Positions 1-54,520 of a stretch of 54,520 nucleotides of DNA are shown here, in pieces. The notes beneath the pieces were generated by a model. That model made no database searches. It saw only the letters and a list, made by a program, of their open reading frames with translations, and was not told where the DNA came from. Within the stretch, counting starts at the first letter, position 1. Each line of letters opens with the position of its first letter. Position numbers and translations under genes: made by a program. Source of the DNA: Streptosporangiaceae bacterium (GTDB taxonomy: Bacteria > Actinomycetota > Actinomycetes > Streptosporangiales > Streptosporangiaceae); the NCBI GenBank assembly GCA_025934635.1, contig JAICWX010000014.1:1-54520 (forward strand), read 5' to 3'.

Positions 1-714
1 AGCTTCATGGGCAAGGCGACCTCGCCGACCGGCGGCCGGGACGGCACGCTGCACTACGGCCGGCTGGAGCTGAACATCATCAACCCGGTCAGCCACATCC
101 CGAACAACTATCCCGTCGCCACCGGGGCGGCTTTCGCGATGAGGTACCGCGGCACCGACGGGGTGGCCATGGCCTACTGCGGGGACGGCGCGAGCAGCCG
201 CGGGGACTTCCACGAAGCCCTCAACCTGGCCGCGGTGCAGAGCCTGCCGGTCGTCTTCATCGTGGAGAACAACCAGTACGCCTACTCGACCCCGCTCACC
301 CTGACCACCGCGGCCACCGACTTCGCCAGCAAGGCCGTCGGGTACGGGATGCCCGGCACGCAGGTGGACGGCATCGACGTGTTCGCGGTGCGCGAGGCCG
401 CCGCCGCCGCGGTCGCCCGGGCCCGGGCCGGGGACGGCCCGTCGCTGATCGAGGCGGTCACCATGCGCATGCACGGCCACGCCGAGCACGACCCGGCCGA
501 CTACGTGCCCGCCGAACTCCACGAGACGTGGGCGAAACGCGACCCGGTGGAGGAGTGCGCCGTCCGCCTGGTCGAGCTGGACTACCTGGACGCTGACGGC
601 GTGGCGGCCGTCAGGGAGCAGGCCCGGGCCACCGCCCTGGAGCACCGGGGCATGGCCCTCGGCATGCCGATGCCCGAACCGGACGACGAGGAGGGCCGGG
701 TCTATGCCTCTTGA
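1..714 (+). CDS. 2-oxo acid dehydrogenase E1 component alpha subunit (5' partial)
   Basis: The reading frame is open from base 1, so the N-terminal part lies outside the window; 237 residues are visible against a family length of about 320-400. The thiamine diphosphate motif is clear: GDGASSRGDFHEA starting near visible residue 61, closed by ENNQ about 30 residues later. With the beta subunit this enzyme decarboxylates a 2-oxo acid (pyruvate or a branched-chain oxo acid) and passes the acyl group to the E2 lipoyl arm. The stop overlaps the E1 beta start by 11 nt, so translation is probably coupled. Sequence alone does not settle pyruvate versus branched-chain specificity; actinobacterial split E1/E2 sets of this type are usually the branched-chain form. 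Confidence 0.93.
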   Translation, partial: SFMGKATSPTGGRDGTLHYGRLELNIINPVSHIPNNYPVATGAAFAMRYRGTDGVAMAYCGDGASSRGDFHEALNLAAVQSLPVVFIVENNQYAYSTPLTLTTAATDFASKAVGYGMPGTQVDGIDVFAVREAAAAAVARARAGDGPSLIEAVTMRMHGHAEHDPADYVPAELHETWAKRDPVEECAVRLVELDYLDADGVAAVREQARATALEHRGMALGMPMPEPDDEEGRVYAS

Positions 715-1711
715 AACCACTGGGCCTCCTGAGGCCAACGGCACCGTCAGCTACCTCGAGGCGATCGCCGCGGGGCTGGCCAGCGAGATGGACGCTGATC
801 CGGACGTGTTCCTGATCGGCGAGGACGTCGGCCAGTTCGGCGGGGCGTTCAAGGTAACCAAGGGCTTCCTGGACCGGTTCGGCCCGCGGCGGGTCATCGA
901 CAGCCCGATCGCGGAGTCGGGTTTCACCGGGCTGGCCTGCGGCGCGGCGCTCATGGGGCTGCGGCCGGTGGTGGAATTCCAGTTCGCCGACTTCATCTCG
1001 TGCGCGTTCGACCAGATCATCAACAACTGCTCCAAGCAGCACTACCGGACCGGTAACCCCATCCCGCTGACGATGCGCGCCCCGTTCGGTGCCCGGCTGC
1101 GGGCCGGCCCCACGCACTCGCAGAGCGTCGAGGCCTACTTCGCGCACATCCCCGGCCTGAAGATCGTCGCGCCGGCCACGCCGGCCGACGCCGCCGGGCT
1201 GCTCATCAGCGCGATCCGCGACAACAACCCGGTGCTGTACCTGGAGAGCAAGTACCTGTACCGGCGGATCGAGGTGCCCGGGCCGCTGTCCCTCGAGCCG
1301 GTGCCGATCGGGTCGGCCAAGGTCGTCCGCGAAGGCACCCGGGTCAGCCTGCTGACCTACTCGGTCGGCGTGCACCAGGGCCTGGAGGCCGCCGCGGAGC
1401 TCGCCAAGGAGGGCATCTCGGTCGAGGTGGTCGACCTGCGCACGCTCGTGCCGCTCGACGTCGCGACGATCGCCGCGTCGGTGAACAAGACCTCCCGCGC
1501 CGTGATCCTGCACGAGGATGCCCGCCGCCTGGGCTACGGCGCCGAGATCGCCGCCACCGTGCAGGAGGAGTGCTTCTGGCAGCTCGACGGGCCGGTCGTC
1601 CGCATCGCCGGCAAGAACACGCCGATCCCGACCAGCCCGGCGCTCGAGGACGCGGCCGTGCCGCAGCTGCCCGAGATCATCAGCACGCTGCGCCGCGTGG
1701 CGACGGCCTGA
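704..1711 (+). CDS. 2-oxo acid dehydrogenase E1 component beta subunit
   Basis: A complete 335-residue transketolase-like beta subunit. Hallmarks are the N-terminal segment with GEDVG, the PIAESGFTG stretch, the FADF segment, and the C-terminal transketolase domain with LLTYSVGV and EVVDLRTLVPLD. It pairs with E1 alpha to form the alpha2beta2 decarboxylase. The ATG at 704 lies inside the end of the alpha gene and has GGAGGG at 690-695 as ribosome binding site. E2 follows 12 nt after the stop. Length and domain order match the family and no defect is visible. Confidence 0.95.
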   Translation: MPLETTGPPEANGTVSYLEAIAAGLASEMDADPDVFLIGEDVGQFGGAFKVTKGFLDRFGPRRVIDSPIAESGFTGLACGAALMGLRPVVEFQFADFISCAFDQIINNCSKQHYRTGNPIPLTMRAPFGARLRAGPTHSQSVEAYFAHIPGLKIVAPATPADAAGLLISAIRDNNPVLYLESKYLYRRIEVPGPLSLEPVPIGSAKVVREGTRVSLLTYSVGVHQGLEAAAELAKEGISVEVVDLRTLVPLDVATIAASVNKTSRAVILHEDARRLGYGAEIAATVQEECFWQLDGPVVRIAGKNTPIPTSPALEDAAVPQLPEIISTLRRVATA

Positions 1712-1723
1712 GGGGAGACCGCC

Positions 1724-2986
1724 ATGGCTGACGTCTTCAAGATGCCCAAGCTCGGCGAGACCGTCACCACCGGCACGGTGACCAGGTGGCTGCTGGCCGT
1801 GGGGGACCCGGTCGCCTTCGACGACCCCCTGCTCGAGGTGGCCACCGACAAGGTCGACTCGGAGATCCCGAGCCCGTACAGCGGCGTCCTGCTCGAGATC
1901 ATGGTGCCCGAGGGGGAGACCGTCGCCGTCGGCGCGGAGCTCGCCCGCATCGGCACCCCCGCGGAACCGGGCCAGGCTCCGCCGTCGGCGCCTTCATCAA
2001 CCGCATCAAACACATCAGGTACTTCGGTCGCACCGGCCTCACCGGCCCCAGTGGCCAACGGCCGGGCCAAGCTGTCGCCGATCGTCAGGAAGCTGGCCGC
2101 TCAGCACGGTATCGACCTCACCGCGGTCCAGGGCTCCGGTGTCAGCGGGCGGATCACCCGCGAGGACATCGAGGCCGTCATCGCCCGGGCCGGGGAAGCC
2201 CCGGCCACGGCCCCCGCCGTCACTCCGGCCGTCACTCCAGCCCCGTTCGTTCCGCAGCCCTCACCGGTCACCGCCGGGTCCAGGGACGAGGTCCAGCCGC
2301 TGTCCCGGATGCGCCTGGCCATCGCCGAGCGGATGACCGAGTCGCTGCGGGTCGCCCCGCACGTCTGGACGTCGGTCGAGGTGGACCTGCAGGCGGTGGA
2401 GGAGGTACGCCGCCAGCACAAGGAACGGTTCCGGCGCGAGGAGGGTACCTCGCTCACCTATCTCGCCTTCGTCGCCCGCGCCGTCTGCGACGCCCTGCGC
2501 GCGTTCCCGGTGGTCAACTCCTCGCTCGACATGGCCGCCAGGACCCGCGTCCTGCACCACTACGTCAACCTCGGGATCGCGGTCGACCTGAGCGAGCAGG
2601 GCCTGGTCGTCCCGGTGATCAGGGACGCCGACGGGCTCAACCTGCGCGGGCTGGCCCGGGCGATCAGGGACGTGGCGGACAAGGCCACAGCGGGCCGGTC
2701 CGCACCCGACGACCTGGCCGGGTCCACGTTCACGATCACGAACCCGGGGCCGTTCGGCGGCTACGCCTCGGCGCCCATCATCAACCAGCCGAACTCCGCG
2801 ATCCTCTCGATCAACGAGGTGGCCCGCCGCCCGACGGCGGTCGGCGACGCGGTCGCGGTTCACTACATGACCATCCTCGGGTTCAGCTACGACCACCGGG
2901 CGTTCGACGGCGTCACCGGGTCCCGCTTCCTGGCCCGCGTCCGCGACGCGCTCCAGGACCGGGACTGGGCCGCCGAGCTCGGATAA
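1724..2986 (+). CDS. Dihydrolipoamide acyltransferase (E2) of the 2-oxo acid dehydrogenase complex
   Basis: 420 residues with the classical E2 order. A single lipoyl domain (about 1-75) carries the modified lysine K43 in EVATDKVDSEI. A Ser/Thr/Pro/Ala linker follows, then the peripheral subunit-binding domain (about 107-142, LSPIVRKLAAQHGID), a second linker and the catalytic domain (about 190-420). The active-site motif DHRAFDG (H391, D395) is intact. It accepts the acyl group from E1 and transfers it to CoA. It has one lipoyl domain, as in branched-chain E2 and unlike multi-lipoyl pyruvate E2 proteins. No E3 gene follows, so dihydrolipoamide dehydrogenase must be encoded elsewhere. GGGGAG lies just upstream of the ATG. 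Confidence 0.95.
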   Translation: MADVFKMPKLGETVTTGTVTRWLLAVGDPVAFDDPLLEVATDKVDSEIPSPYSGVLLEIMVPEGETVAVGAELARIGTPAEPGQAPPSAPSSTASNTSGTSVAPASPAPVANGRAKLSPIVRKLAAQHGIDLTAVQGSGVSGRITREDIEAVIARAGEAPATAPAVTPAVTPAPFVPQPSPVTAGSRDEVQPLSRMRLAIAERMTESLRVAPHVWTSVEVDLQAVEEVRRQHKERFRREEGTSLTYLAFVARAVCDALRAFPVVNSSLDMAARTRVLHHYVNLGIAVDLSEQGLVVPVIRDADGLNLRGLARAIRDVADKATAGRSAPDDLAGSTFTITNPGPFGGYASAPIINQPNSAILSINEVARRPTAVGDAVAVHYMTILGFSYDHRAFDGVTGSRFLARVRDALQDRDWAAELG

Positions 2987-3007
2987 TCACAGAAAGGCGG
3001 GGTTGCC

Positions 3008-3622
3008 GTGCTGCGGGTGGGGCTTACCGGAGGCATCGGTTCTGGCAAGAGCGAGGTGTCCAGGCGGCTGGCGAAGCACGGCGCCGTTCTCATCGACGCC
3101 GACGTGGCCGCGCGGGAGGTCGTCGTGCCCGGCTCACCCGGGCTGGCGTGCATCGCCGGGACATTCGGAACCGGGGTGCTCCGCCCGGACGGCTCGCTGA
3201 ACCGCGAGCGGCTGGGGGAGATCGTGTTCAGCGATCCGGGCCTGCGCACGAAGCTGAACGAGATCGTCCACCCGCTGGTCCGTGAGTGGATGCAGGCGGC
3301 CGAGGACGCCGCCGTGCGCGCCGCCGCCCCGCCGGGACCGGTCGTCCTGCACGACGTCCCGCTGCTGGCGGAAAGCCGCGGCCGGGCGGGCTTCGACCTG
3401 GTGATCGTGGTCGACGTGCCGCCCGAGGTGCAGGCCGAGCGGCTGGTCCGGCTGCGCGGCCTGCCCGCCGAGCAGGCCCGGGCCCGGATGGCCGCCCAGG
3501 CCAGCCGGGAGCAGCGGCTGGCCCTGGCCGACATCGTGATCGACAACTCCGGGTCGCTGGACGACCTGGACCGCCGGGTCGGGGAGGTCTGGGCCGACCT
3601 CGAACGCCGGGCCGCCGCCTGA
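3008..3622 (+). CDS. coaE: Dephospho-CoA kinase
   Basis: A 204-residue P-loop kinase that phosphorylates the 3'-hydroxyl of dephospho-CoA, the last step of CoA synthesis. The Walker A loop GGIGSGKS sits at residues 8-15; [10 protein letters not shown] and the HPLVREWM and DVPLLAES segments are characteristic. The GTG start has AGAAAGGCGG just upstream. Mycobacterial CoaE carries an extra C-terminal GrpB-like domain; this one ends at the kinase core. It sits 21 nt after the E2 gene, a CoA-consuming enzyme, and before uvrB, an order also found in Mycobacterium. Confidence 0.96.
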
Positions 3623-3700
3623 CCGGTCCCGGCGGACGCCGGCGGAATGTCAGACCCCCGTCCTAGAGTTGAACCCTCGGGGATCTAGGAGGTCAGGTTC

Positions 3701-5842
3701 GTGCGTCCAGTTACTGATTTGCAGCGCAAGGTGGCGCCGTTCCAGGTCATCTCCGACATGGTCCCGGCCGGCGACCAGCCGACGGCGATCGCCGAGATCT
3801 CGCGGCGCATCCAGGCCGGGGACGAGCACACGGTGCTGCTCGGCGCGACCGGCACCGGCAAGACCGCCACCGTGGCCTGGATCGCGGAGCGGCTGCAGCG
3901 CCCGCTGCTGGTCATGCTGCCCAACAAGACGCTCGCCGCGCAGTTCGCCAACGAGCTGCGCGAGATGCTGCCCAAGAACGCGATCGAGTACTTCGTCTCC
4001 TACTACGACTACTACCAGCCGGAGGCGTACGTCCCGCAGACCGACACCTACATCGAGAAGGACTCCTCGATCAACTCCGAGGTGGAGAGGCTCCGGCACT
4101 CCGCCACCAACTCGCTGCTCACCCGCCGGGACACCATCGTCGTCTCCTCCGTGTCGTGCATCTACGGCCTGGGCACCCCGCAGGAGTACGTGGACCGGAT
4201 GCTGAAGGTCAAGCTGGGCGACACGATCGAGCGTGAGGCCCTGCTGCGCAAGCTGGTCGGCATGCAGTACGCGCGCAACGACGTGGCCTTCACCCGCGGC
4301 ACCTTCCGGGTCCGCGGCGACACCATCGAGATCATCCCGATGTACGAGGAGCTCGCGGTCCGGATCGAGATGTTCGGCGACGAGATCGAGCGGCTCTCGA
4401 CGCTGCACCCGCTCACCGGCGAGGTGGTCAGCGAGGACCAGGAGCTGTACGTCTTCCCGGCCACCCATTACGTGGCCGGCCCGGAGCGGATGGAGCGCGC
4501 CATCCGCGGCATCGAGGCCGAGCTGGCCGAGCGGCTCGGCGAGCTCGAGCGCGGCGGCAAGCTGCTCGAGGCGCAGCGGCTGCGCATGCGCACCACCTAC
4601 GACGTGGAGATGATGCGGCAGGTCGGCAGCTGCGCGGGAATCGAGAACTACTCGCGGCACATCGACGGCCGCGAGCAGGGCACCCCGCCGAACACCCTGC
4701 TCGACTACTTCCCCGAGGACTTCCTGCTGGTCGTCGACGAGTCGCACGTGACCGTCCCGCAGATCGGCGCCATGTACGAGGGGGACGTGTCCCGCAAGCG
4801 GGTCCTGGTGGACCACGGCTTCCGGCTGCCGAGTGCGATCGACAACAGGCCTCTGACCTGGGATGAGTTCGTGGAGAGGATCGGCCAGACGATCTACCTG
4901 TCGGCCACCCCGGGGCCGTACGAGCTGCAGCGCGCGGCCGGCGACGTCGTCGAGCAGGTGATCCGGCCGACCGGGCTCATCGATCCCGAGGTCATCATCA
5001 AGCCGACCAAGGGCCAGATCGACGACCTGCTGCACGAGATCAGGCAGCGGGCCGAGCGGGACGAGCGGGTGCTGGTCACCACGCTGACCAAGCGGATGTC
5101 CGAGGACCTGACCGACTACCTGCTCGAGAACGGCGTCCGGGCCCGCTACCTGCACAGCGAGGTCGACACGCTGCGCCGGGTCGAGCTGCTGCGCGAGCTG
5201 CGCGTCGGCGAGTACGACGTGCTGGTCGGCATCAACCTGCTCCGCGAGGGCCTCGACCTGCCCGAGGTGTCGCTGGTGGCCATCCTCGACGCGGACAAGG
5301 AAGGCTTCCTGCGCTCGGGTACCTCGCTGATCCAGACCATCGGCCGCGCCGCCAGGAACGTGTCCGGTCAGGTGCACATGTACGCCGACCGGATCACGCC
5401 GTCCATGCAGCGGGCGATCGAGGAGACCAACCGGCGGCGGGAGAAGCAGGTCGCCTACAACGAGGCGCACGGCATCAACCCGCAGCCGCTGCGTAAGCGG
5501 ATAGCCGACATCCTGGACCAGATCGTCCGCGAGGACGCCGACACCGAGCAGCTGCTGATCGGCGGCGGCGGGCGGCAGCAGTCCCGCGGCAAGGCGCCGG
5601 TCCCCGGGCTGTCCTCGCGGGCCCGGGCGGTCGCCGCGCAGGCGGGCGAGCGCACCTCCGCCGGCGAGCCGACCAAGGAGGCCAGCGCCGCCCGCGGCGA
5701 GCTCGTCGGGCTGATCACCGAGCTGACCGAGCAGATGCACGTCGCCGCCGCGGAGCTGCAGTTCGAGGTGGCGGCCCGGCTCCGCGACGAAATCCGCGAG
5801 CTCAAGTCCGAGCTTCGCGGCATGCACGCCGCCGGGGTCTGA
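3701..5842 (+). CDS. uvrB: Excinuclease ABC subunit B
   Basis: 713 residues, the normal UvrB size. It loads on DNA with UvrA, verifies the lesion and recruits UvrC in nucleotide excision repair. Visible are Walker A GATGTGKT (about 48-55), the beta-hairpin with [11 protein letters not shown], the DESH helicase box, the helicase motifs [10 protein letters not shown] and QTIGRAARN, and a C-terminal UVR domain (about 672-707) for UvrC contact. The GTG at 3701 is fixed by a strong AGGAGGT at 3687-3693. A TAGAGT hexamer at 3664-3669 could be a -10 element. The long reverse-strand open frame over this gene is a GC-bias shadow. Confidence 0.98.
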
Positions 5843-5911
5843 CCCCGCCCCCCGGCCACCCACCCCCCGGCCACCCCCCCGCCGGCCACCCGGGCGGCCG
5901 GGCGGCTGGGC

Positions 5912-5928
5912 GGCTGGGCTGCCCAGCC
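5912..5928. terminator. Hairpin downstream of uvrB
   Basis: GGCTGGGC and GCCCAGCC are perfect 8-bp arms around a single T; in practice the inner pairs would open to form the loop. No T-tract follows, which is common in actinomycete terminators. It lies 70 nt past the uvrB stop. Confidence 0.4.
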
Positions 5929-6010
5929 TGGCTACGGGCGCGCCCCTGAGAGCCTCAGCTACCTCATCGGCATCACAGCTCCCGCCTGTCACTCAATCGG
6001 CGATCCAATA

Positions 6011-6068
6011 ACGACATGAATGCCCCATCGATGTCGCGGGAACGGCATCGATGCTCCATCGATGCCGT
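6011..6068 (-). repeat. Dispersed palindromic repeat, copy A
   Basis: On the plus strand, ACGGCATCGATG (6042-6053) and CATCGATGCCGT (6057-6068) form a perfect 12-bp inverted repeat with a CTC loop. CATCGATG occurs again at 6026-6033, and a looser outer arm lies at 6011-6022. Read on the reverse strand from 6068, 44 of 50 bases match the element at 35432-35481, with weaker similarity continuing outward. Confidence 0.8.
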
Positions 6069-6411
6069 AAACGACTGTCCCGGAACCGGCACGCTGGCAA
6101 CAATGACAACGCGGGGAGCACATGGCCCGCTGGCGCCTGCGGGGCCGGGCGCTCGTGCTGAAGAGCCGTCACTGCGTGACTTCTATGTCACCGTCTTGTT
6201 ACCGGTGGTGATTATATTGCTGGAATTCGTTGCGCTGATAAACCCGGGGACATACACGGCTGACGGCGACCTGACTATGCGCGGATTCTGGCGTTCTCGC
6301 AGCTCGGACTATTCGCTTTTTCGGCCGTTACCGGCGGGGTATAGTCCGTGGCGGAACGGGGAGCGCGGTCGGGTCCGCGCGGCGGGGGCCGCGAAAGACG
6401 GAGGCACATTA

Positions 6412-7419
6412 ATGCCCTGGGTCGTCCGGGACGCGGTCGACGAGATCAACCGCGCCGTCGGCCGCCGCTGGCAGGGGCTGGACCGGTTCCTGCCGCCCCG
6501 GGCCGAGTTCCCTGAGGGCTGCGCGGCGCCGTTCGTGACGACCGGCTCCAACGGGCGCCCGGCCGGGCTCGCCGTCTGCCGCCACGAGTACATCCCGGGA
6601 GGCGCGCTGAACCAGACCTGGGGCATGGCGGCCCGGTTCTCGCTGATCCTGCGGATACGTGACCTGGACACGGACGCGGCCGTCGAGGACCTGCTCGGGC
6701 AGTGGCGTGATCACCTGGCGGACCTGCCCGAAGCGGCCGCCGCCGACACCGCGGCGATGATCAGCTGGCCGTCCCGCGACGTCACCGGGGTAAACGCGCT
6801 GCTGCGGCACGGGATGCAGCCCCTCACCGTGATAGCGGTGCGATCCGGTTCCGCCGATGCCAGCCGCTCCGGCGGCGCCAGTACCGGCGGCGCCAGTCCC
6901 GGCAGTGCCACGGCCGGCGGGCTGGCCGGCCTGGCCATCCGCGAAGCCGGCCCGCAGGACCTCGACGCGGTGACCGAACTCGAGCTCGGCGTGATCCGCT
7001 ACGACGCGCTGTTCGGCGCGGCCATCGTCCGCCCGGCCACCGAGGCGCTGGTCCGGGCCGAGACGCAGGCGGCGCTGGCCGCCCGCCCGGCCTGGGCCTG
7101 GCTGGCCGAGCGGGACGGGCGGCCCGTCGGCCTGGTCCACGTCCAGCCGCCCGGGCTGTCCGGCTGGATCGCCGGCATGGCCCGCGGCGGCGCGACGGCC
7201 TACCTGCAGACCATGTTCGTCCGGCCCGGTGAGCGGGGCACCGGGATCGGCACGGCCCTGGTCAGGCACGCACACGCGGTCCTGGATGCGCGTGGCGTGC
7301 AGACTGCGCTGCTGCACTACGCGCAGCTGAACCCGCTGTCCGCGCCGTTCTGGAACCGGATGGGCTACCGGCCGCTGTGGACCGGATGGGAGGTGCGCCC
7401 CGCTACCGCGCTTCGCTGA
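6412..7419 (+). CDS. GNAT family N-acetyltransferase (two-domain)
   Basis: 335 residues from an ATG at 6412 with GGAGG at 6400-6404. The C-terminal half (about 180-335) is a GCN5-related acetyltransferase: the acetyl-CoA loop reads RPGERGTGIGTALV and is followed by LNPLSAPFWNRMGYRPLW, the usual end of the fold. The N-terminal half (about 1-150) looks like a degenerate GNAT-like domain, separated by a Gly/Ser/Ala-rich linker (SRSGGASTGGASPGSATAGG). The substrate is unknown. It is transcribed alone, upstream of the permease gene. Confidence 0.8.
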   Translation: MPWVVRDAVDEINRAVGRRWQGLDRFLPPRAEFPEGCAAPFVTTGSNGRPAGLAVCRHEYIPGGALNQTWGMAARFSLILRIRDLDTDAAVEDLLGQWRDHLADLPEAAAADTAAMISWPSRDVTGVNALLRHGMQPLTVIAVRSGSADASRSGGASTGGASPGSATAGGLAGLAIREAGPQDLDAVTELELGVIRYDALFGAAIVRPATEALVRAETQAALAARPAWAWLAERDGRPVGLVHVQPPGLSGWIAGMARGGATAYLQTMFVRPGERGTGIGTALVRHAHAVLDARGVQTALLHYAQLNPLSAPFWNRMGYRPLWTGWEVRPATALR

Positions 7420-7495
7420 CGCGGAATGCTGAGGGTCTGCTCATAGTTGTCTGAAGAAAACTGCAGACTAGCCAAAATACCGGGGGAGGTGTGCG

Positions 7496-10790
<3,295 letters not shown>

Positions 10791-10813
10791 CGCTCTCGTC
10801 TGAAAGGACCACC

Positions 10814-11929
10814 ATGAAGGTTGGAATTCCCCGGGAAATCAAGAACCACGAGTACCGGGTCGCGATCACGCCCGCCGGCGTGCACGAACTGGCCCGTGGT
10901 GGTCACCAGGTCGTCATCGAGGCGGGGGCGGGGGAAGGGTCGTCCATTCCTGATGAGGACTTCGTCACGGCCGGCGCGAAGATCCTGCCGACCGCGGACG
11001 ACGTGTGGGCCGAAGGGGAAATGATCCTCAAGGTCAAGGAGCCCATCGAGCAGGAGTACCACCGGATGCGCTCCGGCCAGGTCCTGTTCACTTACCTGCA
11101 CCTGGCCGCGTCCAAGCCCTGCACCGACGCGCTGCTGGCCGCGGGCGTCACCTCGATCGCGTATGAGACCGTCCAGCTGCCCGACGGGTCGCTGCCGCTG
11201 CTCGCCCCGATGTCCGAGGTGGCGGGCCGGATGGCGCCGCAGGTCGGCGCGCACCACCTGCAGCGCGACGGCGGCGGCCGCGGGGTGCTGATGGGCGGGG
11301 TGTCCGGCGTGTACGCGGCCAAGGTGGTCGTGCTCGGCGCCGGGGTGTCCGGGATGAACGCGGCCGCGATCGCGCTCGGCATGCAGGCCGAGGTGCTGCT
11401 GGTCGACCGGAACATCGCCCGGCTCCGCTCGGCCGACGCCATCTACCAGGGCCACCTCCAGACGGTCGCGTCCAACGCCTACGAGATCGAGCGCGCCGTC
11501 ATCGACGCCGACCTGGTCATCGGCGCGGTGCTGGTGCCCGGGGCCAAGGCGCCCAAGCTGATCACCGACGAGCTGGTGGCCCGGATGAAGCCGGGCGCGG
11601 TCCTCGTGGACATCGCCATCGACCAGGGCGGCTGCTTCGAGGGCTCCCGGCCCACCACGCACGCGGATCCCACCTACCGGGTCCACGACGCGCTGTTCTA
11701 CTGCGTCGCCAACATGCCCGGCGCCGTGCCGCACACCTCCACCTACGCGCTGACCAACGTCACGCTGCCCTACGCGGTCGAGATGGCCAACCGGGGCTGG
11801 CGCGACGCCCTCCGCGCCGACGCGTCCCTGGCCCTGGGCCTGAACACGTACGGCGGCCAGCTGACCTGCGAGCCGGTGGCCGAGGCGCACGCACTGCCGT
11901 ACACCAACATCAGCGAGGTCCTCAACTGA
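10814..11929 (+). CDS. ald: Alanine dehydrogenase
   Basis: 371 residues, exactly the usual Ald length when started at [15 protein letters not shown] (ATG 10814, GAAAGGA at 10802-10808). It interconverts L-alanine and pyruvate with NAD. The N-terminal signature [11 protein letters not shown], the [12 protein letters not shown] segment, the NAD loop [12 protein letters not shown] and the [11 protein letters not shown] block are all present. It sits between the Nudix and xerD genes and overlaps the proposed xerD start by 4 nt. Together with E1/E2 and coaE it adds to a pyruvate/CoA flavour in the left part of the window. Confidence 0.97.
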
Positions 11930-12891
11930 GCCAGCCGCTAGCTGACGCGCTCCGCGGTTACCTGCAGTACCTGACCGTGGAGCGCGGGCTGGCGGCCAGC
12001 ACGGTCGAGTCCTACCGCCGGGACCTGTACCGGTACGCCTCGGTACTGGCCGCCCGCGGCCACGCCACGCTGGACGAGATCACCCCGGCCGACGTGGCCG
12101 GGTTCCTGGCCTCCCTGCGCGAAGGCGATGCCGAGCACGCCGCGCTGGCGGTCAGCTCGGCCGCGCGGGCCGTGATCGCGGTCCGCGGGCTGCACGCGTT
12201 CGCCGCCGCCCAGGGCCTGGCCGGCTCCGACCCGGCCCGTGACGTCCCGCCGCCCTCGCCGCCCCGGCGGCTGCCCAAGGCGATCACCCTGGCCGAGGTG
12301 GAGCGCCTGCTCGACGCGGCCGGCCCGGGACCGGGTGACCCGTCCGCGGATCCCCGGCAGCTGCGGGACCGGGCCCTGCTCGAGTTCCTCTACGGCACCG
12401 GGGCGCGCATCTCCGAGGCGACCGGCCTCGACGTCGACGAGCTGCAGCTTGACGCCACCGAGGACCCCTTGGTGCGGCTGATCGGCAAGGGCGGCAAGCA
12501 CCGGATCGTGCCGGTCGGCCGCTACGCGGCCCGCGCCCTGCAGGCGTACCTGGTCCGGGCCAGGCCCGCCCTGGCGGCGGCGTCCCGCCGGGCCTCGGCG
12601 AGCCCCGCGGTGTTCCTCAACACCCGCGGCGGCCGCCTCACCCGGCAGGGCGCCTGGGGCGTGCTGCACGCCGCGGCCGGACGGGCCGGCCTGCCCGCGG
12701 ACGCCGAGGTGTCACCCCACACGCTGCGGCACTCCTTCGCCACCCACCTGCTCGACGGCGGCGCCGACATCCGGGTCGTCCAGGAACTGCTCGGCCACGC
12801 CTCCGTCACTACCACCCAGGTCTACACTCTTATCACTGTGGACAGGCTCCGTGAGGTTTACGCTTCCGCCCATCCCCGCGCCCTCGGCTAA
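11926..12891 (+). CDS. xerD: Tyrosine recombinase XerD
   Basis: 321 residues if translation starts at CTG 11926. Catalytic residues are visible: R in [11 protein letters not shown] in [22 protein letters not shown], the GHAS histidine and the nucleophile Y300 in TTQVYTLI. It resolves chromosome dimers with XerC at dif. The first ATG/GTG is at 11977 and would remove the first helix of the SAM-like DNA-binding domain ([20 protein letters not shown]). CTG 11926 forms a CTGA overlap with the ald stop and has GAGG at 11915-11918 with a 7-nt spacer. No excisionase or attachment site is nearby, so this is the housekeeping enzyme and not an integrase. Confidence 0.93.
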
Positions 12892-12896
12892 CCGGC

Positions 12897-13941
12897 ATGC
12901 CGCCGGACACGCGCGCGGGCACGGTCCTCCGGCACCGCAACTTCGCGCTGCTGTGGGGCGGTCAGACCATTTCGCTCGCTGGCAACGGCATCTTCCAGGT
13001 CGCCCTGCCGCTCACGGTCCTGCGCCTCACCGGCAGCCCGCTGGCCCTCGCCCTCGTCGTGAGCGGGCAGACGATCGCGACGGTCGTGCAAGCCGGCCGC
13101 GACGGCGATCGTCCGTGACATCCTGCCCGCCGACCTGCTCGTCCCGGCGAGTTCGCTGAGATCGCTGAGCGAGTCCCTGTCCCAGTTCCTGTTCGGCCCG
13201 CTGGCGGGCGGTTTAATATTCGCCGCCGCCGGAGCCGGATGGGCGTTCAGTATCGACGGCGCCAGCTTCGCCGTCAGCGCCGCCTGCCTGGCCGCGATGA
13301 GAAATGTTCCCCGGGTAAAGGCGACGAGTTCGAGAATCCTCGAAGGGATGGCGGAGGGGCTTCGTTATTGCTACTCGCAGCGGTGGCTGGCCTGCAGCAT
13401 CGTCGCGGTCGGATTCGCTAACCTGGTGAGCTTCTACCCGTTTTTCATCCTCGAGCCGTTGCTGGTCAGGAATGTCTTTCACGCCGGGGCCTTCGCGCTC
13501 GGGATCCTGTTCGCCGCCACTGGCGCCGGAGGCCTGCTCGCGTCCCTGGTAACCGCCCGCCGCGGAAGTCCCTCGCGTCCGGTGACGACCATCTGGGCCG
13601 CGTGGGCGGCCGCGGGTGCCTGCGCCGCAGCCGTGGGTTTCTCGCCCTGGCTCTGGAGTTCGGTTATCTTCGCCGGCCTGGCCTGGGGGCTGGTCAACTA
13701 CGGGAATATCCTGTGGTTTCCGCTGGTCCAGCGGGAAACCCCGGCTGAGCTGCTCGGCCGGGTATCCTCGGTCGACTGGCTGTTCTCGCTAGCTCTCAGT
13801 CCGCTCGGTGCCATCGCCGCCGGAGCCGCGGTCACCGCCGTCGGCGTCCGCCTCACGCTGATAGCGGGCGGCATAATAGCGGCGGCCACCGGGAGCGTCC
13901 TGTTCGTGCCCGGGGTGCGGGCTCCGGACACGCGGGAATGA
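12897..13941 (+). pseudogene. MFS transporter, internally deleted and frameshifted
   Basis: The N-terminal piece (12897-13118) reads like the first two membrane segments of a macrolide-efflux-type MFS protein (LRHRNFALLWGGQTISLAG). After about base 13085 the homology continues in another frame: AATAIVRDILPADLLVPA is readable from about 13099, and that frame stays open to 13941 through FGPLAGGLIF, RNVPRVKA and the later membrane segments. Compared with the family, the stretch holding segments 2-4, including the loop GxLxDRxxRR, is missing, so roughly 200-250 bp were deleted and the frame shifted. The start is 6 nt after the xerD stop. The remaining sequence is well preserved, so the damage looks recent; a sequencing error cannot explain a missing segment. 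Confidence 0.8.
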
Positions 13942-13994
13942 AATGTCCGCCCGGGCAGCCCGGCTGTTTACAGCCCGGTACAGCCATGCTATAA

Positions 13995-14010
13995 GCCTTC
14001 TTATGAAGGC
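13995..14010. terminator. Hairpin between convergent genes
   Basis: GCCTTC and GAAGGC are perfect 6-bp arms around TTAT. It lies between the end of the MFS remnant and the end of the reverse-strand NmrA-like gene. It is followed by AAATAA, not a T-run, so terminator function is tentative. The rest of 13942-14142 shows nothing else. Confidence 0.35.
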
Positions 14011-14142
14011 AAATAAGCCGCAACGTCCCGCCTACCGCGGCGGCGGAAAATCATTCAGGCCGCCCCGGCGCCCCGCATTTGGCGGCGGCGGCTGAGGGCC
14101 GGAACTCTCACGAGATTAGGCCGCTGACCCAGAAGTTCCTGG

Positions 14143-15051
14143 TCAGTGGAAGTGGCGGGTCAGCTCGTTGGCGTAGAAACGGCCCAGGGTGTCCTTGTGG
14201 TCGGCCATCCACTGGGTCAGGCCGGTCTCGCCGGTCGCCGCCCCGTCGGTGTCGGCCAGGCCGTCCGCCATGCTCCGGTACTCGTCGTCGGTGAGCAGCG
14301 TGTCGCGCAGGGCCAGGCCCAGCACCCGGGCCGCGGCCGGGATCAGCGGGCCCGGCACGTGGACGATCGGGCTCCGGCTCCCGGTCAGGTTCCTGATCGT
14401 GTGCACGAGCTCGAGAAACGTCGGCCGTTCGGGACCGACCGCGTCGATGACCTCGGTCGTCTCCGAGCCCCCGGCCCGCACCGCCAGCCGGGCCAGGTCG
14501 TCGATGTGGACCGGGCGCAGCCGGTACTCGCCGGTCCCGCCGACGGCGAAGACCGGCACGTGCCGCAGCAGCCAGGCGATGTTGTTGATCAGGACGCCGT
14601 TCCCGCCGAACAAGACGGCCGGCCGCAGCACGGCGTGGGATACGCCCAGGTCGGTCAGCGCCTGCTCCACCGCCGCCTTGCCGCGGAAGTAGGGGTACGG
14701 CGAATCGGCGTCCGGGTTGGTGATCGAGACGTGCACGATCCGCTGTACGCCCGCCTCGGCGGCGGCCAGGAACAGCGCGCGGGAATTGGTCACCGCCGCC
14801 GGGTGGTCCACCTCACCGCGGGCGAACCGGACCCAGTAGGTGTTGTACAGCGTGCGGGCGCCGCGCATCGACGCGGCCAGCCCGGCCGGGTCGGTGAAGT
14901 CCAGCGGCCTGACCTCGATCGCGGTGCCCGCCGGCGCCCGGCCGGGATGACCGGTCAGGGTGCGCACGCGGCGGCCGGCCGCGAGCAGCTCATCCGCGAT
15001 GGCCGCGCCCGAGTAGCTGAACGCGCCGGTAACGACGTCGAAGTCGGTCAT
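14143..15051 (-). CDS. NmrA-like/atypical SDR NAD(P)-binding reductase
   Basis: 302 residues with an N-terminal Rossmann fold; the glycine loop is TGAFSYSGAAIA, in which the middle glycine of TGxxGxxG is serine. LDFTDPAGLAASMRG, VHVSITNP and YFRGKAAVEQAL are typical of NmrA/NDUFA9-like atypical SDRs. Either a redox sensor or a reductase is possible. It is the last gene of a three-gene operon (hydrolase, sirtuin, this gene), starting 24 nt after the sirtuin stop with GAGGG in the gap. Its link to an NAD-consuming sirtuin is suggestive only. Confidence 0.8.
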   Translation of the reverse strand: MTDFDVVTGAFSYSGAAIADELLAAGRRVRTLTGHPGRAPAGTAIEVRPLDFTDPAGLAASMRGARTLYNTYWVRFARGEVDHPAAVTNSRALFLAAAEAGVQRIVHVSITNPDADSPYPYFRGKAAVEQALTDLGVSHAVLRPAVLFGGNGVLINNIAWLLRHVPVFAVGGTGEYRLRPVHIDDLARLAVRAGGSETTEVIDAVGPERPTFLELVHTIRNLTGSRSPIVHVPGPLIPAAARVLGLALRDTLLTDDEYRSMADGLADTDGAATGETGLTQWMADHKDTLGRFYANELTRHFH

Positions 15052-15075
15052 ATCGCACGCACCCTCACAGCTTCG

Positions 15076-15963
15076 TTATAACAGGGCCGCCACCAGCGCC
15101 GTGAGGATCTGGCCGAGGGGGGCGTCCAGGGTCGCGGCGGCGTAGCCGTCGCCGCGGGTGGTGCCCTGGTTGACGATGACGACCGGGCGCTCCAGCCGGG
15201 CCGCGTGCCGGACGTACCGCAAGCCGGACATCACGGTGAGCGACGAGCCCAGGACAACCAGCGCGGAGGCCGCCTCGACCAGGTCATAGCAGGCCCGGAC
15301 CCGCGGCGGCGGCACGTTCTCGCCGAAGAACACCACGTCCGGCTTGAGCACGCCACCGCACGCCGCGCAGTCGACCACCTCGAACGAGGCGGCGGTCTCG
15401 TCGTCCAGGACGGCATCGCCGTCCGGGTTGACCGGGGCGCCCGGGCCGGTGCCGAAGGGGTCCCAGCCGGGGTTGGCCGCCGCCAGCCGCCGGTCCAGCT
15501 CGGACCGCGCCGTCCGCTGCCCGCACGCCAGGCAGATGACCCGGTGCAGGCTGCCGTGCAGCTCGGTGACCGCCGCTCCGCGGCCGGCCTCCCCGCCCAC
15601 CTCCCAGCCCGCGGCCTGGTGCAGGCCGTCCACGTTCTGGGTGATGATCCCGGCCAGCAGCCCGCGGCGGCTGAGCTCGGCGACGGCGCGGTGGCCGTCG
15701 TTGGGTACCGCCCGGGCGATGTGCCGCCAGCCGACGAAGCTGCGGGCCCAGTACCGGCGCCGTGCCGTCGCGCTGCCGGTGAAGACCTGGTACGTCATCG
15801 GAGTCGCGCGGCGGGCCAGGCCGGTCGGGCCGCGGTAGTCCGGGATGCCCGACTCGGTGGACAGCCCGGCGCCGCTCAGCACGAGCGCGCCGCCGGGCGC
15901 CACCACGTCAACAAGCATGCCGAACGAGCCGGTTCTCGCCTCGGTCAGCTGGCTCACGTTCAC
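15076..15963 (-). CDS. Sirtuin, NAD-dependent protein deacylase
   Basis: 295 residues from the GTG two bases after the hydrolase stop; an internal ATG (residue 16) is the alternative start. The Sir2 signature is complete: GAGLSTESGIPDYRG, TQNVDGLHQAAG, catalytic H136 in ELHGS, two Cys pairs CLAC and CAAC for zinc, KPDVVFFGE and GSSLTV. It removes acyl groups from lysines using NAD. A divergent acyl-CoA synthetase (17011) ends with [10 protein letters not shown], the type of motif whose lysine is acylated and reset by sirtuins in other bacteria. That makes the neighbour a plausible target (inference). Confidence 0.94.
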   Translation of the reverse strand: MNVSQLTEARTGSFGMLVDVVAPGGALVLSGAGLSTESGIPDYRGPTGLARRATPMTYQVFTGSATARRRYWARSFVGWRHIARAVPNDGHRAVAELSRRGLLAGIITQNVDGLHQAAGWEVGGEAGRGAAVTELHGSLHRVICLACGQRTARSELDRRLAAANPGWDPFGTGPGAPVNPDGDAVLDDETAASFEVVDCAACGGVLKPDVVFFGENVPPPRVRACYDLVEAASALVVLGSSLTVMSGLRYVRHAARLERPVVIVNQGTTRGDGYAAATLDAPLGQILTALVAALL

Positions 15964-15965
15964 CG

Positions 15966-16835
15966 TCAGAGCGCGGCCGACCTGATCGCCTGGGACACGG
16001 CCGCCGCGCCCTCCTTCTCGAACATGATCGTGTAGTGGTTCGTCTCCGGTATCACCTGCGGCCGCAGCGCCGGCACGCGCTCGGTCCACGCCGCGACGAG
16101 CTCCGGTGAGAACAGCGGCGGCGGCGCGCCGAGTATCCCGGCCGGCGCGGTCAGCAGCGGCGTCGGCTTGGCCAGCCGCTGCAGCGCCTCCGTGAACAGC
16201 TTCTCGGCCAGCCCGTCACGGCCGTCGGCCCGGACCGCGTCCTCCACGGCCCGTGACCGCAACCGGCCGGGCTCGCCGGTCAGGTCGTAGCGGACGTACG
16301 CCTCGACGTCGGGACTCCAGTGCTCCGCCAGCGCCGGGTGCGCCCGCCAGAAGTCCAGGTACGCCTCGGTGCTGGCGAAGGTCTGTCCCAGCCGGGCGAT
16401 CGCGGGGCCCAGCGTGGCGTCGAGGAGGGCATCGAGGTCGGCGCCCTCCGGTACCGGCAGCGGCAGCCCCCCGTCGACCAGGACGAGCCGGCGCACGAGT
16501 TCCGGATGGGCATCGCGGGCCAGCAGGGCGACATACGCCCCCATGGAATGCCCGGCGAGTACCGGCTTGCCGCCGAAATGGCGCAAGACCGCCACCACGT
16601 CCCGGGCGTGCCTATCCAGGCCGTACGGGCCGGGCAGGTCCCGGCTATGCCCACGTCCCCGCAGGTCCGGGGCGACCAGCGACCAGTCGGGCGGCATATG
16701 GCGCGCGACCGCCTGCCACGACATACCCGAGGCCGTAATTCCGTGCACGGCGACCGCCACGCGTTTGCCCGTACCCCACTGGAGCACACGCAGGTCCCCG
16801 CCGTCCACTGCCACATTTAGCAGCCGGAGTTGCAT
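15966..16835 (-). CDS. Alpha/beta hydrolase
   Basis: 289 residues. The nucleophile elbow is GHSMGA with S97, the oxyanion segment is VHGITASG, and the C-terminal catalytic histidine is in ETNHYTI. A short cap is inserted between strands 6 and 7. The substrate is unknown; the fold covers esterases, lipases and haloperoxidase-like enzymes. The ATG at 16835 is preferred over an upstream in-frame ATG because GGAGGGT (16840-16846) precedes it. It is the first gene of the operon with the sirtuin, which follows after 2 nt. Confidence 0.85.
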   Translation of the reverse strand: MQLRLLNVAVDGGDLRVLQWGTGKRVAVAVHGITASGMSWQAVARHMPPDWSLVAPDLRGRGHSRDLPGPYGLDRHARDVVAVLRHFGGKPVLAGHSMGAYVALLARDAHPELVRRLVLVDGGLPLPVPEGADLDALLDATLGPAIARLGQTFASTEAYLDFWRAHPALAEHWSPDVEAYVRYDLTGEPGRLRSRAVEDAVRADGRDGLAEKLFTEALQRLAKPTPLLTAPAGILGAPPPLFSPELVAAWTERVPALRPQVIPETNHYTIMFEKEGAAAVSQAIRSAAL

Positions 16836-16876
16836 GTTCCACCCTCCACGGCCCGGCATTTTGGCCGGGCCGCCCA

Positions 16877-16903
16877 TGTATAGAGCTTATTATCCGCCGT
16901 CAA
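16877..16903 (-). promoter_or_regulatory. Predicted promoter of the hydrolase-sirtuin operon
   Basis: On the reverse strand, TTGACG (16903-16898) and TATACA (16882-16877) have a 15-bp spacer, shorter than the usual 17. It lies 42 nt upstream of the hydrolase start. The match is by eye. Confidence 0.4.
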
Positions 16904-16935
16904 GAGGATCGCGCGGTGTCAAGTCCTGATAAAGG

Positions 16936-16965
16936 TTTACCGGGAATACCGTGCCATGCTGTACT
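16936..16965 (+). promoter_or_regulatory. Possible promoter of the acyl-CoA synthetase gene
   Basis: TTTACC (16936-16941) and TGTACT (16960-16965) are 18 bp apart, about 45 nt upstream of the GTG start. Both hexamers are imperfect, so support is weak. Confidence 0.3.
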
Positions 16966-17010
16966 GCGGAAGGAATGCCAGGTAAAACCAGGCTTGGAGG
17001 TGGGCGGGCC

Positions 17011-18639
17011 GTGTCTGCTGCGCTTAGTTACTCGTCAGGAGAATCTGTCACGCCGCTGCTGGGTGACACCATCGGCGGCAACTTCGACGCCACCGTGCGG
17101 GCGTTCGGGGACCGGGAGGCCCTCGTCGATTGCCCGACCGGGCGAAGGTGGACCTACACCGAGCTCGCCGCCGACGTCGGCGCGCTCGCGCTCGGCCTGC
17201 TCGAGCTGGGCATCGGCAAGGGCGACCGGGTCGGCATCTGGGCGCCGAACTGCGCCGAGTGGACGCTAACCCAGTACGCGACCGCGAAGATCGGCGCGAT
17301 CCTGGTGAACATCAACCCGGCGTACCGGACCCGGGAGCTGGAGTTCGTGCTCAACCAGTCGGGCATCACGCTGCTCGTCGCGGCCGAGCGGCTCAAGTCC
17401 TCCGACTACGCCGGGATGATCGCCGAGGTCCGGCCGCGCTGCGCCGGGCTGAAGACCGTGGTGCTCATCGGCCACCCGGAATGGCAGGCGCTGCTGGACG
17501 CCGGGCGCCGCCTGGACCGCGGGACCCTCGACGCCATCGAGCTGGACACCGACGACCCCATCAACATCCAGTACACCTCGGGCACTACGGGCTTCCCGAA
17601 GGGCGCGACGCTGTCGCACCACAACATCTTGAACAACGGCTTCTTCGTCGGCGAGCTGTGCAACTACACCGAGGCGGACCGGATCTGCATCCCGGTGCCG
17701 TTCTACCACTGCTTCGGCATGGTCATGGGCAACCTCTCCGCGACCAGCCACGGCGCCTGCATGGTCATCCCGGCGCCGGCCTTCGACCCGGCCGCGACGC
17801 TGGCGGCCGTGCAGGCCGAGCGCTGCACCTCGCTGTACGGGGTGCCCACGATGTTCATCGCCGAGCTGTCCGCCCCCGGCTTCGACTCCTACGACCTGTC
17901 CAGCCTGCGCACCGGCATCATGGCCGGCTCGCCGTGCCCGGTCGAGGTGATGAAGCAGGTCATCGAGCGGATGGGCATGACCGAGGTCGGGATCTGCTAC
18001 GGCATGACGGAAACCTCGCCGGTCTCCACCCAGACCCGCGCGGACGACTCGCTCGACCGCCGGGTGTCCACCGTCGGCCGGGTCGGGCCGCATCTCGAGG
18101 TGAAGGTCGTCGATCCCGAGACGGGCCGGACCGTGCCGCGCGGCACCCCCGGCGAGCTGTGCACCCGCGGCTACTCGGTGATGCTCGGCTACTGGAACCA
18201 GCCGGACAAGACCGCCGAGGCGGTCGACGTGGCGCACTGGATGCACACCGGCGACATCGCCGTGATGGACGCCGACGGGTACCTGGCCATCACCGGGCGG
18301 ATCAAGGACATGGTGATCCGCGGCGGCGAGAACATCTACCCGCGGGAAATCGAGGAATTCCTCTACACGCACCCCGACATCCTGGATGCCCAGGTCATCG
18401 GCGTGCCTGACGCCAAGTACGGCGAGGAGCTCATGGTCTGGGTCCGGCTGCGCGAAGGCGCGGAGGAACTGACCGCCGAGTCGCTGCGCGCGTTCTGCAC
18501 CGGTCAGCTGGCCCACTACAAGATCCCGCGGTACGTGCACATCACCGACGAGTTCCCGATGACGGTCACCGGCAAGGTGCGCAAGGTCGAGATGCGGGAG
18601 CGCTCGGCCGGGCTCCTGGGCCAGGACGGCGGCGCCTGA
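17011..18639 (+). CDS. Long/medium-chain fatty-acid--CoA ligase (AMP-binding)
   Basis: 542 residues from GTG 17011 with GGAGG at 16996-17000; the frame is open further up, but the first 20 residues of that extension are not family-like. Motifs include the P-loop [35 protein letters not shown], the hinge [20 protein letters not shown] and a C-terminal TGKVRK lysine. It activates a carboxylic acid with ATP to acyl-AMP and then acyl-CoA. Overall it resembles FadD-type ligases of actinobacteria; chain length cannot be read from sequence. It is divergent from the hydrolase-sirtuin operon. Confidence 0.9.
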
Positions 18640-18674
18640 AGGGACGGCCCTGAAGGGACGGCCCTGACGGGCGG
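18635..18674. repeat. Short tandem repeat after the acyl-CoA synthetase gene
   Basis: CCTGAAGGGACGGC occurs twice in tandem (18635-18648, 18649-18662), followed by a partial third unit CCTGACGGGCGG. The stop codon of the ligase lies in the first unit, so unit-number changes would not alter the protein. Confidence 0.75.
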
Positions 18675-18689
18675 ATAGGCTCAGCCGGT

Positions 18690-19688
18690 GTGAAGGTTCT
18701 GATCGCCGGGGGCGCCGGCTACATCGGCAGTACGGTCGCTTCCGCCTGCTCTGACGCCGGGATCAGCCCGGTCATCCTGGACCGGCTGGTGACGGGGCGG
18801 CGCGAGTTCGCCGCGGGCTACCCGTTCTACGAGGGCGACATCGCCGACGGCGCGCTGATCGACCGCATCTTCGCCGAGCACCCCGGCATCGGCGCCGTCA
18901 TCCACGGCGCGGCCCTGATCGTGGTCCCCGATTCGGTCGCCGACCCCGTCGCGTACTACCGGGCCAACGTCGCCAGCAGCCTGGAATTCGTCGCGCACCT
19001 GCTGCGCAACGGCTGCCAGCGCCTCGTCTTCAGCTCGTCCGCCTCCATCTACCGGGCCAGCGAGGACCTGAGCGTCGACGAGGACTCCCCGATCGACCCG
19101 CTGAGCCCGTACGCGCGGACCAAGGCGGTGTGCGAGGCGATGTTCGCCGACATCGCCGCCTCCCAGCCGCTGCGCGTGCTGTCCCTGCGCTACTTCAACC
19201 CGATCGGCGCCGACCCGAAGATGCGGACCGGGCTGCAGCTGCGGCGCCCGACGCACGCCCTGGGCAAGATCATCCAGGCCTACTCCGATGGCGTCCCCTT
19301 CCAGATCACCGGGACCGACTGGCCGACCAGGGACGGCTCGGGCATCAGGGACTACGTCCACGTCTGGGACCTGGCCGCCGCGCACGTCGCCGCGCTCACC
19401 CGGTTCGACGCCCTGCCCGGGCCGGTGAACGTCATCAACCTGGGCAGCGGCTCGGGTACCACGGTGCGGGAACTGCTGGCCGCGTTCAACCAGGTGGCTG
19501 ACCGCCCGGTGCAGGCCCGCGAGGCCGCCCGGCGCCCCGGTGACGTGGCCGGCGCCTACGCCCGGGCCGGCCGCGCGGAGCGGCTGCTGGGCTGGCGGCC
19601 CCGGTACGGCATCGCCGAGGGGATCAGGCACTCGCTCGAGTGGGCCGCGCTGCGCGACCAGGTCCTGGGCGACGACGCCCGGCCCTGA
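18690..19688 (+). CDS. galE: UDP-glucose 4-epimerase
   Basis: 332 residues. The NAD loop is GGAGYIGS (7-14), the catalytic serine is in SSSASIY and the Y-x3-K pair is Y141/K145 in SPYARTK. LRYFNPIGADP and DYVHVWDLAAAHVAAL match GalE. It interconverts UDP-glucose and UDP-galactose for envelope polysaccharide. The GTG start lacks a ribosome binding site, but TAGGCT at 18676-18681 lies 8 nt before it, which suggests a leaderless transcript. Related epimerases act on N-acetylated sugars, so the exact substrate is inferred. Confidence 0.9.
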   Translation: MKVLIAGGAGYIGSTVASACSDAGISPVILDRLVTGRREFAAGYPFYEGDIADGALIDRIFAEHPGIGAVIHGAALIVVPDSVADPVAYYRANVASSLEFVAHLLRNGCQRLVFSSSASIYRASEDLSVDEDSPIDPLSPYARTKAVCEAMFADIAASQPLRVLSLRYFNPIGADPKMRTGLQLRRPTHALGKIIQAYSDGVPFQITGTDWPTRDGSGIRDYVHVWDLAAAHVAALTRFDALPGPVNVINLGSGSGTTVRELLAAFNQVADRPVQAREAARRPGDVAGAYARAGRAERLLGWRPRYGIAEGIRHSLEWAALRDQVLGDDARP

Positions 19689-19784
19689 GCTCAATAACGT
19701 GGCAAATAAGGAGAAATAAGCGCCGTCGCCCAGCTTTGCGGTCATCACGTAGTTTTGTCCGGTAGAGATTGGCAAATGATTGTA

Positions 19785-19813
19785 TTGGCGGAAATCGCCG
19801 GACAGCGTATGAT
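19785..19813 (+). promoter_or_regulatory. Strong vegetative-type promoter of the surface-protein module
   Basis: TTGGCG (19785-19790) and TATGAT (19808-19813) are separated by exactly 17 bp. Transcription would start near 19820, giving a leader of about 50 nt that holds the hairpin at 19831-19858. The local AT content is higher than in the flanking genes. The rest of the 183-base gap after galE shows nothing else. Confidence 0.65.
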
Positions 19814-19830
19814 CGAACAGCCTTGGTAGG

Positions 19831-19858
19831 CAGCCCCGCCCCATCCGCCGCGGGGCTG
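19831..19858 (+). promoter_or_regulatory. 5' leader hairpin next to the ribosome binding site
   Basis: CAGCCCCGC (19831-19839) and GCGGGGCTG (19850-19858) are perfect 9-bp arms with a 10-nt loop. The stem ends directly before the Shine-Dalgarno sequence GGGGGAG (19860-19866). Being downstream of the predicted start site, it could stabilise the mRNA or tune translation. I do not recognise a riboswitch class. Confidence 0.55.
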
Positions 19859-19871
19859 TGGGGGAGCGGAT

Positions 19872-20849
19872 ATGGGCCAGGAGCTTCAGCGGCGGTCACC
19901 GGGAACGGCTGCTCGTCAGTCAGACCCGCCGTGGTCGGCGGTGGCGAGTACGACGATGCGCCTGTGGCTGGACCGGCATTACCGGCGCCGGGCGGGCCGG
20001 CGGCGGCTGGTCCTGCTGCTGAGCGCGCTGGTGGCGATGGCCCTCGGGGCGGGCGTGACGCTGGCCTTCACCCAGCCTGACCACGGGACCGCGACGCAGG
20101 CGAAGGCCACGTCGGGCACGGGCGCGCCGCAGCTGGCGGCGGCCGCCCGCCAGCAGGCGGCCGCGTGGATCACCCGTGAGGTCGCCTCCGACGTCTTCGT
20201 GGGCTGCGACACGGTGATGTGCAATGAGCTGGAGCGGAGCGGCTTTCCCGGAGCCCGGCTGCTGCCGTTGCAGCCCTCGTCGCCGGACCCGCTCGGCGCC
20301 CAGCTGGTAGTCGCGACCCCGGTGATCAGGAACCAGTTCGGCACCCGGCTGGCCACCGTCTACGCGCCGCTGGTGATCGCCAGTTTCGGCTCCGGCCCGG
20401 ACCGGGTGGACGTGCGCTATCTCGCGCCGGACGGCACCAAGGCGTTCGAGGCCCAGCTCGGCGCTTACCGCCAGAGCCGCATCGCCGCCGGACGGCAGCT
20501 GCTCGCCAACAATCACATTCAGGCCTCCCCGGCCGCGCGCCGGGAACTCATCGCCGGGCAGGTAGATCCGCGTCTTCTTGTAACGCTTTCGACACTTGCG
20601 GGCCTAATGCCACTGCAGCTGATAGCGTTCGATGACCCATCGCCTGGTGCGAGCGCGGACGTGCCGCTGCGCGGCGCTGAGATTGGTGCCGCCGCATCGG
20701 CCGGCCTGCCAGGGATGGTCGCGTTCATGCGTGCGCAGCAAGGCGAGTACGCCCCCGCTGTGGCCCGGATCACACAGGACGCGAGCGGACGGCATGTATT
20801 TATCGTGCGGTACGACGCTCCGGGCCCCATGGAACTGGACGGCTCATAG
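19872..20849 (+). CDS. Membrane-anchored hypothetical protein
   Basis: 325 residues of unknown function. An N-terminal cytoplasmic segment rich in Arg (RHYRRRAGRRR) is followed by one membrane helix (about 44-67, LVLLLSALVAMALGAGVTLAF) and a large extracellular part with no catalytic motif I recognise. Two cysteines close together (GCDTVMCNEL) may form a disulfide. The start is fixed by GGGGGAG six bases upstream. It begins a three-gene set with the DUF4397 protein and the sortase, so a surface role is likely (inference). Confidence 0.75.
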   Translation: MGQELQRRSPGTAARQSDPPWSAVASTTMRLWLDRHYRRRAGRRRLVLLLSALVAMALGAGVTLAFTQPDHGTATQAKATSGTGAPQLAAAARQQAAAWITREVASDVFVGCDTVMCNELERSGFPGARLLPLQPSSPDPLGAQLVVATPVIRNQFGTRLATVYAPLVIASFGSGPDRVDVRYLAPDGTKAFEAQLGAYRQSRIAAGRQLLANNHIQASPAARRELIAGQVDPRLLVTLSTLAGLMPLQLIAFDDPSPGASADVPLRGAEIGAAASAGLPGMVAFMRAQQGEYAPAVARITQDASGRHVFIVRYDAPGPMELDGS

Positions 20850-20877
20850 CGATTCAACAGCTTGGGGAGGGATCAAC

Positions 20878-21747
20878 GTGAGGTTCGCGAAAATTCCGAG
20901 AAGACTCGTCATGCTCTTGGCGGCCTCGGTCATGCTCATCGGCATGCCAGCGGCCGCCGCTTCCGCGGCCTCGGCCGCCACGGCCGGAACCGGCTGGATC
21001 AGGCTTGCGCACCTGTCCCCGAACACGCCGCCCGTCGACGTCTACCTGTACTCGTTCGGCGATTCCAATGCGCAGATCGTGCTGCATCACGTGGCCTACG
21101 GGACGGTCTCGCCGTATGAGGCGGTCAAGGCCGGCGACTACAGCGTGGCCATGCGCACCGCCGGGGCGGCCGCGTCCAGCCAGCCCGTCCTGTCCACCAG
21201 CGTCACGGTCAAGGCCGGCAAGGCCTATACGGTGGCGGGCATGGGCCCGGAGTCGGGCCTGCGCCTCCAGGTGCTGAACGACCAGCTCACCACGCCCTCG
21301 GGTAAGTCCGAGGTCCGGGTGATCCAGGCCTCGCTGAAGCAGCAGACGGTGAAGTTCACCTGCGGCGGGCAGGCCATCGTGCCCAGGGCCACCTTCGCCT
21401 CGGTGAGCTCCTACCAGGCCATTCCGGCGAACACGTGGACCATGGAGGCCATCGGCTCCGGCTCGAAGGCCTCCGCGCGCTTCGACATGAGTGCCGGGAC
21501 CGTGCACACGATGGTGGTCCTCGACAGCGCCAACGGCCTTGAGATCGTCAACCTCGAGGACGCCGCGGGCGCCGGCAAGCCGCCGGTCGGCGGGGTCACC
21601 ACCGGATTCGGCGGGACCGCCGGGCACGGCCCGGGATCACCGCTGCCGTGGCTGGCGGTCATCGGGGCCGGCGGCCTGTTCGCTCTGGCCGGCGGTTACC
21701 GTCTGCGCCGCAACTCCCTGCGTCGTCAGCTGAACACCGGGGTCTGA
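20878..21747 (+). CDS. DUF4397 domain-containing surface protein
   Basis: 289 residues. It has a signal peptide (about 1-33, MLLAASVMLIGMPAAAASA), then tandem DUF4397-type beta domains beginning GWIRLAHLSPNTPPVDVYL, a Gly-rich linker (about 230-255), a C-terminal membrane helix (PWLAVIGAGGLFALAGGY) and a basic tail RLRRNSLRRQ. That end resembles a sortase sorting signal (helix plus positive tail), but no clear LPxTG-like pentapeptide precedes it; SPLPW is the nearest. The GTG has GGGGAGG at 20864-20870. The class F sortase starts 2 nt after the stop. Confidence 0.88.
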   Translation: MRFAKIPRRLVMLLAASVMLIGMPAAAASAASAATAGTGWIRLAHLSPNTPPVDVYLYSFGDSNAQIVLHHVAYGTVSPYEAVKAGDYSVAMRTAGAAASSQPVLSTSVTVKAGKAYTVAGMGPESGLRLQVLNDQLTTPSGKSEVRVIQASLKQQTVKFTCGGQAIVPRATFASVSSYQAIPANTWTMEAIGSGSKASARFDMSAGTVHTMVVLDSANGLEIVNLEDAAGAGKPPVGGVTTGFGGTAGHGPGSPLPWLAVIGAGGLFALAGGYRLRRNSLRRQLNTGV

Positions 21748-21749
21748 GG

Positions 21750-22448
21750 ATGCAGATTCGCAGGCCGGCCGCGATCGCTTTCGCGGCCGGCCTGATCGTC
21801 ATCGCCGGCGGGACCGCCGGGCTGCTGCTGACGCACCACGCGACGCCCGTCCTGCGGCCGGTCGCGGCAGGGGTCGGGGCGCTGCCCGCGCCGACCGGCC
21901 CCATCGTCGCCCCGCCGCAGTCGGCCGACCCGGCCCCGGTCGCCGCCCCGGCCTCCCTGACCATCCCGCTGATCGGCGTGAAGACCAACCTGATCACGCT
22001 CGGCCTCGCGGCCGGCGGTGCGATGCAGGTGCCGTCCGCGGTGTCGGTCGCGGGCTGGTACACCGGCAGCCCGCGGCCGGGCTCGATCGGCTCGTCCGTC
22101 ATCGTCGGTCATGTCGACGGCCGCGTCAACGCGACCGAGGCCAGCGGGGTGTTCTTCCGGCTGAACACGCTGAAGGCCGGCGACGGGATCTTCGTCAAGC
22201 GGGCCGACGGGACCACCGTGGAGTTCCGGGTCACCAAGGTCCAGGAGTACCTGAAGGACAACTTCCCGACCCAGGACGTGTACGGGCCCACCCCCGACGC
22301 GGAACTGCGCCTCATCACCTGCGGCGGGACCTTCGACCCGGCCTCCCATCACTACCTGAGCAACATCGTCGTGTATGCCACCCAGGTGAAGTTAGCCCCC
22401 GGGCGGCCCGGCGGCAATCGCCTAAGCCCCTGCTCACCCCGGCGGTGA
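21750..22448 (+). CDS. Class F sortase
   Basis: 232 residues with an N-terminal membrane anchor (about 7-28), a Pro/Ala-rich linker and a sortase domain (about 68-215). Catalytic H121 is in VGHVDG and catalytic C191 in ITCGG. Sortases cleave a sorting motif and attach the protein to the wall. I see no arginine in the strand after the cysteine where the third catalytic residue is expected (FDPASHHYLSNIVVYA). ATG 21750 is 2 nt after the DUF4397 stop, so the two are coupled. The stop lies within the hairpin at 22424-22458, and the gene end overlaps the convergent oxidoreductase gene by 134 nt. Confidence 0.85.
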   Translation: MQIRRPAAIAFAAGLIVIAGGTAGLLLTHHATPVLRPVAAGVGALPAPTGPIVAPPQSADPAPVAAPASLTIPLIGVKTNLITLGLAAGGAMQVPSAVSVAGWYTGSPRPGSIGSSVIVGHVDGRVNATEASGVFFRLNTLKAGDGIFVKRADGTTVEFRVTKVQEYLKDNFPTQDVYGPTPDAELRLITCGGTFDPASHHYLSNIVVYATQVKLAPGRPGGNRLSPCSPRR

Positions 22449-23400
22449 GCAGGGGCTTGAGCTTTATCAGCTCCTCCAGCTGCTCGCGCTGGGCGGTCAG
22501 GCTGCCGGCCGCGATGCGGACGGCCAGGTGCCGGGCCCCGGCCGCGACGTAGGCACCGAGCCGCTCGGCCACGTAGGAGGGCGGCCCGGCCGCCAGTGCC
22601 TGGATGGTCTCCAGCTGCTCGACCGGCATCCCGTAGTTCGCCTGGCTGTACTCGGCCAGCATCCGCCGTCCGGCCGCCACGCTGCCGGTCACCGCCACCG
22701 ACACGAACAGCCCCGGCTCCACCGCGCCGGCCGGGCGGCCCGCCGCCGCGGCCGCCGCGCGCACCGCGGCCAGCCCGTCCCGGTAGCCCGGCGCCGACGG
22801 CGGGTACGGCAGCCACCCGTCGTAGAGCCGCCCGGCGCGCCGCCGGGCCGAATCGGAGCCGCCGCCCAGCCATACCGGCGGCCCGCCCGGCCGGAACGGC
22901 CGGGTCATGGCCGGGAGCTCGGGGTAGTGCAGCAGCTCACCGTCGAACGAGGACGGGCCGGGCGCCGTCCACAGCTGGCGCCACAGCGCGACCGTCTCGT
23001 CCAGCCGCCGGAACCGGCGCTCCCACGGCACGCCGGACAGCGCGTGCTGCGGCTCCCCGAACCGGCCGGTGAACGCCGCCCCGACCGTCAGCACCAGCCG
23101 GCCGCCGGAGAGCAGGTCGATGGAGGCGAGCGTCTGCGCCGCCTGCACCGGCCGCCGCAGCACGGGCAGCAGGGCGGCGGTGCCGAGCCTGACCCGGCGG
23201 GTAGCCGGGGCCACCGCGGCCAGCATGGTGAGCGCCTCGATCCGCGGCGTCAGCAGGAAGTCGTTCACCCACAGCGAGGAATAGCCGAGGTCCTCGGCCC
23301 GGACCGCGAAGTCGACCAGCTCACGCGGATCGGCGCCGCCCCACTGAGCCTGGCCGATCGGAAGGAGCACGCCGAGCGAGATGTCATCCATGCCCGCCAT
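22315..23400 (-). CDS. LLM class F420/flavin-dependent oxidoreductase
   Basis: 361 residues from MAGMDDISLG (23400; the ATG at 23391 is an alternative). It is a luciferase-like TIM barrel: GVLLPIGQAQWGG, DLGYSSLWVND, RVRLGTAALLPVLRRP and IDLLSGGRLVLTVGA are typical of F420-dependent members. The substrate is unknown. The recognisable domain ends near KLKPLL; the last 45 or so residues read through the hairpin at 22424-22458 into the antisense of the sortase gene and are probably a non-homologous tail. It is divergent from an XRE regulator 75 bp away. Confidence 0.85.
   Translation of the reverse strand: MAGMDDISLGVLLPIGQAQWGGADPRELVDFAVRAEDLGYSSLWVNDFLLTPRIEALTMLAAVAPATRRVRLGTAALLPVLRRPVQAAQTLASIDLLSGGRLVLTVGAAFTGRFGEPQHALSGVPWERRFRRLDETVALWRQLWTAPGPSSFDGELLHYPELPAMTRPFRPGGPPVWLGGGSDSARRRAGRLYDGWLPYPPSAPGYRDGLAAVRAAAAAAGRPAGAVEPGLFVSVAVTGSVAAGRRMLAEYSQANYGMPVEQLETIQALAAGPPSYVAERLGAYVAAGARHLAVRIAAGSLTAQREQLEELIKLKPLLTAGVSRGLGDCRRAARGLTSPGWHTRRCCSGSDGRPGRRSRRR
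22424..22458. terminator. Bidirectional hairpin at the sortase/oxidoreductase junction
   Basis: A perfect 15-bp stem: AAGCCCCTGCTCACC (22424-22438) pairs with GGTGAGCAGGGGCTT (22444-22458) around a 5-nt loop. It is the strongest hairpin in the window and lies at a convergent junction. The sortase TGA (22446-22448) is inside the right arm. It could end both transcripts. Confidence 0.75.
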
Positions 23401-23475
23401 CGTGCGGGGGCCGGCGACGGCCGGCAATTCCCGCCCGGGAATCGCGGCCCCGCCCCTGAGAGCGCTACAACTGGA

Positions 23476-24261
23476 ATGGTGGACTTCGCCCAGGCCCTGA
23501 AGGAGCGGCGGGCCAGCCGCCGGCTGAGCCAGCTTGAGCTCGCCCTCAAGGCGGGCACGACGCAGCGGCATCTCAGCTTTATCGAGAGCGGCCGCTCGGT
23601 GCCCGGCCGGGAGATGGTGATCAGGCTCACCGAATCCCTCGGCCTGCCGCTCCGGGAGCGCAACGAGCTGCTGCTGCGGGCCGGGTACGCGCCGGCCTAC
23701 CCGGAGCAGGCGCTGGACAGCGCCGCCCTCGCCCCGGTCATGGACGCGCTCAGCCACATCCTGGCCGCGCACCTGCCCTACCCGGCGATCATCGTGGACC
23801 GCGGCGGCGACATCGTCGCGGCCAACACCGCCCATTCCCTGCTGCTCGAGGGCTGCGCCGGGTGGCTGCTGGTGCCGCCGGTCAACGCGTACCGCGCCGC
23901 GCTGCACCCCGAGGGGATGGCCCCGCGGATCGCCAACTTCGGTGACTGGGCCCGGCACGTCCTGCACGGCCTGGAGGCCGAGCTGGCCCGCAGGCACGCG
24001 GCCGTCTCCGACCCGCTGGCCGTCCTGCGCGCCGAGCTGGCCGGGTACGTCCCCCCGGTCCGGCCGGGCCCCGGCCACCTGGGCTTCGCCGTCCCGCTCG
24101 AGCTGCGCACCTCCCGCGGAACGCTGCGCCTGATCACCACGATCACGAGCTTCGCCACCGCGGCCGACGTGACCGTCTCCGAGCTCAGGCTCGAGGCCTT
24201 CCTGCCGGCCGACGCGGCGACCGCCGCCGCCCTGGCCGGTCATGCGAAGCTGGTGCTATGA
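23476..24261 (+). CDS. XRE family regulator with MmyB-like ligand domain
   Basis: 261 residues. An N-terminal helix-turn-helix (about 3-60, RRASRRLSQLELALKAG then TTQRHLSFIESGRS) is followed by an MmyB-type PAS-like domain (about 95-255) with DRGGDIVAANTA. Such proteins usually control the divergent oxidoreductase, here the LLM enzyme at 22315-23400. No ribosome binding site is visible; TACAAC lies only 4 nt before the ATG. The TfoX-like gene overlaps its stop (ATGA). The open frame upstream of 23476 is a shadow of the LLM gene. Confidence 0.88.
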   Translation: MVDFAQALKERRASRRLSQLELALKAGTTQRHLSFIESGRSVPGREMVIRLTESLGLPLRERNELLLRAGYAPAYPEQALDSAALAPVMDALSHILAAHLPYPAIIVDRGGDIVAANTAHSLLLEGCAGWLLVPPVNAYRAALHPEGMAPRIANFGDWARHVLHGLEAELARRHAAVSDPLAVLRAELAGYVPPVRPGPGHLGFAVPLELRTSRGTLRLITTITSFATAADVTVSELRLEAFLPADAATAAALAGHAKLVL

Positions 24262-24710
24262 CCCCGCAGGAGCGGTACGAGGACCTGGTCGACGAGTTCG
24301 CCGGAGTGGACGGCGTGACGCCCCCGCCGGGCGGCAGCGGGTTCGGCCGCGGCGCGCTGCGCTACCGCCGGAAGATCTTCGCGATGTTCGTCCGCGGCCA
24401 GCTGGTGGTGAAGCTGCCCGCGCCGCGGGTGGACGAGCTCGTCGGCGGGGGACACGGCGAGCGCTTCGACGCCAACAAGGGCACGCCCATGAAGGAATGG
24501 TTCAGCCTGGATCCCGGCTCGGGGCTGCCCTGGCTCCCGCTGGCCCGCGAGGCCCTGAGCTTCGCGATAGCCCAAGACGCGCCAGATATAACAGTGCTGT
24601 TAGAATTTCCCGGTGACCACGCACCGGGGACTGGGCACGCTGATGCGGCACGTGCTCGAGCTGCTCGACGGCGATGTGGCCCGGGTCTACGCCGACCTCG
24701 GCGTGCCTGA
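24258..24710 (+). CDS. TfoX/Sxy N-terminal domain-like protein
   Basis: 150 residues. The middle reads LRYRRKIFAMFVRGQLVVKLPAPRVDELV, followed by GTPMKEWFSL, which matches the order of TfoX/Sxy-type domains (MF-x-G-x-L-x-x-K-L ... G-x-PMKxW). Function in actinobacteria is unknown; a role in competence is not implied. The ATG overlaps the XRE stop (ATGA). The last 33 or so residues are encoded over the start of the marR gene in another frame and are Arg/Ala-rich, so they are probably a late extension. Confidence 0.65.
   Translation: MTPQERYEDLVDEFAGVDGVTPPPGGSGFGRGALRYRRKIFAMFVRGQLVVKLPAPRVDELVGGGHGERFDANKGTPMKEWFSLDPGSGLPWLPLAREALSFAIAQDAPDITVLLEFPGDHAPGTGHADAARARAARRRCGPGLRRPRRA
24589..24606 (+). 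promoter_or_regulatory. MarR operator overlapping a leaderless promoter
   Basis: TAACAG and CTGTTA (24589-24602) form a perfect 6-bp inverted repeat with a 2-bp centre. It overlaps TAGAAT (24601-24606), a -10 element 6 nt before the marR GTG. A dimeric MarR protein bound here would block its own promoter. Confidence 0.55.
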
Positions 24711-25179
24711 CTACCGGCCGCGGTACAGCCCGGTCGTGCGCGCCCTGGTCGCACTCGGCCCGCTGTCCATCCGCGACCTGGCCGGCGTGGTCGGCGTCAC
24801 CCACTCGGCCGCCAGCCAGACGGCCGCCCAGATGGCCCGCCACGGCCTGCTCACGCTGGAGACCGGGACCGACGCGCGGCAGCGCATCGCCCGGCTGACC
24901 GACCGCGCCCGCGCCCTGCTCCCGCTGATCGAGGCGGAATGGGCGGCCACCTCGGCGGCGGCGGCTGAGCTCGAGGCCGAGCTGCCCGCCGTGCTCACCG
25001 ACGTCCTTTCCCGGGCCGAACGGGCCGTCCGGTCACGCCCCATGCGAACCCGGATCGCGGACGCGGCCCGGGCGCTGGCCGCGGAGCCTGTCCCCGCCGG
25101 AGGTGACCCGGAGTCCGCCGCCGGGCGCCGGACGGCCCTGCTCGCCATCGCCGGCGACGGTGACGAGGGCACGCGGTGA
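24613..25179 (+). CDS. MarR family transcriptional regulator
   Basis: 188 residues. A winged helix (about 45-110) holds GPLSIRDLAGVVGVTHSAASQT as recognition region and LETGTDARQRIARLT as wing. The GTG start has no Shine-Dalgarno sequence and sits 6 nt after TAGAAT, so the message is probably leaderless. The last codons overlap the transporter start (GTGA), so the regulator and the efflux permease are one unit, the usual arrangement for drug-responsive MarR systems. The palindrome at 24589-24602 is a likely autoregulatory site. Confidence 0.85.
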   Translation: MTTHRGLGTLMRHVLELLDGDVARVYADLGVPDYRPRYSPVVRALVALGPLSIRDLAGVVGVTHSAASQTAAQMARHGLLTLETGTDARQRIARLTDRARALLPLIEAEWAATSAAAAELEAELPAVLTDVLSRAERAVRSRPMRTRIADAARALAAEPVPAGGDPESAAGRRTALLAIAGDGDEGTR

Positions 25180-26771
25180 GGCGGCCGGCACCGGACCGCA
25201 TGAAACTCGCCCGCCTGCTGCCGGACTTCGGCCCGGCCCGGGACCATCCCGCGTTCCGCCGGCTGCTGGCCGGCGGCCTGCTGTCCACCCTCGGCGGCTC
25301 GATGACGAGCTTCGCCGTCGTGCTGCAGCTGTGGGACCTGACCCGCTCCTCGCTGGCGGTCGGCCTGCTCGGGCTGACGTTCGTCCCGGTGCTCTTCGTC
25401 GGCCTGCTCGGCGGCGCGGCCGCCGACGCGGTCGACCGGCGCAAGCTCGCGCTGGCCGTCGGCGTGGCCCTGATGGCGGTCTCGGCCGGGTTCGCCGCCC
25501 AGGCCTACGCCCGGCTCGGGCAGGTCTGGCTGCTCTACGCGCTGGCCGTGGTGCAGGCGGTGCTGCAGGCCACCGCCGCGCCGTCCCGGCGCACGTTCAT
25601 GCCGCGGCTGGTGCCGCCCGAGCAGCTCACCGCGGCCATCGCCCTGAACACGCTGTCCAGCCGGATCGTGATGCTGGCCGGCCCGGCGCTGGCCGGCCTG
25701 GTCGCCGCGGCCTGGGGCGTGCGGGCCTGCTACGCCATCGACGCGGTCAGCTTCGTCGCCTCCCTGTACGCCACGGCCCGGCTCCCGGCCATGCGCCCCG
25801 CGGGCCGCTCCGCTGGCTCCTCCGCTGGCGGCGCCGTGCCCCGCCGCCTCAGCCGGGGCGCCACGGCGGAGGGACTGCGGTTCATCGGCCGCAAGCCGGT
25901 GCTCGTCGCGGCCTTCCTCACCGATCTCGACGCCATGCTGCTCGGCCTGCCGGTAGCGCTGTTCCCGGCACTGAACGCCGCGCACTTCGGCGGCTCGCCG
26001 CGGACCCTCGGCCTGCTCAACGCCGCCGTCGGCGCCGGCGGGCTGCTGTCCGCGGTGCTCTCGGGCCCGGCCTCCCGGGTCCCCCGGCAGGGCCGCGGCA
26101 TGCTGGCCGGCACGATGATCTGGGGCGCCGCCATCGCCTGCTTCGGGCTGACCGCCAGCCTGCCGCTCGCGCTGCTCATGCTGGCCGTGGCCGGGGCGGC
26201 TGACACCCTGACCGTGACCTTCCGCTCCGCGATGGTGCAGGCGGTGACCCCCGACGAGCTCCGCGGCCGGGTCTCCAGCGTGGAGTACATCATCGGCACC
26301 GGCGGCGCCCCGCTGGGCAATGTCGAGTCCGGCGCGGTCGCCGCGCTGACCTCGCCCGCCGTCAGCACCGTGGCCGGCGGCCTGGGCTGCCTGGCCATCG
26401 CGGCCCTGATCGTGCTCATGTTCCCGGCCTTCGCCCGCTACCGGAGCCATCCCGGGGCGCGGGATACCCTGGTGCCCGTGGAGCTGCAGGTAACCGACAA
26501 CCCGGACAAGGCCCGGTTCGAGCTCACCGCCGACGGCGAGCTCGCCGGGTTCGCCCAGTACTACCTGCGCGACGGCCAGATCGCGTTCACCCACACCGAG
26601 ACCGACGACCGGTTCCGCGGTCACGGCCTCGGCGGTCACCTGGTGCAGGCGGCCCTGGACGCGGCGCGCGAGCGGCAGCTGGCGGTGCTGCCCTACTGCC
26701 CGTTCGTGAAAAGCTGGATCGGCGCTCACCCCGAGTACGCGGACCTGATCGGCTCTCCGGGCGGCCGGTGA
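25176..26771 (+). CDS. MFS transporter fused to a C-terminal GNAT domain
   Basis: 531 residues. Residues 1 to about 425 are a 12-helix MFS permease of the enterobactin-exporter/macrolide-efflux type (GGLLSTLGGSMTSFAVVLQL, GLLGGAAADAVDRRKLALA, PDELRGRVSSVEY). From about 435 to the end the sequence is a small single-domain acetyltransferase: TDNPDKARFEL, ELAGFAQYYL, acetyl-CoA loop FRGHGLGGHLVQAAL, then LPYCPFVKSWI and HPEY. No stop separates the halves. An in-frame GTG at 26478 could give a free GNAT protein, but no ribosome binding site precedes it. The gene overlaps marR by GTGA. Confidence 0.85.
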   Translation: MRRPAPDRMKLARLLPDFGPARDHPAFRRLLAGGLLSTLGGSMTSFAVVLQLWDLTRSSLAVGLLGLTFVPVLFVGLLGGAAADAVDRRKLALAVGVALMAVSAGFAAQAYARLGQVWLLYALAVVQAVLQATAAPSRRTFMPRLVPPEQLTAAIALNTLSSRIVMLAGPALAGLVAAAWGVRACYAIDAVSFVASLYATARLPAMRPAGRSAGSSAGGAVPRRLSRGATAEGLRFIGRKPVLVAAFLTDLDAMLLGLPVALFPALNAAHFGGSPRTLGLLNAAVGAGGLLSAVLSGPASRVPRQGRGMLAGTMIWGAAIACFGLTASLPLALLMLAVAGAADTLTVTFRSAMVQAVTPDELRGRVSSVEYIIGTGGAPLGNVESGAVAALTSPAVSTVAGGLGCLAIAALIVLMFPAFARYRSHPGARDTLVPVELQVTDNPDKARFELTADGELAGFAQYYLRDGQIAFTHTETDDRFRGHGLGGHLVQAALDAARERQLAVLPYCPFVKSWIGAHPEYADLIGSPGGR

Positions 26772-26814
26772 GTGCGGCCGATGAGTTCTGCGGGCGCCCC
26801 GCGTTACACCTGGT

Positions 26815-27231
26815 ATGGATTACACACTGGAGCTCGTGCTCATCCCCGTCACCGACGTGGACCGCGCGAAGAAGTTCTACCTGGACAACATGGGCTTCGT
26901 CCTGATCGTCGACACCCCGATCGGGGACGGGCAGCGGGTCGTGCAGGTCGTCCCGCCGGGCTCGGCGTGCGCGATCGGGTTCGGCACCGGGATCACCGCG
27001 GCCGCCCCCGGGTCGGCGCAGGGCCTGCACCTGGTCGTCTCCGATATCGTCGCGGCCCGGGCCGAGCTCGGCGAGCGCGGCGTGCCCATCGGCGCGGTGC
27101 GGCATATGGTGGCAGGGACGTGGGTGGACGGGCCGCATCCCGGCCGCGACAACTACCAGTCATTCGCCGACTTCACCGACCCGGACGGCAACATCTGGCT
27201 GCTGCAAGAGGTCGATCGCAGCAAGGGCTGA
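26815..27231 (+). CDS. VOC (glyoxalase/bleomycin-resistance fold) protein
   Basis: 138 residues with two beta-alpha-beta-beta-beta units. LIPVTDVDRAKKFYLDNMGF opens the first and FADFTDPDGNIWLLQEV ends the second, both standard VOC signatures. The function could be isomerase, dioxygenase or ligand binding. It is followed after 2 nt by an ECF sigma factor gene; the tight spacing suggests co-expression. The start ATG at 26815 has no clear ribosome binding site. Confidence 0.85.
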   Translation: MDYTLELVLIPVTDVDRAKKFYLDNMGFVLIVDTPIGDGQRVVQVVPPGSACAIGFGTGITAAAPGSAQGLHLVVSDIVAARAELGERGVPIGAVRHMVAGTWVDGPHPGRDNYQSFADFTDPDGNIWLLQEVDRSKG

Positions 27232-27233
27232 GC

Positions 27234-28205
27234 ATGGACCACTCCGCGTTCGCCGCCCTCGCCGAACGGCACCGGCGCGAGCTGCACGTGCACTGCTACC
27301 GGATGCTGGCCTCGTTCGACGAGGCCGAGGATGCCGTGCAGGAGACGTTCCTGAAGGCGTGGCGCGGCCGCTCCGGCTTCGACGGCCCAGGATCCGATGG
27401 CCCAGGATCCGATGGCAGGGCGCAGTTCCGCGCCTGGCTGTACCGGATCGCCACCAACACCTGCCTGGACATGCTGCGGCGCGGCTCGCGGCGGTCCGCC
27501 GGCGGCTCGCTGGCCGAGGTGCCCTGGCTCCAGCCGTACCCGGACCCGCTGCTCGACGTGGCCGGGCCGGGGGAGGAGGAGCCCGAGGCGGTGGCGATCT
27601 CGCGGGAGACCATCTCGCTGGCGTTCCTGGCCGCTCTGCAAGTCCTGCCGCCGCGCCAGCGCGCCGCGCTGATCGCCCGCGACGTGCTCGGCTGGCCGGC
27701 CAGCGAGACCGCCTCGGCGCTGGGCACGAGCGTCGCCGCGGCCAACAGCGCCCTGCAGCGGGCCAGGACCGCGATGCAGTCGCGCCTGCCGGGCAAGCGC
27801 GCCGAGTGGTCCGCGGGGGAGCCGAGCGCGGCCGAGCTCGAGCTCCTCGGGCAGTTCATCGCCGCGCACGAGCGGATGGACGCCGAGGCGGCCCTGGCCA
27901 TCGCGGCCCGGGACATCCGGGTGACCATGCCGCCGCTGCCGTACTGCTTCGACGGGCGGGAGCAGCTCCGGCCGCTGCTGGCCGACGCGGCCGCGATGGG
28001 CGAATGGCGGCTCGTCCCGGTGCGGGCCAACCGGATGCCGGCCGCGGCGAGCTACCTGCGCCGGCCGGGCGACAGCCAGTTCCGCGCGTTCAAGCTCGAC
28101 GTGCTGCGCACCGAGGCCGGGGTGATCGCCGAGATCACCACGTTCAACCCGGACCTGTTCCCTGCCTTCGGACTGGGGCCCTTCCTACCTTCCCGGGCGC
28201 TGTAA
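27234..28205 (+). CDS. ECF sigma-70 factor with SnoaL-like C-terminal domain (SigG/SigX5-like)
   Basis: 323 residues. Region 2 (about 8-80) has HVHCYRMLASFDEAEDAVQETFLKAW and the RAWLYRIATNTCLDMLRR block. EVPWLQPYPDPL in the linker is typical of the SigG/TIGR02960 subgroup. Region 4 (about 128-185) has LPPRQRAALIARDVLGW. A SnoaL-like domain (about 205-320) ends the protein; in this subgroup that domain replaces a separate anti-sigma factor. A 15-bp direct duplication adds GPGSD twice at residues 51-60. No anti-sigma gene is seen. Confidence 0.88.
   Translation: MDHSAFAALAERHRRELHVHCYRMLASFDEAEDAVQETFLKAWRGRSGFDGPGSDGPGSDGRAQFRAWLYRIATNTCLDMLRRGSRRSAGGSLAEVPWLQPYPDPLLDVAGPGEEEPEAVAISRETISLAFLAALQVLPPRQRAALIARDVLGWPASETASALGTSVAAANSALQRARTAMQSRLPGKRAEWSAGEPSAAELELLGQFIAAHERMDAEAALAIAARDIRVTMPPLPYCFDGREQLRPLLADAAAMGEWRLVPVRANRMPAAASYLRRPGDSQFRAFKLDVLRTEAGVIAEITTFNPDLFPAFGLGPFLPSRAL
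27384..27413 (+). repeat. In-frame 15-bp tandem duplication in the sigma factor gene
   Basis: GGCCCAGGATCCGAT is present twice without a mismatch and encodes GPGSD-GPGSD. It falls in the loop between parts of region 2 and keeps the frame. Confidence 0.9.
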
Positions 28206-28215
28206 CCTGGCCCGC

Positions 28216-28938
28216 GTGCTCGAACACGTCACGGTGACGCGGTACGTGACCCCGCTGCGCGAGGGCGGGTCGCTGCCCGCCATCGTCGAGGCCGACAACC
28301 TCGGCACCTATGTCATGAAGTTCCGCGGCGCCGGGCAGGGGCCGCTCGCGCTGGTCGCCGAGATCATCGCGGGCGAACTCGCCCGCCGCCTGCGCCTGCG
28401 CGTACCCGAGCTGGTGCTGGCCGGGCTCGACCCGCGGATCGCCAGCAGCGAGCCCGACCCCGAGATCCAGGATCTGCTCCGGGCCAGCGAGGGGCTGAAC
28501 CTCGGGGTCGACTTCCTGCCCGGCTCGTTCGGCTTCGATCCGCTCGGCTGGTCGGCGGACCGTGATTTCGCCAGCCAGGTGCTCTGGCTCGACGCGCTGA
28601 TCCAGAACGTCGACCGCACCTGGCGCAACCCGAACCTGCTGGTCTGGCACGGCGATATCTGGCTCATCGATCACGGCGCGGCGCTGTACTTCCACCACAA
28701 CTGGCCCACCGCCGACCCCAAGCGGGCCTTCGACGCCCGCGAGCACGTGCTCGGCGACCGCGGCGCCGCCGGGCTCGGCGCCGCCCACGCCGCGCTCGCC
28801 CCGCTGATCACCGAGGACCTCCTGCGCGAGGTCACCGGGCTGGTCCCGCCCGGGTGGTTCGGCGACCGCGGCGCGGACGCCTATGCCGAGTACCTCCTGG
28901 CGCGCGCCCCGGTCGTCCCGGAGGTGATCCGCCGGTGA
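28216..28938 (+). CDS. HipA-like kinase (stand-alone)
   Basis: 240 residues, much shorter than HipA (about 440). The kinase part is recognisable: YVMKFRG with ATP-contacting K35, an acidic helix AEIIAGELARRL, the catalytic stretch LDALIQNVDRTWRNPN and the metal-binding LIDHG. The N-terminal HipA subdomain is missing. It probably phosphorylates a protein or a small molecule; the target is unknown. The GTG lacks a ribosome binding site but has TAACCT at 28203-28208, 7 nt before it (leaderless). A DUF3037 gene overlaps its end by GTGA. No HipB-type antitoxin is adjacent. Confidence 0.8.
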   Translation: MLEHVTVTRYVTPLREGGSLPAIVEADNLGTYVMKFRGAGQGPLALVAEIIAGELARRLRLRVPELVLAGLDPRIASSEPDPEIQDLLRASEGLNLGVDFLPGSFGFDPLGWSADRDFASQVLWLDALIQNVDRTWRNPNLLVWHGDIWLIDHGAALYFHHNWPTADPKRAFDAREHVLGDRGAAGLGAAHAALAPLITEDLLREVTGLVPPGWFGDRGADAYAEYLLARAPVVPEVIRR

Positions 28939-29315
28939 CCGAGTCGGAGGTCTTCGAGTACGCGCTGATCCGGGTGGTACCGCGGGTGGAGCGCGGCGAG
29001 GCCGTCAACGTCGGCGTGATCGTCTACGCCCAGGCCTACCGGTACCTGTGCGCCCGGATCGAGCTGGACGAGCCGCGGCTGCTCGCCGTCGACCCGGCCG
29101 CCGACCTGGACGCGGTGCGGGCGGGCCTGACCGCGTTCGAGAAGGCCTGCACCGAGGGGCCGCTGGCCGGGCGCCCGCTGGGCGAGCGGTTCCGCTGGCT
29201 CACCGCGCCCCGGTCCACCATCGTCCAGTCCGGCCCGGTGCACAGTGGCCTGACCGCCGACCCGGCCGCCGAGCTCGCCCACCTCTTCGACACCCTGGTC
29301 CGGGTCGGTCACTAG
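28935..29315 (+). CDS. DUF3037 domain protein
   Basis: 126 residues. FEYALIRVVPRVERGEAVNVGVIVYA and LGERFRWLTAPRSTIVQSGPVHSG are the typical DUF3037 blocks. The family has no known biochemical function and often sits beside HipA-like kinases. GTG 28935 overlaps the stop of the kinase gene, so the two are translated together. The gene ends 5 bp before the convergent HAD gene. Confidence 0.85.
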   Translation: MTESEVFEYALIRVVPRVERGEAVNVGVIVYAQAYRYLCARIELDEPRLLAVDPAADLDAVRAGLTAFEKACTEGPLAGRPLGERFRWLTAPRSTIVQSGPVHSGLTADPAAELAHLFDTLVRVGH

Positions 29316-29320
29316 CCCTG

Positions 29321-30004
29321 TCAGTCGCCAGTTTTGCCAGTCACCGGCCTTCCGGCGCCGAACATCGCCCCGACCTCGGCCAGCGACGTGACCACGGCCG
29401 TGCCCGCCGGGTGCCCGTCGGCGGGCCCCCGGACGATCCGCACCGCGCTGATGCCCAGCTCCTCGGCGCCCGCGCAGAAGGCCGCGTTGTCGTCCACGAA
29501 CAGCGCGGCCTCCGGCGGCACGCCCAGCGCGCCGAGGGCCCGCTGGTAGATCGCCGCCTCCGGCTTTTCCGTGCCGACCTCGCATGACAAGATCAGCGCG
29601 TCGGCCAGCGCGGCCACCCCGGCGGCGGCCAGCAGCGGGCGGGTGTTCTCGTCGCAGTTGCTGACGATGGCGATCTTGACGCCGCGCGACCTGAGCTCGC
29701 GCAGGAACGGCAGGGCATCGTCGTACAGGCGGGCGGTGGCCAGCAGCAGTTCCCGCGTCCTGGCCGTCAGCGCGCGCACCAGCGCGGGCCGCGGCTCGGC
29801 GCCGCCGGCCCGCAGTATCCGGGCGAACGCCTCCGCCAGCGTCATCCGGCCGGTGCCCACGGCGGGCCCGAGCCGCCTGAACTCGCCGTACAGCACGTCG
29901 GCGGGCAGCCCGGCCAGCGCGGGCAGCTCGTCCCGGTACGGCGCGTAGTCGGTGTACACGATGGTGTTGTACGCGTCTACCAGGCATGCGTCGAAGCGGG
30001 GCAC
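29321..30004 (-). CDS. HAD-like hydrolase, paralogue 1
   Basis: 227 residues from GTG 30004 (TACCCT at 30016-30011 on the same strand is 6 nt upstream, leaderless). HAD motifs: I, LVDAYNTIV; II, IVSNC; III, K in TEKPEAAIY; IV, LFVDDNAAF. In motif I the residue two after the nucleophile Asp is Tyr, as in the DAYGT motif of 2-haloacid dehalogenases, not the Asp used by HAD phosphatases. It is clearly paralogous to the gene at 31311-31976. The frame is open further upstream but shows no family similarity there. Confidence 0.83.
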   Translation of the reverse strand: MPRFDACLVDAYNTIVYTDYAPYRDELPALAGLPADVLYGEFRRLGPAVGTGRMTLAEAFARILRAGGAEPRPALVRALTARTRELLLATARLYDDALPFLRELRSRGVKIAIVSNCDENTRPLLAAAGVAALADALILSCEVGTEKPEAAIYQRALGALGVPPEAALFVDDNAAFCAGAEELGISAVRIVRGPADGHPAGTAVVTSLAEVGAMFGAGRPVTGKTGD

Positions 30005-30068
30005 CAGCTCAGGGTAGCGGTCGCCGCCGCGATGGCCCTGGCCCCCGTCAGTGACTAGTGTCCCGCGT

Positions 30069-30270
30069 GTGACCGAGAACTTTGATCCTGTCGCGTATAA
30101 CCGCGCCGCCTGGGACCGCGAGGTTGACCGCGGTAACGAGTGAACCAAGCCGGCCGGGCCCGATGTGATCGCCCGGGCGCGGGCGGGTGACTGGCCGGTG
30201 GTCCTCATCGGCATCCCGTTCTCCACCCTGGACCTGCCCGCGGCCGAGCGCGAGCGCGTCTACGGCGGGC
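30069..30270 (+). pseudogene. SAM-dependent methyltransferase fragment with in-frame stop
   Basis: From GTG 30069 the frame reads TENFDPVAYNRAAWDREV, a typical start of a class I methyltransferase family in actinomycetes, then GNE followed by TGA (30141-30143) where the family has Trp, and continues TKPAGPDVIARARAGDWPVVL. After about 30210 the similarity ends; no SAM-binding motif is present. TAGTGT at 30056-30061, 7 nt before the GTG, is a relic of a leaderless promoter. The fragment is squeezed between a HAD gene and the end of the convergent LLM gene. Confidence 0.7.
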
Positions 30271-30300
30271 CGTCAGGCCGTGATATCAGGCCCCGCGGAA

Positions 30301-31131
30301 TCAGGCCCCGTGGAATTCGGCCACCGCGGCTTCGAACCGGTCCATGGCCCGCTCGACCGGGCCGCGCGGGGCTGACGGCAGCCAGTGCACCGCCCGCTGG
30401 AACCCGGCCTCAGCGAACTCCTCCAGCACCTTGGCGTCGGCCGGGATGCCCATCACCATGAGCCCGACCGGCCGGTCTGCCCGCGAGCGCAGCTCCGCGA
30501 CCCGGTCCAGGATGCCGCTGCGGCCGTAGTTCGGGAACCATGCGTCGCCGAACGCCAGCACCCGGTCCACCACGCCCGGCCCGTTTCCGCCCACCAGCAC
30601 CGGCGGGTGCGGCCGCTGGGCCGGCTTGGGCCAGGACCAGATCCGCTCGAACTTCACGTACTCGCCGGCGTAGCTGGCCTCATCCTGCGTCCAGATCGCC
30701 TTCATCGCCTCGACCCGCTCCCGGAGCAGGTCCATCCGCCGCCGCGGGTCGGTGCCGTGGTTGGCCATCTCCTCCCGGTTCCAGCCCGCCCCCACGCCGA
30801 ACTCGAACCGCCCGCCGGACAGGTAGTCGACGCTGGCGACCTCCTTGGCCGTGGTGATCGGGTCCCGCTCGATGACCAGGCAGATCCCCGAGCCGACTCG
30901 TAGCCGCGAGGTGACCGTCACGGCCGCGGCCGCCGCCACGAACAGGTCGAACGTGTGCGCGTACTTGCGCGGCAGCTCGGGCCCGCCGGGCCACGGCGAC
31001 TGGCGGTCGGCCGGGATGTGCGTGTGCTCGGGAAAGAACAGCGACTCATGCCCGCGCTCCTCCGCCAGCCGCGCCATGTCCGCGGGCGCAACCGCGTCGT
31101 GCGTCGGAAAGATCGCTACACCGGTATCCAT
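30301..31131 (-). CDS. LLM class F420-dependent oxidoreductase (TIGR03619-like)
   Basis: 276 residues. Luciferase-like fold signatures: IFPTHDAVAPADMARLAEERG, FFPEHTHIP, RLRVGSGICLVIERDPI, VDYLSGGRFEFGVGAGWNREEM, and PPVLVGGNGPG near the C-terminus. F420 use is inferred from subfamily resemblance. The ATG at 31131 is chosen because TAGGCT (31144-31139, reverse strand) lies 7 nt upstream, giving a leaderless start. It lies between two paralogous HAD genes on the same strand. Confidence 0.88.
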   Translation of the reverse strand: MDTGVAIFPTHDAVAPADMARLAEERGHESLFFPEHTHIPADRQSPWPGGPELPRKYAHTFDLFVAAAAAVTVTSRLRVGSGICLVIERDPITTAKEVASVDYLSGGRFEFGVGAGWNREEMANHGTDPRRRMDLLRERVEAMKAIWTQDEASYAGEYVKFERIWSWPKPAQRPHPPVLVGGNGPGVVDRVLAFGDAWFPNYGRSGILDRVAELRSRADRPVGLMVMGIPADAKVLEEFAEAGFQRAVHWLPSAPRGPVERAMDRFEAAVAEFHGA

Positions 31132-31181
31132 GCGCCCCAGCCTAGGTGGCCGGCCCATTTCTTCTTGAATGGAGGTGGCCC

Positions 31182-31310
31182 GTGAGCGGCACGCAGATCG
31201 ACATTGACGATGATCACGCGGCGCGAACCAGGCGCCTCGAAGCAGCCGGGAAGCTCGCCGCGCGACGCAGCAAAGGCCGTGCGCCAGGTCGCCCAGCGCG
31301 ATATCCGGAC
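31182..31310 (+). pseudogene. Degenerate VapB-like antitoxin remnant
   Basis: A GTG with a strong GGAGGTGG (31171-31178) begins VSGTQIDIDDD, the usual N-terminus of ribbon-helix-helix VapB antitoxins, and continues directly with RRLEAAGKLAARR, which resembles the C-terminal part. The central TKKEAVNxALR segment is missing, so an internal deletion is likely. No PIN-domain toxin follows; the convergent HAD gene ends at 31311. The match is short and the call tentative. Confidence 0.35.
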
Positions 31311-31976
31311 CTAGGCCTGCTCGCCGAACATCGCCTCGACCTCAGACAGCGACCGGACCAGCGTGATTCCCTCGGCGGGACGCTGCCCGTCGAGCTCACC
31401 CCGGACGATCTGCGCGGCGCGGATGCCGACGGCCACGCTGCCCGCGCAGAAGCGCGCCTGGTCATCCACGAACACGGCGGCCTCCGCGGGCACCCCCAGC
31501 ACGCGCAGGGCGTGCCGGTAGATCCCCGGTGACGGCTTGGCCGAGAGGACCTCGCAGGACAGCACCAGCTCGTCGGCCAGCTTGTCTACCCCGGTCGCGA
31601 CCAGCATCGCCCGGGTGTTCTCGGTGCAGTTGCTCACGATCGCGATCTTGATACCGCGATCCCTGAGCCGGGTCAGGAACGGGATCACGTCGTCGAACAG
31701 GCGCGCGTTCGCGAGCAGCAGCTCCTGATCCCGGCGCACCATCTCGGCGACCAGGTCCGCGGGCGCCTCGGTGCCGCAGTTCGCCATGATCTGGCGGAAC
31801 GCCTCGGCCTTGGACATCCGGCCGTCGTTCAGCGGGAGGCTGACCAGGCCGTATTCCTGTTCCCAGGCCGCCACCGGGATCCCGGCCAGGGCGGGCACGT
31901 CCTGCCTGAGCGGCGTGAAATCGCAGGTCACGATGGTGTCGTAGGCGTCAACGAGGCATGCTTCGAGCCGGGGCAC
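31311..31976 (-). CDS. HAD-like hydrolase, paralogue 2
   Basis: 221 residues from GTG 31976, with TAGGCT at 31988-31983 on the same strand 6 nt upstream (leaderless). Motifs match paralogue 1: LVDAYDTIV, IVSNC, SAKPSPGIY and VFVDDQARF, again with Tyr two residues after the nucleophile. The two proteins align over the full length, with long identical stretches such as GxKIAIVSNC. The gene is divergent from a small membrane protein. Confidence 0.85.
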   Translation of the reverse strand: MPRLEACLVDAYDTIVTCDFTPLRQDVPALAGIPVAAWEQEYGLVSLPLNDGRMSKAEAFRQIMANCGTEAPADLVAEMVRRDQELLLANARLFDDVIPFLTRLRDRGIKIAIVSNCTENTRAMLVATGVDKLADELVLSCEVLSAKPSPGIYRHALRVLGVPAEAAVFVDDQARFCAGSVAVGIRAAQIVRGELDGQRPAEGITLVRSLSEVEAMFGEQA

Positions 31977-32105
31977 CCGTCCAGCCTACGGGGCCGCTGT
32001 CCGCCGGCACCACGCGCGGTCCGGTCGTCACAATCTGTTCGCAGCAGTCACTGGAATCGGCCACACTGGTGCTGGCGGTTGACCGGCGAGCCTGGGGGAG
32101 AGGCC

Positions 32106-32456
32106 ATGTGGCGACGTAAGAAGACCGGCGTGATGGCGGTCGCGGCGGGCGTAGTGCTGTTCGTGGCGGGTCTCGCGGATCACGCGTTCGCGGCGCCCAG
32201 GGCGGCGCTGTGCCAGTCCGGCATCGGCCAGTTCGTCCAGGACCTCGACGGCTCGGTGGCGCACGACTGCGGCCTGGTGACCGCCCTGGAGGGCGCCACT
32301 GGCTGGCTCCTGGTCGCCGGCGTGCTGAGCGCGGTCTTCGGCGCGGCCGTGATCGTCAGCGCCCGCGCCGCCGTCACGCGGCCGGCCGGCCCGGCCGATC
32401 CTGTCAGTCCTCCGGCCGAGCCGGCCGCCCCGGAGTCCCGGTGGAGCCGGACCTGA
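32106..32456 (+). CDS. Small membrane protein, function unknown
   Basis: 116 residues from MWRRKKTG (ATG 32106, GGGGGAG at 32094-32100). Two hydrophobic segments, about 8-26 (VMAVAAGVVLFVAGLADHAF) and about 67-87 (TGWLLVAGVLSAVFGAAVIV), flank a short loop with two cysteines (ALCQSG, AHDCGL) that may pair outside the cell. The tail is Pro/Ala-rich. I recognise no family. It precedes the 627-residue gene by 41 nt. Confidence 0.6.
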   Translation: MWRRKKTGVMAVAAGVVLFVAGLADHAFAAPRAALCQSGIGQFVQDLDGSVAHDCGLVTALEGATGWLLVAGVLSAVFGAAVIVSARAAVTRPAGPADPVSPPAEPAAPESRWSRT

Positions 32457-32497
32457 ACCTGGCTCTGGCGGCGGTCACCCGGCCCTAGGGTAAAAGG

Positions 32498-34381
32498 ATG
32501 GCGACGGACCCGATGGACAAGATCTCGGCCGGCTTCTCCCGCTGGGTGGCGACCCCGGACCGCAAGCTGAGCGGCGAGCCGGCGGCCGACGTGGCCGAGG
32601 CGGATCTGCTGCTCGGGCTGATGCGGGACCACCTGGGCCTCGACAGCCCGGCCCGGCTGAACCCGGGCGACCTCGAGAACCTGCTGCTGAACGTCTACCC
32701 GCGCAAGGTGACCGTCTTCGACCCCGAGGACACCCAGGACACCATCCCCGCGCTGCGCGACCTGCTGGCCTTCCTGGCTGACACGGGCCGGCTGGCCGGC
32801 GCGGCCGCCCGGCGGCTCGGCCACGAGCTCGACCAGGTGGCCCCGCGCTTCGCCGCCGCCGTGATGGACCCGTCCCGCTGGGGCCAGGCCCGGTCCATCA
32901 CGCAGGCGATGGTCACCGAGGGCGTGGACATCACCGACTCGGCCGCGGTCCAGGACTGGATCGCGCAGTACAACGCGAGCGCAGGTGAGCCCCTGGCGGT
33001 CCCCGGCTCCGACGAGGAGGACTACAACCTCAAGGAGGCGTTCGGCCTGCCTGACCGGCTGCCCGCGATGCGCCTGCCCGCGCCGGACGAGCTCGCCGCC
33101 CAGGCGCGCAAGTCGCCGATGCTCGCCGAGGTGGTCCGTCTGGCCGAGTGGGTAGGCGCGGGCCGGACCACCGACGAGGAGGGCGAACTGACCGCCGCGG
33201 ACACGATCGCGGCCGCCACGCAGCTCGGTATCGGGCCCGCCGATCCCGCGGCCGTCACGACCATGTACGACGTGCCGGAACTGGTTCACCTGTGGGACCT
33301 CGCCCTGGCCGCCGGGTTCCTCGACGAGGACGACGACACCATGGTCACGGCCGGCCAGTCGGCCCGCCTGTGGCACGGCGGGACCGACGGCGAGGCGCTG
33401 GCGATCTGGTCAGAAGCGCTGATGTTCCTGATGGCGGAGAGCCTGGAGGTCGACGCCGAGATCGACGAGGAGCGAGGAGACGACCTCGACTTCTACGACG
33501 CGGGGACGGACCTGGTCGTCCTGCTGTTCCTGGCGCGCGGCGAGAGCCTTCCGGTCGCCGGAGCCGATGAGCTGATCTGCGAGGGCGCGACCGACGGGCT
33601 GCCCGCCGACGAGGCTGCCGCCGCCTGGGCCGCCTGGACGCAGGCCCACGGCGCGCCCGGCAGCGTGCTGCTGCGCCGCCTGGCCGAGCTCGGCGCGGTG
33701 AGCCTGGACGACGAGGAAGAAGGGCCGGCGGCCCGGCTGACCCCGCTCGGGTCGTGGGCGGCCCGCGAGCAGTTCATCGCCTCGGACATCGAGGTCCCGC
33801 TGCTCCCGCCGCCCGCCGAGATGACGGCCGCCGACCTGGTCGCGGCGGCGGAAGGCACCTCCGAGGAGGGGTTCGCGGCCGAGGCGCAGGCCTGGCTGGC
33901 GCTGCGCGATCCCGACGCGGCCGCCCGCGAGCTGCTCGACCTCGGCGCGGCCGCCGGCCCGGTGGAGCGGATGACCGCGACCTCGGTCGTGCGCCGCCTC
34001 GGCGCCGCGGCCGAGCCGCGCTGGCGCGCGGCGCTGGACGTCCCGGCCCTGAGCCCTTACGCGAAGATGGCCCTGGCCGAGGCCGGCGACGGCGCGGCGC
34101 CGGAACTCGAGCCGCAGCCCGGTGACATCGCCTGGCTGGTCGTCGACATGCTGGCCGCCATCGCGGACGAGTTCGAGCCCGCCGAACTCGCCGAGCAGCT
34201 CGCCGATGCCCTGCCGTCAGGGGCCGAGGAGGAGATGTTCGACGCGATGTCGAGGCTGCCGCACCCCGAGGCGGCGGCCGTGCTCACGCTGATCGGCCAG
34301 CAGCACCCCGATAGGAAGGTGGCCAAGGCGGCGCGCCGCTTCGCCTACAAGGCGGCCAGCCGCCAGAACTCCGCTCGCTAA
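32498..34381 (+). CDS. Large acidic protein of unknown function
   Basis: 627 residues, strongly acidic (DEEDYN, DEDDDTMV, DEERGDDLDFYD, DDEEEGPAAR), without signal peptide or membrane segment. The C-terminal third (about 440-627) is helical, with repeats such as AQAWLALRDPDAAARELLDLG and SRLPHPEAAAVLTLIGQQHPD that look like HEAT-type repeats. I recognise no catalytic motif. TAGGGT at 32486-32491 lies 6 nt before the ATG (leaderless, or a weak AAAAGG site). Its stop overlaps that of the convergent aldo/keto reductase by 3 nt. Confidence 0.75.
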   Translation: MATDPMDKISAGFSRWVATPDRKLSGEPAADVAEADLLLGLMRDHLGLDSPARLNPGDLENLLLNVYPRKVTVFDPEDTQDTIPALRDLLAFLADTGRLAGAAARRLGHELDQVAPRFAAAVMDPSRWGQARSITQAMVTEGVDITDSAAVQDWIAQYNASAGEPLAVPGSDEEDYNLKEAFGLPDRLPAMRLPAPDELAAQARKSPMLAEVVRLAEWVGAGRTTDEEGELTAADTIAAATQLGIGPADPAAVTTMYDVPELVHLWDLALAAGFLDEDDDTMVTAGQSARLWHGGTDGEALAIWSEALMFLMAESLEVDAEIDEERGDDLDFYDAGTDLVVLLFLARGESLPVAGADELICEGATDGLPADEAAAAWAAWTQAHGAPGSVLLRRLAELGAVSLDDEEEGPAARLTPLGSWAAREQFIASDIEVPLLPPPAEMTAADLVAAAEGTSEEGFAAEAQAWLALRDPDAAARELLDLGAAAGPVERMTATSVVRRLGAAAEPRWRAALDVPALSPYAKMALAEAGDGAAPELEPQPGDIAWLVVDMLAAIADEFEPAELAEQLADALPSGAEEEMFDAMSRLPHPEAAAVLTLIGQQHPDRKVAKAARRFAYKAASRQNSAR

Positions 34382-35331
34382 CGGCCGACGGCGGCGAGGC
34401 GGCCGCGCTCGTCCGGCGTCAGCCGCGCCGCCAGCTCCAGCGCCCCGAGGTTCGCGTGGACCTGCTCCGGCCGCGTGGCCCCGAACAGGACCGTGGTCAC
34501 CGCCGGGTTGAGCAGCGCGAACGCCATCGCCAGGCTGGCCGGCTCCGTGCCGATGGCCGCGGCCAGGGCGGCTAGCTCACGGCCGGCGGCCACCCCGGGC
34601 GCGACACGCGGCTGCTCCAGCGTGCCCGCCGCCCGCCCGGCCCCCGGATCCCGGTCGTACTTGCCGGTCAGGATGCCGCCGGCCAGCGTGTAGGACGCGA
34701 CGATCGCGACACCGCGGTCCGCTGCCAGCTGCCGCATGGCCGGATCTTCCACGATCTCCCGGGTGACCAGGCTGTACGGCGGCTGCGTGGCCGTCGGGCC
34801 GGGCACGCCGTTGCGGTCGGCGATCTGCCAGGCCTGCTCCATCTGCTCCGGGGTCCAGTTCAGCGTCCCCCACGTCCGGGCGGTGCCCGCGGCGATAAGG
34901 CTGGTGATCATGCCGACCGCCTCGTCGATCGTCACCCCAGGCGGCGGCACCTCGGAGTAGATGAGGTCGACGTGGTCCAGCCCCATCCGCCCGAGCGACC
35001 CGGTCAGTTCCTCGGCCGGCGACTGGTCCGGCCAGAACTCCCACCAGAGCTTGTTGGACACGACCGCCTCGTCGCGCCGCCAGCCCGCGGCCCGGAACAG
35101 CTCGCCGAAGACCATCTCGGAGTACCCGGTGGGGACCGGCGCGTGGCCGGTCTCGTCGTTGTAGCGCGCGTCGTCGAGGAAGTTGATGCCGGCCTCGCGC
35201 GCGGCCTGCATGACCCGCACGCCCTGGTCGCGGCTTATCCGCTCGTAGGTACGCCAGGACCCCAGCGCCAGCCGGCTGACCTCGATGCCACTATGGCCGA
35301 GCGGGACCAGGGGTACGGAAGGTGCGTTCAC
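34378..35331 (-). CDS. Aldo/keto reductase family protein
   Basis: 317 residues, a TIM-barrel reductase. GHSGIEVSRLALGSW is the usual start; the Asp/Tyr pair is in FLDDARYND and the Lys in VVSNKLWW. Where the family has His (Q-x-H or similar) the sequence is VDLIYSEVPPP, so the fourth catalytic residue is not His. NADPH-binding parts (LNPAVTTVLFGATRPEQV) are intact. The GTG at 35331 has TACGCT 6 nt upstream on the same strand (leaderless). The substrate is unknown. Confidence 0.85.
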   Translation of the reverse strand: MNAPSVPLVPLGHSGIEVSRLALGSWRTYERISRDQGVRVMQAAREAGINFLDDARYNDETGHAPVPTGYSEMVFGELFRAAGWRRDEAVVSNKLWWEFWPDQSPAEELTGSLGRMGLDHVDLIYSEVPPPGVTIDEAVGMITSLIAAGTARTWGTLNWTPEQMEQAWQIADRNGVPGPTATQPPYSLVTREIVEDPAMRQLAADRGVAIVASYTLAGGILTGKYDRDPGAGRAAGTLEQPRVAPGVAAGRELAALAAAIGTEPASLAMAFALLNPAVTTVLFGATRPEQVHANLGALELAARLTPDERGRLAAVGR

Positions 35332-35431
35332 GCCGCCAGCGTAGCGCCTGGCGTCACGCGGGCCGCGCTGCCGGGAACAGGCGGGCCAGGTGGCCGGGTG
35401 TGTCGCCGGCGGCCTGAGCTGCCCGCAGCTG

Positions 35432-35489
35432 ACGGCATGGATGGAGCATCAATGCCGTTCCCGCGACATCGTTGGAACATCCATGCCGT
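35432..35489 (+). repeat. Dispersed palindromic repeat, copy B
   Basis: ACGGCATGGATG (35432-35443) has two reverse partners: CATCAATGCCGT (35447-35458, one mismatch) and CATCCATGCCGT (35478-35489, perfect). Over 35432-35481 it matches 44 of 50 bases of copy A (6068 down to 6019) in inverted orientation. It lies in non-coding DNA between the aldo/keto reductase gene and a GH15 remnant. Confidence 0.8.
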
Positions 35490-35539
35490 TGCCGGGGCCG
35501 GGTGAGGGGCGTTGCCGGAGCCGGGTGCGGGAGGCCCGG

Positions 35540-35698
35540 GTGATATTTGAGATGATGCTCACATATGCCAACCACCTCGGGCTCTACGCCGCGCAGATCG
35601 GCGCGTCAGGAGAGGCGCTGGGAGACTTCCCGCAGGCGTTCACCCGCCTGGCCCTGATCAGCGCGGCCGTCAACCTGGACCGGGCACGGGACCGCTAA
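35540..35698 (+). pseudogene. C-terminal fragment of a GH15 glucoamylase/trehalase-type enzyme
   Basis: The open frame ends with [13 protein letters not shown] and [20 protein letters not shown] plus VNLDRA, the hallmark C-terminus of GH15 glycosidases (usually about 600 residues). Only about 50 residues remain. The upstream DNA is unrelated and holds repeat copy B 50 bp before the fragment. No start or promoter is credible, so this is a decayed remnant. Confidence 0.75.
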
Positions 35699-35742
35699 TG
35701 AGCCGGCCGGCCTAGCCACGGCGCCGCGCGCCATGGAAAAGT

Positions 35743-35756
35743 TAGAACACGTTCTC
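35743..35756. promoter_or_regulatory. KstR-like operator upstream of the P450 gene
   Basis: TAGAACACGTTCTC fits the TnnAACnnGTTnnA pattern described for the TetR-family steroid regulator KstR at every fixed position except the last (C for A). AGAAC/GTTCT are perfect arms. The site lies 17 bp upstream of the P450 start. Confidence 0.55.
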
Positions 35757-35773
35757 ATGGAAGGCGTCACGCG

Positions 35774-37015
35774 ATGGCTGTAGCCGGGATCGATCTGTCC
35801 GCTGTCGAGTTCTGGGGTCTCCCGCTGACCGAGCGCGCGGAGGCCTTCGCCCGGCTGCGGGCCGAGCCGCAGGCCGTGTTCTTCGAGGAGCCTGAGGTCC
35901 CGTTCGCCGAGCGCGGACCGGGCTACTATGCCCTGGTCAAGCACGCGGACGTGGTCGAGGCGAGCAAGCACCCCGCCGTGTTCTCCTCCGCGCAGGGCGC
36001 GACCAGCATCGTGGACCTGCCGGCCGAGTTCAACGAGTACTTCGGGTCCATGATCAACATGGACGATCCCAGGCACGCCCGGCTGCGGCGGATCGTCTCC
36101 CGCGCGTTCAGCCCGCGCCTGATCGCGAAATTCGAGGACGACGTGAGCGCCGTCGCCACCTCGGTCGTCGACGACCTGCTGGCCACCGGGCCGTGCGACT
36201 TCGTGTCCAACGTCGCGGCCAAGCTGCCCCTGAAGATCATCTGCACCATGATGGGCATTCCTGACGACCAGTACGACATGGTGCTGGCCAATACCAACAT
36301 CATCTTGTCCGGGGCTGACCCCGAATTCCTCTCCGAGGACATGGACCAGGCCGTGATCCAGCTGCTGGCCGCCGGGCAGGCGCTGGCCGAGCTGGTCACC
36401 AGCCTGGCCGCCGAGCGCGCGCAGGCGCCCGCCAACGACCTGATCTCCGCGCTCGCGACCGCCAACATCGACGGCGAGCAGCTCACCGGCGCCGAGCTCG
36501 CCTCGTTCTTCATCTTGCTGGTGGTAGCGGGCAACGAGACCACCCGCAACGCGCTGTCCCACGCGCTGACGCTGTTCACCGCCTACCCCGACCAGCGCGC
36601 CCTGCTGATGGCCGACCTGGACGGCCGGATGGAGGCCGCGGTCGAGGAGATCGTCAGGTACTCCTCGCCGGTCCTGTTCATGCGGCGCACCTTGACCCGG
36701 GATTACACCATGAACGGGCAGGACTACCGCAAGGACGACAAGGTGGTGCTGTTCTACTACTCGGCCGACCGTGACGAGAGCGTGTTTCCCGACCCGGAGC
36801 GCTTCGACATCACCCGCTGGCCCAACGCGCACGTCGGGTTCGGCGGTCCCGGACCGCACTACTGCCTCGGCGCCCACCTGGCCCGCCGGGAGATCCGGGT
36901 GATGCTGCGCGAGCTGCTCACCCGCGTCCCCGATATCACCGCGGGCGAGCCGGACCGCCTGCTGTCCAGCTTCATCAACGGCATCAAGCGCCTGCCCTGC
37001 ACCTTCGGCGGCTGA
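35774..37015 (+). CDS. Cytochrome P450
   Basis: 413 residues. The heme loop is FGGPGPHYCLGAHLARRE with ligand C364; the I-helix has AGNETTR, the K-helix EEIVR, and the FSSAQGATS and MINMDDPRHARLRRIVSRAFSP segments are typical. The closest families by eye are CYP124/125/142-type monooxygenases acting on sterol or branched lipid chains. ATG 35774 has GGAAGG at 35759-35764. The KstR-like operator supports a steroid or lipid role, but no ferredoxin or other cholesterol genes are in the window. Confidence 0.92.
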   Translation: MAVAGIDLSAVEFWGLPLTERAEAFARLRAEPQAVFFEEPEVPFAERGPGYYALVKHADVVEASKHPAVFSSAQGATSIVDLPAEFNEYFGSMINMDDPRHARLRRIVSRAFSPRLIAKFEDDVSAVATSVVDDLLATGPCDFVSNVAAKLPLKIICTMMGIPDDQYDMVLANTNIILSGADPEFLSEDMDQAVIQLLAAGQALAELVTSLAAERAQAPANDLISALATANIDGEQLTGAELASFFILLVVAGNETTRNALSHALTLFTAYPDQRALLMADLDGRMEAAVEEIVRYSSPVLFMRRTLTRDYTMNGQDYRKDDKVVLFYYSADRDESVFPDPERFDITRWPNAHVGFGGPGPHYCLGAHLARREIRVMLRELLTRVPDITAGEPDRLLSSFINGIKRLPCTFGG

Positions 37016-37026
37016 GCCGCCTCAGC
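37007..37026. terminator. Hairpin carrying both stop codons at a convergent junction
   Basis: GCTGAG (37011-37016) and CTCAGC (37021-37026) flank a CCGC loop; GGCGGC/GCCGCC (37007-37021) is an alternative stem. The P450 TGA and the reverse-strand Uma2 TGA lie symmetrically in the two arms. It probably ends both transcripts. Confidence 0.5.
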
Positions 37027-37594
37027 GGCGGAGACTGACTAGCTGAGACGGCATGATCGTCACAGGGAACGGGATCTCCGCGTGATATTCCTCGGTCCCG
37101 GTGGCGTAGGCGGTCTGCTTGTAGACGCCTTCGCGCAGCTCGAAGACGATCAGCTCAGGATGGTCCATGTCCGGCTCGACGATCCAGTAGGCGGGGATGC
37201 CGAAGCTCTCGTAGATGTCCTTCTTCCTGTTCCGGTCGTACAGCCGGGTCCGGGGCGAGGCGACTTCAACCACCAGCGCGGGCGGAGTCTCCTGGAAGAC
37301 GTTATCGAGGGAGCTAGCGGCCACCACCGCGACGTCGGGCACCCGGTGCTGAAATCTGCTGATGTTGACTCCGACGCCGGCCAGGACCTCGAATCTGACC
37401 GGGCAGGCCGAGCTTAGGAGAACAGCCAGGCGGGTTACCGCGACCTGGTGAAGATTAGACGGAGCCGGGGACACGATGAGGACGCCGTCATCGAGCTCGT
37501 AGCGGAACTCGTCGTCGGGCATGTTCTCCATGTCTTCGACGGTGAGCGTCCGGTCCTGGCCGGACCAGAAGTCCGGAGTGGTCATGACATCCAT
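37022..37594 (-). CDS. Uma2 family (DUF820) endonuclease-like protein
   Basis: 190 residues with the PD-(D/E)xK fold pattern of Uma2: ELDDGVLIVSPAPSNLHQ near the start, RVPDVAVVAASSL, then LVVEVASPRTRLYDRNRKKDIYESFG with the E-x-x and K positions, and AYWIVEPD. Uma2 proteins are frequent in actinomycetes and cyanobacteria; nuclease activity is predicted from the fold. GGAGGGC just before the ATG fixes the start. It stands alone, convergent to the P450 gene. Confidence 0.88.
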   Translation of the reverse strand: MDVMTTPDFWSGQDRTLTVEDMENMPDDEFRYELDDGVLIVSPAPSNLHQVAVTRLAVLLSSACPVRFEVLAGVGVNISRFQHRVPDVAVVAASSLDNVFQETPPALVVEVASPRTRLYDRNRKKDIYESFGIPAYWIVEPDMDHPELIVFELREGVYKQTAYATGTEEYHAEIPFPVTIMPSQLVSLRR

Positions 37595-37657
37595 GGTGCC
37601 CTCCTTTAGCCATGTCCGCCACTTTGCCAGCCGACACTGACATTCCGGTGGGGGAAC

Positions 37658-38140
37658 TCAGCCGGCCAGCAGCCCCCGGATCAGGTCGGCGAGCCCTGCC
37701 GGCCAGACAACCTCGTCCGTGGTGTCCAGCTCGTCCAGCGTCCACCAGTGCCAGGTGGTGATCCCGTCCGAGACGTGCATCGCCGCCACCTCACCGAGCT
37801 CGCGGCCCGCCACTTCGACCCGGGCCAGGAAAAGCCGCTCGTGCTGCCGGACGACCTCGTCGCCGTGCCCCATGACCTGCGTCCGCTCGAGTACCTCGGG
37901 TCCGATCGGCACGTCCGTCCACCCGGTCTCCTCGGCCAGTTCCCGCCGCGCCCCGGCCCGGAAATCCTCGCCCTCGTCCAGCCCGCCGCCCGGCGTGGAC
38001 CAGTGCCGCCCGTTGGGCGGCCCGTCGTCGTAGCGGAACAGCAGCACCCGGTCCAGCGGGTCGAGCACGATCACCCGCCCCGCCTGCCGCAGCCGCAGCG
38101 GAACCGAGTCCCGTTCACTGGTTTCTTCCACGACGCCCAT
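37658..38140 (-). CDS. Nudix hydrolase
   Basis: 160 residues from ATG 38140. The Nudix box is canonical: GGGLDEGEDFRAGARRELAEETGW fits G-x5-E-x7-REL-x-EE-x-G. The substrate class is unknown. The end, WHWWTLDELDTTDEVVWPAGLADLIRGL, is typical of small MutT-like proteins. It is divergent from the C45 gene, with a 24-bp perfect palindrome in the shared promoter region. Confidence 0.88.
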   Translation of the reverse strand: MGVVEETSERDSVPLRLRQAGRVIVLDPLDRVLLFRYDDGPPNGRHWSTPGGGLDEGEDFRAGARRELAEETGWTDVPIGPEVLERTQVMGHGDEVVRQHERLFLARVEVAGRELGEVAAMHVSDGITTWHWWTLDELDTTDEVVWPAGLADLIRGLLAG

Positions 38141-38158
38141 TGTCCCAGTCCGCCTGGC

Positions 38159-38182
38159 CCGGCGTTTCCGCGGAAACGCCGG
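38159..38182. promoter_or_regulatory. 24-bp perfect palindrome between divergent genes
   Basis: The half-site is CCGGCGTTTCCG and the second half is its exact complement, with no spacer. It lies 18 bp upstream of the Nudix start and 68 bp upstream of the C45 start. A dimeric repressor site is the simplest reading; a cruciform or terminator is less likely here. Confidence 0.6.
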
Positions 38183-38250
38183 TGCGATGATGGGCGGAGC
38201 ACCGGGGAGCCAAGTCATAAGCGAGCCGAGGTCAGGAGCGGAGCCAGGTC

Positions 38251-39339
38251 ATGAGCGTCTCGCTGGAGGAGCACCGGCTGGGCGGCCTGCGCTGGATCGT
38301 CCTGACCGGCCCGGACCGCGAGGCGTTCGGGGCGCTCGGCGAGCACGTCCGGGCCGAACTAGCCGGCCCGGACGAGACCTGGCCGATGCTGCCCCGGCTC
38401 CGCAGACACGTAGCAACCCCGCCAGGAAGCGGTCATCTGGCCTCGGTCCGCCGGGCCACCGCGGAAAGGTTCGGCGCGGAATGGGCCGAGCTGGCCGCGT
38501 TCGCCGCCGGGGCCGCGCTGCCGGTCGAGGACCTGGCGCTGCTCAACCTGCGCGGCGATCTCGGCTGGACCGACGGCCGGATGGGCTGCAGCGACCTGGC
38601 GTGGCGCCGGGACCGGTCGGTCGTCGCCCACAACGAGGACGGCGCCCTGACCGACGTCGGCCGGTGCGGGCTGCTCACGCTGACCGGCAACGGCCGCCCG
38701 CCCGTCACCGCCTTCTGGTACCCCGGCTTCCTGCCGGCCAACGCGTTCGCCGTGACCGGCGACGGCCTGGTCTGGACCGTCGACCATCTCCCCGTCAGCG
38801 AACCGGGACCGGGCGCTGGGCGGCACTTCGTCGGCCACGGCCTGCAGAAAGCCGCCCGGAAGCTCGACCAGGTCGTCGGCTACCTGCGGGAGCATCCCTC
38901 GGCGGGCGGCTTCGCCTACACCGTCGGCGACCGGGCCGGCCGCGTGCTGAACGTCGAGGCCGCGGCCGGCCAGCACGCCGTCGCCGAACCCGGGCCCGGT
39001 CCGGGACCGCTGCTCTGGCACACCAACCACGGCCGCTACGTCCGCGGCACCGAGCCGTCGCCCGGGGGGACCAGCGCGGCCCGCGGCGCGACGCTGAGCG
39101 CCCTCGCCGTTCCCGCCCAGGATCCCGGCCCGTCCTGGTTCCTGGACGTCCTCACCAGCCCGCCGCCGGCCGGCGTCCGGTCCGATCCCGCGCCCGACGG
39201 CCAGGGGCTGACCACGCTGTGCACCCTGGTGGCCGACCTCACCGCAGGCCAGGCCGTCATCGCCGCCCGCGGCCAGAGCCCGGTCACGATCCCGCTGGCC
39301 GACCTGGCCGCGGGCAGCCCACGCGGGGTAAGCGGATAG
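38251..39339 (+). CDS. C45-family autoproteolytic acyltransferase/hydrolase
   Basis: 362 residues. MGCSDLAWRRD is the self-cleavage site of the acyl-coenzyme A:6-aminopenicillanate acyltransferase (peptidase C45) family; cleavage before C113 would expose the N-terminal nucleophile. VVAHNEDG, the WHTNHGRYV segment and the beta-rich alpha-beta-beta-alpha core agree. These Ntn hydrolases cleave or transfer amide-linked acyl groups. The substrate is unknown and no beta-lactam genes are nearby. The ATG has a GGAG-containing purine stretch upstream. Confidence 0.82.
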   Translation: MSVSLEEHRLGGLRWIVLTGPDREAFGALGEHVRAELAGPDETWPMLPRLRRHVATPPGSGHLASVRRATAERFGAEWAELAAFAAGAALPVEDLALLNLRGDLGWTDGRMGCSDLAWRRDRSVVAHNEDGALTDVGRCGLLTLTGNGRPPVTAFWYPGFLPANAFAVTGDGLVWTVDHLPVSEPGPGAGRHFVGHGLQKAARKLDQVVGYLREHPSAGGFAYTVGDRAGRVLNVEAAAGQHAVAEPGPGPGPLLWHTNHGRYVRGTEPSPGGTSAARGATLSALAVPAQDPGPSWFLDVLTSPPPAGVRSDPAPDGQGLTTLCTLVADLTAGQAVIAARGQSPVTIPLADLAAGSPRGVSG

Positions 39340-39353
39340 TCCCATATTGGGAC
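39339..39353. promoter_or_regulatory. Inverted repeat upstream of the alcohol dehydrogenase gene
   Basis: GTCCCA and TGGGAC are perfect 6-bp arms around TAT. It lies between the C45 stop and the ADH -10 box (39376-39381). Position and symmetry suggest an operator. Confidence 0.45.
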
Positions 39354-39388
39354 ATCCGGCTATGACCGGGGTCACTAGCGTCGGCCCA

Positions 39389-40435
39389 ATGAAGGCTCTC
39401 GTATACCACGGACCGGGCCGCAAGGCCTGGGAGGACGTCCCCGACGCCGCCATCACCGAACCGACCGACGTGATCGTGCGGGTGGATACCACCACGATCT
39501 GCGGAACTGACCTCCACATCCTGCACGGTGACGTCGCCGCCGTCACCGACGGCCGCATCCTCGGCCACGAGGCGGTGGGCACCGTCACCGAAGTCGGTGA
39601 CGCGGTGAAAGGGTTCAGCGTCGGCGACCGCGTGCTCGTGCCGGCCATCACCAAGTGCGGGCGCTGCGAGTACTGCCAGCGGAGCATGCCGTCGCACTGC
39701 CAGACGGTGGGCGGGATCGGCTGGATCTTCGGCCATCTCATCGACGGCACCCAGGCCGAGTCGGTGCGGGTGCCGTACGCCGACACCTCGCTGTACGCGG
39801 TGCCGGACAGCGTGACGAACGAGCAGGCGATCTTCCTGGCCGACTCGCTGCCGACCGGTTACGAGGTCGGCGTGCTCGCCGGGAAGGTCCGCCCCGGCGA
39901 CACCGTCGCCGTCGTCGGCGCCGGCGCGGTGGGCCTGTCCGCCATCTTGACCACTGGCCTGTGGGGTGCCTCCCGGGTCATCGCGATCGACACCAACAAG
40001 TTCCGGCTGGACACCGCGCGGGACTTCGGCGCCACCGACACGGTCGAGGCCGGCGACAACACCGCCGCCGAGGTGCTGGCCCTGACCGGCGGGGCCGGCG
40101 TCGACGTCTCCATCGAGGCGGTCGGCTACCCGGAAACCCTGCTGACCGCCGCGTCGCTGGTCCGCCCGGGCGGCACCATCGCCAACATCGGCGTGCACGG
40201 CGTCCCGGTCACGCTGCCCATGCAGGACATGTGGATCCAGAACGTCACGCTGACCATGGGCCTGGTCGACACGGTCTCCATCCCGACCCTGCTGAAGATG
40301 GTGTCCAGCGGCCGCATCCCGGCCGAGAAGATGGGCACCCACTCGTTCACCTTCGCCCAGATGGACGAGGCCTACGACGTCTTCTCCAACGCCGCCGAGA
40401 ATTCCGCCCTCAAGGTCGTCATCACCCCCGGCTGA
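39389..40435 (+). CDS. Zinc-dependent alcohol dehydrogenase
   Basis: 348 residues. Catalytic zinc ligands lie in TTICGTDLH and GHEAVG; the structural zinc site is the four-cysteine CGRCEYCQRSMPSHC; the NAD loop is VVGAGAVGLSA. PTGYEVGVLAGKV resembles the subgroup of medium-chain ADHs acting on secondary or short alcohols. ATG 39389 is preferred because TAGCGT (39376-39381) lies 7 nt upstream (leaderless); an ATG at 39347 would add 14 residues unlike the family. Confidence 0.92.
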   Translation: MKALVYHGPGRKAWEDVPDAAITEPTDVIVRVDTTTICGTDLHILHGDVAAVTDGRILGHEAVGTVTEVGDAVKGFSVGDRVLVPAITKCGRCEYCQRSMPSHCQTVGGIGWIFGHLIDGTQAESVRVPYADTSLYAVPDSVTNEQAIFLADSLPTGYEVGVLAGKVRPGDTVAVVGAGAVGLSAILTTGLWGASRVIAIDTNKFRLDTARDFGATDTVEAGDNTAAEVLALTGGAGVDVSIEAVGYPETLLTAASLVRPGGTIANIGVHGVPVTLPMQDMWIQNVTLTMGLVDTVSIPTLLKMVSSGRIPAEKMGTHSFTFAQMDEAYDVFSNAAENSALKVVITPG

Positions 40436-40445
40436 ACCCGAGGCC

Positions 40446-40475
40446 CGCCGGGGCGGTTAGTGAACCGCCCCGGCG
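40446..40475. terminator. Bidirectional hairpin between ADH and MFS genes
   Basis: CGCCGGGGCGGTT (40446-40458) and AACCGCCCCGGCG (40463-40475) are perfect 13-bp arms around AGTG. The MFS stop codon (reverse strand, 40457-40459) lies in the stem. It sits at a convergent junction. Confidence 0.7.
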
Positions 40476-41920
40476 CTGACCTCCCGGGCGGCCGGCTCCG
40501 TCGTGGTCACCGCGTCCGCCGCCCGCCGCCGGGGCAGCAGCAGGGTCAACCCGGCCGCGGCCAGCACCGCCACCGCGTCGATCACCATGGCCAGTTCCAT
40601 GGCCGAGACCGAGGCCCCGCGGCCCGGGATCCCGGAGCCGAGCCGCGAGTAGAACACCGCCCCGATGACCGCGACCCCGCTGGCCACGCCGAACTGCTGC
40701 ATGGTGGTGAGGATCCCGGCCGCGGCGCCCGCCCGCTCCGGCGGGACGTGCGACAGCGCCGCCCCGATCAGCGACGGCAGCGCCGTCCCCTGGCCGAGGC
40801 CGATGAGGGCGGTAGCGGGGGCAAGATCCCACCCCGTTAGGTGGCTGCCGTAACGGAGGCCGGTGATCACCAGGCCGATCGTGCCGAGCACGTCGAGCAC
40901 CGCCCCGATCGTGATCGACCACGGCCCGAACCGGGCCGCCATCCGCGGGCCCAGGATCGACGTCGCGGTGAAGGTCAGCGCCAGCGGCCCGGCCTCCAGG
41001 CCCGCCCGCAGCGGCGACTGGCCCAGGCCGGCCTGCAGCAGCAGCGTCAGCACGAACATGAAGCTGCCGAAGAAGAAGACCAGGGCGAAGTTCAGCGCGG
41101 TCCCGGCCGCGAAGGCCCGGTCACGGAACAGCGGCAGGTCGAGCAGCGGCTCGCCGCCCCGGCGGGCCAGCCGCCGCTCCCAGCCCAGCGTGAGCGTGAG
41201 CACCGGCAGGCAGGCGGCCAGGCAGACCCAGGTCCAGGCGGGCCAGCCCTCATCGTGCCCCAGCGTCAGCGGCACCAGTACCAGGGCCACCGACGCCGAG
41301 ACACCGAGCGCCCCGGCCGGGTCGAGCCGCGGCCTGCGGTGACCGCGGGCCCGCAGCACCACCAGCGCGGCGGCGACCAGCGTGGCCGCGCCGACCGGCA
41401 CGTTCACCAGGAAGATCGCGCGCCAGCCGAGCCCCAGGAGGTTGGCCTGCAGCAGCAGCCCGCCGAGGATCTGGCCGGACACGAAGGCCAGCCCCATCGT
41501 GACGCCGAACCAGGCCAGCGCCCGGCTCCGCTCCAGAGGCGGGAAGGTCGCGGTGATCAGGGCCAGCACCTGCGGCACCATCGCGGCGCCGGTGAGCCCC
41601 TGCAGCAGCCGCGCCACGACCAGCTCGACGGGGGACTGGGCCAGCCCGCACAGCAGCGAGGCCAGGGCGAAGCTGGCCACCCCGATCATGAAGAGCCGCC
41701 GGTAGCCGAGCAGGTCGCCCAGCCGGCCGCCGGTGACCATCCCGCTGGCGTACATGAACGCGTAGCCGCCCACGATCAGCTGCAGGGACGCGTCGCTCAC
41801 GTGCAGGTCCCGCTGGAGCGAGGGGGCGGCCACGTTCACCACCCAGATGTCGAAGCCCGCCATGAACATCGCCAGCAGCACGACCGGCAGCATCAGCCAG
41901 CGGCGCGACGCGGTTTCCAT
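40457..41920 (-). CDS. MFS multidrug efflux transporter, DHA2 (EmrB/QacA) type
   Basis: 487 residues with 14 predicted membrane segments. MFMAGFDIWVVNVAAPSLQRDL is the motif D1-type first helix; GRLGDLLGYRRLFMIG is motif A; GLAFVSGQILGGLL is the motif C-like stretch of antiporters. It probably exports hydrophobic drugs using the proton gradient. ATG 41920 has GGAG upstream; the frame extends 25 residues further without family likeness. It is divergent from an ArsR gene, with a clear operator between. Confidence 0.92.
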   Translation of the reverse strand: METASRRWLMLPVVLLAMFMAGFDIWVVNVAAPSLQRDLHVSDASLQLIVGGYAFMYASGMVTGGRLGDLLGYRRLFMIGVASFALASLLCGLAQSPVELVVARLLQGLTGAAMVPQVLALITATFPPLERSRALAWFGVTMGLAFVSGQILGGLLLQANLLGLGWRAIFLVNVPVGAATLVAAALVVLRARGHRRPRLDPAGALGVSASVALVLVPLTLGHDEGWPAWTWVCLAACLPVLTLTLGWERRLARRGGEPLLDLPLFRDRAFAAGTALNFALVFFFGSFMFVLTLLLQAGLGQSPLRAGLEAGPLALTFTATSILGPRMAARFGPWSITIGAVLDVLGTIGLVITGLRYGSHLTGWDLAPATALIGLGQGTALPSLIGAALSHVPPERAGAAAGILTTMQQFGVASGVAVIGAVFYSRLGSGIPGRGASVSAMELAMVIDAVAVLAAAGLTLLLPRRRAADAVTTTEPAAREVSAGAVH

Positions 41921-41949
41921 CGGGAAACTCCTCTGGTGTTCGATGATGA

Positions 41950-41992
41950 TCGAAGTTCGATGTACTTCGAACTGTACGATGGATGTCGAACT
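41950..41992. promoter_or_regulatory. ArsR operator in the divergent MFS/ArsR promoter region
   Basis: AGTTCGA (41954-41960) and TCGAACT (41967-41973) are perfect 7-bp arms with a 6-bp spacer. TCGAACT is repeated at 41986-41992, and TCGAAGTTCGA at 41950-41960 is itself palindromic. The cluster sits 30 bp before the MFS start and about 33 bp before the ArsR start. Confidence 0.7.
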
Positions 41993-42024
41993 CATCGCAA
42001 CTGTGATTTATGCTGGGAGACGTG

Positions 42025-42360
42025 ATGGACGACGTCGTCGAGCCCGCCGCGGACGACATGCTGCTCCCGAAGGTGCTGGCCGCGCTGGCCGACCCGCACC
42101 GGCTCGCCTCGGTCCGCTTCCTGGCGCGCAACGGCGAGTCCTGGTGTGCCCAGGTCATGACCGAAGCCGGCCTGGCGATGAGCAAGTCGACCTTCTCCCA
42201 CCACCTGCGCATCATGCGCGAGGCCGGCCTGGTCACCAAGCGGATCCAGGGCGCCAAGGGCTACGCCCAGCTGCGCAAGGCCGACGTCGACCAGCGCTTC
42301 CCCGGCCTGCTCGACTCCGTCCTCAACGCCGACACCGCCCCAGCCCCCGCCCGGGTGTAA
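42025..42360 (+). CDS. ArsR family transcriptional regulator
   Basis: 111 residues. The winged helix contains LADPHRLASVRFLARNGESW, MSKSTFSHHLRIMREAGLVTKR as recognition region and IQGAKGYAQLR as wing. No metal-binding ELCVCDL motif is present, so the inducer is probably not a metal. ATG 42025 is preferred to 42010 because GGGAG (42013-42017) precedes it. It very likely represses the divergent efflux gene through the TCGAA-rich operator. Confidence 0.9.
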   Translation: MDDVVEPAADDMLLPKVLAALADPHRLASVRFLARNGESWCAQVMTEAGLAMSKSTFSHHLRIMREAGLVTKRIQGAKGYAQLRKADVDQRFPGLLDSVLNADTAPAPARV

Positions 42361-42410
42361 TCCGCCGGACTCAGGCGTCTCCGCGGGAACGTGATGCGTA
42401 TCCTCGTTCC

Positions 42411-43457
42411 GTGAGCCGATCGGCAAGCCTGGAGCGCAGGGTGGCGGCCGCCGCGCAGGAGGCGCTGGCCCGGCGGCAGGCCGTCACCCCGGTCGACGTG
42501 TGCGTCGGCATCGGCTGGCTGAGCGACAGCCAGGTCGCGTTCTGGCGTCAGGGCGGCGTCGCCTCGCTGTGCGAGTACCTGCCGGTTGACGACGCCCGGC
42601 TGACGCAGTTCCTCGGCTGCCTCACCGGCTGGGCCCGCGCCAGCGGCCTGGAGCAGGCCGAGGCGGACTACATCTCCGCCACCAGGGACCGTCGCCCCTT
42701 GCGCTTCACCGCCGCCGAAGACCCGGGGACCGAACGGGTCTGGCGTACCCGCTGGATCTCTACGGACCTTCGTCCCGCCGCCCGCGAGCGCGTCGTCCGG
42801 CGCGAGGAGAAGCCGCCGGACCTGGTCGTCGTGATGCCGGTCAAGGACTGGAAGTGCGCCGAGTGCGAAGGTACCGGCGACCTGCTTATCATGGACAACG
42901 CCGGGCCGCTGTGCCTGACCTGCGCCGACCTCGATCACCTGGTGTTCCTCGCCGCCGGCGACGCCGCGCTGACCCGGCGCGCCAAGAAGGCCAGCACGCT
43001 GTCGGCCGTGGTGGTGCGCTGGAGCCGCACCCGCAAGCGCTACGAGCGGCAGGGCATCCTGGCCGAGGAGGCCGCGCTCGAGGCGGCCGAGCAGGCGTGC
43101 CTGGCCGACAAGGACGCCCGGCTGCGCCGTCGCGAGCGGGACGGCGAGCACCGGGCCCGCGAGGACGTCGACCTGCAGGCCAAGATGGCGGGGGAGATCA
43201 CCCGGCTGTTCCCGCGCTGCCCGCCGGAGCGCGCTGAGGCCATCGCCCGCCACACCGCCCTGCGCGGCAGCGGCCGCGTCGGCCGGTCCGCGGCCGGCCG
43301 CGCCCTGGGTGAAGAAGCGCTTACCCTGGCCGTGGTCGCGTCGATCCGTCACCAGGACACCGACTACGACGAACTGCTGATGTCCGGCGTCCCCCGCGAC
43401 GAAGCCCGCGACCGCATCCGCCCCGCCCTCGACCGCGTCCTCGCCACCTGGTCCTAA
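42411..43457 (+). CDS. DUF2293 domain protein with a zinc ribbon
   Basis: 348 residues. The C-terminal 85 residues (EITRLFPRCPPERAEAIARHTA to the end) are DUF2293. The centre has a four-cysteine zinc ribbon, CAECEGTG and CLTCADLDHL, followed by a basic segment RWSRTRKRYERQG and a charged coiled-coil-like helix. The function is unknown; nucleic-acid binding is a fair guess. The GTG has TATCCT (42399-42404) 6 nt upstream and no ribosome binding site, so it is likely leaderless. The frame continues upstream over the arsR gene only as a shadow. Confidence 0.85.
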   Translation: MSRSASLERRVAAAAQEALARRQAVTPVDVCVGIGWLSDSQVAFWRQGGVASLCEYLPVDDARLTQFLGCLTGWARASGLEQAEADYISATRDRRPLRFTAAEDPGTERVWRTRWISTDLRPAARERVVRREEKPPDLVVVMPVKDWKCAECEGTGDLLIMDNAGPLCLTCADLDHLVFLAAGDAALTRRAKKASTLSAVVVRWSRTRKRYERQGILAEEAALEAAEQACLADKDARLRRRERDGEHRAREDVDLQAKMAGEITRLFPRCPPERAEAIARHTALRGSGRVGRSAAGRALGEEALTLAVVASIRHQDTDYDELLMSGVPRDEARDRIRPALDRVLATWS

Positions 43458-43499
43458 GCCCCTGGTCACATTTCAGGTGCCGCTATCCGTCATGGTGGT

Positions 43500-44168
43500 A
43501 TGAAGCTCACGATTTTCGCGGCGACGGGCGGCATCGGGCAGCAGTTGCTCGAGCAGGCCGTCGCCGCTGGCCACGACGTGACCGCCGTGGCCAGGAACCC
43601 GCGGAACCTGCCGGCGACACCGGCCCGCGTCGTGACCGCCGACCTGGCCGCCGCGGACGCCGCGGCGCTCCAGCCCGCGGTCGAGGGAGCCGACGCGGTC
43701 CTGTCCGCGCTGGGCGCCAGGACCAAGGCCGACACCGGCGTCGCCACCCGGGGCACCAGAGCCATCACCGGTGCCATGCGGGCCTCCGGAGTACGCCGTC
43801 TCATCGTGGTGAGCGCGGCTCCGATCGGCACCGTCCCGTCACCGGGCCGCCCGCACCCGCCCCGGCACGACCCGGGCGACGGCTTCCTCCTGCGCTACCT
43901 GGCCGACCCCATCGTCAAGCGCGTGCTGCGCGCGCACTACGCCGACCTGGCCCAGATGGAAGACGTCCTGCGCGACAGCGACCTGGACTGGACCATCGTC
44001 CGGCCGCCCCGGCTGACCAGCAAGCCCGTCACCGGCCGGTACCGGACGGCCTACGGGCGCAACATCCGCCGCGGCCTGTTCGCCTCCCGCGCCGACGTCG
44101 CCCACTACATGCTCCGGGCCCTCAGCCAGCCCGAGACCTTCCGCCAGACCGTCGGCATCGCCAGCTAG
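43500..44168 (+). CDS. NAD(P)-binding SDR-type protein (NmrA/YwnB-like)
   Basis: 222 residues. The Rossmann loop is IFAATGGIGQQLL, followed by VTAVARNPRNL, ALGARTKADTG, RLIVVSAAP and DWTIVRPPRLT, the order seen in atypical SDRs related to flavin/biliverdin reductases. The catalytic Tyr-x3-Lys of classical SDRs is absent. The function is unknown. It ends 31 bp before a remnant frame and is convergent to the kinase gene. Confidence 0.85.
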   Translation: MKLTIFAATGGIGQQLLEQAVAAGHDVTAVARNPRNLPATPARVVTADLAAADAAALQPAVEGADAVLSALGARTKADTGVATRGTRAITGAMRASGVRRLIVVSAAPIGTVPSPGRPHPPRHDPGDGFLLRYLADPIVKRVLRAHYADLAQMEDVLRDSDLDWTIVRPPRLTSKPVTGRYRTAYGRNIRRGLFASRADVAHYMLRALSQPETFRQTVGIAS

Positions 44169-44198
44169 TACTGCCCGTCCCTGGAGGAGACCGCGGCG

Positions 44199-44300
44199 GT
44201 GAGCCTCGCCTGCTACTCCGCCGCCGGATTCCACGACGACCTGCGAGCGACCCGTGATCCCCGGCTTGCCCTGATCACCCTGGACGACATCTACGCATGA
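44199..44300 (+). pseudogene. C-terminal remnant resembling a nuclease-fold domain of an ATPase (DUF234-like)
   Basis: A 33-residue frame from GTG reads LACYSAAGFHDDLRATRDP and RLALITLDDIYA, like the last strand-helix-strand of the restriction-endonuclease-like domain at the end of some AAA ATPases (S-x-x-GF-x-x-x-L ... L-x-x-DLY). A good ribosome binding site (GGAGGAG, 44183-44189) precedes it, so a short peptide cannot be excluded, but the similarity suggests the tail of a lost gene. Confidence 0.3.
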
Positions 44301-44317
44301 TCGTGAGGGTGCGCGGT

Positions 44318-45679
44318 TCATTCCGTCGCCGCCAGGGCCTGGCGCAGCTGGCCGGCCGTCGTGAAGCCGGCGGGCGGCCCTTCGCGGAGGGCCTCGTCGA
44401 TCACCGCGGCGAGCGGCCGGGGGATCGACGGCTCACGTTCCCGGACCGGGATCGGGTCGTCCTGCAGGACGACCTGCCAGGGGTCCTTGTGCGGCGGGAA
44501 GTGGCGCGGGGGCTGGCCGGTGAGCGTCCAGTACAAGGTGGCGGCCAGTGCCCAGACGTCGACCTCGGGCCGGGCGTGCTTGAAGTTGACGACCTGCCGG
44601 CGGGGCATGAACCAGGGTTTGCCGGCGGCGGCGCCGGTCCGGGTCAGGCCGCTGAGGCCGGCCTGGTCGAACTCCTTGGCCAGGCCGAAGTCGCAGGCCT
44701 TCGCCACCAGTGCGCCGTCCTGTTCGGCCAGCAGGATGTTCTGCGGGCTGAGGTCCCGGTGGACGACCCCGCGTGCGTGCGCGTACCCGAGCCCGTCCAG
44801 CACCTGCCGGGCCAGGGGGACCGCCTGCCGGGCCAGCAGGCGGCCGCCGTGCCGTTTCACGAAGCGGTCGAGGCTGCCGGCGGCGCAGTACTCGACGGTG
44901 AAAAAGTAGACACCGTGAGCGCCGCCGTAGTCGTGGAGCAGCGCGATGTGGGGGTGCTGCAGGTCCTTGGTGACCTCGATCTCGCGCAGGAACTGGCGGC
45001 CCGCCTGGTCGCGCGCGGCGACCTTGGGCAGCATGAGCTTCAGGGCCAGCGGCCGGCCGGAGCGGATATCGCGGGCTAGGTAGACGGCGCCCATCCCGCC
45101 GCGGCCCAGCTCGCGTTCCACCGTCAGGTCCCTGAGCGCGGCCAGCCCGGGGTCACCGGCCCGGGCCTGTTCGATCAGCCGGGCCGCGAGCCGCCGCGGG
45201 TCGTCCTGGCAGTCCGCGCACACGTACTCACCGGCGTACGCGGCGGCGGCCGGCCGGCCGCACTCGGCGCATGCCCCGGCGTCCAGGCCGACGACGGTGG
45301 GCACGCGCACGCTGACCCGCATGACGGTCTGCCCGATTTTGACCTCGTCGCCGTGCGCCAGGTCCCGTTCGGGAAACTGCAGAGCCGCCCCCTGCCCAGG
45401 TTCGAGATGCGGTGGTCGCTGCCCGATCTTGTCCCCGTTGACGAAGGTGCCGTTCAGGCTGCCAAAGTCACGGATCCTGATGTCGGGCGGATTGATGTCC
45501 AGCAGGCAGTGATGACGGGAGACGGTCCGGTGGTGCTCGTCGTCGGGCAGCCGGGGGGAGCAGTCCCCCGCCCGGCCGATGACGCAGGTGCCGCGCTCGG
45601 CAAAGGAGAATTCCTCTCCTCGCAGCATCCCTTGAACGACCTCCAGCGTCACGGTGGCGGCGGGCTCGGTTTCGCTCAT
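44318..45679 (-). CDS. FHA domain - zinc ribbon - Ser/Thr protein kinase
   Basis: 453 residues. An N-terminal FHA domain (about 10-125) has IGRAGDCS, VSRHHCLLD and GSLNGTFVNG, the phosphothreonine-binding pattern. A four-cysteine ribbon follows (CAECGRP and CADC, about 145-172), then a kinase domain (about 190-450): GRGGMGAVY, LALKLM, HRDLSPQN (307-314) and CDFGLAKE. Two departures stand out: HRDL is followed by Ser where most kinases have Lys, and the APE region reads KPWFMPRRQ. The start follows GAGGAG and lies 17 nt after the stop of the WD40 kinase gene, so the two kinases form an operon. Confidence 0.9.
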   Translation of the reverse strand: MSETEPAATVTLEVVQGMLRGEEFSFAERGTCVIGRAGDCSPRLPDDEHHRTVSRHHCLLDINPPDIRIRDFGSLNGTFVNGDKIGQRPPHLEPGQGAALQFPERDLAHGDEVKIGQTVMRVSVRVPTVVGLDAGACAECGRPAAAAYAGEYVCADCQDDPRRLAARLIEQARAGDPGLAALRDLTVERELGRGGMGAVYLARDIRSGRPLALKLMLPKVAARDQAGRQFLREIEVTKDLQHPHIALLHDYGGAHGVYFFTVEYCAAGSLDRFVKRHGGRLLARQAVPLARQVLDGLGYAHARGVVHRDLSPQNILLAEQDGALVAKACDFGLAKEFDQAGLSGLTRTGAAAGKPWFMPRRQVVNFKHARPEVDVWALAATLYWTLTGQPPRHFPPHKDPWQVVLQDDPIPVREREPSIPRPLAAVIDEALREGPPAGFTTAGQLRQALAATE

Positions 45680-45696
45680 CGGCTCCTCATCCACGG

Positions 45697-48600
45697 TCAG
45701 GCCGCTCCGTCCGGGTCCAGCTCCCAGTCCAGCTCCCAGCGCCGCAGCATTCTGTCGGATCCCGCGGAGACAGCGCACCGGCCGTTGCCGCCGACGTGCA
45801 CCGAGGTGATCCGGCCGGCGTGACCGGACAGCGTCCGCAGCCAGGTCCCGGCGTGCAGGTCGAGCACCCGGACCAGCCCGTCGTCACTGCCCGCGACGGC
45901 GAACCGCCCGTCAGGGCTGACTGATACCGCAGTCATCGCCCGCGCGGTGCCGTCCCGGGATTCCTCCCCGGCGAGGCTGTGCAGCAGGCGGGCGCCCTCG
46001 ACCTGCCAGACCCGCACCCGGCCGTCGTCGCTGACGGTTACCAGGTGGCCGCCGTCGGGGGTCAGGCCGACGTCGGAGAAGCCGTTGCTGGTCAGTAGCG
46101 ACTCGATCGCGTGGAGGTACTCTTCGCCGAGTACCGGGGCCGTCCGCTCTTCCGCCATATCCCGCAGGAGCACCTCGAGGTCGCCGCCGAGCGACAGCAG
46201 CCGGCGGCCGCCGATGTGCTCGCACAGGGCCTTCATCGGGCGGCGGTGAACCCGGCCGCTCGTCACCAGAGATCCATTGGCCAGCTCCCAGCCGCGCACC
46301 TGGTCGCCGACCACCGCGTAGCAGCGGCGGCCGTCAGCGCTGAAGCACAGCGGCCCCCGCCAGCCCGGCTGGCCGGCGACCCGCAGCGTCATCAGGCACT
46401 GGCCGGTGTCCAGGTCCCAGTGCAGTATCCGGCCGTCGCTGCCACCGGACAGCGCGGTCCGCTGGTCCGGGCTCACCGCGATGGTTCTGACCCCGTGGTC
46501 CGAGGGGTAAAACAGGCGTCGCCCGGTTTCCCGCTCGATCAGCCGGCGGCTGTTGACCGCGAGGCCTCCGAACTCCCGCAGCTCATGCCCGGTGTCCAGG
46601 TCCCACAGTCGCAGGTTGTACTGGTCCGCGCAGAGCGCCCGGCGGCCGTCGGCCAGGAGCCGGACCCGAGCGCCGTCTGAGGGCCAGACCTCAGTATCGT
46701 GAGTGACGGCGGAGAACCGGACGGCGCCGGCCGGCCACGCCCCGCGCAGCCCGGTCCGGGGCAGCCGGGAGGACAGGTCATGCCAGGCCAGCAGAGCCTG
46801 CTCGTCACGCTCGTGCCCGGGAAGGTCCCGGGCCCGCACGAGCAGGTCGTACGCCTCCCGCTCCCGCTGGCGGCCCAGCGCCGACCGGGCTGCGGCCAGC
46901 AACCCGGCGAACCGGTCCCGGCGATCGGTGAGCTCCCGCAGCGGGACCGGCCGGCAGAGCTCGTACGGCGCGGTGTAACTCCCGAAGGCCGGGACCGGAC
47001 CGACGTCCACCCATCCGGCATCGGCCAGCGCGTCGACGTAGGCTTCGGCTCCGGTACAGGCCAGCGCGCGGGTACGGCCATCGGCGCTCAGGGCGACCGA
47101 GACGGGGTACCGGCCTCGTGAATTGACGTCAGTACGCAGGCAGCGCCCGGTGGCGAGGTCCCACCATCGCACCACGCCTTCGTAGTCTCCGCTGACCGCG
47201 AGGCGGCCGTCGGCGCTGACCGTGACGGACAGCAGCCAGCCCGGCCCGGCCGGCAGCCGGCGCACCACGTGCGGCCACCGCGCGCGCGGTCCTTCCGGCG
47301 TTTCCCGCTCGGGAGCCGGGTCCCCGGACCGCCTACCGGACAGGTCGTACCAGAGCAGGTAGTTCTCCCCAGCCGTGAAGAGCCCGCGGCTGGGCCCGTC
47401 CGTGACGAGCGCGCGGCTGGCGTCCGGCAGCATGGCCATCGGAGCATGTCCGTCCAGTTTCAGCAGCAGTCGGCCGGTGGGCAGGTCCCACAATCCGATA
47501 CCCCCGGCCGCCACCGAGGCGGTCTGCCCGTCGGCCGACAGCGCCACGTCGTCCACCGAGACGGGGTCACCCCCGTCATCGAAGCGGACGGCGTATCGCT
47601 CGTCATCCCGCCCTAGCGTGATCACCCGTAGCGGGAGGCGCGGGGACGTGGTGTCCCACCAGCGCACAGTTCCGTCCCGGCCGGCGGTGACCGCGTGACG
47701 GCCGTCCGCCGACAGTCGGCAGGCCACCCAGCCGCCATGACCCTCGAGCTTGGCCAGCAGGCGTCCGGTGGCGGTGTCCCACAGGTACACCATGCCCGCC
47801 CAGTCGCTGCTCAGGGCACGGGTTCCGTCGGCACTGAGTCCGACCGCGGACATGCCCGCCAAGTGCCCGGTAAATCGCCGGGAATCACGCGCGGCCAGGT
47901 CATGGCATTCAAGCTCGCCGCGGCCGGGGGCCAGGACCAGGCGGGCATCGGGTGTCATGGTGACGGCCTTGGCGTTGCCCCGGAGCGCGAATCCGCCCGA
48001 GGGTTGCGCGGGCCGCCGGCCGTGATCGTCCAGCATTGCCCGGGCGGTGGACAGCAGCGCCGGGACGGCCGGATCAGGGAAGGCGTTCTCCGTCGCCGCC
48101 CGGAGCAGCGAGGAGACCGCCTCCGGACGGGCGCGCTCCAGCTGGACCTGGGCCTGCAGGATGCTGGCGCGCTCGATCGCGTCACCGGCGGCCCCGGTGC
48201 CAGCCAGCTTCAGCCGGTCGAGCAGCTCTTCGTCGCTGAGCTGTCCTTCGCGCCAGTCCAGCAGTCCCTGGTTGTACAGTGCCTCGAGATGCTGCGGGTC
48301 GCTTTCGAGCGCCTGCCGGAGTGCCTGGCGTGCCTCAGCTGGCCGGCTGAGGTCCAGCAGGGACAGGGCCTTGTTGTTCAGCCCGTCGGCACGCAGCTGC
48401 GCTGGGTCAGCGGCTCTGCGCGGGTAGCGGCTCCCGAGCTCGCGCTCGTAAGCCTCGACCAGGGCGGCGGCGACCGAGGCCATGCTGTCCGGGCGGTCGG
48501 CCGGGTCTTCCCGCAGGCAGCGGCCGAGCAGGCCGGCCACCGCGGCCGGCATGGCCGGCAGCCCTGGCTGCGGGGGACCGTTCTCCAGGTAATCATCCAG

Positions 48601-49341
48601 CGCCGCCCCGGCGGCCCGGCCGGTGTGCCAGGAGATGCCCCCGTTGAACATCTCCAGCACCGAGGTGGCAAAGCTCCAGGTGTCCGAGCGGTGGCTCAGC
48701 GGCCGGCGCTCGTCCTGCTCCGGGGAGGCGTACCCGGGCGTCATGCCCGCCCAGGTGACGAGCAGGGAGCGCGCGGTCCCGGCGTCCGGGGCGGGTTCGG
48801 CGGTGCCGAGCTGCCGGGCCCGCGCCAGCCCGAAGTCGGTGACCCGGGCCGTGCCGTCCTGGTCCAGCAGCACGTTGCCCGGTTTGACGTCCTGGTGGAC
48901 GACACCCTGGTCGTGGGTGTACGCCAGGCCCCAGGCGACCTGGACGGCGATGTCGAGGACCCGCTCGAGCACCTCCCGCGGCGTCCCCCGGTACAGCGAG
49001 CCGTCACCGATCCGGGAACTCAGGCTCCCCCCGGCCACGTACTCGGCGAACACCCGCGGAACGCCGTCGATCGTGCGCACGTAGTGGCAGGTGCACACGT
49101 GGGGGTGCGCACCCAGCTCGACCCACGTCTGCGCCTCGCGGACGAACCGCTCCCGGTCGCCGTCCCCGCGGAACAGCTCAGCCCGCGGGCTCTTGACCGC
49201 CAGGTCGACATCCCAGCCGACGTGCCGGACCCGGTACACCAGGCCCATCGCGCCCTCGCCGTGTACCTCGAGCACCCGGTACAGGCCCGCGACGAGGTCA
49301 CCGACGCGCCACCGCCCGGTCCCCGCGCCAGCGCTACCCAT
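45697..49341 (-). CDS. Ser/Thr protein kinase with TPR and WD40 repeats
   Basis: 1214 residues, the largest protein here. The kinase domain (about 15-300) has GEGAMGLVYRV, LAVKSPR, HQDVKPGN, TDFGLARA and PGYASPEQ; HQD replaces HRD, making it a non-RD kinase. TPR-like helices follow (about 320-400: NNKALSLLDLSRPAEARQAL, LEALYNQGLLDW). From about 450 to the end there are WD40 repeats with many SADG turns and WD/WW ends (VRWWDTTS, ILHWDLDTGQ, VRVWQVEG), probably two propellers separated by a helical segment near 790-860. It has no membrane helix. It is cotranscribed with the FHA kinase, which could read its phosphorylated threonines. Confidence 0.92.
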   Translation of the reverse strand: MGSAGAGTGRWRVGDLVAGLYRVLEVHGEGAMGLVYRVRHVGWDVDLAVKSPRAELFRGDGDRERFVREAQTWVELGAHPHVCTCHYVRTIDGVPRVFAEYVAGGSLSSRIGDGSLYRGTPREVLERVLDIAVQVAWGLAYTHDQGVVHQDVKPGNVLLDQDGTARVTDFGLARARQLGTAEPAPDAGTARSLLVTWAGMTPGYASPEQDERRPLSHRSDTWSFATSVLEMFNGGISWHTGRAAGAALDDYLENGPPQPGLPAMPAAVAGLLGRCLREDPADRPDSMASVAAALVEAYERELGSRYPRRAADPAQLRADGLNNKALSLLDLSRPAEARQALRQALESDPQHLEALYNQGLLDWREGQLSDEELLDRLKLAGTGAAGDAIERASILQAQVQLERARPEAVSSLLRAATENAFPDPAVPALLSTARAMLDDHGRRPAQPSGGFALRGNAKAVTMTPDARLVLAPGRGELECHDLAARDSRRFTGHLAGMSAVGLSADGTRALSSDWAGMVYLWDTATGRLLAKLEGHGGWVACRLSADGRHAVTAGRDGTVRWWDTTSPRLPLRVITLGRDDERYAVRFDDGGDPVSVDDVALSADGQTASVAAGGIGLWDLPTGRLLLKLDGHAPMAMLPDASRALVTDGPSRGLFTAGENYLLWYDLSGRRSGDPAPERETPEGPRARWPHVVRRLPAGPGWLLSVTVSADGRLAVSGDYEGVVRWWDLATGRCLRTDVNSRGRYPVSVALSADGRTRALACTGAEAYVDALADAGWVDVGPVPAFGSYTAPYELCRPVPLRELTDRRDRFAGLLAAARSALGRQREREAYDLLVRARDLPGHERDEQALLAWHDLSSRLPRTGLRGAWPAGAVRFSAVTHDTEVWPSDGARVRLLADGRRALCADQYNLRLWDLDTGHELREFGGLAVNSRRLIERETGRRLFYPSDHGVRTIAVSPDQRTALSGGSDGRILHWDLDTGQCLMTLRVAGQPGWRGPLCFSADGRRCYAVVGDQVRGWELANGSLVTSGRVHRRPMKALCEHIGGRRLLSLGGDLEVLLRDMAEERTAPVLGEEYLHAIESLLTSNGFSDVGLTPDGGHLVTVSDDGRVRVWQVEGARLLHSLAGEESRDGTARAMTAVSVSPDGRFAVAGSDDGLVRVLDLHAGTWLRTLSGHAGRITSVHVGGNGRCAVSAGSDRMLRRWELDWELDPDGAA

Positions 49342-49504
49342 ATCTCCGATCCGCGCCCCGGCGTGGTGCCGCCGAACGCCGGCCGGCCCGCGGAACTTCG
49401 AGGCGCCAGCGGGAATGCCGGAAATGCGAGCTTCCTCGCGCCATAGGCCGGATGCTACCCGGCCGGGTTTCCCGTCCGCGACCGTGACCCGGAAAAGGCA
49501 GGCG

Positions 49505-50305
49505 TCAGGATTTACGGCTTCGCGTCCGCTGGGTCTTCTGCGGTTCGGCCTTGCGCGGTTCCTCGATCAGCTTCACGGCCAGGTCCGGGCCGCCCGACTG
49601 CACGAGCTCCACCCGCTCCGGCAGCATGGCCAGGAAGGCGCGGAAGCTGCGGGCCCCGTAGTTGTGCTCGTCGAACGCCGCGTCCAGTGTCAGCATCTTG
49701 CTCTTCAGCCCGCCGGCGTTCATCGTCTCGGCGTTGGACTCCTCGAACGCGCGGACCAGCAGCTGCTCGGCCTCGCCGATGTCGAAGGCCGCGGCCGGCC
49801 GGGCAGCCGGCACGACCTCCGCGACCAGCGTGCCCCAGTACTTGTACTCCGAGCAGACCGAGACCAGCTTGCGGCTGGCGTTCGCCTCGGTCCCGACGCC
49901 GACCACCCACTTGCCGAACTCCCGCAGCCGCTGCACCAGCGGCGAGTAATCACCGTCTCCGCTGACCAGGACGAACACGCTGATCTCGGGGTGCACGATC
50001 AGGGTTTCCATGGCGTCGACCGCCATCCGGATGTCGGCGGCGTTCTTGTTCTGGATGCCGACGCGCGCCACCTGGATGAGGTCCACGCCGTTCATGGCCA
50101 GGTCGTCCTGGTGGCCGCCGAACAGCGAGTTGGCCCAGTCCGCGTAGGCACGGCGCACCGAGGCGTTGCCGTAGCCGCGGCACAGCCGGGTCAGCGCCTC
50201 GTACGGCGCCGGGTTGGCCTGGTCAGGCAGTTCCTTGACCGCGCCGAGCACGAGGTTCTCGAAATCCACGAACACCGCGACCTGCGCGGACCCATCAGGC
50301 TCCAT
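49505..50305 (-). CDS. NYN (LabA-like PIN) domain protein
   Basis: 266 residues. The NYN domain (about 8-165) has VAVFVDFENL with the first acidic residue, then GVDLIQVAR, AADIRMAVDAMETL and VFVLVSGDGDYSPLV, the acidic metal site of PIN/NYN RNases. The C-terminal part (about 180-250) resembles an OST-HTH/LOTUS-like winged helix, and the tail is basic (KTQRTRSRKS). It probably binds or cuts RNA. It starts 6 nt after the UBP gene stop. The 163 bp between its stop and the WD40 kinase start may hold the kinase promoter. Confidence 0.87.
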   Translation of the reverse strand: MEPDGSAQVAVFVDFENLVLGAVKELPDQANPAPYEALTRLCRGYGNASVRRAYADWANSLFGGHQDDLAMNGVDLIQVARVGIQNKNAADIRMAVDAMETLIVHPEISVFVLVSGDGDYSPLVQRLREFGKWVVGVGTEANASRKLVSVCSEYKYWGTLVAEVVPAARPAAAFDIGEAEQLLVRAFEESNAETMNAGGLKSKMLTLDAAFDEHNYGARSFRAFLAMLPERVELVQSGGPDLAVKLIEEPRKAEPQKTQRTRSRKS

Positions 50306-50311
50306 GGAGGC

Positions 50312-50659
50312 CTAATGTACGTGCATCCGCCAGTCGCTCGGTACCCGGCCCTTGGGCCCCGGCACGCCCTGGCCGGCCGGGTGGTGCTGCGGCGGCGCGA
50401 GCTCGGGCCCGTCGTAGGTCTCCTTGGTCTCGTAGCTGAAGAACCAGTCCTCGCCCGGCTCGAAGCTCCGGATGAACGGGTGCCCGGTCTCGGTCGCGTG
50501 CGCGGTGGCGTGCTGGGCGGGCGAGGTGTCGCAGCAGCCGATGTGGCCGCACTGCGCACACCGGCGCAGGTGCACCCACCAGCCGGCCGTCGCCTCGCAC
50601 TCGACGCAGCCTTCCCCGCTCGGGGGTACCGAAGGGTCAATGCCCGCGATCTCCGACAT
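50312..50659 (-). CDS. UBP-type zinc finger protein
   Basis: 115 residues. The zinc-finger residues follow the ubiquitin-hydrolase (ZnF-UBP) pattern: CVECEA, RRCAQCGHIGCCD, HATAHATETGHPFI and then EDWFFSYETKE. Stand-alone bacterial UBP fingers of this type are usually encoded next to a histidine kinase and a response regulator/thioredoxin-reductase fusion, as here. Bacteria without ubiquitin must use the domain for another C-terminal peptide or a redox role. The ATG is 2 nt after the kinase stop with GGAG upstream. Confidence 0.9.
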   Translation of the reverse strand: MSEIAGIDPSVPPSGEGCVECEATAGWWVHLRRCAQCGHIGCCDTSPAQHATAHATETGHPFIRSFEPGEDWFFSYETKETYDGPELAPPQHHPAGQGVPGPKGRVPSDWRMHVH

Positions 50660-50661
50660 GC

Positions 50662-52146
50662 CTAGTTCTCCTCCACGTCTTGCCAGCTCACTGGGAGCCG
50701 GACCCGGAACCACGTGTCGCCCGGCGACGATTCTAGCGACAGGTCTCCGTGGTGCTTCTTCACCACGATGCGCCATGAGATGTCAAGCCCGAGGCCCGTT
50801 CCCTCGCCCACCGGCTTGGTGGTGAAGAACGGCTCGAAAATCCGGTTCCTGATCTCCGGCGGTACCCCGGGCCCGGTGTCGCCGAACTCCACGAACACCT
50901 CGCCTTCCCGGTCCTTCCCGGTGCGCACCGTCAGGGTCCCGGACTGGCCCATCGCCGATACCGCGTTGTCGATCAGGTTCGTCCAGACCTGGTTCAGCTC
51001 GGCCGCGTAGGCCGGGATCGGCGGCAGCGACCGGTCGTACTCCTTGACTATCTTGATGCCCGCCGGGAACTTCCCGGACAGCATCAGCAGCGTGCTGTCC
51101 ACCAGTTCGTGCACGTCGACGACCTGGTACGGTGCCCGGTCCAGCTGCGAGTACTGCTTGGCCGCGCCGACCAGGGTGGAGATCCGGGTGGTGGAGTCCT
51201 GGATCTCGTTCATCAGCAGCTCGGTGTCGACGGTGTAGTTCAGCCACCGCAGCGCGGGCTCCAGCGTGCCCTCGTCCACCGTGGCCTCGACGTGGTCGAG
51301 CCAGGCCACGTCCAGCCCGGCCGCGACGAACGTCGGGGCCAGCTGCCAGCCTTCGGTGCACCCGTGGTCCTCGAGCCAGTCCGCGATGGCGTCCTCCCGG
51401 TCGGAGGCCTCGAGCGGGGAGAGAGCCACCGCCTTCGGCACCCGTTCGGCTGCCTCTTCCTGCAGCTTGATCAGGGTTTCCAGGGTGGTCCGATCCCACT
51501 TCCCGCCCGCGATCATGCCCAGCTTGTGCCGCATCCCGGCGACCCGCTCGCGCAGCGTCGAGGTGGCCCGCACGGCCGCCGCGGCCGGGTTGTTCAGCTC
51601 GTGGGTGAGGCCGGCCGACAGGGAGCCGAGGGCGAGCAGCCGTTCCCGCTGCCCGATGGCCTGCTGGGCGTTCTTGTTGCCGAAGAACAGCCCTTCGAGC
51701 AGGTGCACCGCCATCGGGAACCACTCGCGCATCAGCTCGGCGAAGACATCGGCGTCCAGCACGAAGAACCGCGACGGCTCCGCCGTCCGCAGCGAGTTCT
51801 GGTAGGTCTGCGGCACCCGGTCGCCGAGGTAGGCGGTGAAGGCCCCGGAGTACACGCCCCGGGTGGAGGTCCGGCCGACCTCGATGTCGTCCGCCCCGAC
51901 CCGGCGCGACATCACGACGGTCCCCTCGAGCAGCACGTAGAAGCAGGTCGCGGGGGCACCCTCGGGGTAGACGGGCCCCGTCTCGATCAGCTCCACGTGG
52001 CCCCGCTCGCACAGCCACTGCAGCTGGTCGTCGGTGAGCTTCTCGAACAGGAACAGCGTCCGCAGCTCATCGGCGCTGCACGAGAGCTGGGTCACGTCGG
52101 CCGCGTTCAGCGTCGTGGCGGCCGTGTTCACATCAGAAGCGCTCAT
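50662..52146 (-). CDS. Sensor histidine kinase with N-terminal cyclic-nucleotide-binding-like domain
   Basis: 494 residues. A CRP-like beta-barrel (about 30-145: VYPEGAPATCFYVLLEGTV and YSGAF) comes first. The dimerisation helix has phospho-acceptor H182 in LTHELNNPAAAAV, and the ATPase domain has NLIDNAVSA, DTGPGVP, FEPFFTTKP and GTGLGLD boxes. There is no membrane helix, so it senses a cytoplasmic signal. The ATG overlaps the stop of the response regulator fusion (ATGA), with GGAGAAAAG before it. The two proteins are almost certainly cognate partners. Confidence 0.93.
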   Translation of the reverse strand: MSASDVNTAATTLNAADVTQLSCSADELRTLFLFEKLTDDQLQWLCERGHVELIETGPVYPEGAPATCFYVLLEGTVVMSRRVGADDIEVGRTSTRGVYSGAFTAYLGDRVPQTYQNSLRTAEPSRFFVLDADVFAELMREWFPMAVHLLEGLFFGNKNAQQAIGQRERLLALGSLSAGLTHELNNPAAAAVRATSTLRERVAGMRHKLGMIAGGKWDRTTLETLIKLQEEAAERVPKAVALSPLEASDREDAIADWLEDHGCTEGWQLAPTFVAAGLDVAWLDHVEATVDEGTLEPALRWLNYTVDTELLMNEIQDSTTRISTLVGAAKQYSQLDRAPYQVVDVHELVDSTLLMLSGKFPAGIKIVKEYDRSLPPIPAYAAELNQVWTNLIDNAVSAMGQSGTLTVRTGKDREGEVFVEFGDTGPGVPPEIRNRIFEPFFTTKPVGEGTGLGLDISWRIVVKKHHGDLSLESSPGDTWFRVRLPVSWQDVEEN

Positions 52147-53819
52147 CTTTTCTCCAGGTACCGGTGCACGAGCATGACGGCCAGTGCGCCCTCGCCGACG
52201 GCCGAAGCCACCCGCTTGGCCGATTCCGACCGCGCGTCCCCGGCCACGAACACGCCGGGCACGCTGGTCTCCAGGTGGTAGGGCATCCGGTCGAGCTCCC
52301 AGCCGCGCGGCCGCTCCCCGTCTACGGACAGGTCGGGGCCGGCGATCACGAACCCCGCGGAATCCCGCACGACCACTCCGTCCAGCCAGCCGGTCAGGGG
52401 CGCTGCCCCGATAAACAAGAACAGCAACTGGGCGTCTACTGTTTCCGTGGCGCCCGATGCGCTGTCCCGCAAGGTCAGGCTCTCCAGGTGGTCCTCGCCG
52501 GCCGCGCCGACCACCTCGGTGCAGGTGCGGACGTTGATGTTGGGTACGTCCGCGATCTGCTTGATCAGGTAGTACGACATCGACCGCTCCAGCGCCGGCC
52601 CGCGGACCAAGATGGTCACCGACTTGGCGTGCCGCGACAGGTACATGGCGGCCTGCCCGGCGGAGTTGGCGCCGCCGACGATGTACACGTCCTGCCCGAG
52701 GCAGGCCGAGGCCTCGGTGAGGGCCGAGCCGTAGTAGACCCCGCGCCCGGTCAGGTCGGCCAGTCCCGGCGCCTCCAGCTGCCGGTAGGACACCCCGGTG
52801 GCCAGGATGACCGTGTGCGCGTCGATCGAGGAGCCGTCGGCGAACCGGACCCGGCGGGCCGACCCGCACACGTCCAGGGCGATCACGTCCCGCGTGGTCA
52901 GCACCTCGGCCCCGAACTTGGCCGCCTGCCGCCGCGCCCGGTCGGTCAGCTGCGCGCCGGAGACGCCGTCCGGGAAGCCCAGGTAGTTCTCGATCCGCGA
53001 GCTCTGCCCGGCCTGGCCGCCGGTCGCGGTGCGCTCGAGCAGCACGGTGCGCAGCCCCTCGGAGGCGCCGTACACCGCGGCGCCGAGCCCGGCCGGGCCG
53101 CCGCCGATCACGATGAGGTCGTAGAAGTCCTTGGACGGGGTGGTGGCCAGGCCGACGCGGGCGGCCAGCTCGGCGTCGCTCGGCTCGACCAGCGGCTCGC
53201 CCTCGGGCGTGATGACCACCGGCAGCGACAGGCCGTCCGCCTGCGCGGCCTCGAGCAGCCGCTGCCCCTCCGGCTCGTCGGAGTTGTACCAGCGGTACGG
53301 CACCTGGTTGCGGGCCAGGAACTCGCGCACCTCGGAACACCGGGCCGACCAGCGGTGGCCGACGACCTTGGTCTCGGGCACCGGCCGGTGGTCCGACTCC
53401 ATCCAGGCCTCGAGCAGCGCGTCGACCACCGGGTAGAGCTTCTCCTCCGGCGGGTCCCACGGCTTGAGCAGGTAGTGGTCGAGGTCGACCACGTTGATGG
53501 CGTCGATCGCGGCCCCGGTGTCGGCGTAGGCGGTGAGCAGCACCCGGCGCGCTCCCGGGTAGATGTCCATCGCCCGCTCGAGGAACTCGATGCCGTTCAT
53601 CTCGGGCATCCGGTAGTCGGCCAGGATCACCGCGACCAGGTCGCCGCGGAGCTTCATCTGCCGCAGCGCATCCAGCGCGGAGGGTCCCGACTCGGCCCGC
53701 ACGATGCGGTGCCGTTCGCCGTAGCGCCGCCGCAGGTCCCGGGCGACCGCACGGGATACGCCTGGGTCGTCGTCCACGGTGAGGATCGCCGTGCGGATCG
53801 TCTCGGCCTGCTCGGTCAT
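52143..53819 (-). CDS. Response regulator fused to thioredoxin-reductase-like flavoprotein
   Basis: 558 residues. A REC domain (1 to about 130) has the acidic pair in LTVDDDP, phospho-acceptor D68 in ADYRMPEMNG, LLTAYAD and LKPW. A glutaredoxin-like stretch (about 150-225) has RWSARCSEVREFL, keeping only the second Cys of CxxC. A thioredoxin-reductase-like FAD/NADPH domain (about 230-558) has IGGGPAGLGAAVYG, ENYLGFPDG, VGGANSAGQAAMYL and VPGVFVAGDARSESAKR. The CxxC pair of true thioredoxin reductases is missing (GVYYGSALTEASAC at that place). TACTAT 7 nt before the ATG at 53819 favours this start over 53828. Confidence 0.92.
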   Translation of the reverse strand: MTEQAETIRTAILTVDDDPGVSRAVARDLRRRYGERHRIVRAESGPSALDALRQMKLRGDLVAVILADYRMPEMNGIEFLERAMDIYPGARRVLLTAYADTGAAIDAINVVDLDHYLLKPWDPPEEKLYPVVDALLEAWMESDHRPVPETKVVGHRWSARCSEVREFLARNQVPYRWYNSDEPEGQRLLEAAQADGLSLPVVITPEGEPLVEPSDAELAARVGLATTPSKDFYDLIVIGGGPAGLGAAVYGASEGLRTVLLERTATGGQAGQSSRIENYLGFPDGVSGAQLTDRARRQAAKFGAEVLTTRDVIALDVCGSARRVRFADGSSIDAHTVILATGVSYRQLEAPGLADLTGRGVYYGSALTEASACLGQDVYIVGGANSAGQAAMYLSRHAKSVTILVRGPALERSMSYYLIKQIADVPNINVRTCTEVVGAAGEDHLESLTLRDSASGATETVDAQLLFLFIGAAPLTGWLDGVVVRDSAGFVIAGPDLSVDGERPRGWELDRMPYHLETSVPGVFVAGDARSESAKRVASAVGEGALAVMLVHRYLEKR

Positions 53820-53953
53820 AACGCCCATAGTAGGTCGGGATTGTTACGCCGCCACGGAAGGTGCCCGCCCCGGCCGCCCCCGCCAGGCCTTTTCCGCCGA
53901 ACGGGGCCGGCAACTCGCCGTCGGCCCGCCCCGGTGCCTCCTTACCGCACCGG

Positions 53954-54199
53954 TCAGGGACGCCTTGTCTGCGCCGCCGGCGCCGCGCGGTACCCGCCCG
54001 GGCCGGGCCGCCGGCGCCGCGCGGGGCGGCGGTCGCCGGTACCGGGCCCGCCGGGAATCCGGGCGCGGATCGGCGCGAGGCCGTCGGCCTGCGGTTCGAT
54101 CTGGTCCGCGACGGCGTGCAGCGTCCGGCGCAGGTAGTCCGCGAAGCCGTGCCAGCTGGCCTGGGCGCCGTCCGGCCCGAGGCCGGCGTCCGGCGTCAT
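53954..54199 (-). CDS. Short protein following the sigma factor, possibly truncated
   Basis: 81 residues, starting at an ATGA overlap with the sigma factor stop. The first half (LRRTLHAVADQIEPQADGLAPIRARI) resembles the N-terminal segment of proteins encoded after SigE-type ECF sigma genes in actinomycetes, which normally continue into a membrane helix and an extracellular part. Here the frame ends after an Arg/Pro-rich tail without a membrane helix, so truncation or frameshift is possible. An anti-sigma role is inferred from position only. The 134 bp to the next gene show no other frame of note. Confidence 0.5.
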   Translation of the reverse strand: MTPDAGLGPDGAQASWHGFADYLRRTLHAVADQIEPQADGLAPIRARIPGGPGTGDRRPARRRRPGPGGYRAAPAAQTRRP

Positions 54200-54520
54200 G
54201 ACTCCTCCAGGGCCGCGCGCAGGGCGGACATGCCGCGGGAGGTATGGCTCTTGACCGCGCCCCGGCTGATCCCCATGGCCGCGGCGATGTCGGCCTCGGA
54301 CAGGTCGGCGTAGTAGCGCAGCACGATGGCCTCGCGCTGACGGTCGGGCAGGTGCCGCAGCGCGGCGACGACCGCGTCCCGTTCGAGCAGGACCAGGGCG
54401 CCGTGCTCGGCGCTGGGCATGTCCGGCGGGGCCTTCTGCAGGTTCTTGTCGACCACGGTGCGGTGCCGCAGCACCGACCGGGACCGGTTCACCACCGCCT
54501 GCCGCAGGTACGCCAGCGCC
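54196..54520 (-). CDS. ECF RNA polymerase sigma factor, SigE-like (5' part outside window)
   Basis: The frame runs off the right edge; about 107 C-terminal residues are visible. AYLRQAVVNRSRSVLRHRTVV is the end of region 2 and linker, and LPDRQREAIVLRYYADLSEADIAAAMGISRGAVKSHTSRG is region 4 with the helix-turn-helix that reads the -35 element. The visible end matches the SigE-like ECF factors of Streptomyces and relatives. The last bases overlap the next gene (ATGA). Confidence 0.9.
   Translation of the reverse strand, partial: ALAYLRQAVVNRSRSVLRHRTVVDKNLQKAPPDMPSAEHGALVLLERDAVVAALRHLPDRQREAIVLRYYADLSEADIAAAMGISRGAVKSHTSRGMSALRAALEES

Follow-up and report, generated by a model that had tools for sequence, protein, structure and literature searches.

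Sequence conservation points to a cytosolic two-component module with a thiol-less receiver-flavoprotein in actinobacteria

Introduction

Response regulators with a thioredoxin reductase-like output have been recorded before. In the excerpts of the literature considered here, a table lists SCO7298 of Streptomyces coelicolor as a response regulator whose output is TrxB and pairs it with SCO7297 (PMC9739842), and 'Mycobacterium-like' REC-thioredoxin reductase, or receiver-TrxB, fusions are mentioned (PMC5847659). The original prediction for the locus described below had likewise noted that REC-reductase fusions exist in databases. According to further excerpts, expression of trxB3 (SCO7298) increased upon polysulfide treatment in the wild type and, as the source words it, also in an adpA mutant (PMC9952706), and SCO7298 was strongly upregulated by acid shock (PMC2631018). 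In the excerpt of PMC9952706, a gene with this domain architecture is classed as a thioredoxin reductase. As for other enzymes of this fold, part of PMC10294844 describes TrxR-like FNRs without CxxC that reduce protein partners.

Here, we analyzed a locus at positions 49505-53819 of a 54,520-nucleotide stretch of DNA from a Streptosporangiaceae bacterium (GCA_025934635.1, contig JAICWX010000014.1, positions 1-54,520); this whole stretch is referred to as the window. SCO7298/SCO7297 share with the window the combination of a receiver and a thioredoxin-reductase-like domain beside a kinase, and the available excerpts of the accounts of this pair mention neither a UBP gene nor a glutaredoxin-like fold nor lost cysteines. 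SCO7298 is the probable counterpart of the window flavoprotein, the two being likened by architecture alone.

Results and discussion

All four open reading frames of the locus, together with the features inside them, lie on the minus strand, and the transcription order is receiver-flavoprotein, kinase, UBP, NYN. The original prediction had described the four genes as tightly packed, with overlaps or gaps of 6 nt or less, and the coordinates agree: the REC and kinase genes overlap by 4 nt, the kinase/UBP gap is 2 nt and the UBP/NYN gap 6 nt. The first gene (52143-53819) encodes a flavoprotein of 558 aa, consisting of a receiver domain (residues 10-141; 53397..53792), a glutaredoxin-like domain (residues 150-221; 53157..53372) and a thioredoxin-reductase-like FAD/NAD(P) domain (residues 232-557; 52149..53126) in which the CATC site is replaced. 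It matches the Pfam families Response_reg (51.5 bits; cut-off 30.2) and Pyr_redox_2 (108.5 bits; cut-off 26.1), and the receiver is further delimited by predicted fold and conservation. With cysteines only at positions 161, 318, 373 and 433, the protein is indeed a REC fused to a reductase-like flavoprotein without CxxC, as first proposed.

The loss of the dithiols is shared by the receiver-type proteins as a group. A functional CxxC elsewhere, the objection raised along with the original prediction, was not seen: in the stretch from receiver to reductase end, CxxC occurs in 0/116 receiver-type proteins, the whole long ORFs showing it in 3/116. In the alignment, both CxxC sites are kept in six receiver-less relatives. 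Two proteins of the cNMP type carry a stray CxxC (CECC in L086 and CARC in L208), that of L086 lying off the reductase site in the alignment. The glutaredoxin-like domain has lost its CxxC as well (SARC in the window). Residues 150-221 align with the CxxC-bearing glutaredoxin domains of L196-L201, and in the predicted model residues 151-220 follow the strand-helix order of a glutaredoxin, with block pLDDT values of 83-93. On the basis of this alignment and of the predicted secondary-structure order, the region between receiver and reductase is read as a degenerate glutaredoxin fold. The original prediction did not contain this domain.

In the reductase part, the FAD and NAD(P) motif residues are invariant or nearly so among 42 aligned proteins, and the window flavoprotein shows these motifs together with the fold of thioredoxin reductase. 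The fold comparison spanned residues 228-558 in the flavoprotein and 167-489 in the kinase, and touched the receiver, glutaredoxin-like and CRP-like parts hardly at all; AhpF is among the top fold matches of the flavoprotein. Because both CxxC sites are lost in receiver-type proteins, these flavoproteins are, as far as sequence can tell, not thioredoxin reductases, and the classical dithiol mechanism is excluded.

Conservation was followed in two sets of genomes. Species genomes were scanned with the flavoprotein, and the best 80 of at least 501 confirmed loci, mostly Streptomyces, were evaluated; this set is Streptomyces-dominated and its loci are not independent. To lessen this bias, a phylum sample of 149 actinobacterial genomes was evenly drawn. 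Residues D16, D17, D68, T96 and K119 are intact in the window receiver and in 80/80 scan loci (the best 80 of at least 501), among them the predicted phospho-acceptor D68 (codon at 53616..53618). Residues 101-130 of the receiver model are of low confidence.

The second gene (50662..52146) encodes a soluble histidine kinase of 494 aa with a CRP-like N-terminal domain (HATPase_c, 81.7 bits). The H-box, N-box and G-boxes of a histidine kinase are present, and among 27 aligned kinases, including that of the window, H182 (predicted to be phosphorylated; codon at 51601..51603), N394, D423, G425, G449 and G453 are invariant and N390 is conserved in at least 90%. HisKA reaches 14.8 bits, under the Pfam cut-off of 26.9, and this poor fit may be because, in the predicted model, a helical insert splits the dimerisation hairpin. 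The insert of about 78 residues lies between the two helices of the hairpin (residues 214-291; 51274..51507), with block pLDDT values of 76-96 for residues 211-290; the kinase model as a whole has a pLDDT of 83.1 and a pTM of 0.46, with values of 60-77 around H182 and an unsure placement of the domains. Of the kinase with a CRP-like sensor that had been predicted, the soluble kinase stands, and the sensor part scores 24.7 bits with cNMP_binding, below the cut-off of 27.5. A relative, L158, passes this profile with 77 bits. By eye in the alignment, the CRP-like domain of the window's clade lacks the phosphate-binding letters that are usual for such domains.

The pairing of a receiver with an adjacent soluble kinase, part of the original prediction, was recovered throughout the scan: the phospho-residues are intact and the kinase is next door in 78/78 evaluable loci among the best 80 of at least 501. 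In the phylum sample, the receiver residues are intact in 17/17 evaluable genes with an adjacent kinase and in 0/15 without one (Fisher p 1.8e-9, kinship ignored); three of the 36 receiver-type genes were not evaluable, and the fragment L202 lies outside the alignment. On the tree, two changes of kinase adjacency suffice, since the 17 receivers without a kinase all fall into a single clade. The correlation between receiver and kinase is one or two events on the tree, a consistent sign and not an independent replication. Phosphotransfer from the kinase to D68 is likely, given the residues conserved on both sides.

The same two sets were used to establish which genes belong together. In the scan, a UBP gene lies on the same strand within 2.5 kb, with the kinase in between, in 78/78 loci with at least 2.5 kb downstream (among the best 80 of at least 501), the remaining two contigs ending too early. 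The kinase core lies within 600 nt on the same strand in 77/78 of these loci and at 601 nt in L079; tblastn also supports this gene order. In the phylum sample, zf-UBP matched in 31/149 genomes (39 matches) and the flavoprotein, at E 1e-45, in 53/149, the weak end of its matches resembling ordinary thioredoxin reductases. The 76 regions taken comprise 36 around UBP matches (37/39 of them) and 40 around flavoprotein matches. Nineteen of the 36 receiver-type genes have an adjacent kinase and six have a UBP gene within 2.5 kb; among the 19 kinase-linked genes, five also have UBP nearby and 14 do not. For example, G041 and G077 carry the receiver-kinase pair with the UBP gene far off in the genome, G099 carries the pair with zero UBP matches genome-wide, and L138 is a receiver-type gene with UBP and without kinase. 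UBP also accompanies 2/3 of the cNMP-type genes in this sample and 0/8 of the genes with neither domain. By these counts, receiver-flavoprotein and kinase form the core. UBP joins them as a third member, a constant one within the window's clade and an optional one elsewhere, whereas the NYN gene is incidental. The membership of UBP, as originally predicted, holds for the scan loci; outside the Streptomyces-like clade the finger is often missing, as in the neighbourhood of most kinase-linked genes of the phylum sample.

The best explanation, and in our view a fairly probable one, is a three-gene cytosolic two-component module with a phosphate-switched, thiol-less flavoprotein, the UBP finger as an accessory of the kinase side, and the NYN protein outside. 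The kinase would autophosphorylate on H182 and pass the phosphate to D68 of the receiver, as intact residues and co-conservation suggest. The part attached to the receiver would descend from a glutaredoxin-thioredoxin reductase fusion, with both dithiols lost and the FAD/NAD(P) motifs kept. Phosphorylation would most likely shift the domain rotation or the dimer state of the flavoprotein, and this shift could gate the oxidation of NAD(P)H by an acceptor other than a thiol, or create a redox-dependent docking surface. The UBP finger, once found fused to the kinase, would be an accessory that is dispensable in some lineages. That phosphate controls some change in an NAD(P)H/FAD protein appears, as such, on balance probable.

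Signal flow in the reverse direction is possible, if on the unlikely side: the flavoprotein would sense NAD(P)H or flavin redox state and set the lifetime of receiver phosphorylation or a feedback on the kinase, with the true output being another partner, perhaps reached via UBP. A sensor would suit a protein that has no thiol exit for electrons, yet keeps its FAD/NAD(P) motifs. It would also suit the related proteins with a CRP-like input domain in the receiver's place, and the kinase-less clade, in which the receivers are degenerate and the reductase part is still conserved in alignments. However, no other partner is prominent in the flanks: the flank families of Streptomyces-like loci (DUF4032, metallo-beta-lactamase-like and TetR) are not constant, the best families reaching 11/24 in the 24/80 loci inspected. 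Moreover, the usual flow in receiver-effector fusions with an adjacent kinase is from phosphate to effector, which argues against the reverse direction.

The third gene (50312..50659) encodes a UBP-type zinc finger protein of 115 aa, in which the zinc-ligand cysteines and histidines are present (zf-UBP 51.7 bits; cut-off 22.7). Among 125 fingers (78 from the scan of the best 80 of at least 501 loci, 46 others and that of the window), C18, C21, C34, C37, C42, C43 and H50 occur in 125/125, H54 and H60 in 124/125, and W72 is nearly invariant. In the profile alignment, the C42-C43 pair provides one cysteine more than the HDAC6 and USP fingers have there, and Arg or Lys at residues 43-46, where HDAC6 and USP49 have Arg, was found in 0/125 fingers. 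In the UBP fingers of HDAC6 and USP5, this Arg holds the ubiquitin C-terminus. Because the zinc-ligand pattern is kept and the ubiquitin-tail Arg is absent, the finger probably recognises something other than a ubiquitin tail, or serves as a thiol/zinc sensor. A tail motif at the C-terminus of UBP is found in 55/78 scan fingers (best 80 of at least 501 loci) and in 6/47 others (window, L131, L087, L129, L136 and L137), L136 and L137 being the fingers of G041 and G077, where the receiver-kinase pair lies elsewhere in the genome.

A direct connection to the kinase comes from L158 (genome G100), a single case in which kinase and finger form one 555-residue protein beside its flavoprotein, with cNMP_binding, HATPase_c and zf-UBP all above cut-off. 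We place moderate confidence in the finger as a kinase-side accessory, for which this fusion argues. The finger also occurs with other genes. Of the 36 UBP regions, seven include a flavoprotein of this family no more than 2.5 kb away; three fingers are fused to a Na+/H+ exchanger, three adjoin one and three adjoin a DUF5996 gene. None of these partners is present in the remaining 20/36, a number of which are short contigs.

Plasmids extend this picture beyond the phylum. A UBP match was found in 87 plasmid records, of which 19, hand-picked, were inspected. In 11/19, the finger adjoins a flavoprotein of this family, present as fragments in Hymenobacter (L084), namely in Rhizobium (two), Rhodococcus (three), Agrobacterium, Microvirga, Gemmatirosa, Burkholderia pyrrocinia, Nocardia farcinica and Hymenobacter. 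The other plasmids comprise two exchanger fusions (Deinococcus), two with DUF5996 and 4/19 with no such partner (Variovorax, Nostoc, Streptomyces NBC_01558 and Nonomuraea). The Nocardia farcinica plasmid shows the full order of receiver-flavoprotein, kinase and UBP, and that of Rhodococcus DK17 has the row dnaK-grpE-dnaJ-cbpM-clpB-trxA-UBP-flavoprotein-DUF1931, parts of which recur in other Rhodococcus plasmid records. Among three records approached from the flavoprotein side, UBP is present in Rhodococcus DK180 and absent in Paraburkholderia L085 and Deinococcus L086, which are cNMP-type flavoproteins without UBP nearby. No kinase of this type was found next to the cNMP-type genes, three from the phylum sample and nine from the plasmids inspected.

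With this kinase and flavoprotein, the cNMP-domain flavoproteins and the Na+/H+ exchangers, bacterial UBP fingers gain defined partners. We found no described role for them in the open-licence literature, covered mostly as leading titles and abstract openings. The solved structure 2ida, a bacterial UBP finger of the same family (E 4.1e-42 with a profile of 25 fingers), is deposited as 'Hypothetical protein' with no role given. A broader reading, which we regard as unlikely, would make the bacterial UBP finger a general cytosolic redox adaptor without ubiquitin, coupling to several NAD(P)H- or ion-gated effectors and supplying in trans the thiols lost by the flavoprotein. Its effectors would be the thiol-less glutaredoxin-reductase flavoproteins, controlled by a kinase or a CRP domain, together with Na+/H+ exchangers, of which some carry NAD-binding TrkA_N; in the invariant C42-C43 pair, one cysteine is additional to the ligands that HDAC6 would predict. 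It is quite improbable that the finger recognises a ubiquitin-like tag, for instance Pup, and ties the module to protein turnover: the zf-UBP profile matches HDAC6 and USP fingers, and Rhodococcus plasmids place UBP and flavoprotein in a row with chaperone genes and trxA, but the Arg/Lys at residues 43-46 is missing from all 125 fingers, and Rhizobium, Deinococcus and Nostoc, which are not known to have Pup, carry the finger too.

The fourth gene (49505..50305) is a neighbour only. Its product of 266 aa had been described as a NYN/LOTUS protein; the NYN match stands with 104.9 bits, and the LOTUS match, at 20.3 bits, is under the Pfam cut-off of 23.8. Co-transcription in the window is likely because of the 6-nt gap and the same strand, and this arrangement favours the four-gene unit of the original prediction, in which the NYN protein would couple the redox signal to RNA decay. 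However, the NYN gene was found in 0/80 scan loci (the best 80 of at least 501) within the available flanks, a count in which the contigs L001 (87% identical) and L069 stop before the NYN position and which leaves out the closest metagenome relatives (up to 98% identical). In the other loci scanned, it stands beside no module. A distant NYN relative (34-38% identity) occurs in 3/8 genomes behind module loci, and the 3-kb stretches around these three contain no module gene. The NYN gene looks like a chance neighbour outside the conserved module; the scan count and the unlinked distant homologues speak against it as a member, and a four-gene unit is very improbable.

That the protein is a normal thioredoxin reductase (trxB3) regulated by its receiver is scarcely credible, being ruled out by the absence of CxxC from 116/116 receiver-type proteins and by a score of 209.7 bits with TIGR01292 (thioredoxin reductase equivalog) against a cut-off of 343.45. 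In its favour, excerpts of PMC9952706 and PMC2631018 give this name to the S. coelicolor gene with the matching architecture and describe it as polysulfide- and acid-shock-induced. Many of the 120 listed close homologues are named thioredoxin reductase despite lacking its dithiol mechanism. If SCO7298 is the counterpart, the module would be part of a stress response and the name trxB3 would be misleading.

Comparison with known systems

Receiver-TrxB fusions are known. No description of the UBP member, the dead glutaredoxin domain, the double loss of dithiols or this operon was found in the open-licence literature, covered mostly as leading titles and abstract openings. The module offers a genetically simple setting for studying the function of a phosphorylation-controlled, thiol-less flavoprotein.

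With low-Mr thioredoxin reductase and AhpF, the window protein has the fold and the FAD/NAD(P) motifs in common, but it lacks both CxxC sites and has a receiver added; in AhpF, thioredoxin-like domains precede the reductase part. The proteins named cNMP-domain thioredoxin-disulfide reductase in plasmid records share the same degenerate glutaredoxin-reductase part and often lie beside UBP, and they carry a CRP-like domain where the window protein has its receiver. Finally, the TrxR-like FNRs share the absence of CxxC with the window protein and provide a precedent for thiol-free chemistry on this fold. They are single-domain-type enzymes without a receiver, and against the window protein FNR entries score far below TrxR entries (5xhu, 4.3e-17, vs 7jyp, 2.9e-42).

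Neighbouring genes in the window

Downstream of the module and on the same (minus) strand, a protein kinase-WD40 repeat fusion of 1214 aa is encoded at positions 45,697–49,341. The end of the window truncates a Sigma-70 region 4 protein (54,196–54,520), which is probably an ECF-type sigma factor.

UBP finger genes and module-type kinases at other loci

Among the loci fetched from other genomes and plasmids, the zf-UBP-type zinc finger protein and a flavoprotein with a cNMP domain accompany the Rhodococcus chaperone row, which runs from dnaK to clpB and trxA, at four loci (L083, L212, L217 and L152), with parts of this row seen at each; in L152, ClpB (93% identity) is found close by. Na+/H+ exchangers encoded at L130, L150, L153, L081 and L211 bear a UBP finger as a C-terminal fusion, and both Deinococcus proteins (L081 and L211) additionally contain an NAD-binding TrkA_N domain. 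Furthermore, UBP finger genes adjoin DUF5996 genes at L133, L160, L162, L087 and L213, the hosts being Actinomycetota and the cyanobacterium Oscillatoria. At L169 (856–6852), three tandem kinase genes of the module type follow a single receiver-flavoprotein gene.

Relatives of the flavoprotein

Within the sample of 149 actinobacterial genomes, four matches to the flavoprotein family were obtained in G016 and six each in G031 and G045. Receiver-type flavoproteins without a kinase (L176–L191) have degenerate receivers. Both CxxC sites are intact in the glutaredoxin-thioredoxin reductase fusions L196–L201, on which the thiol-less family, with both sites lost, was rooted.
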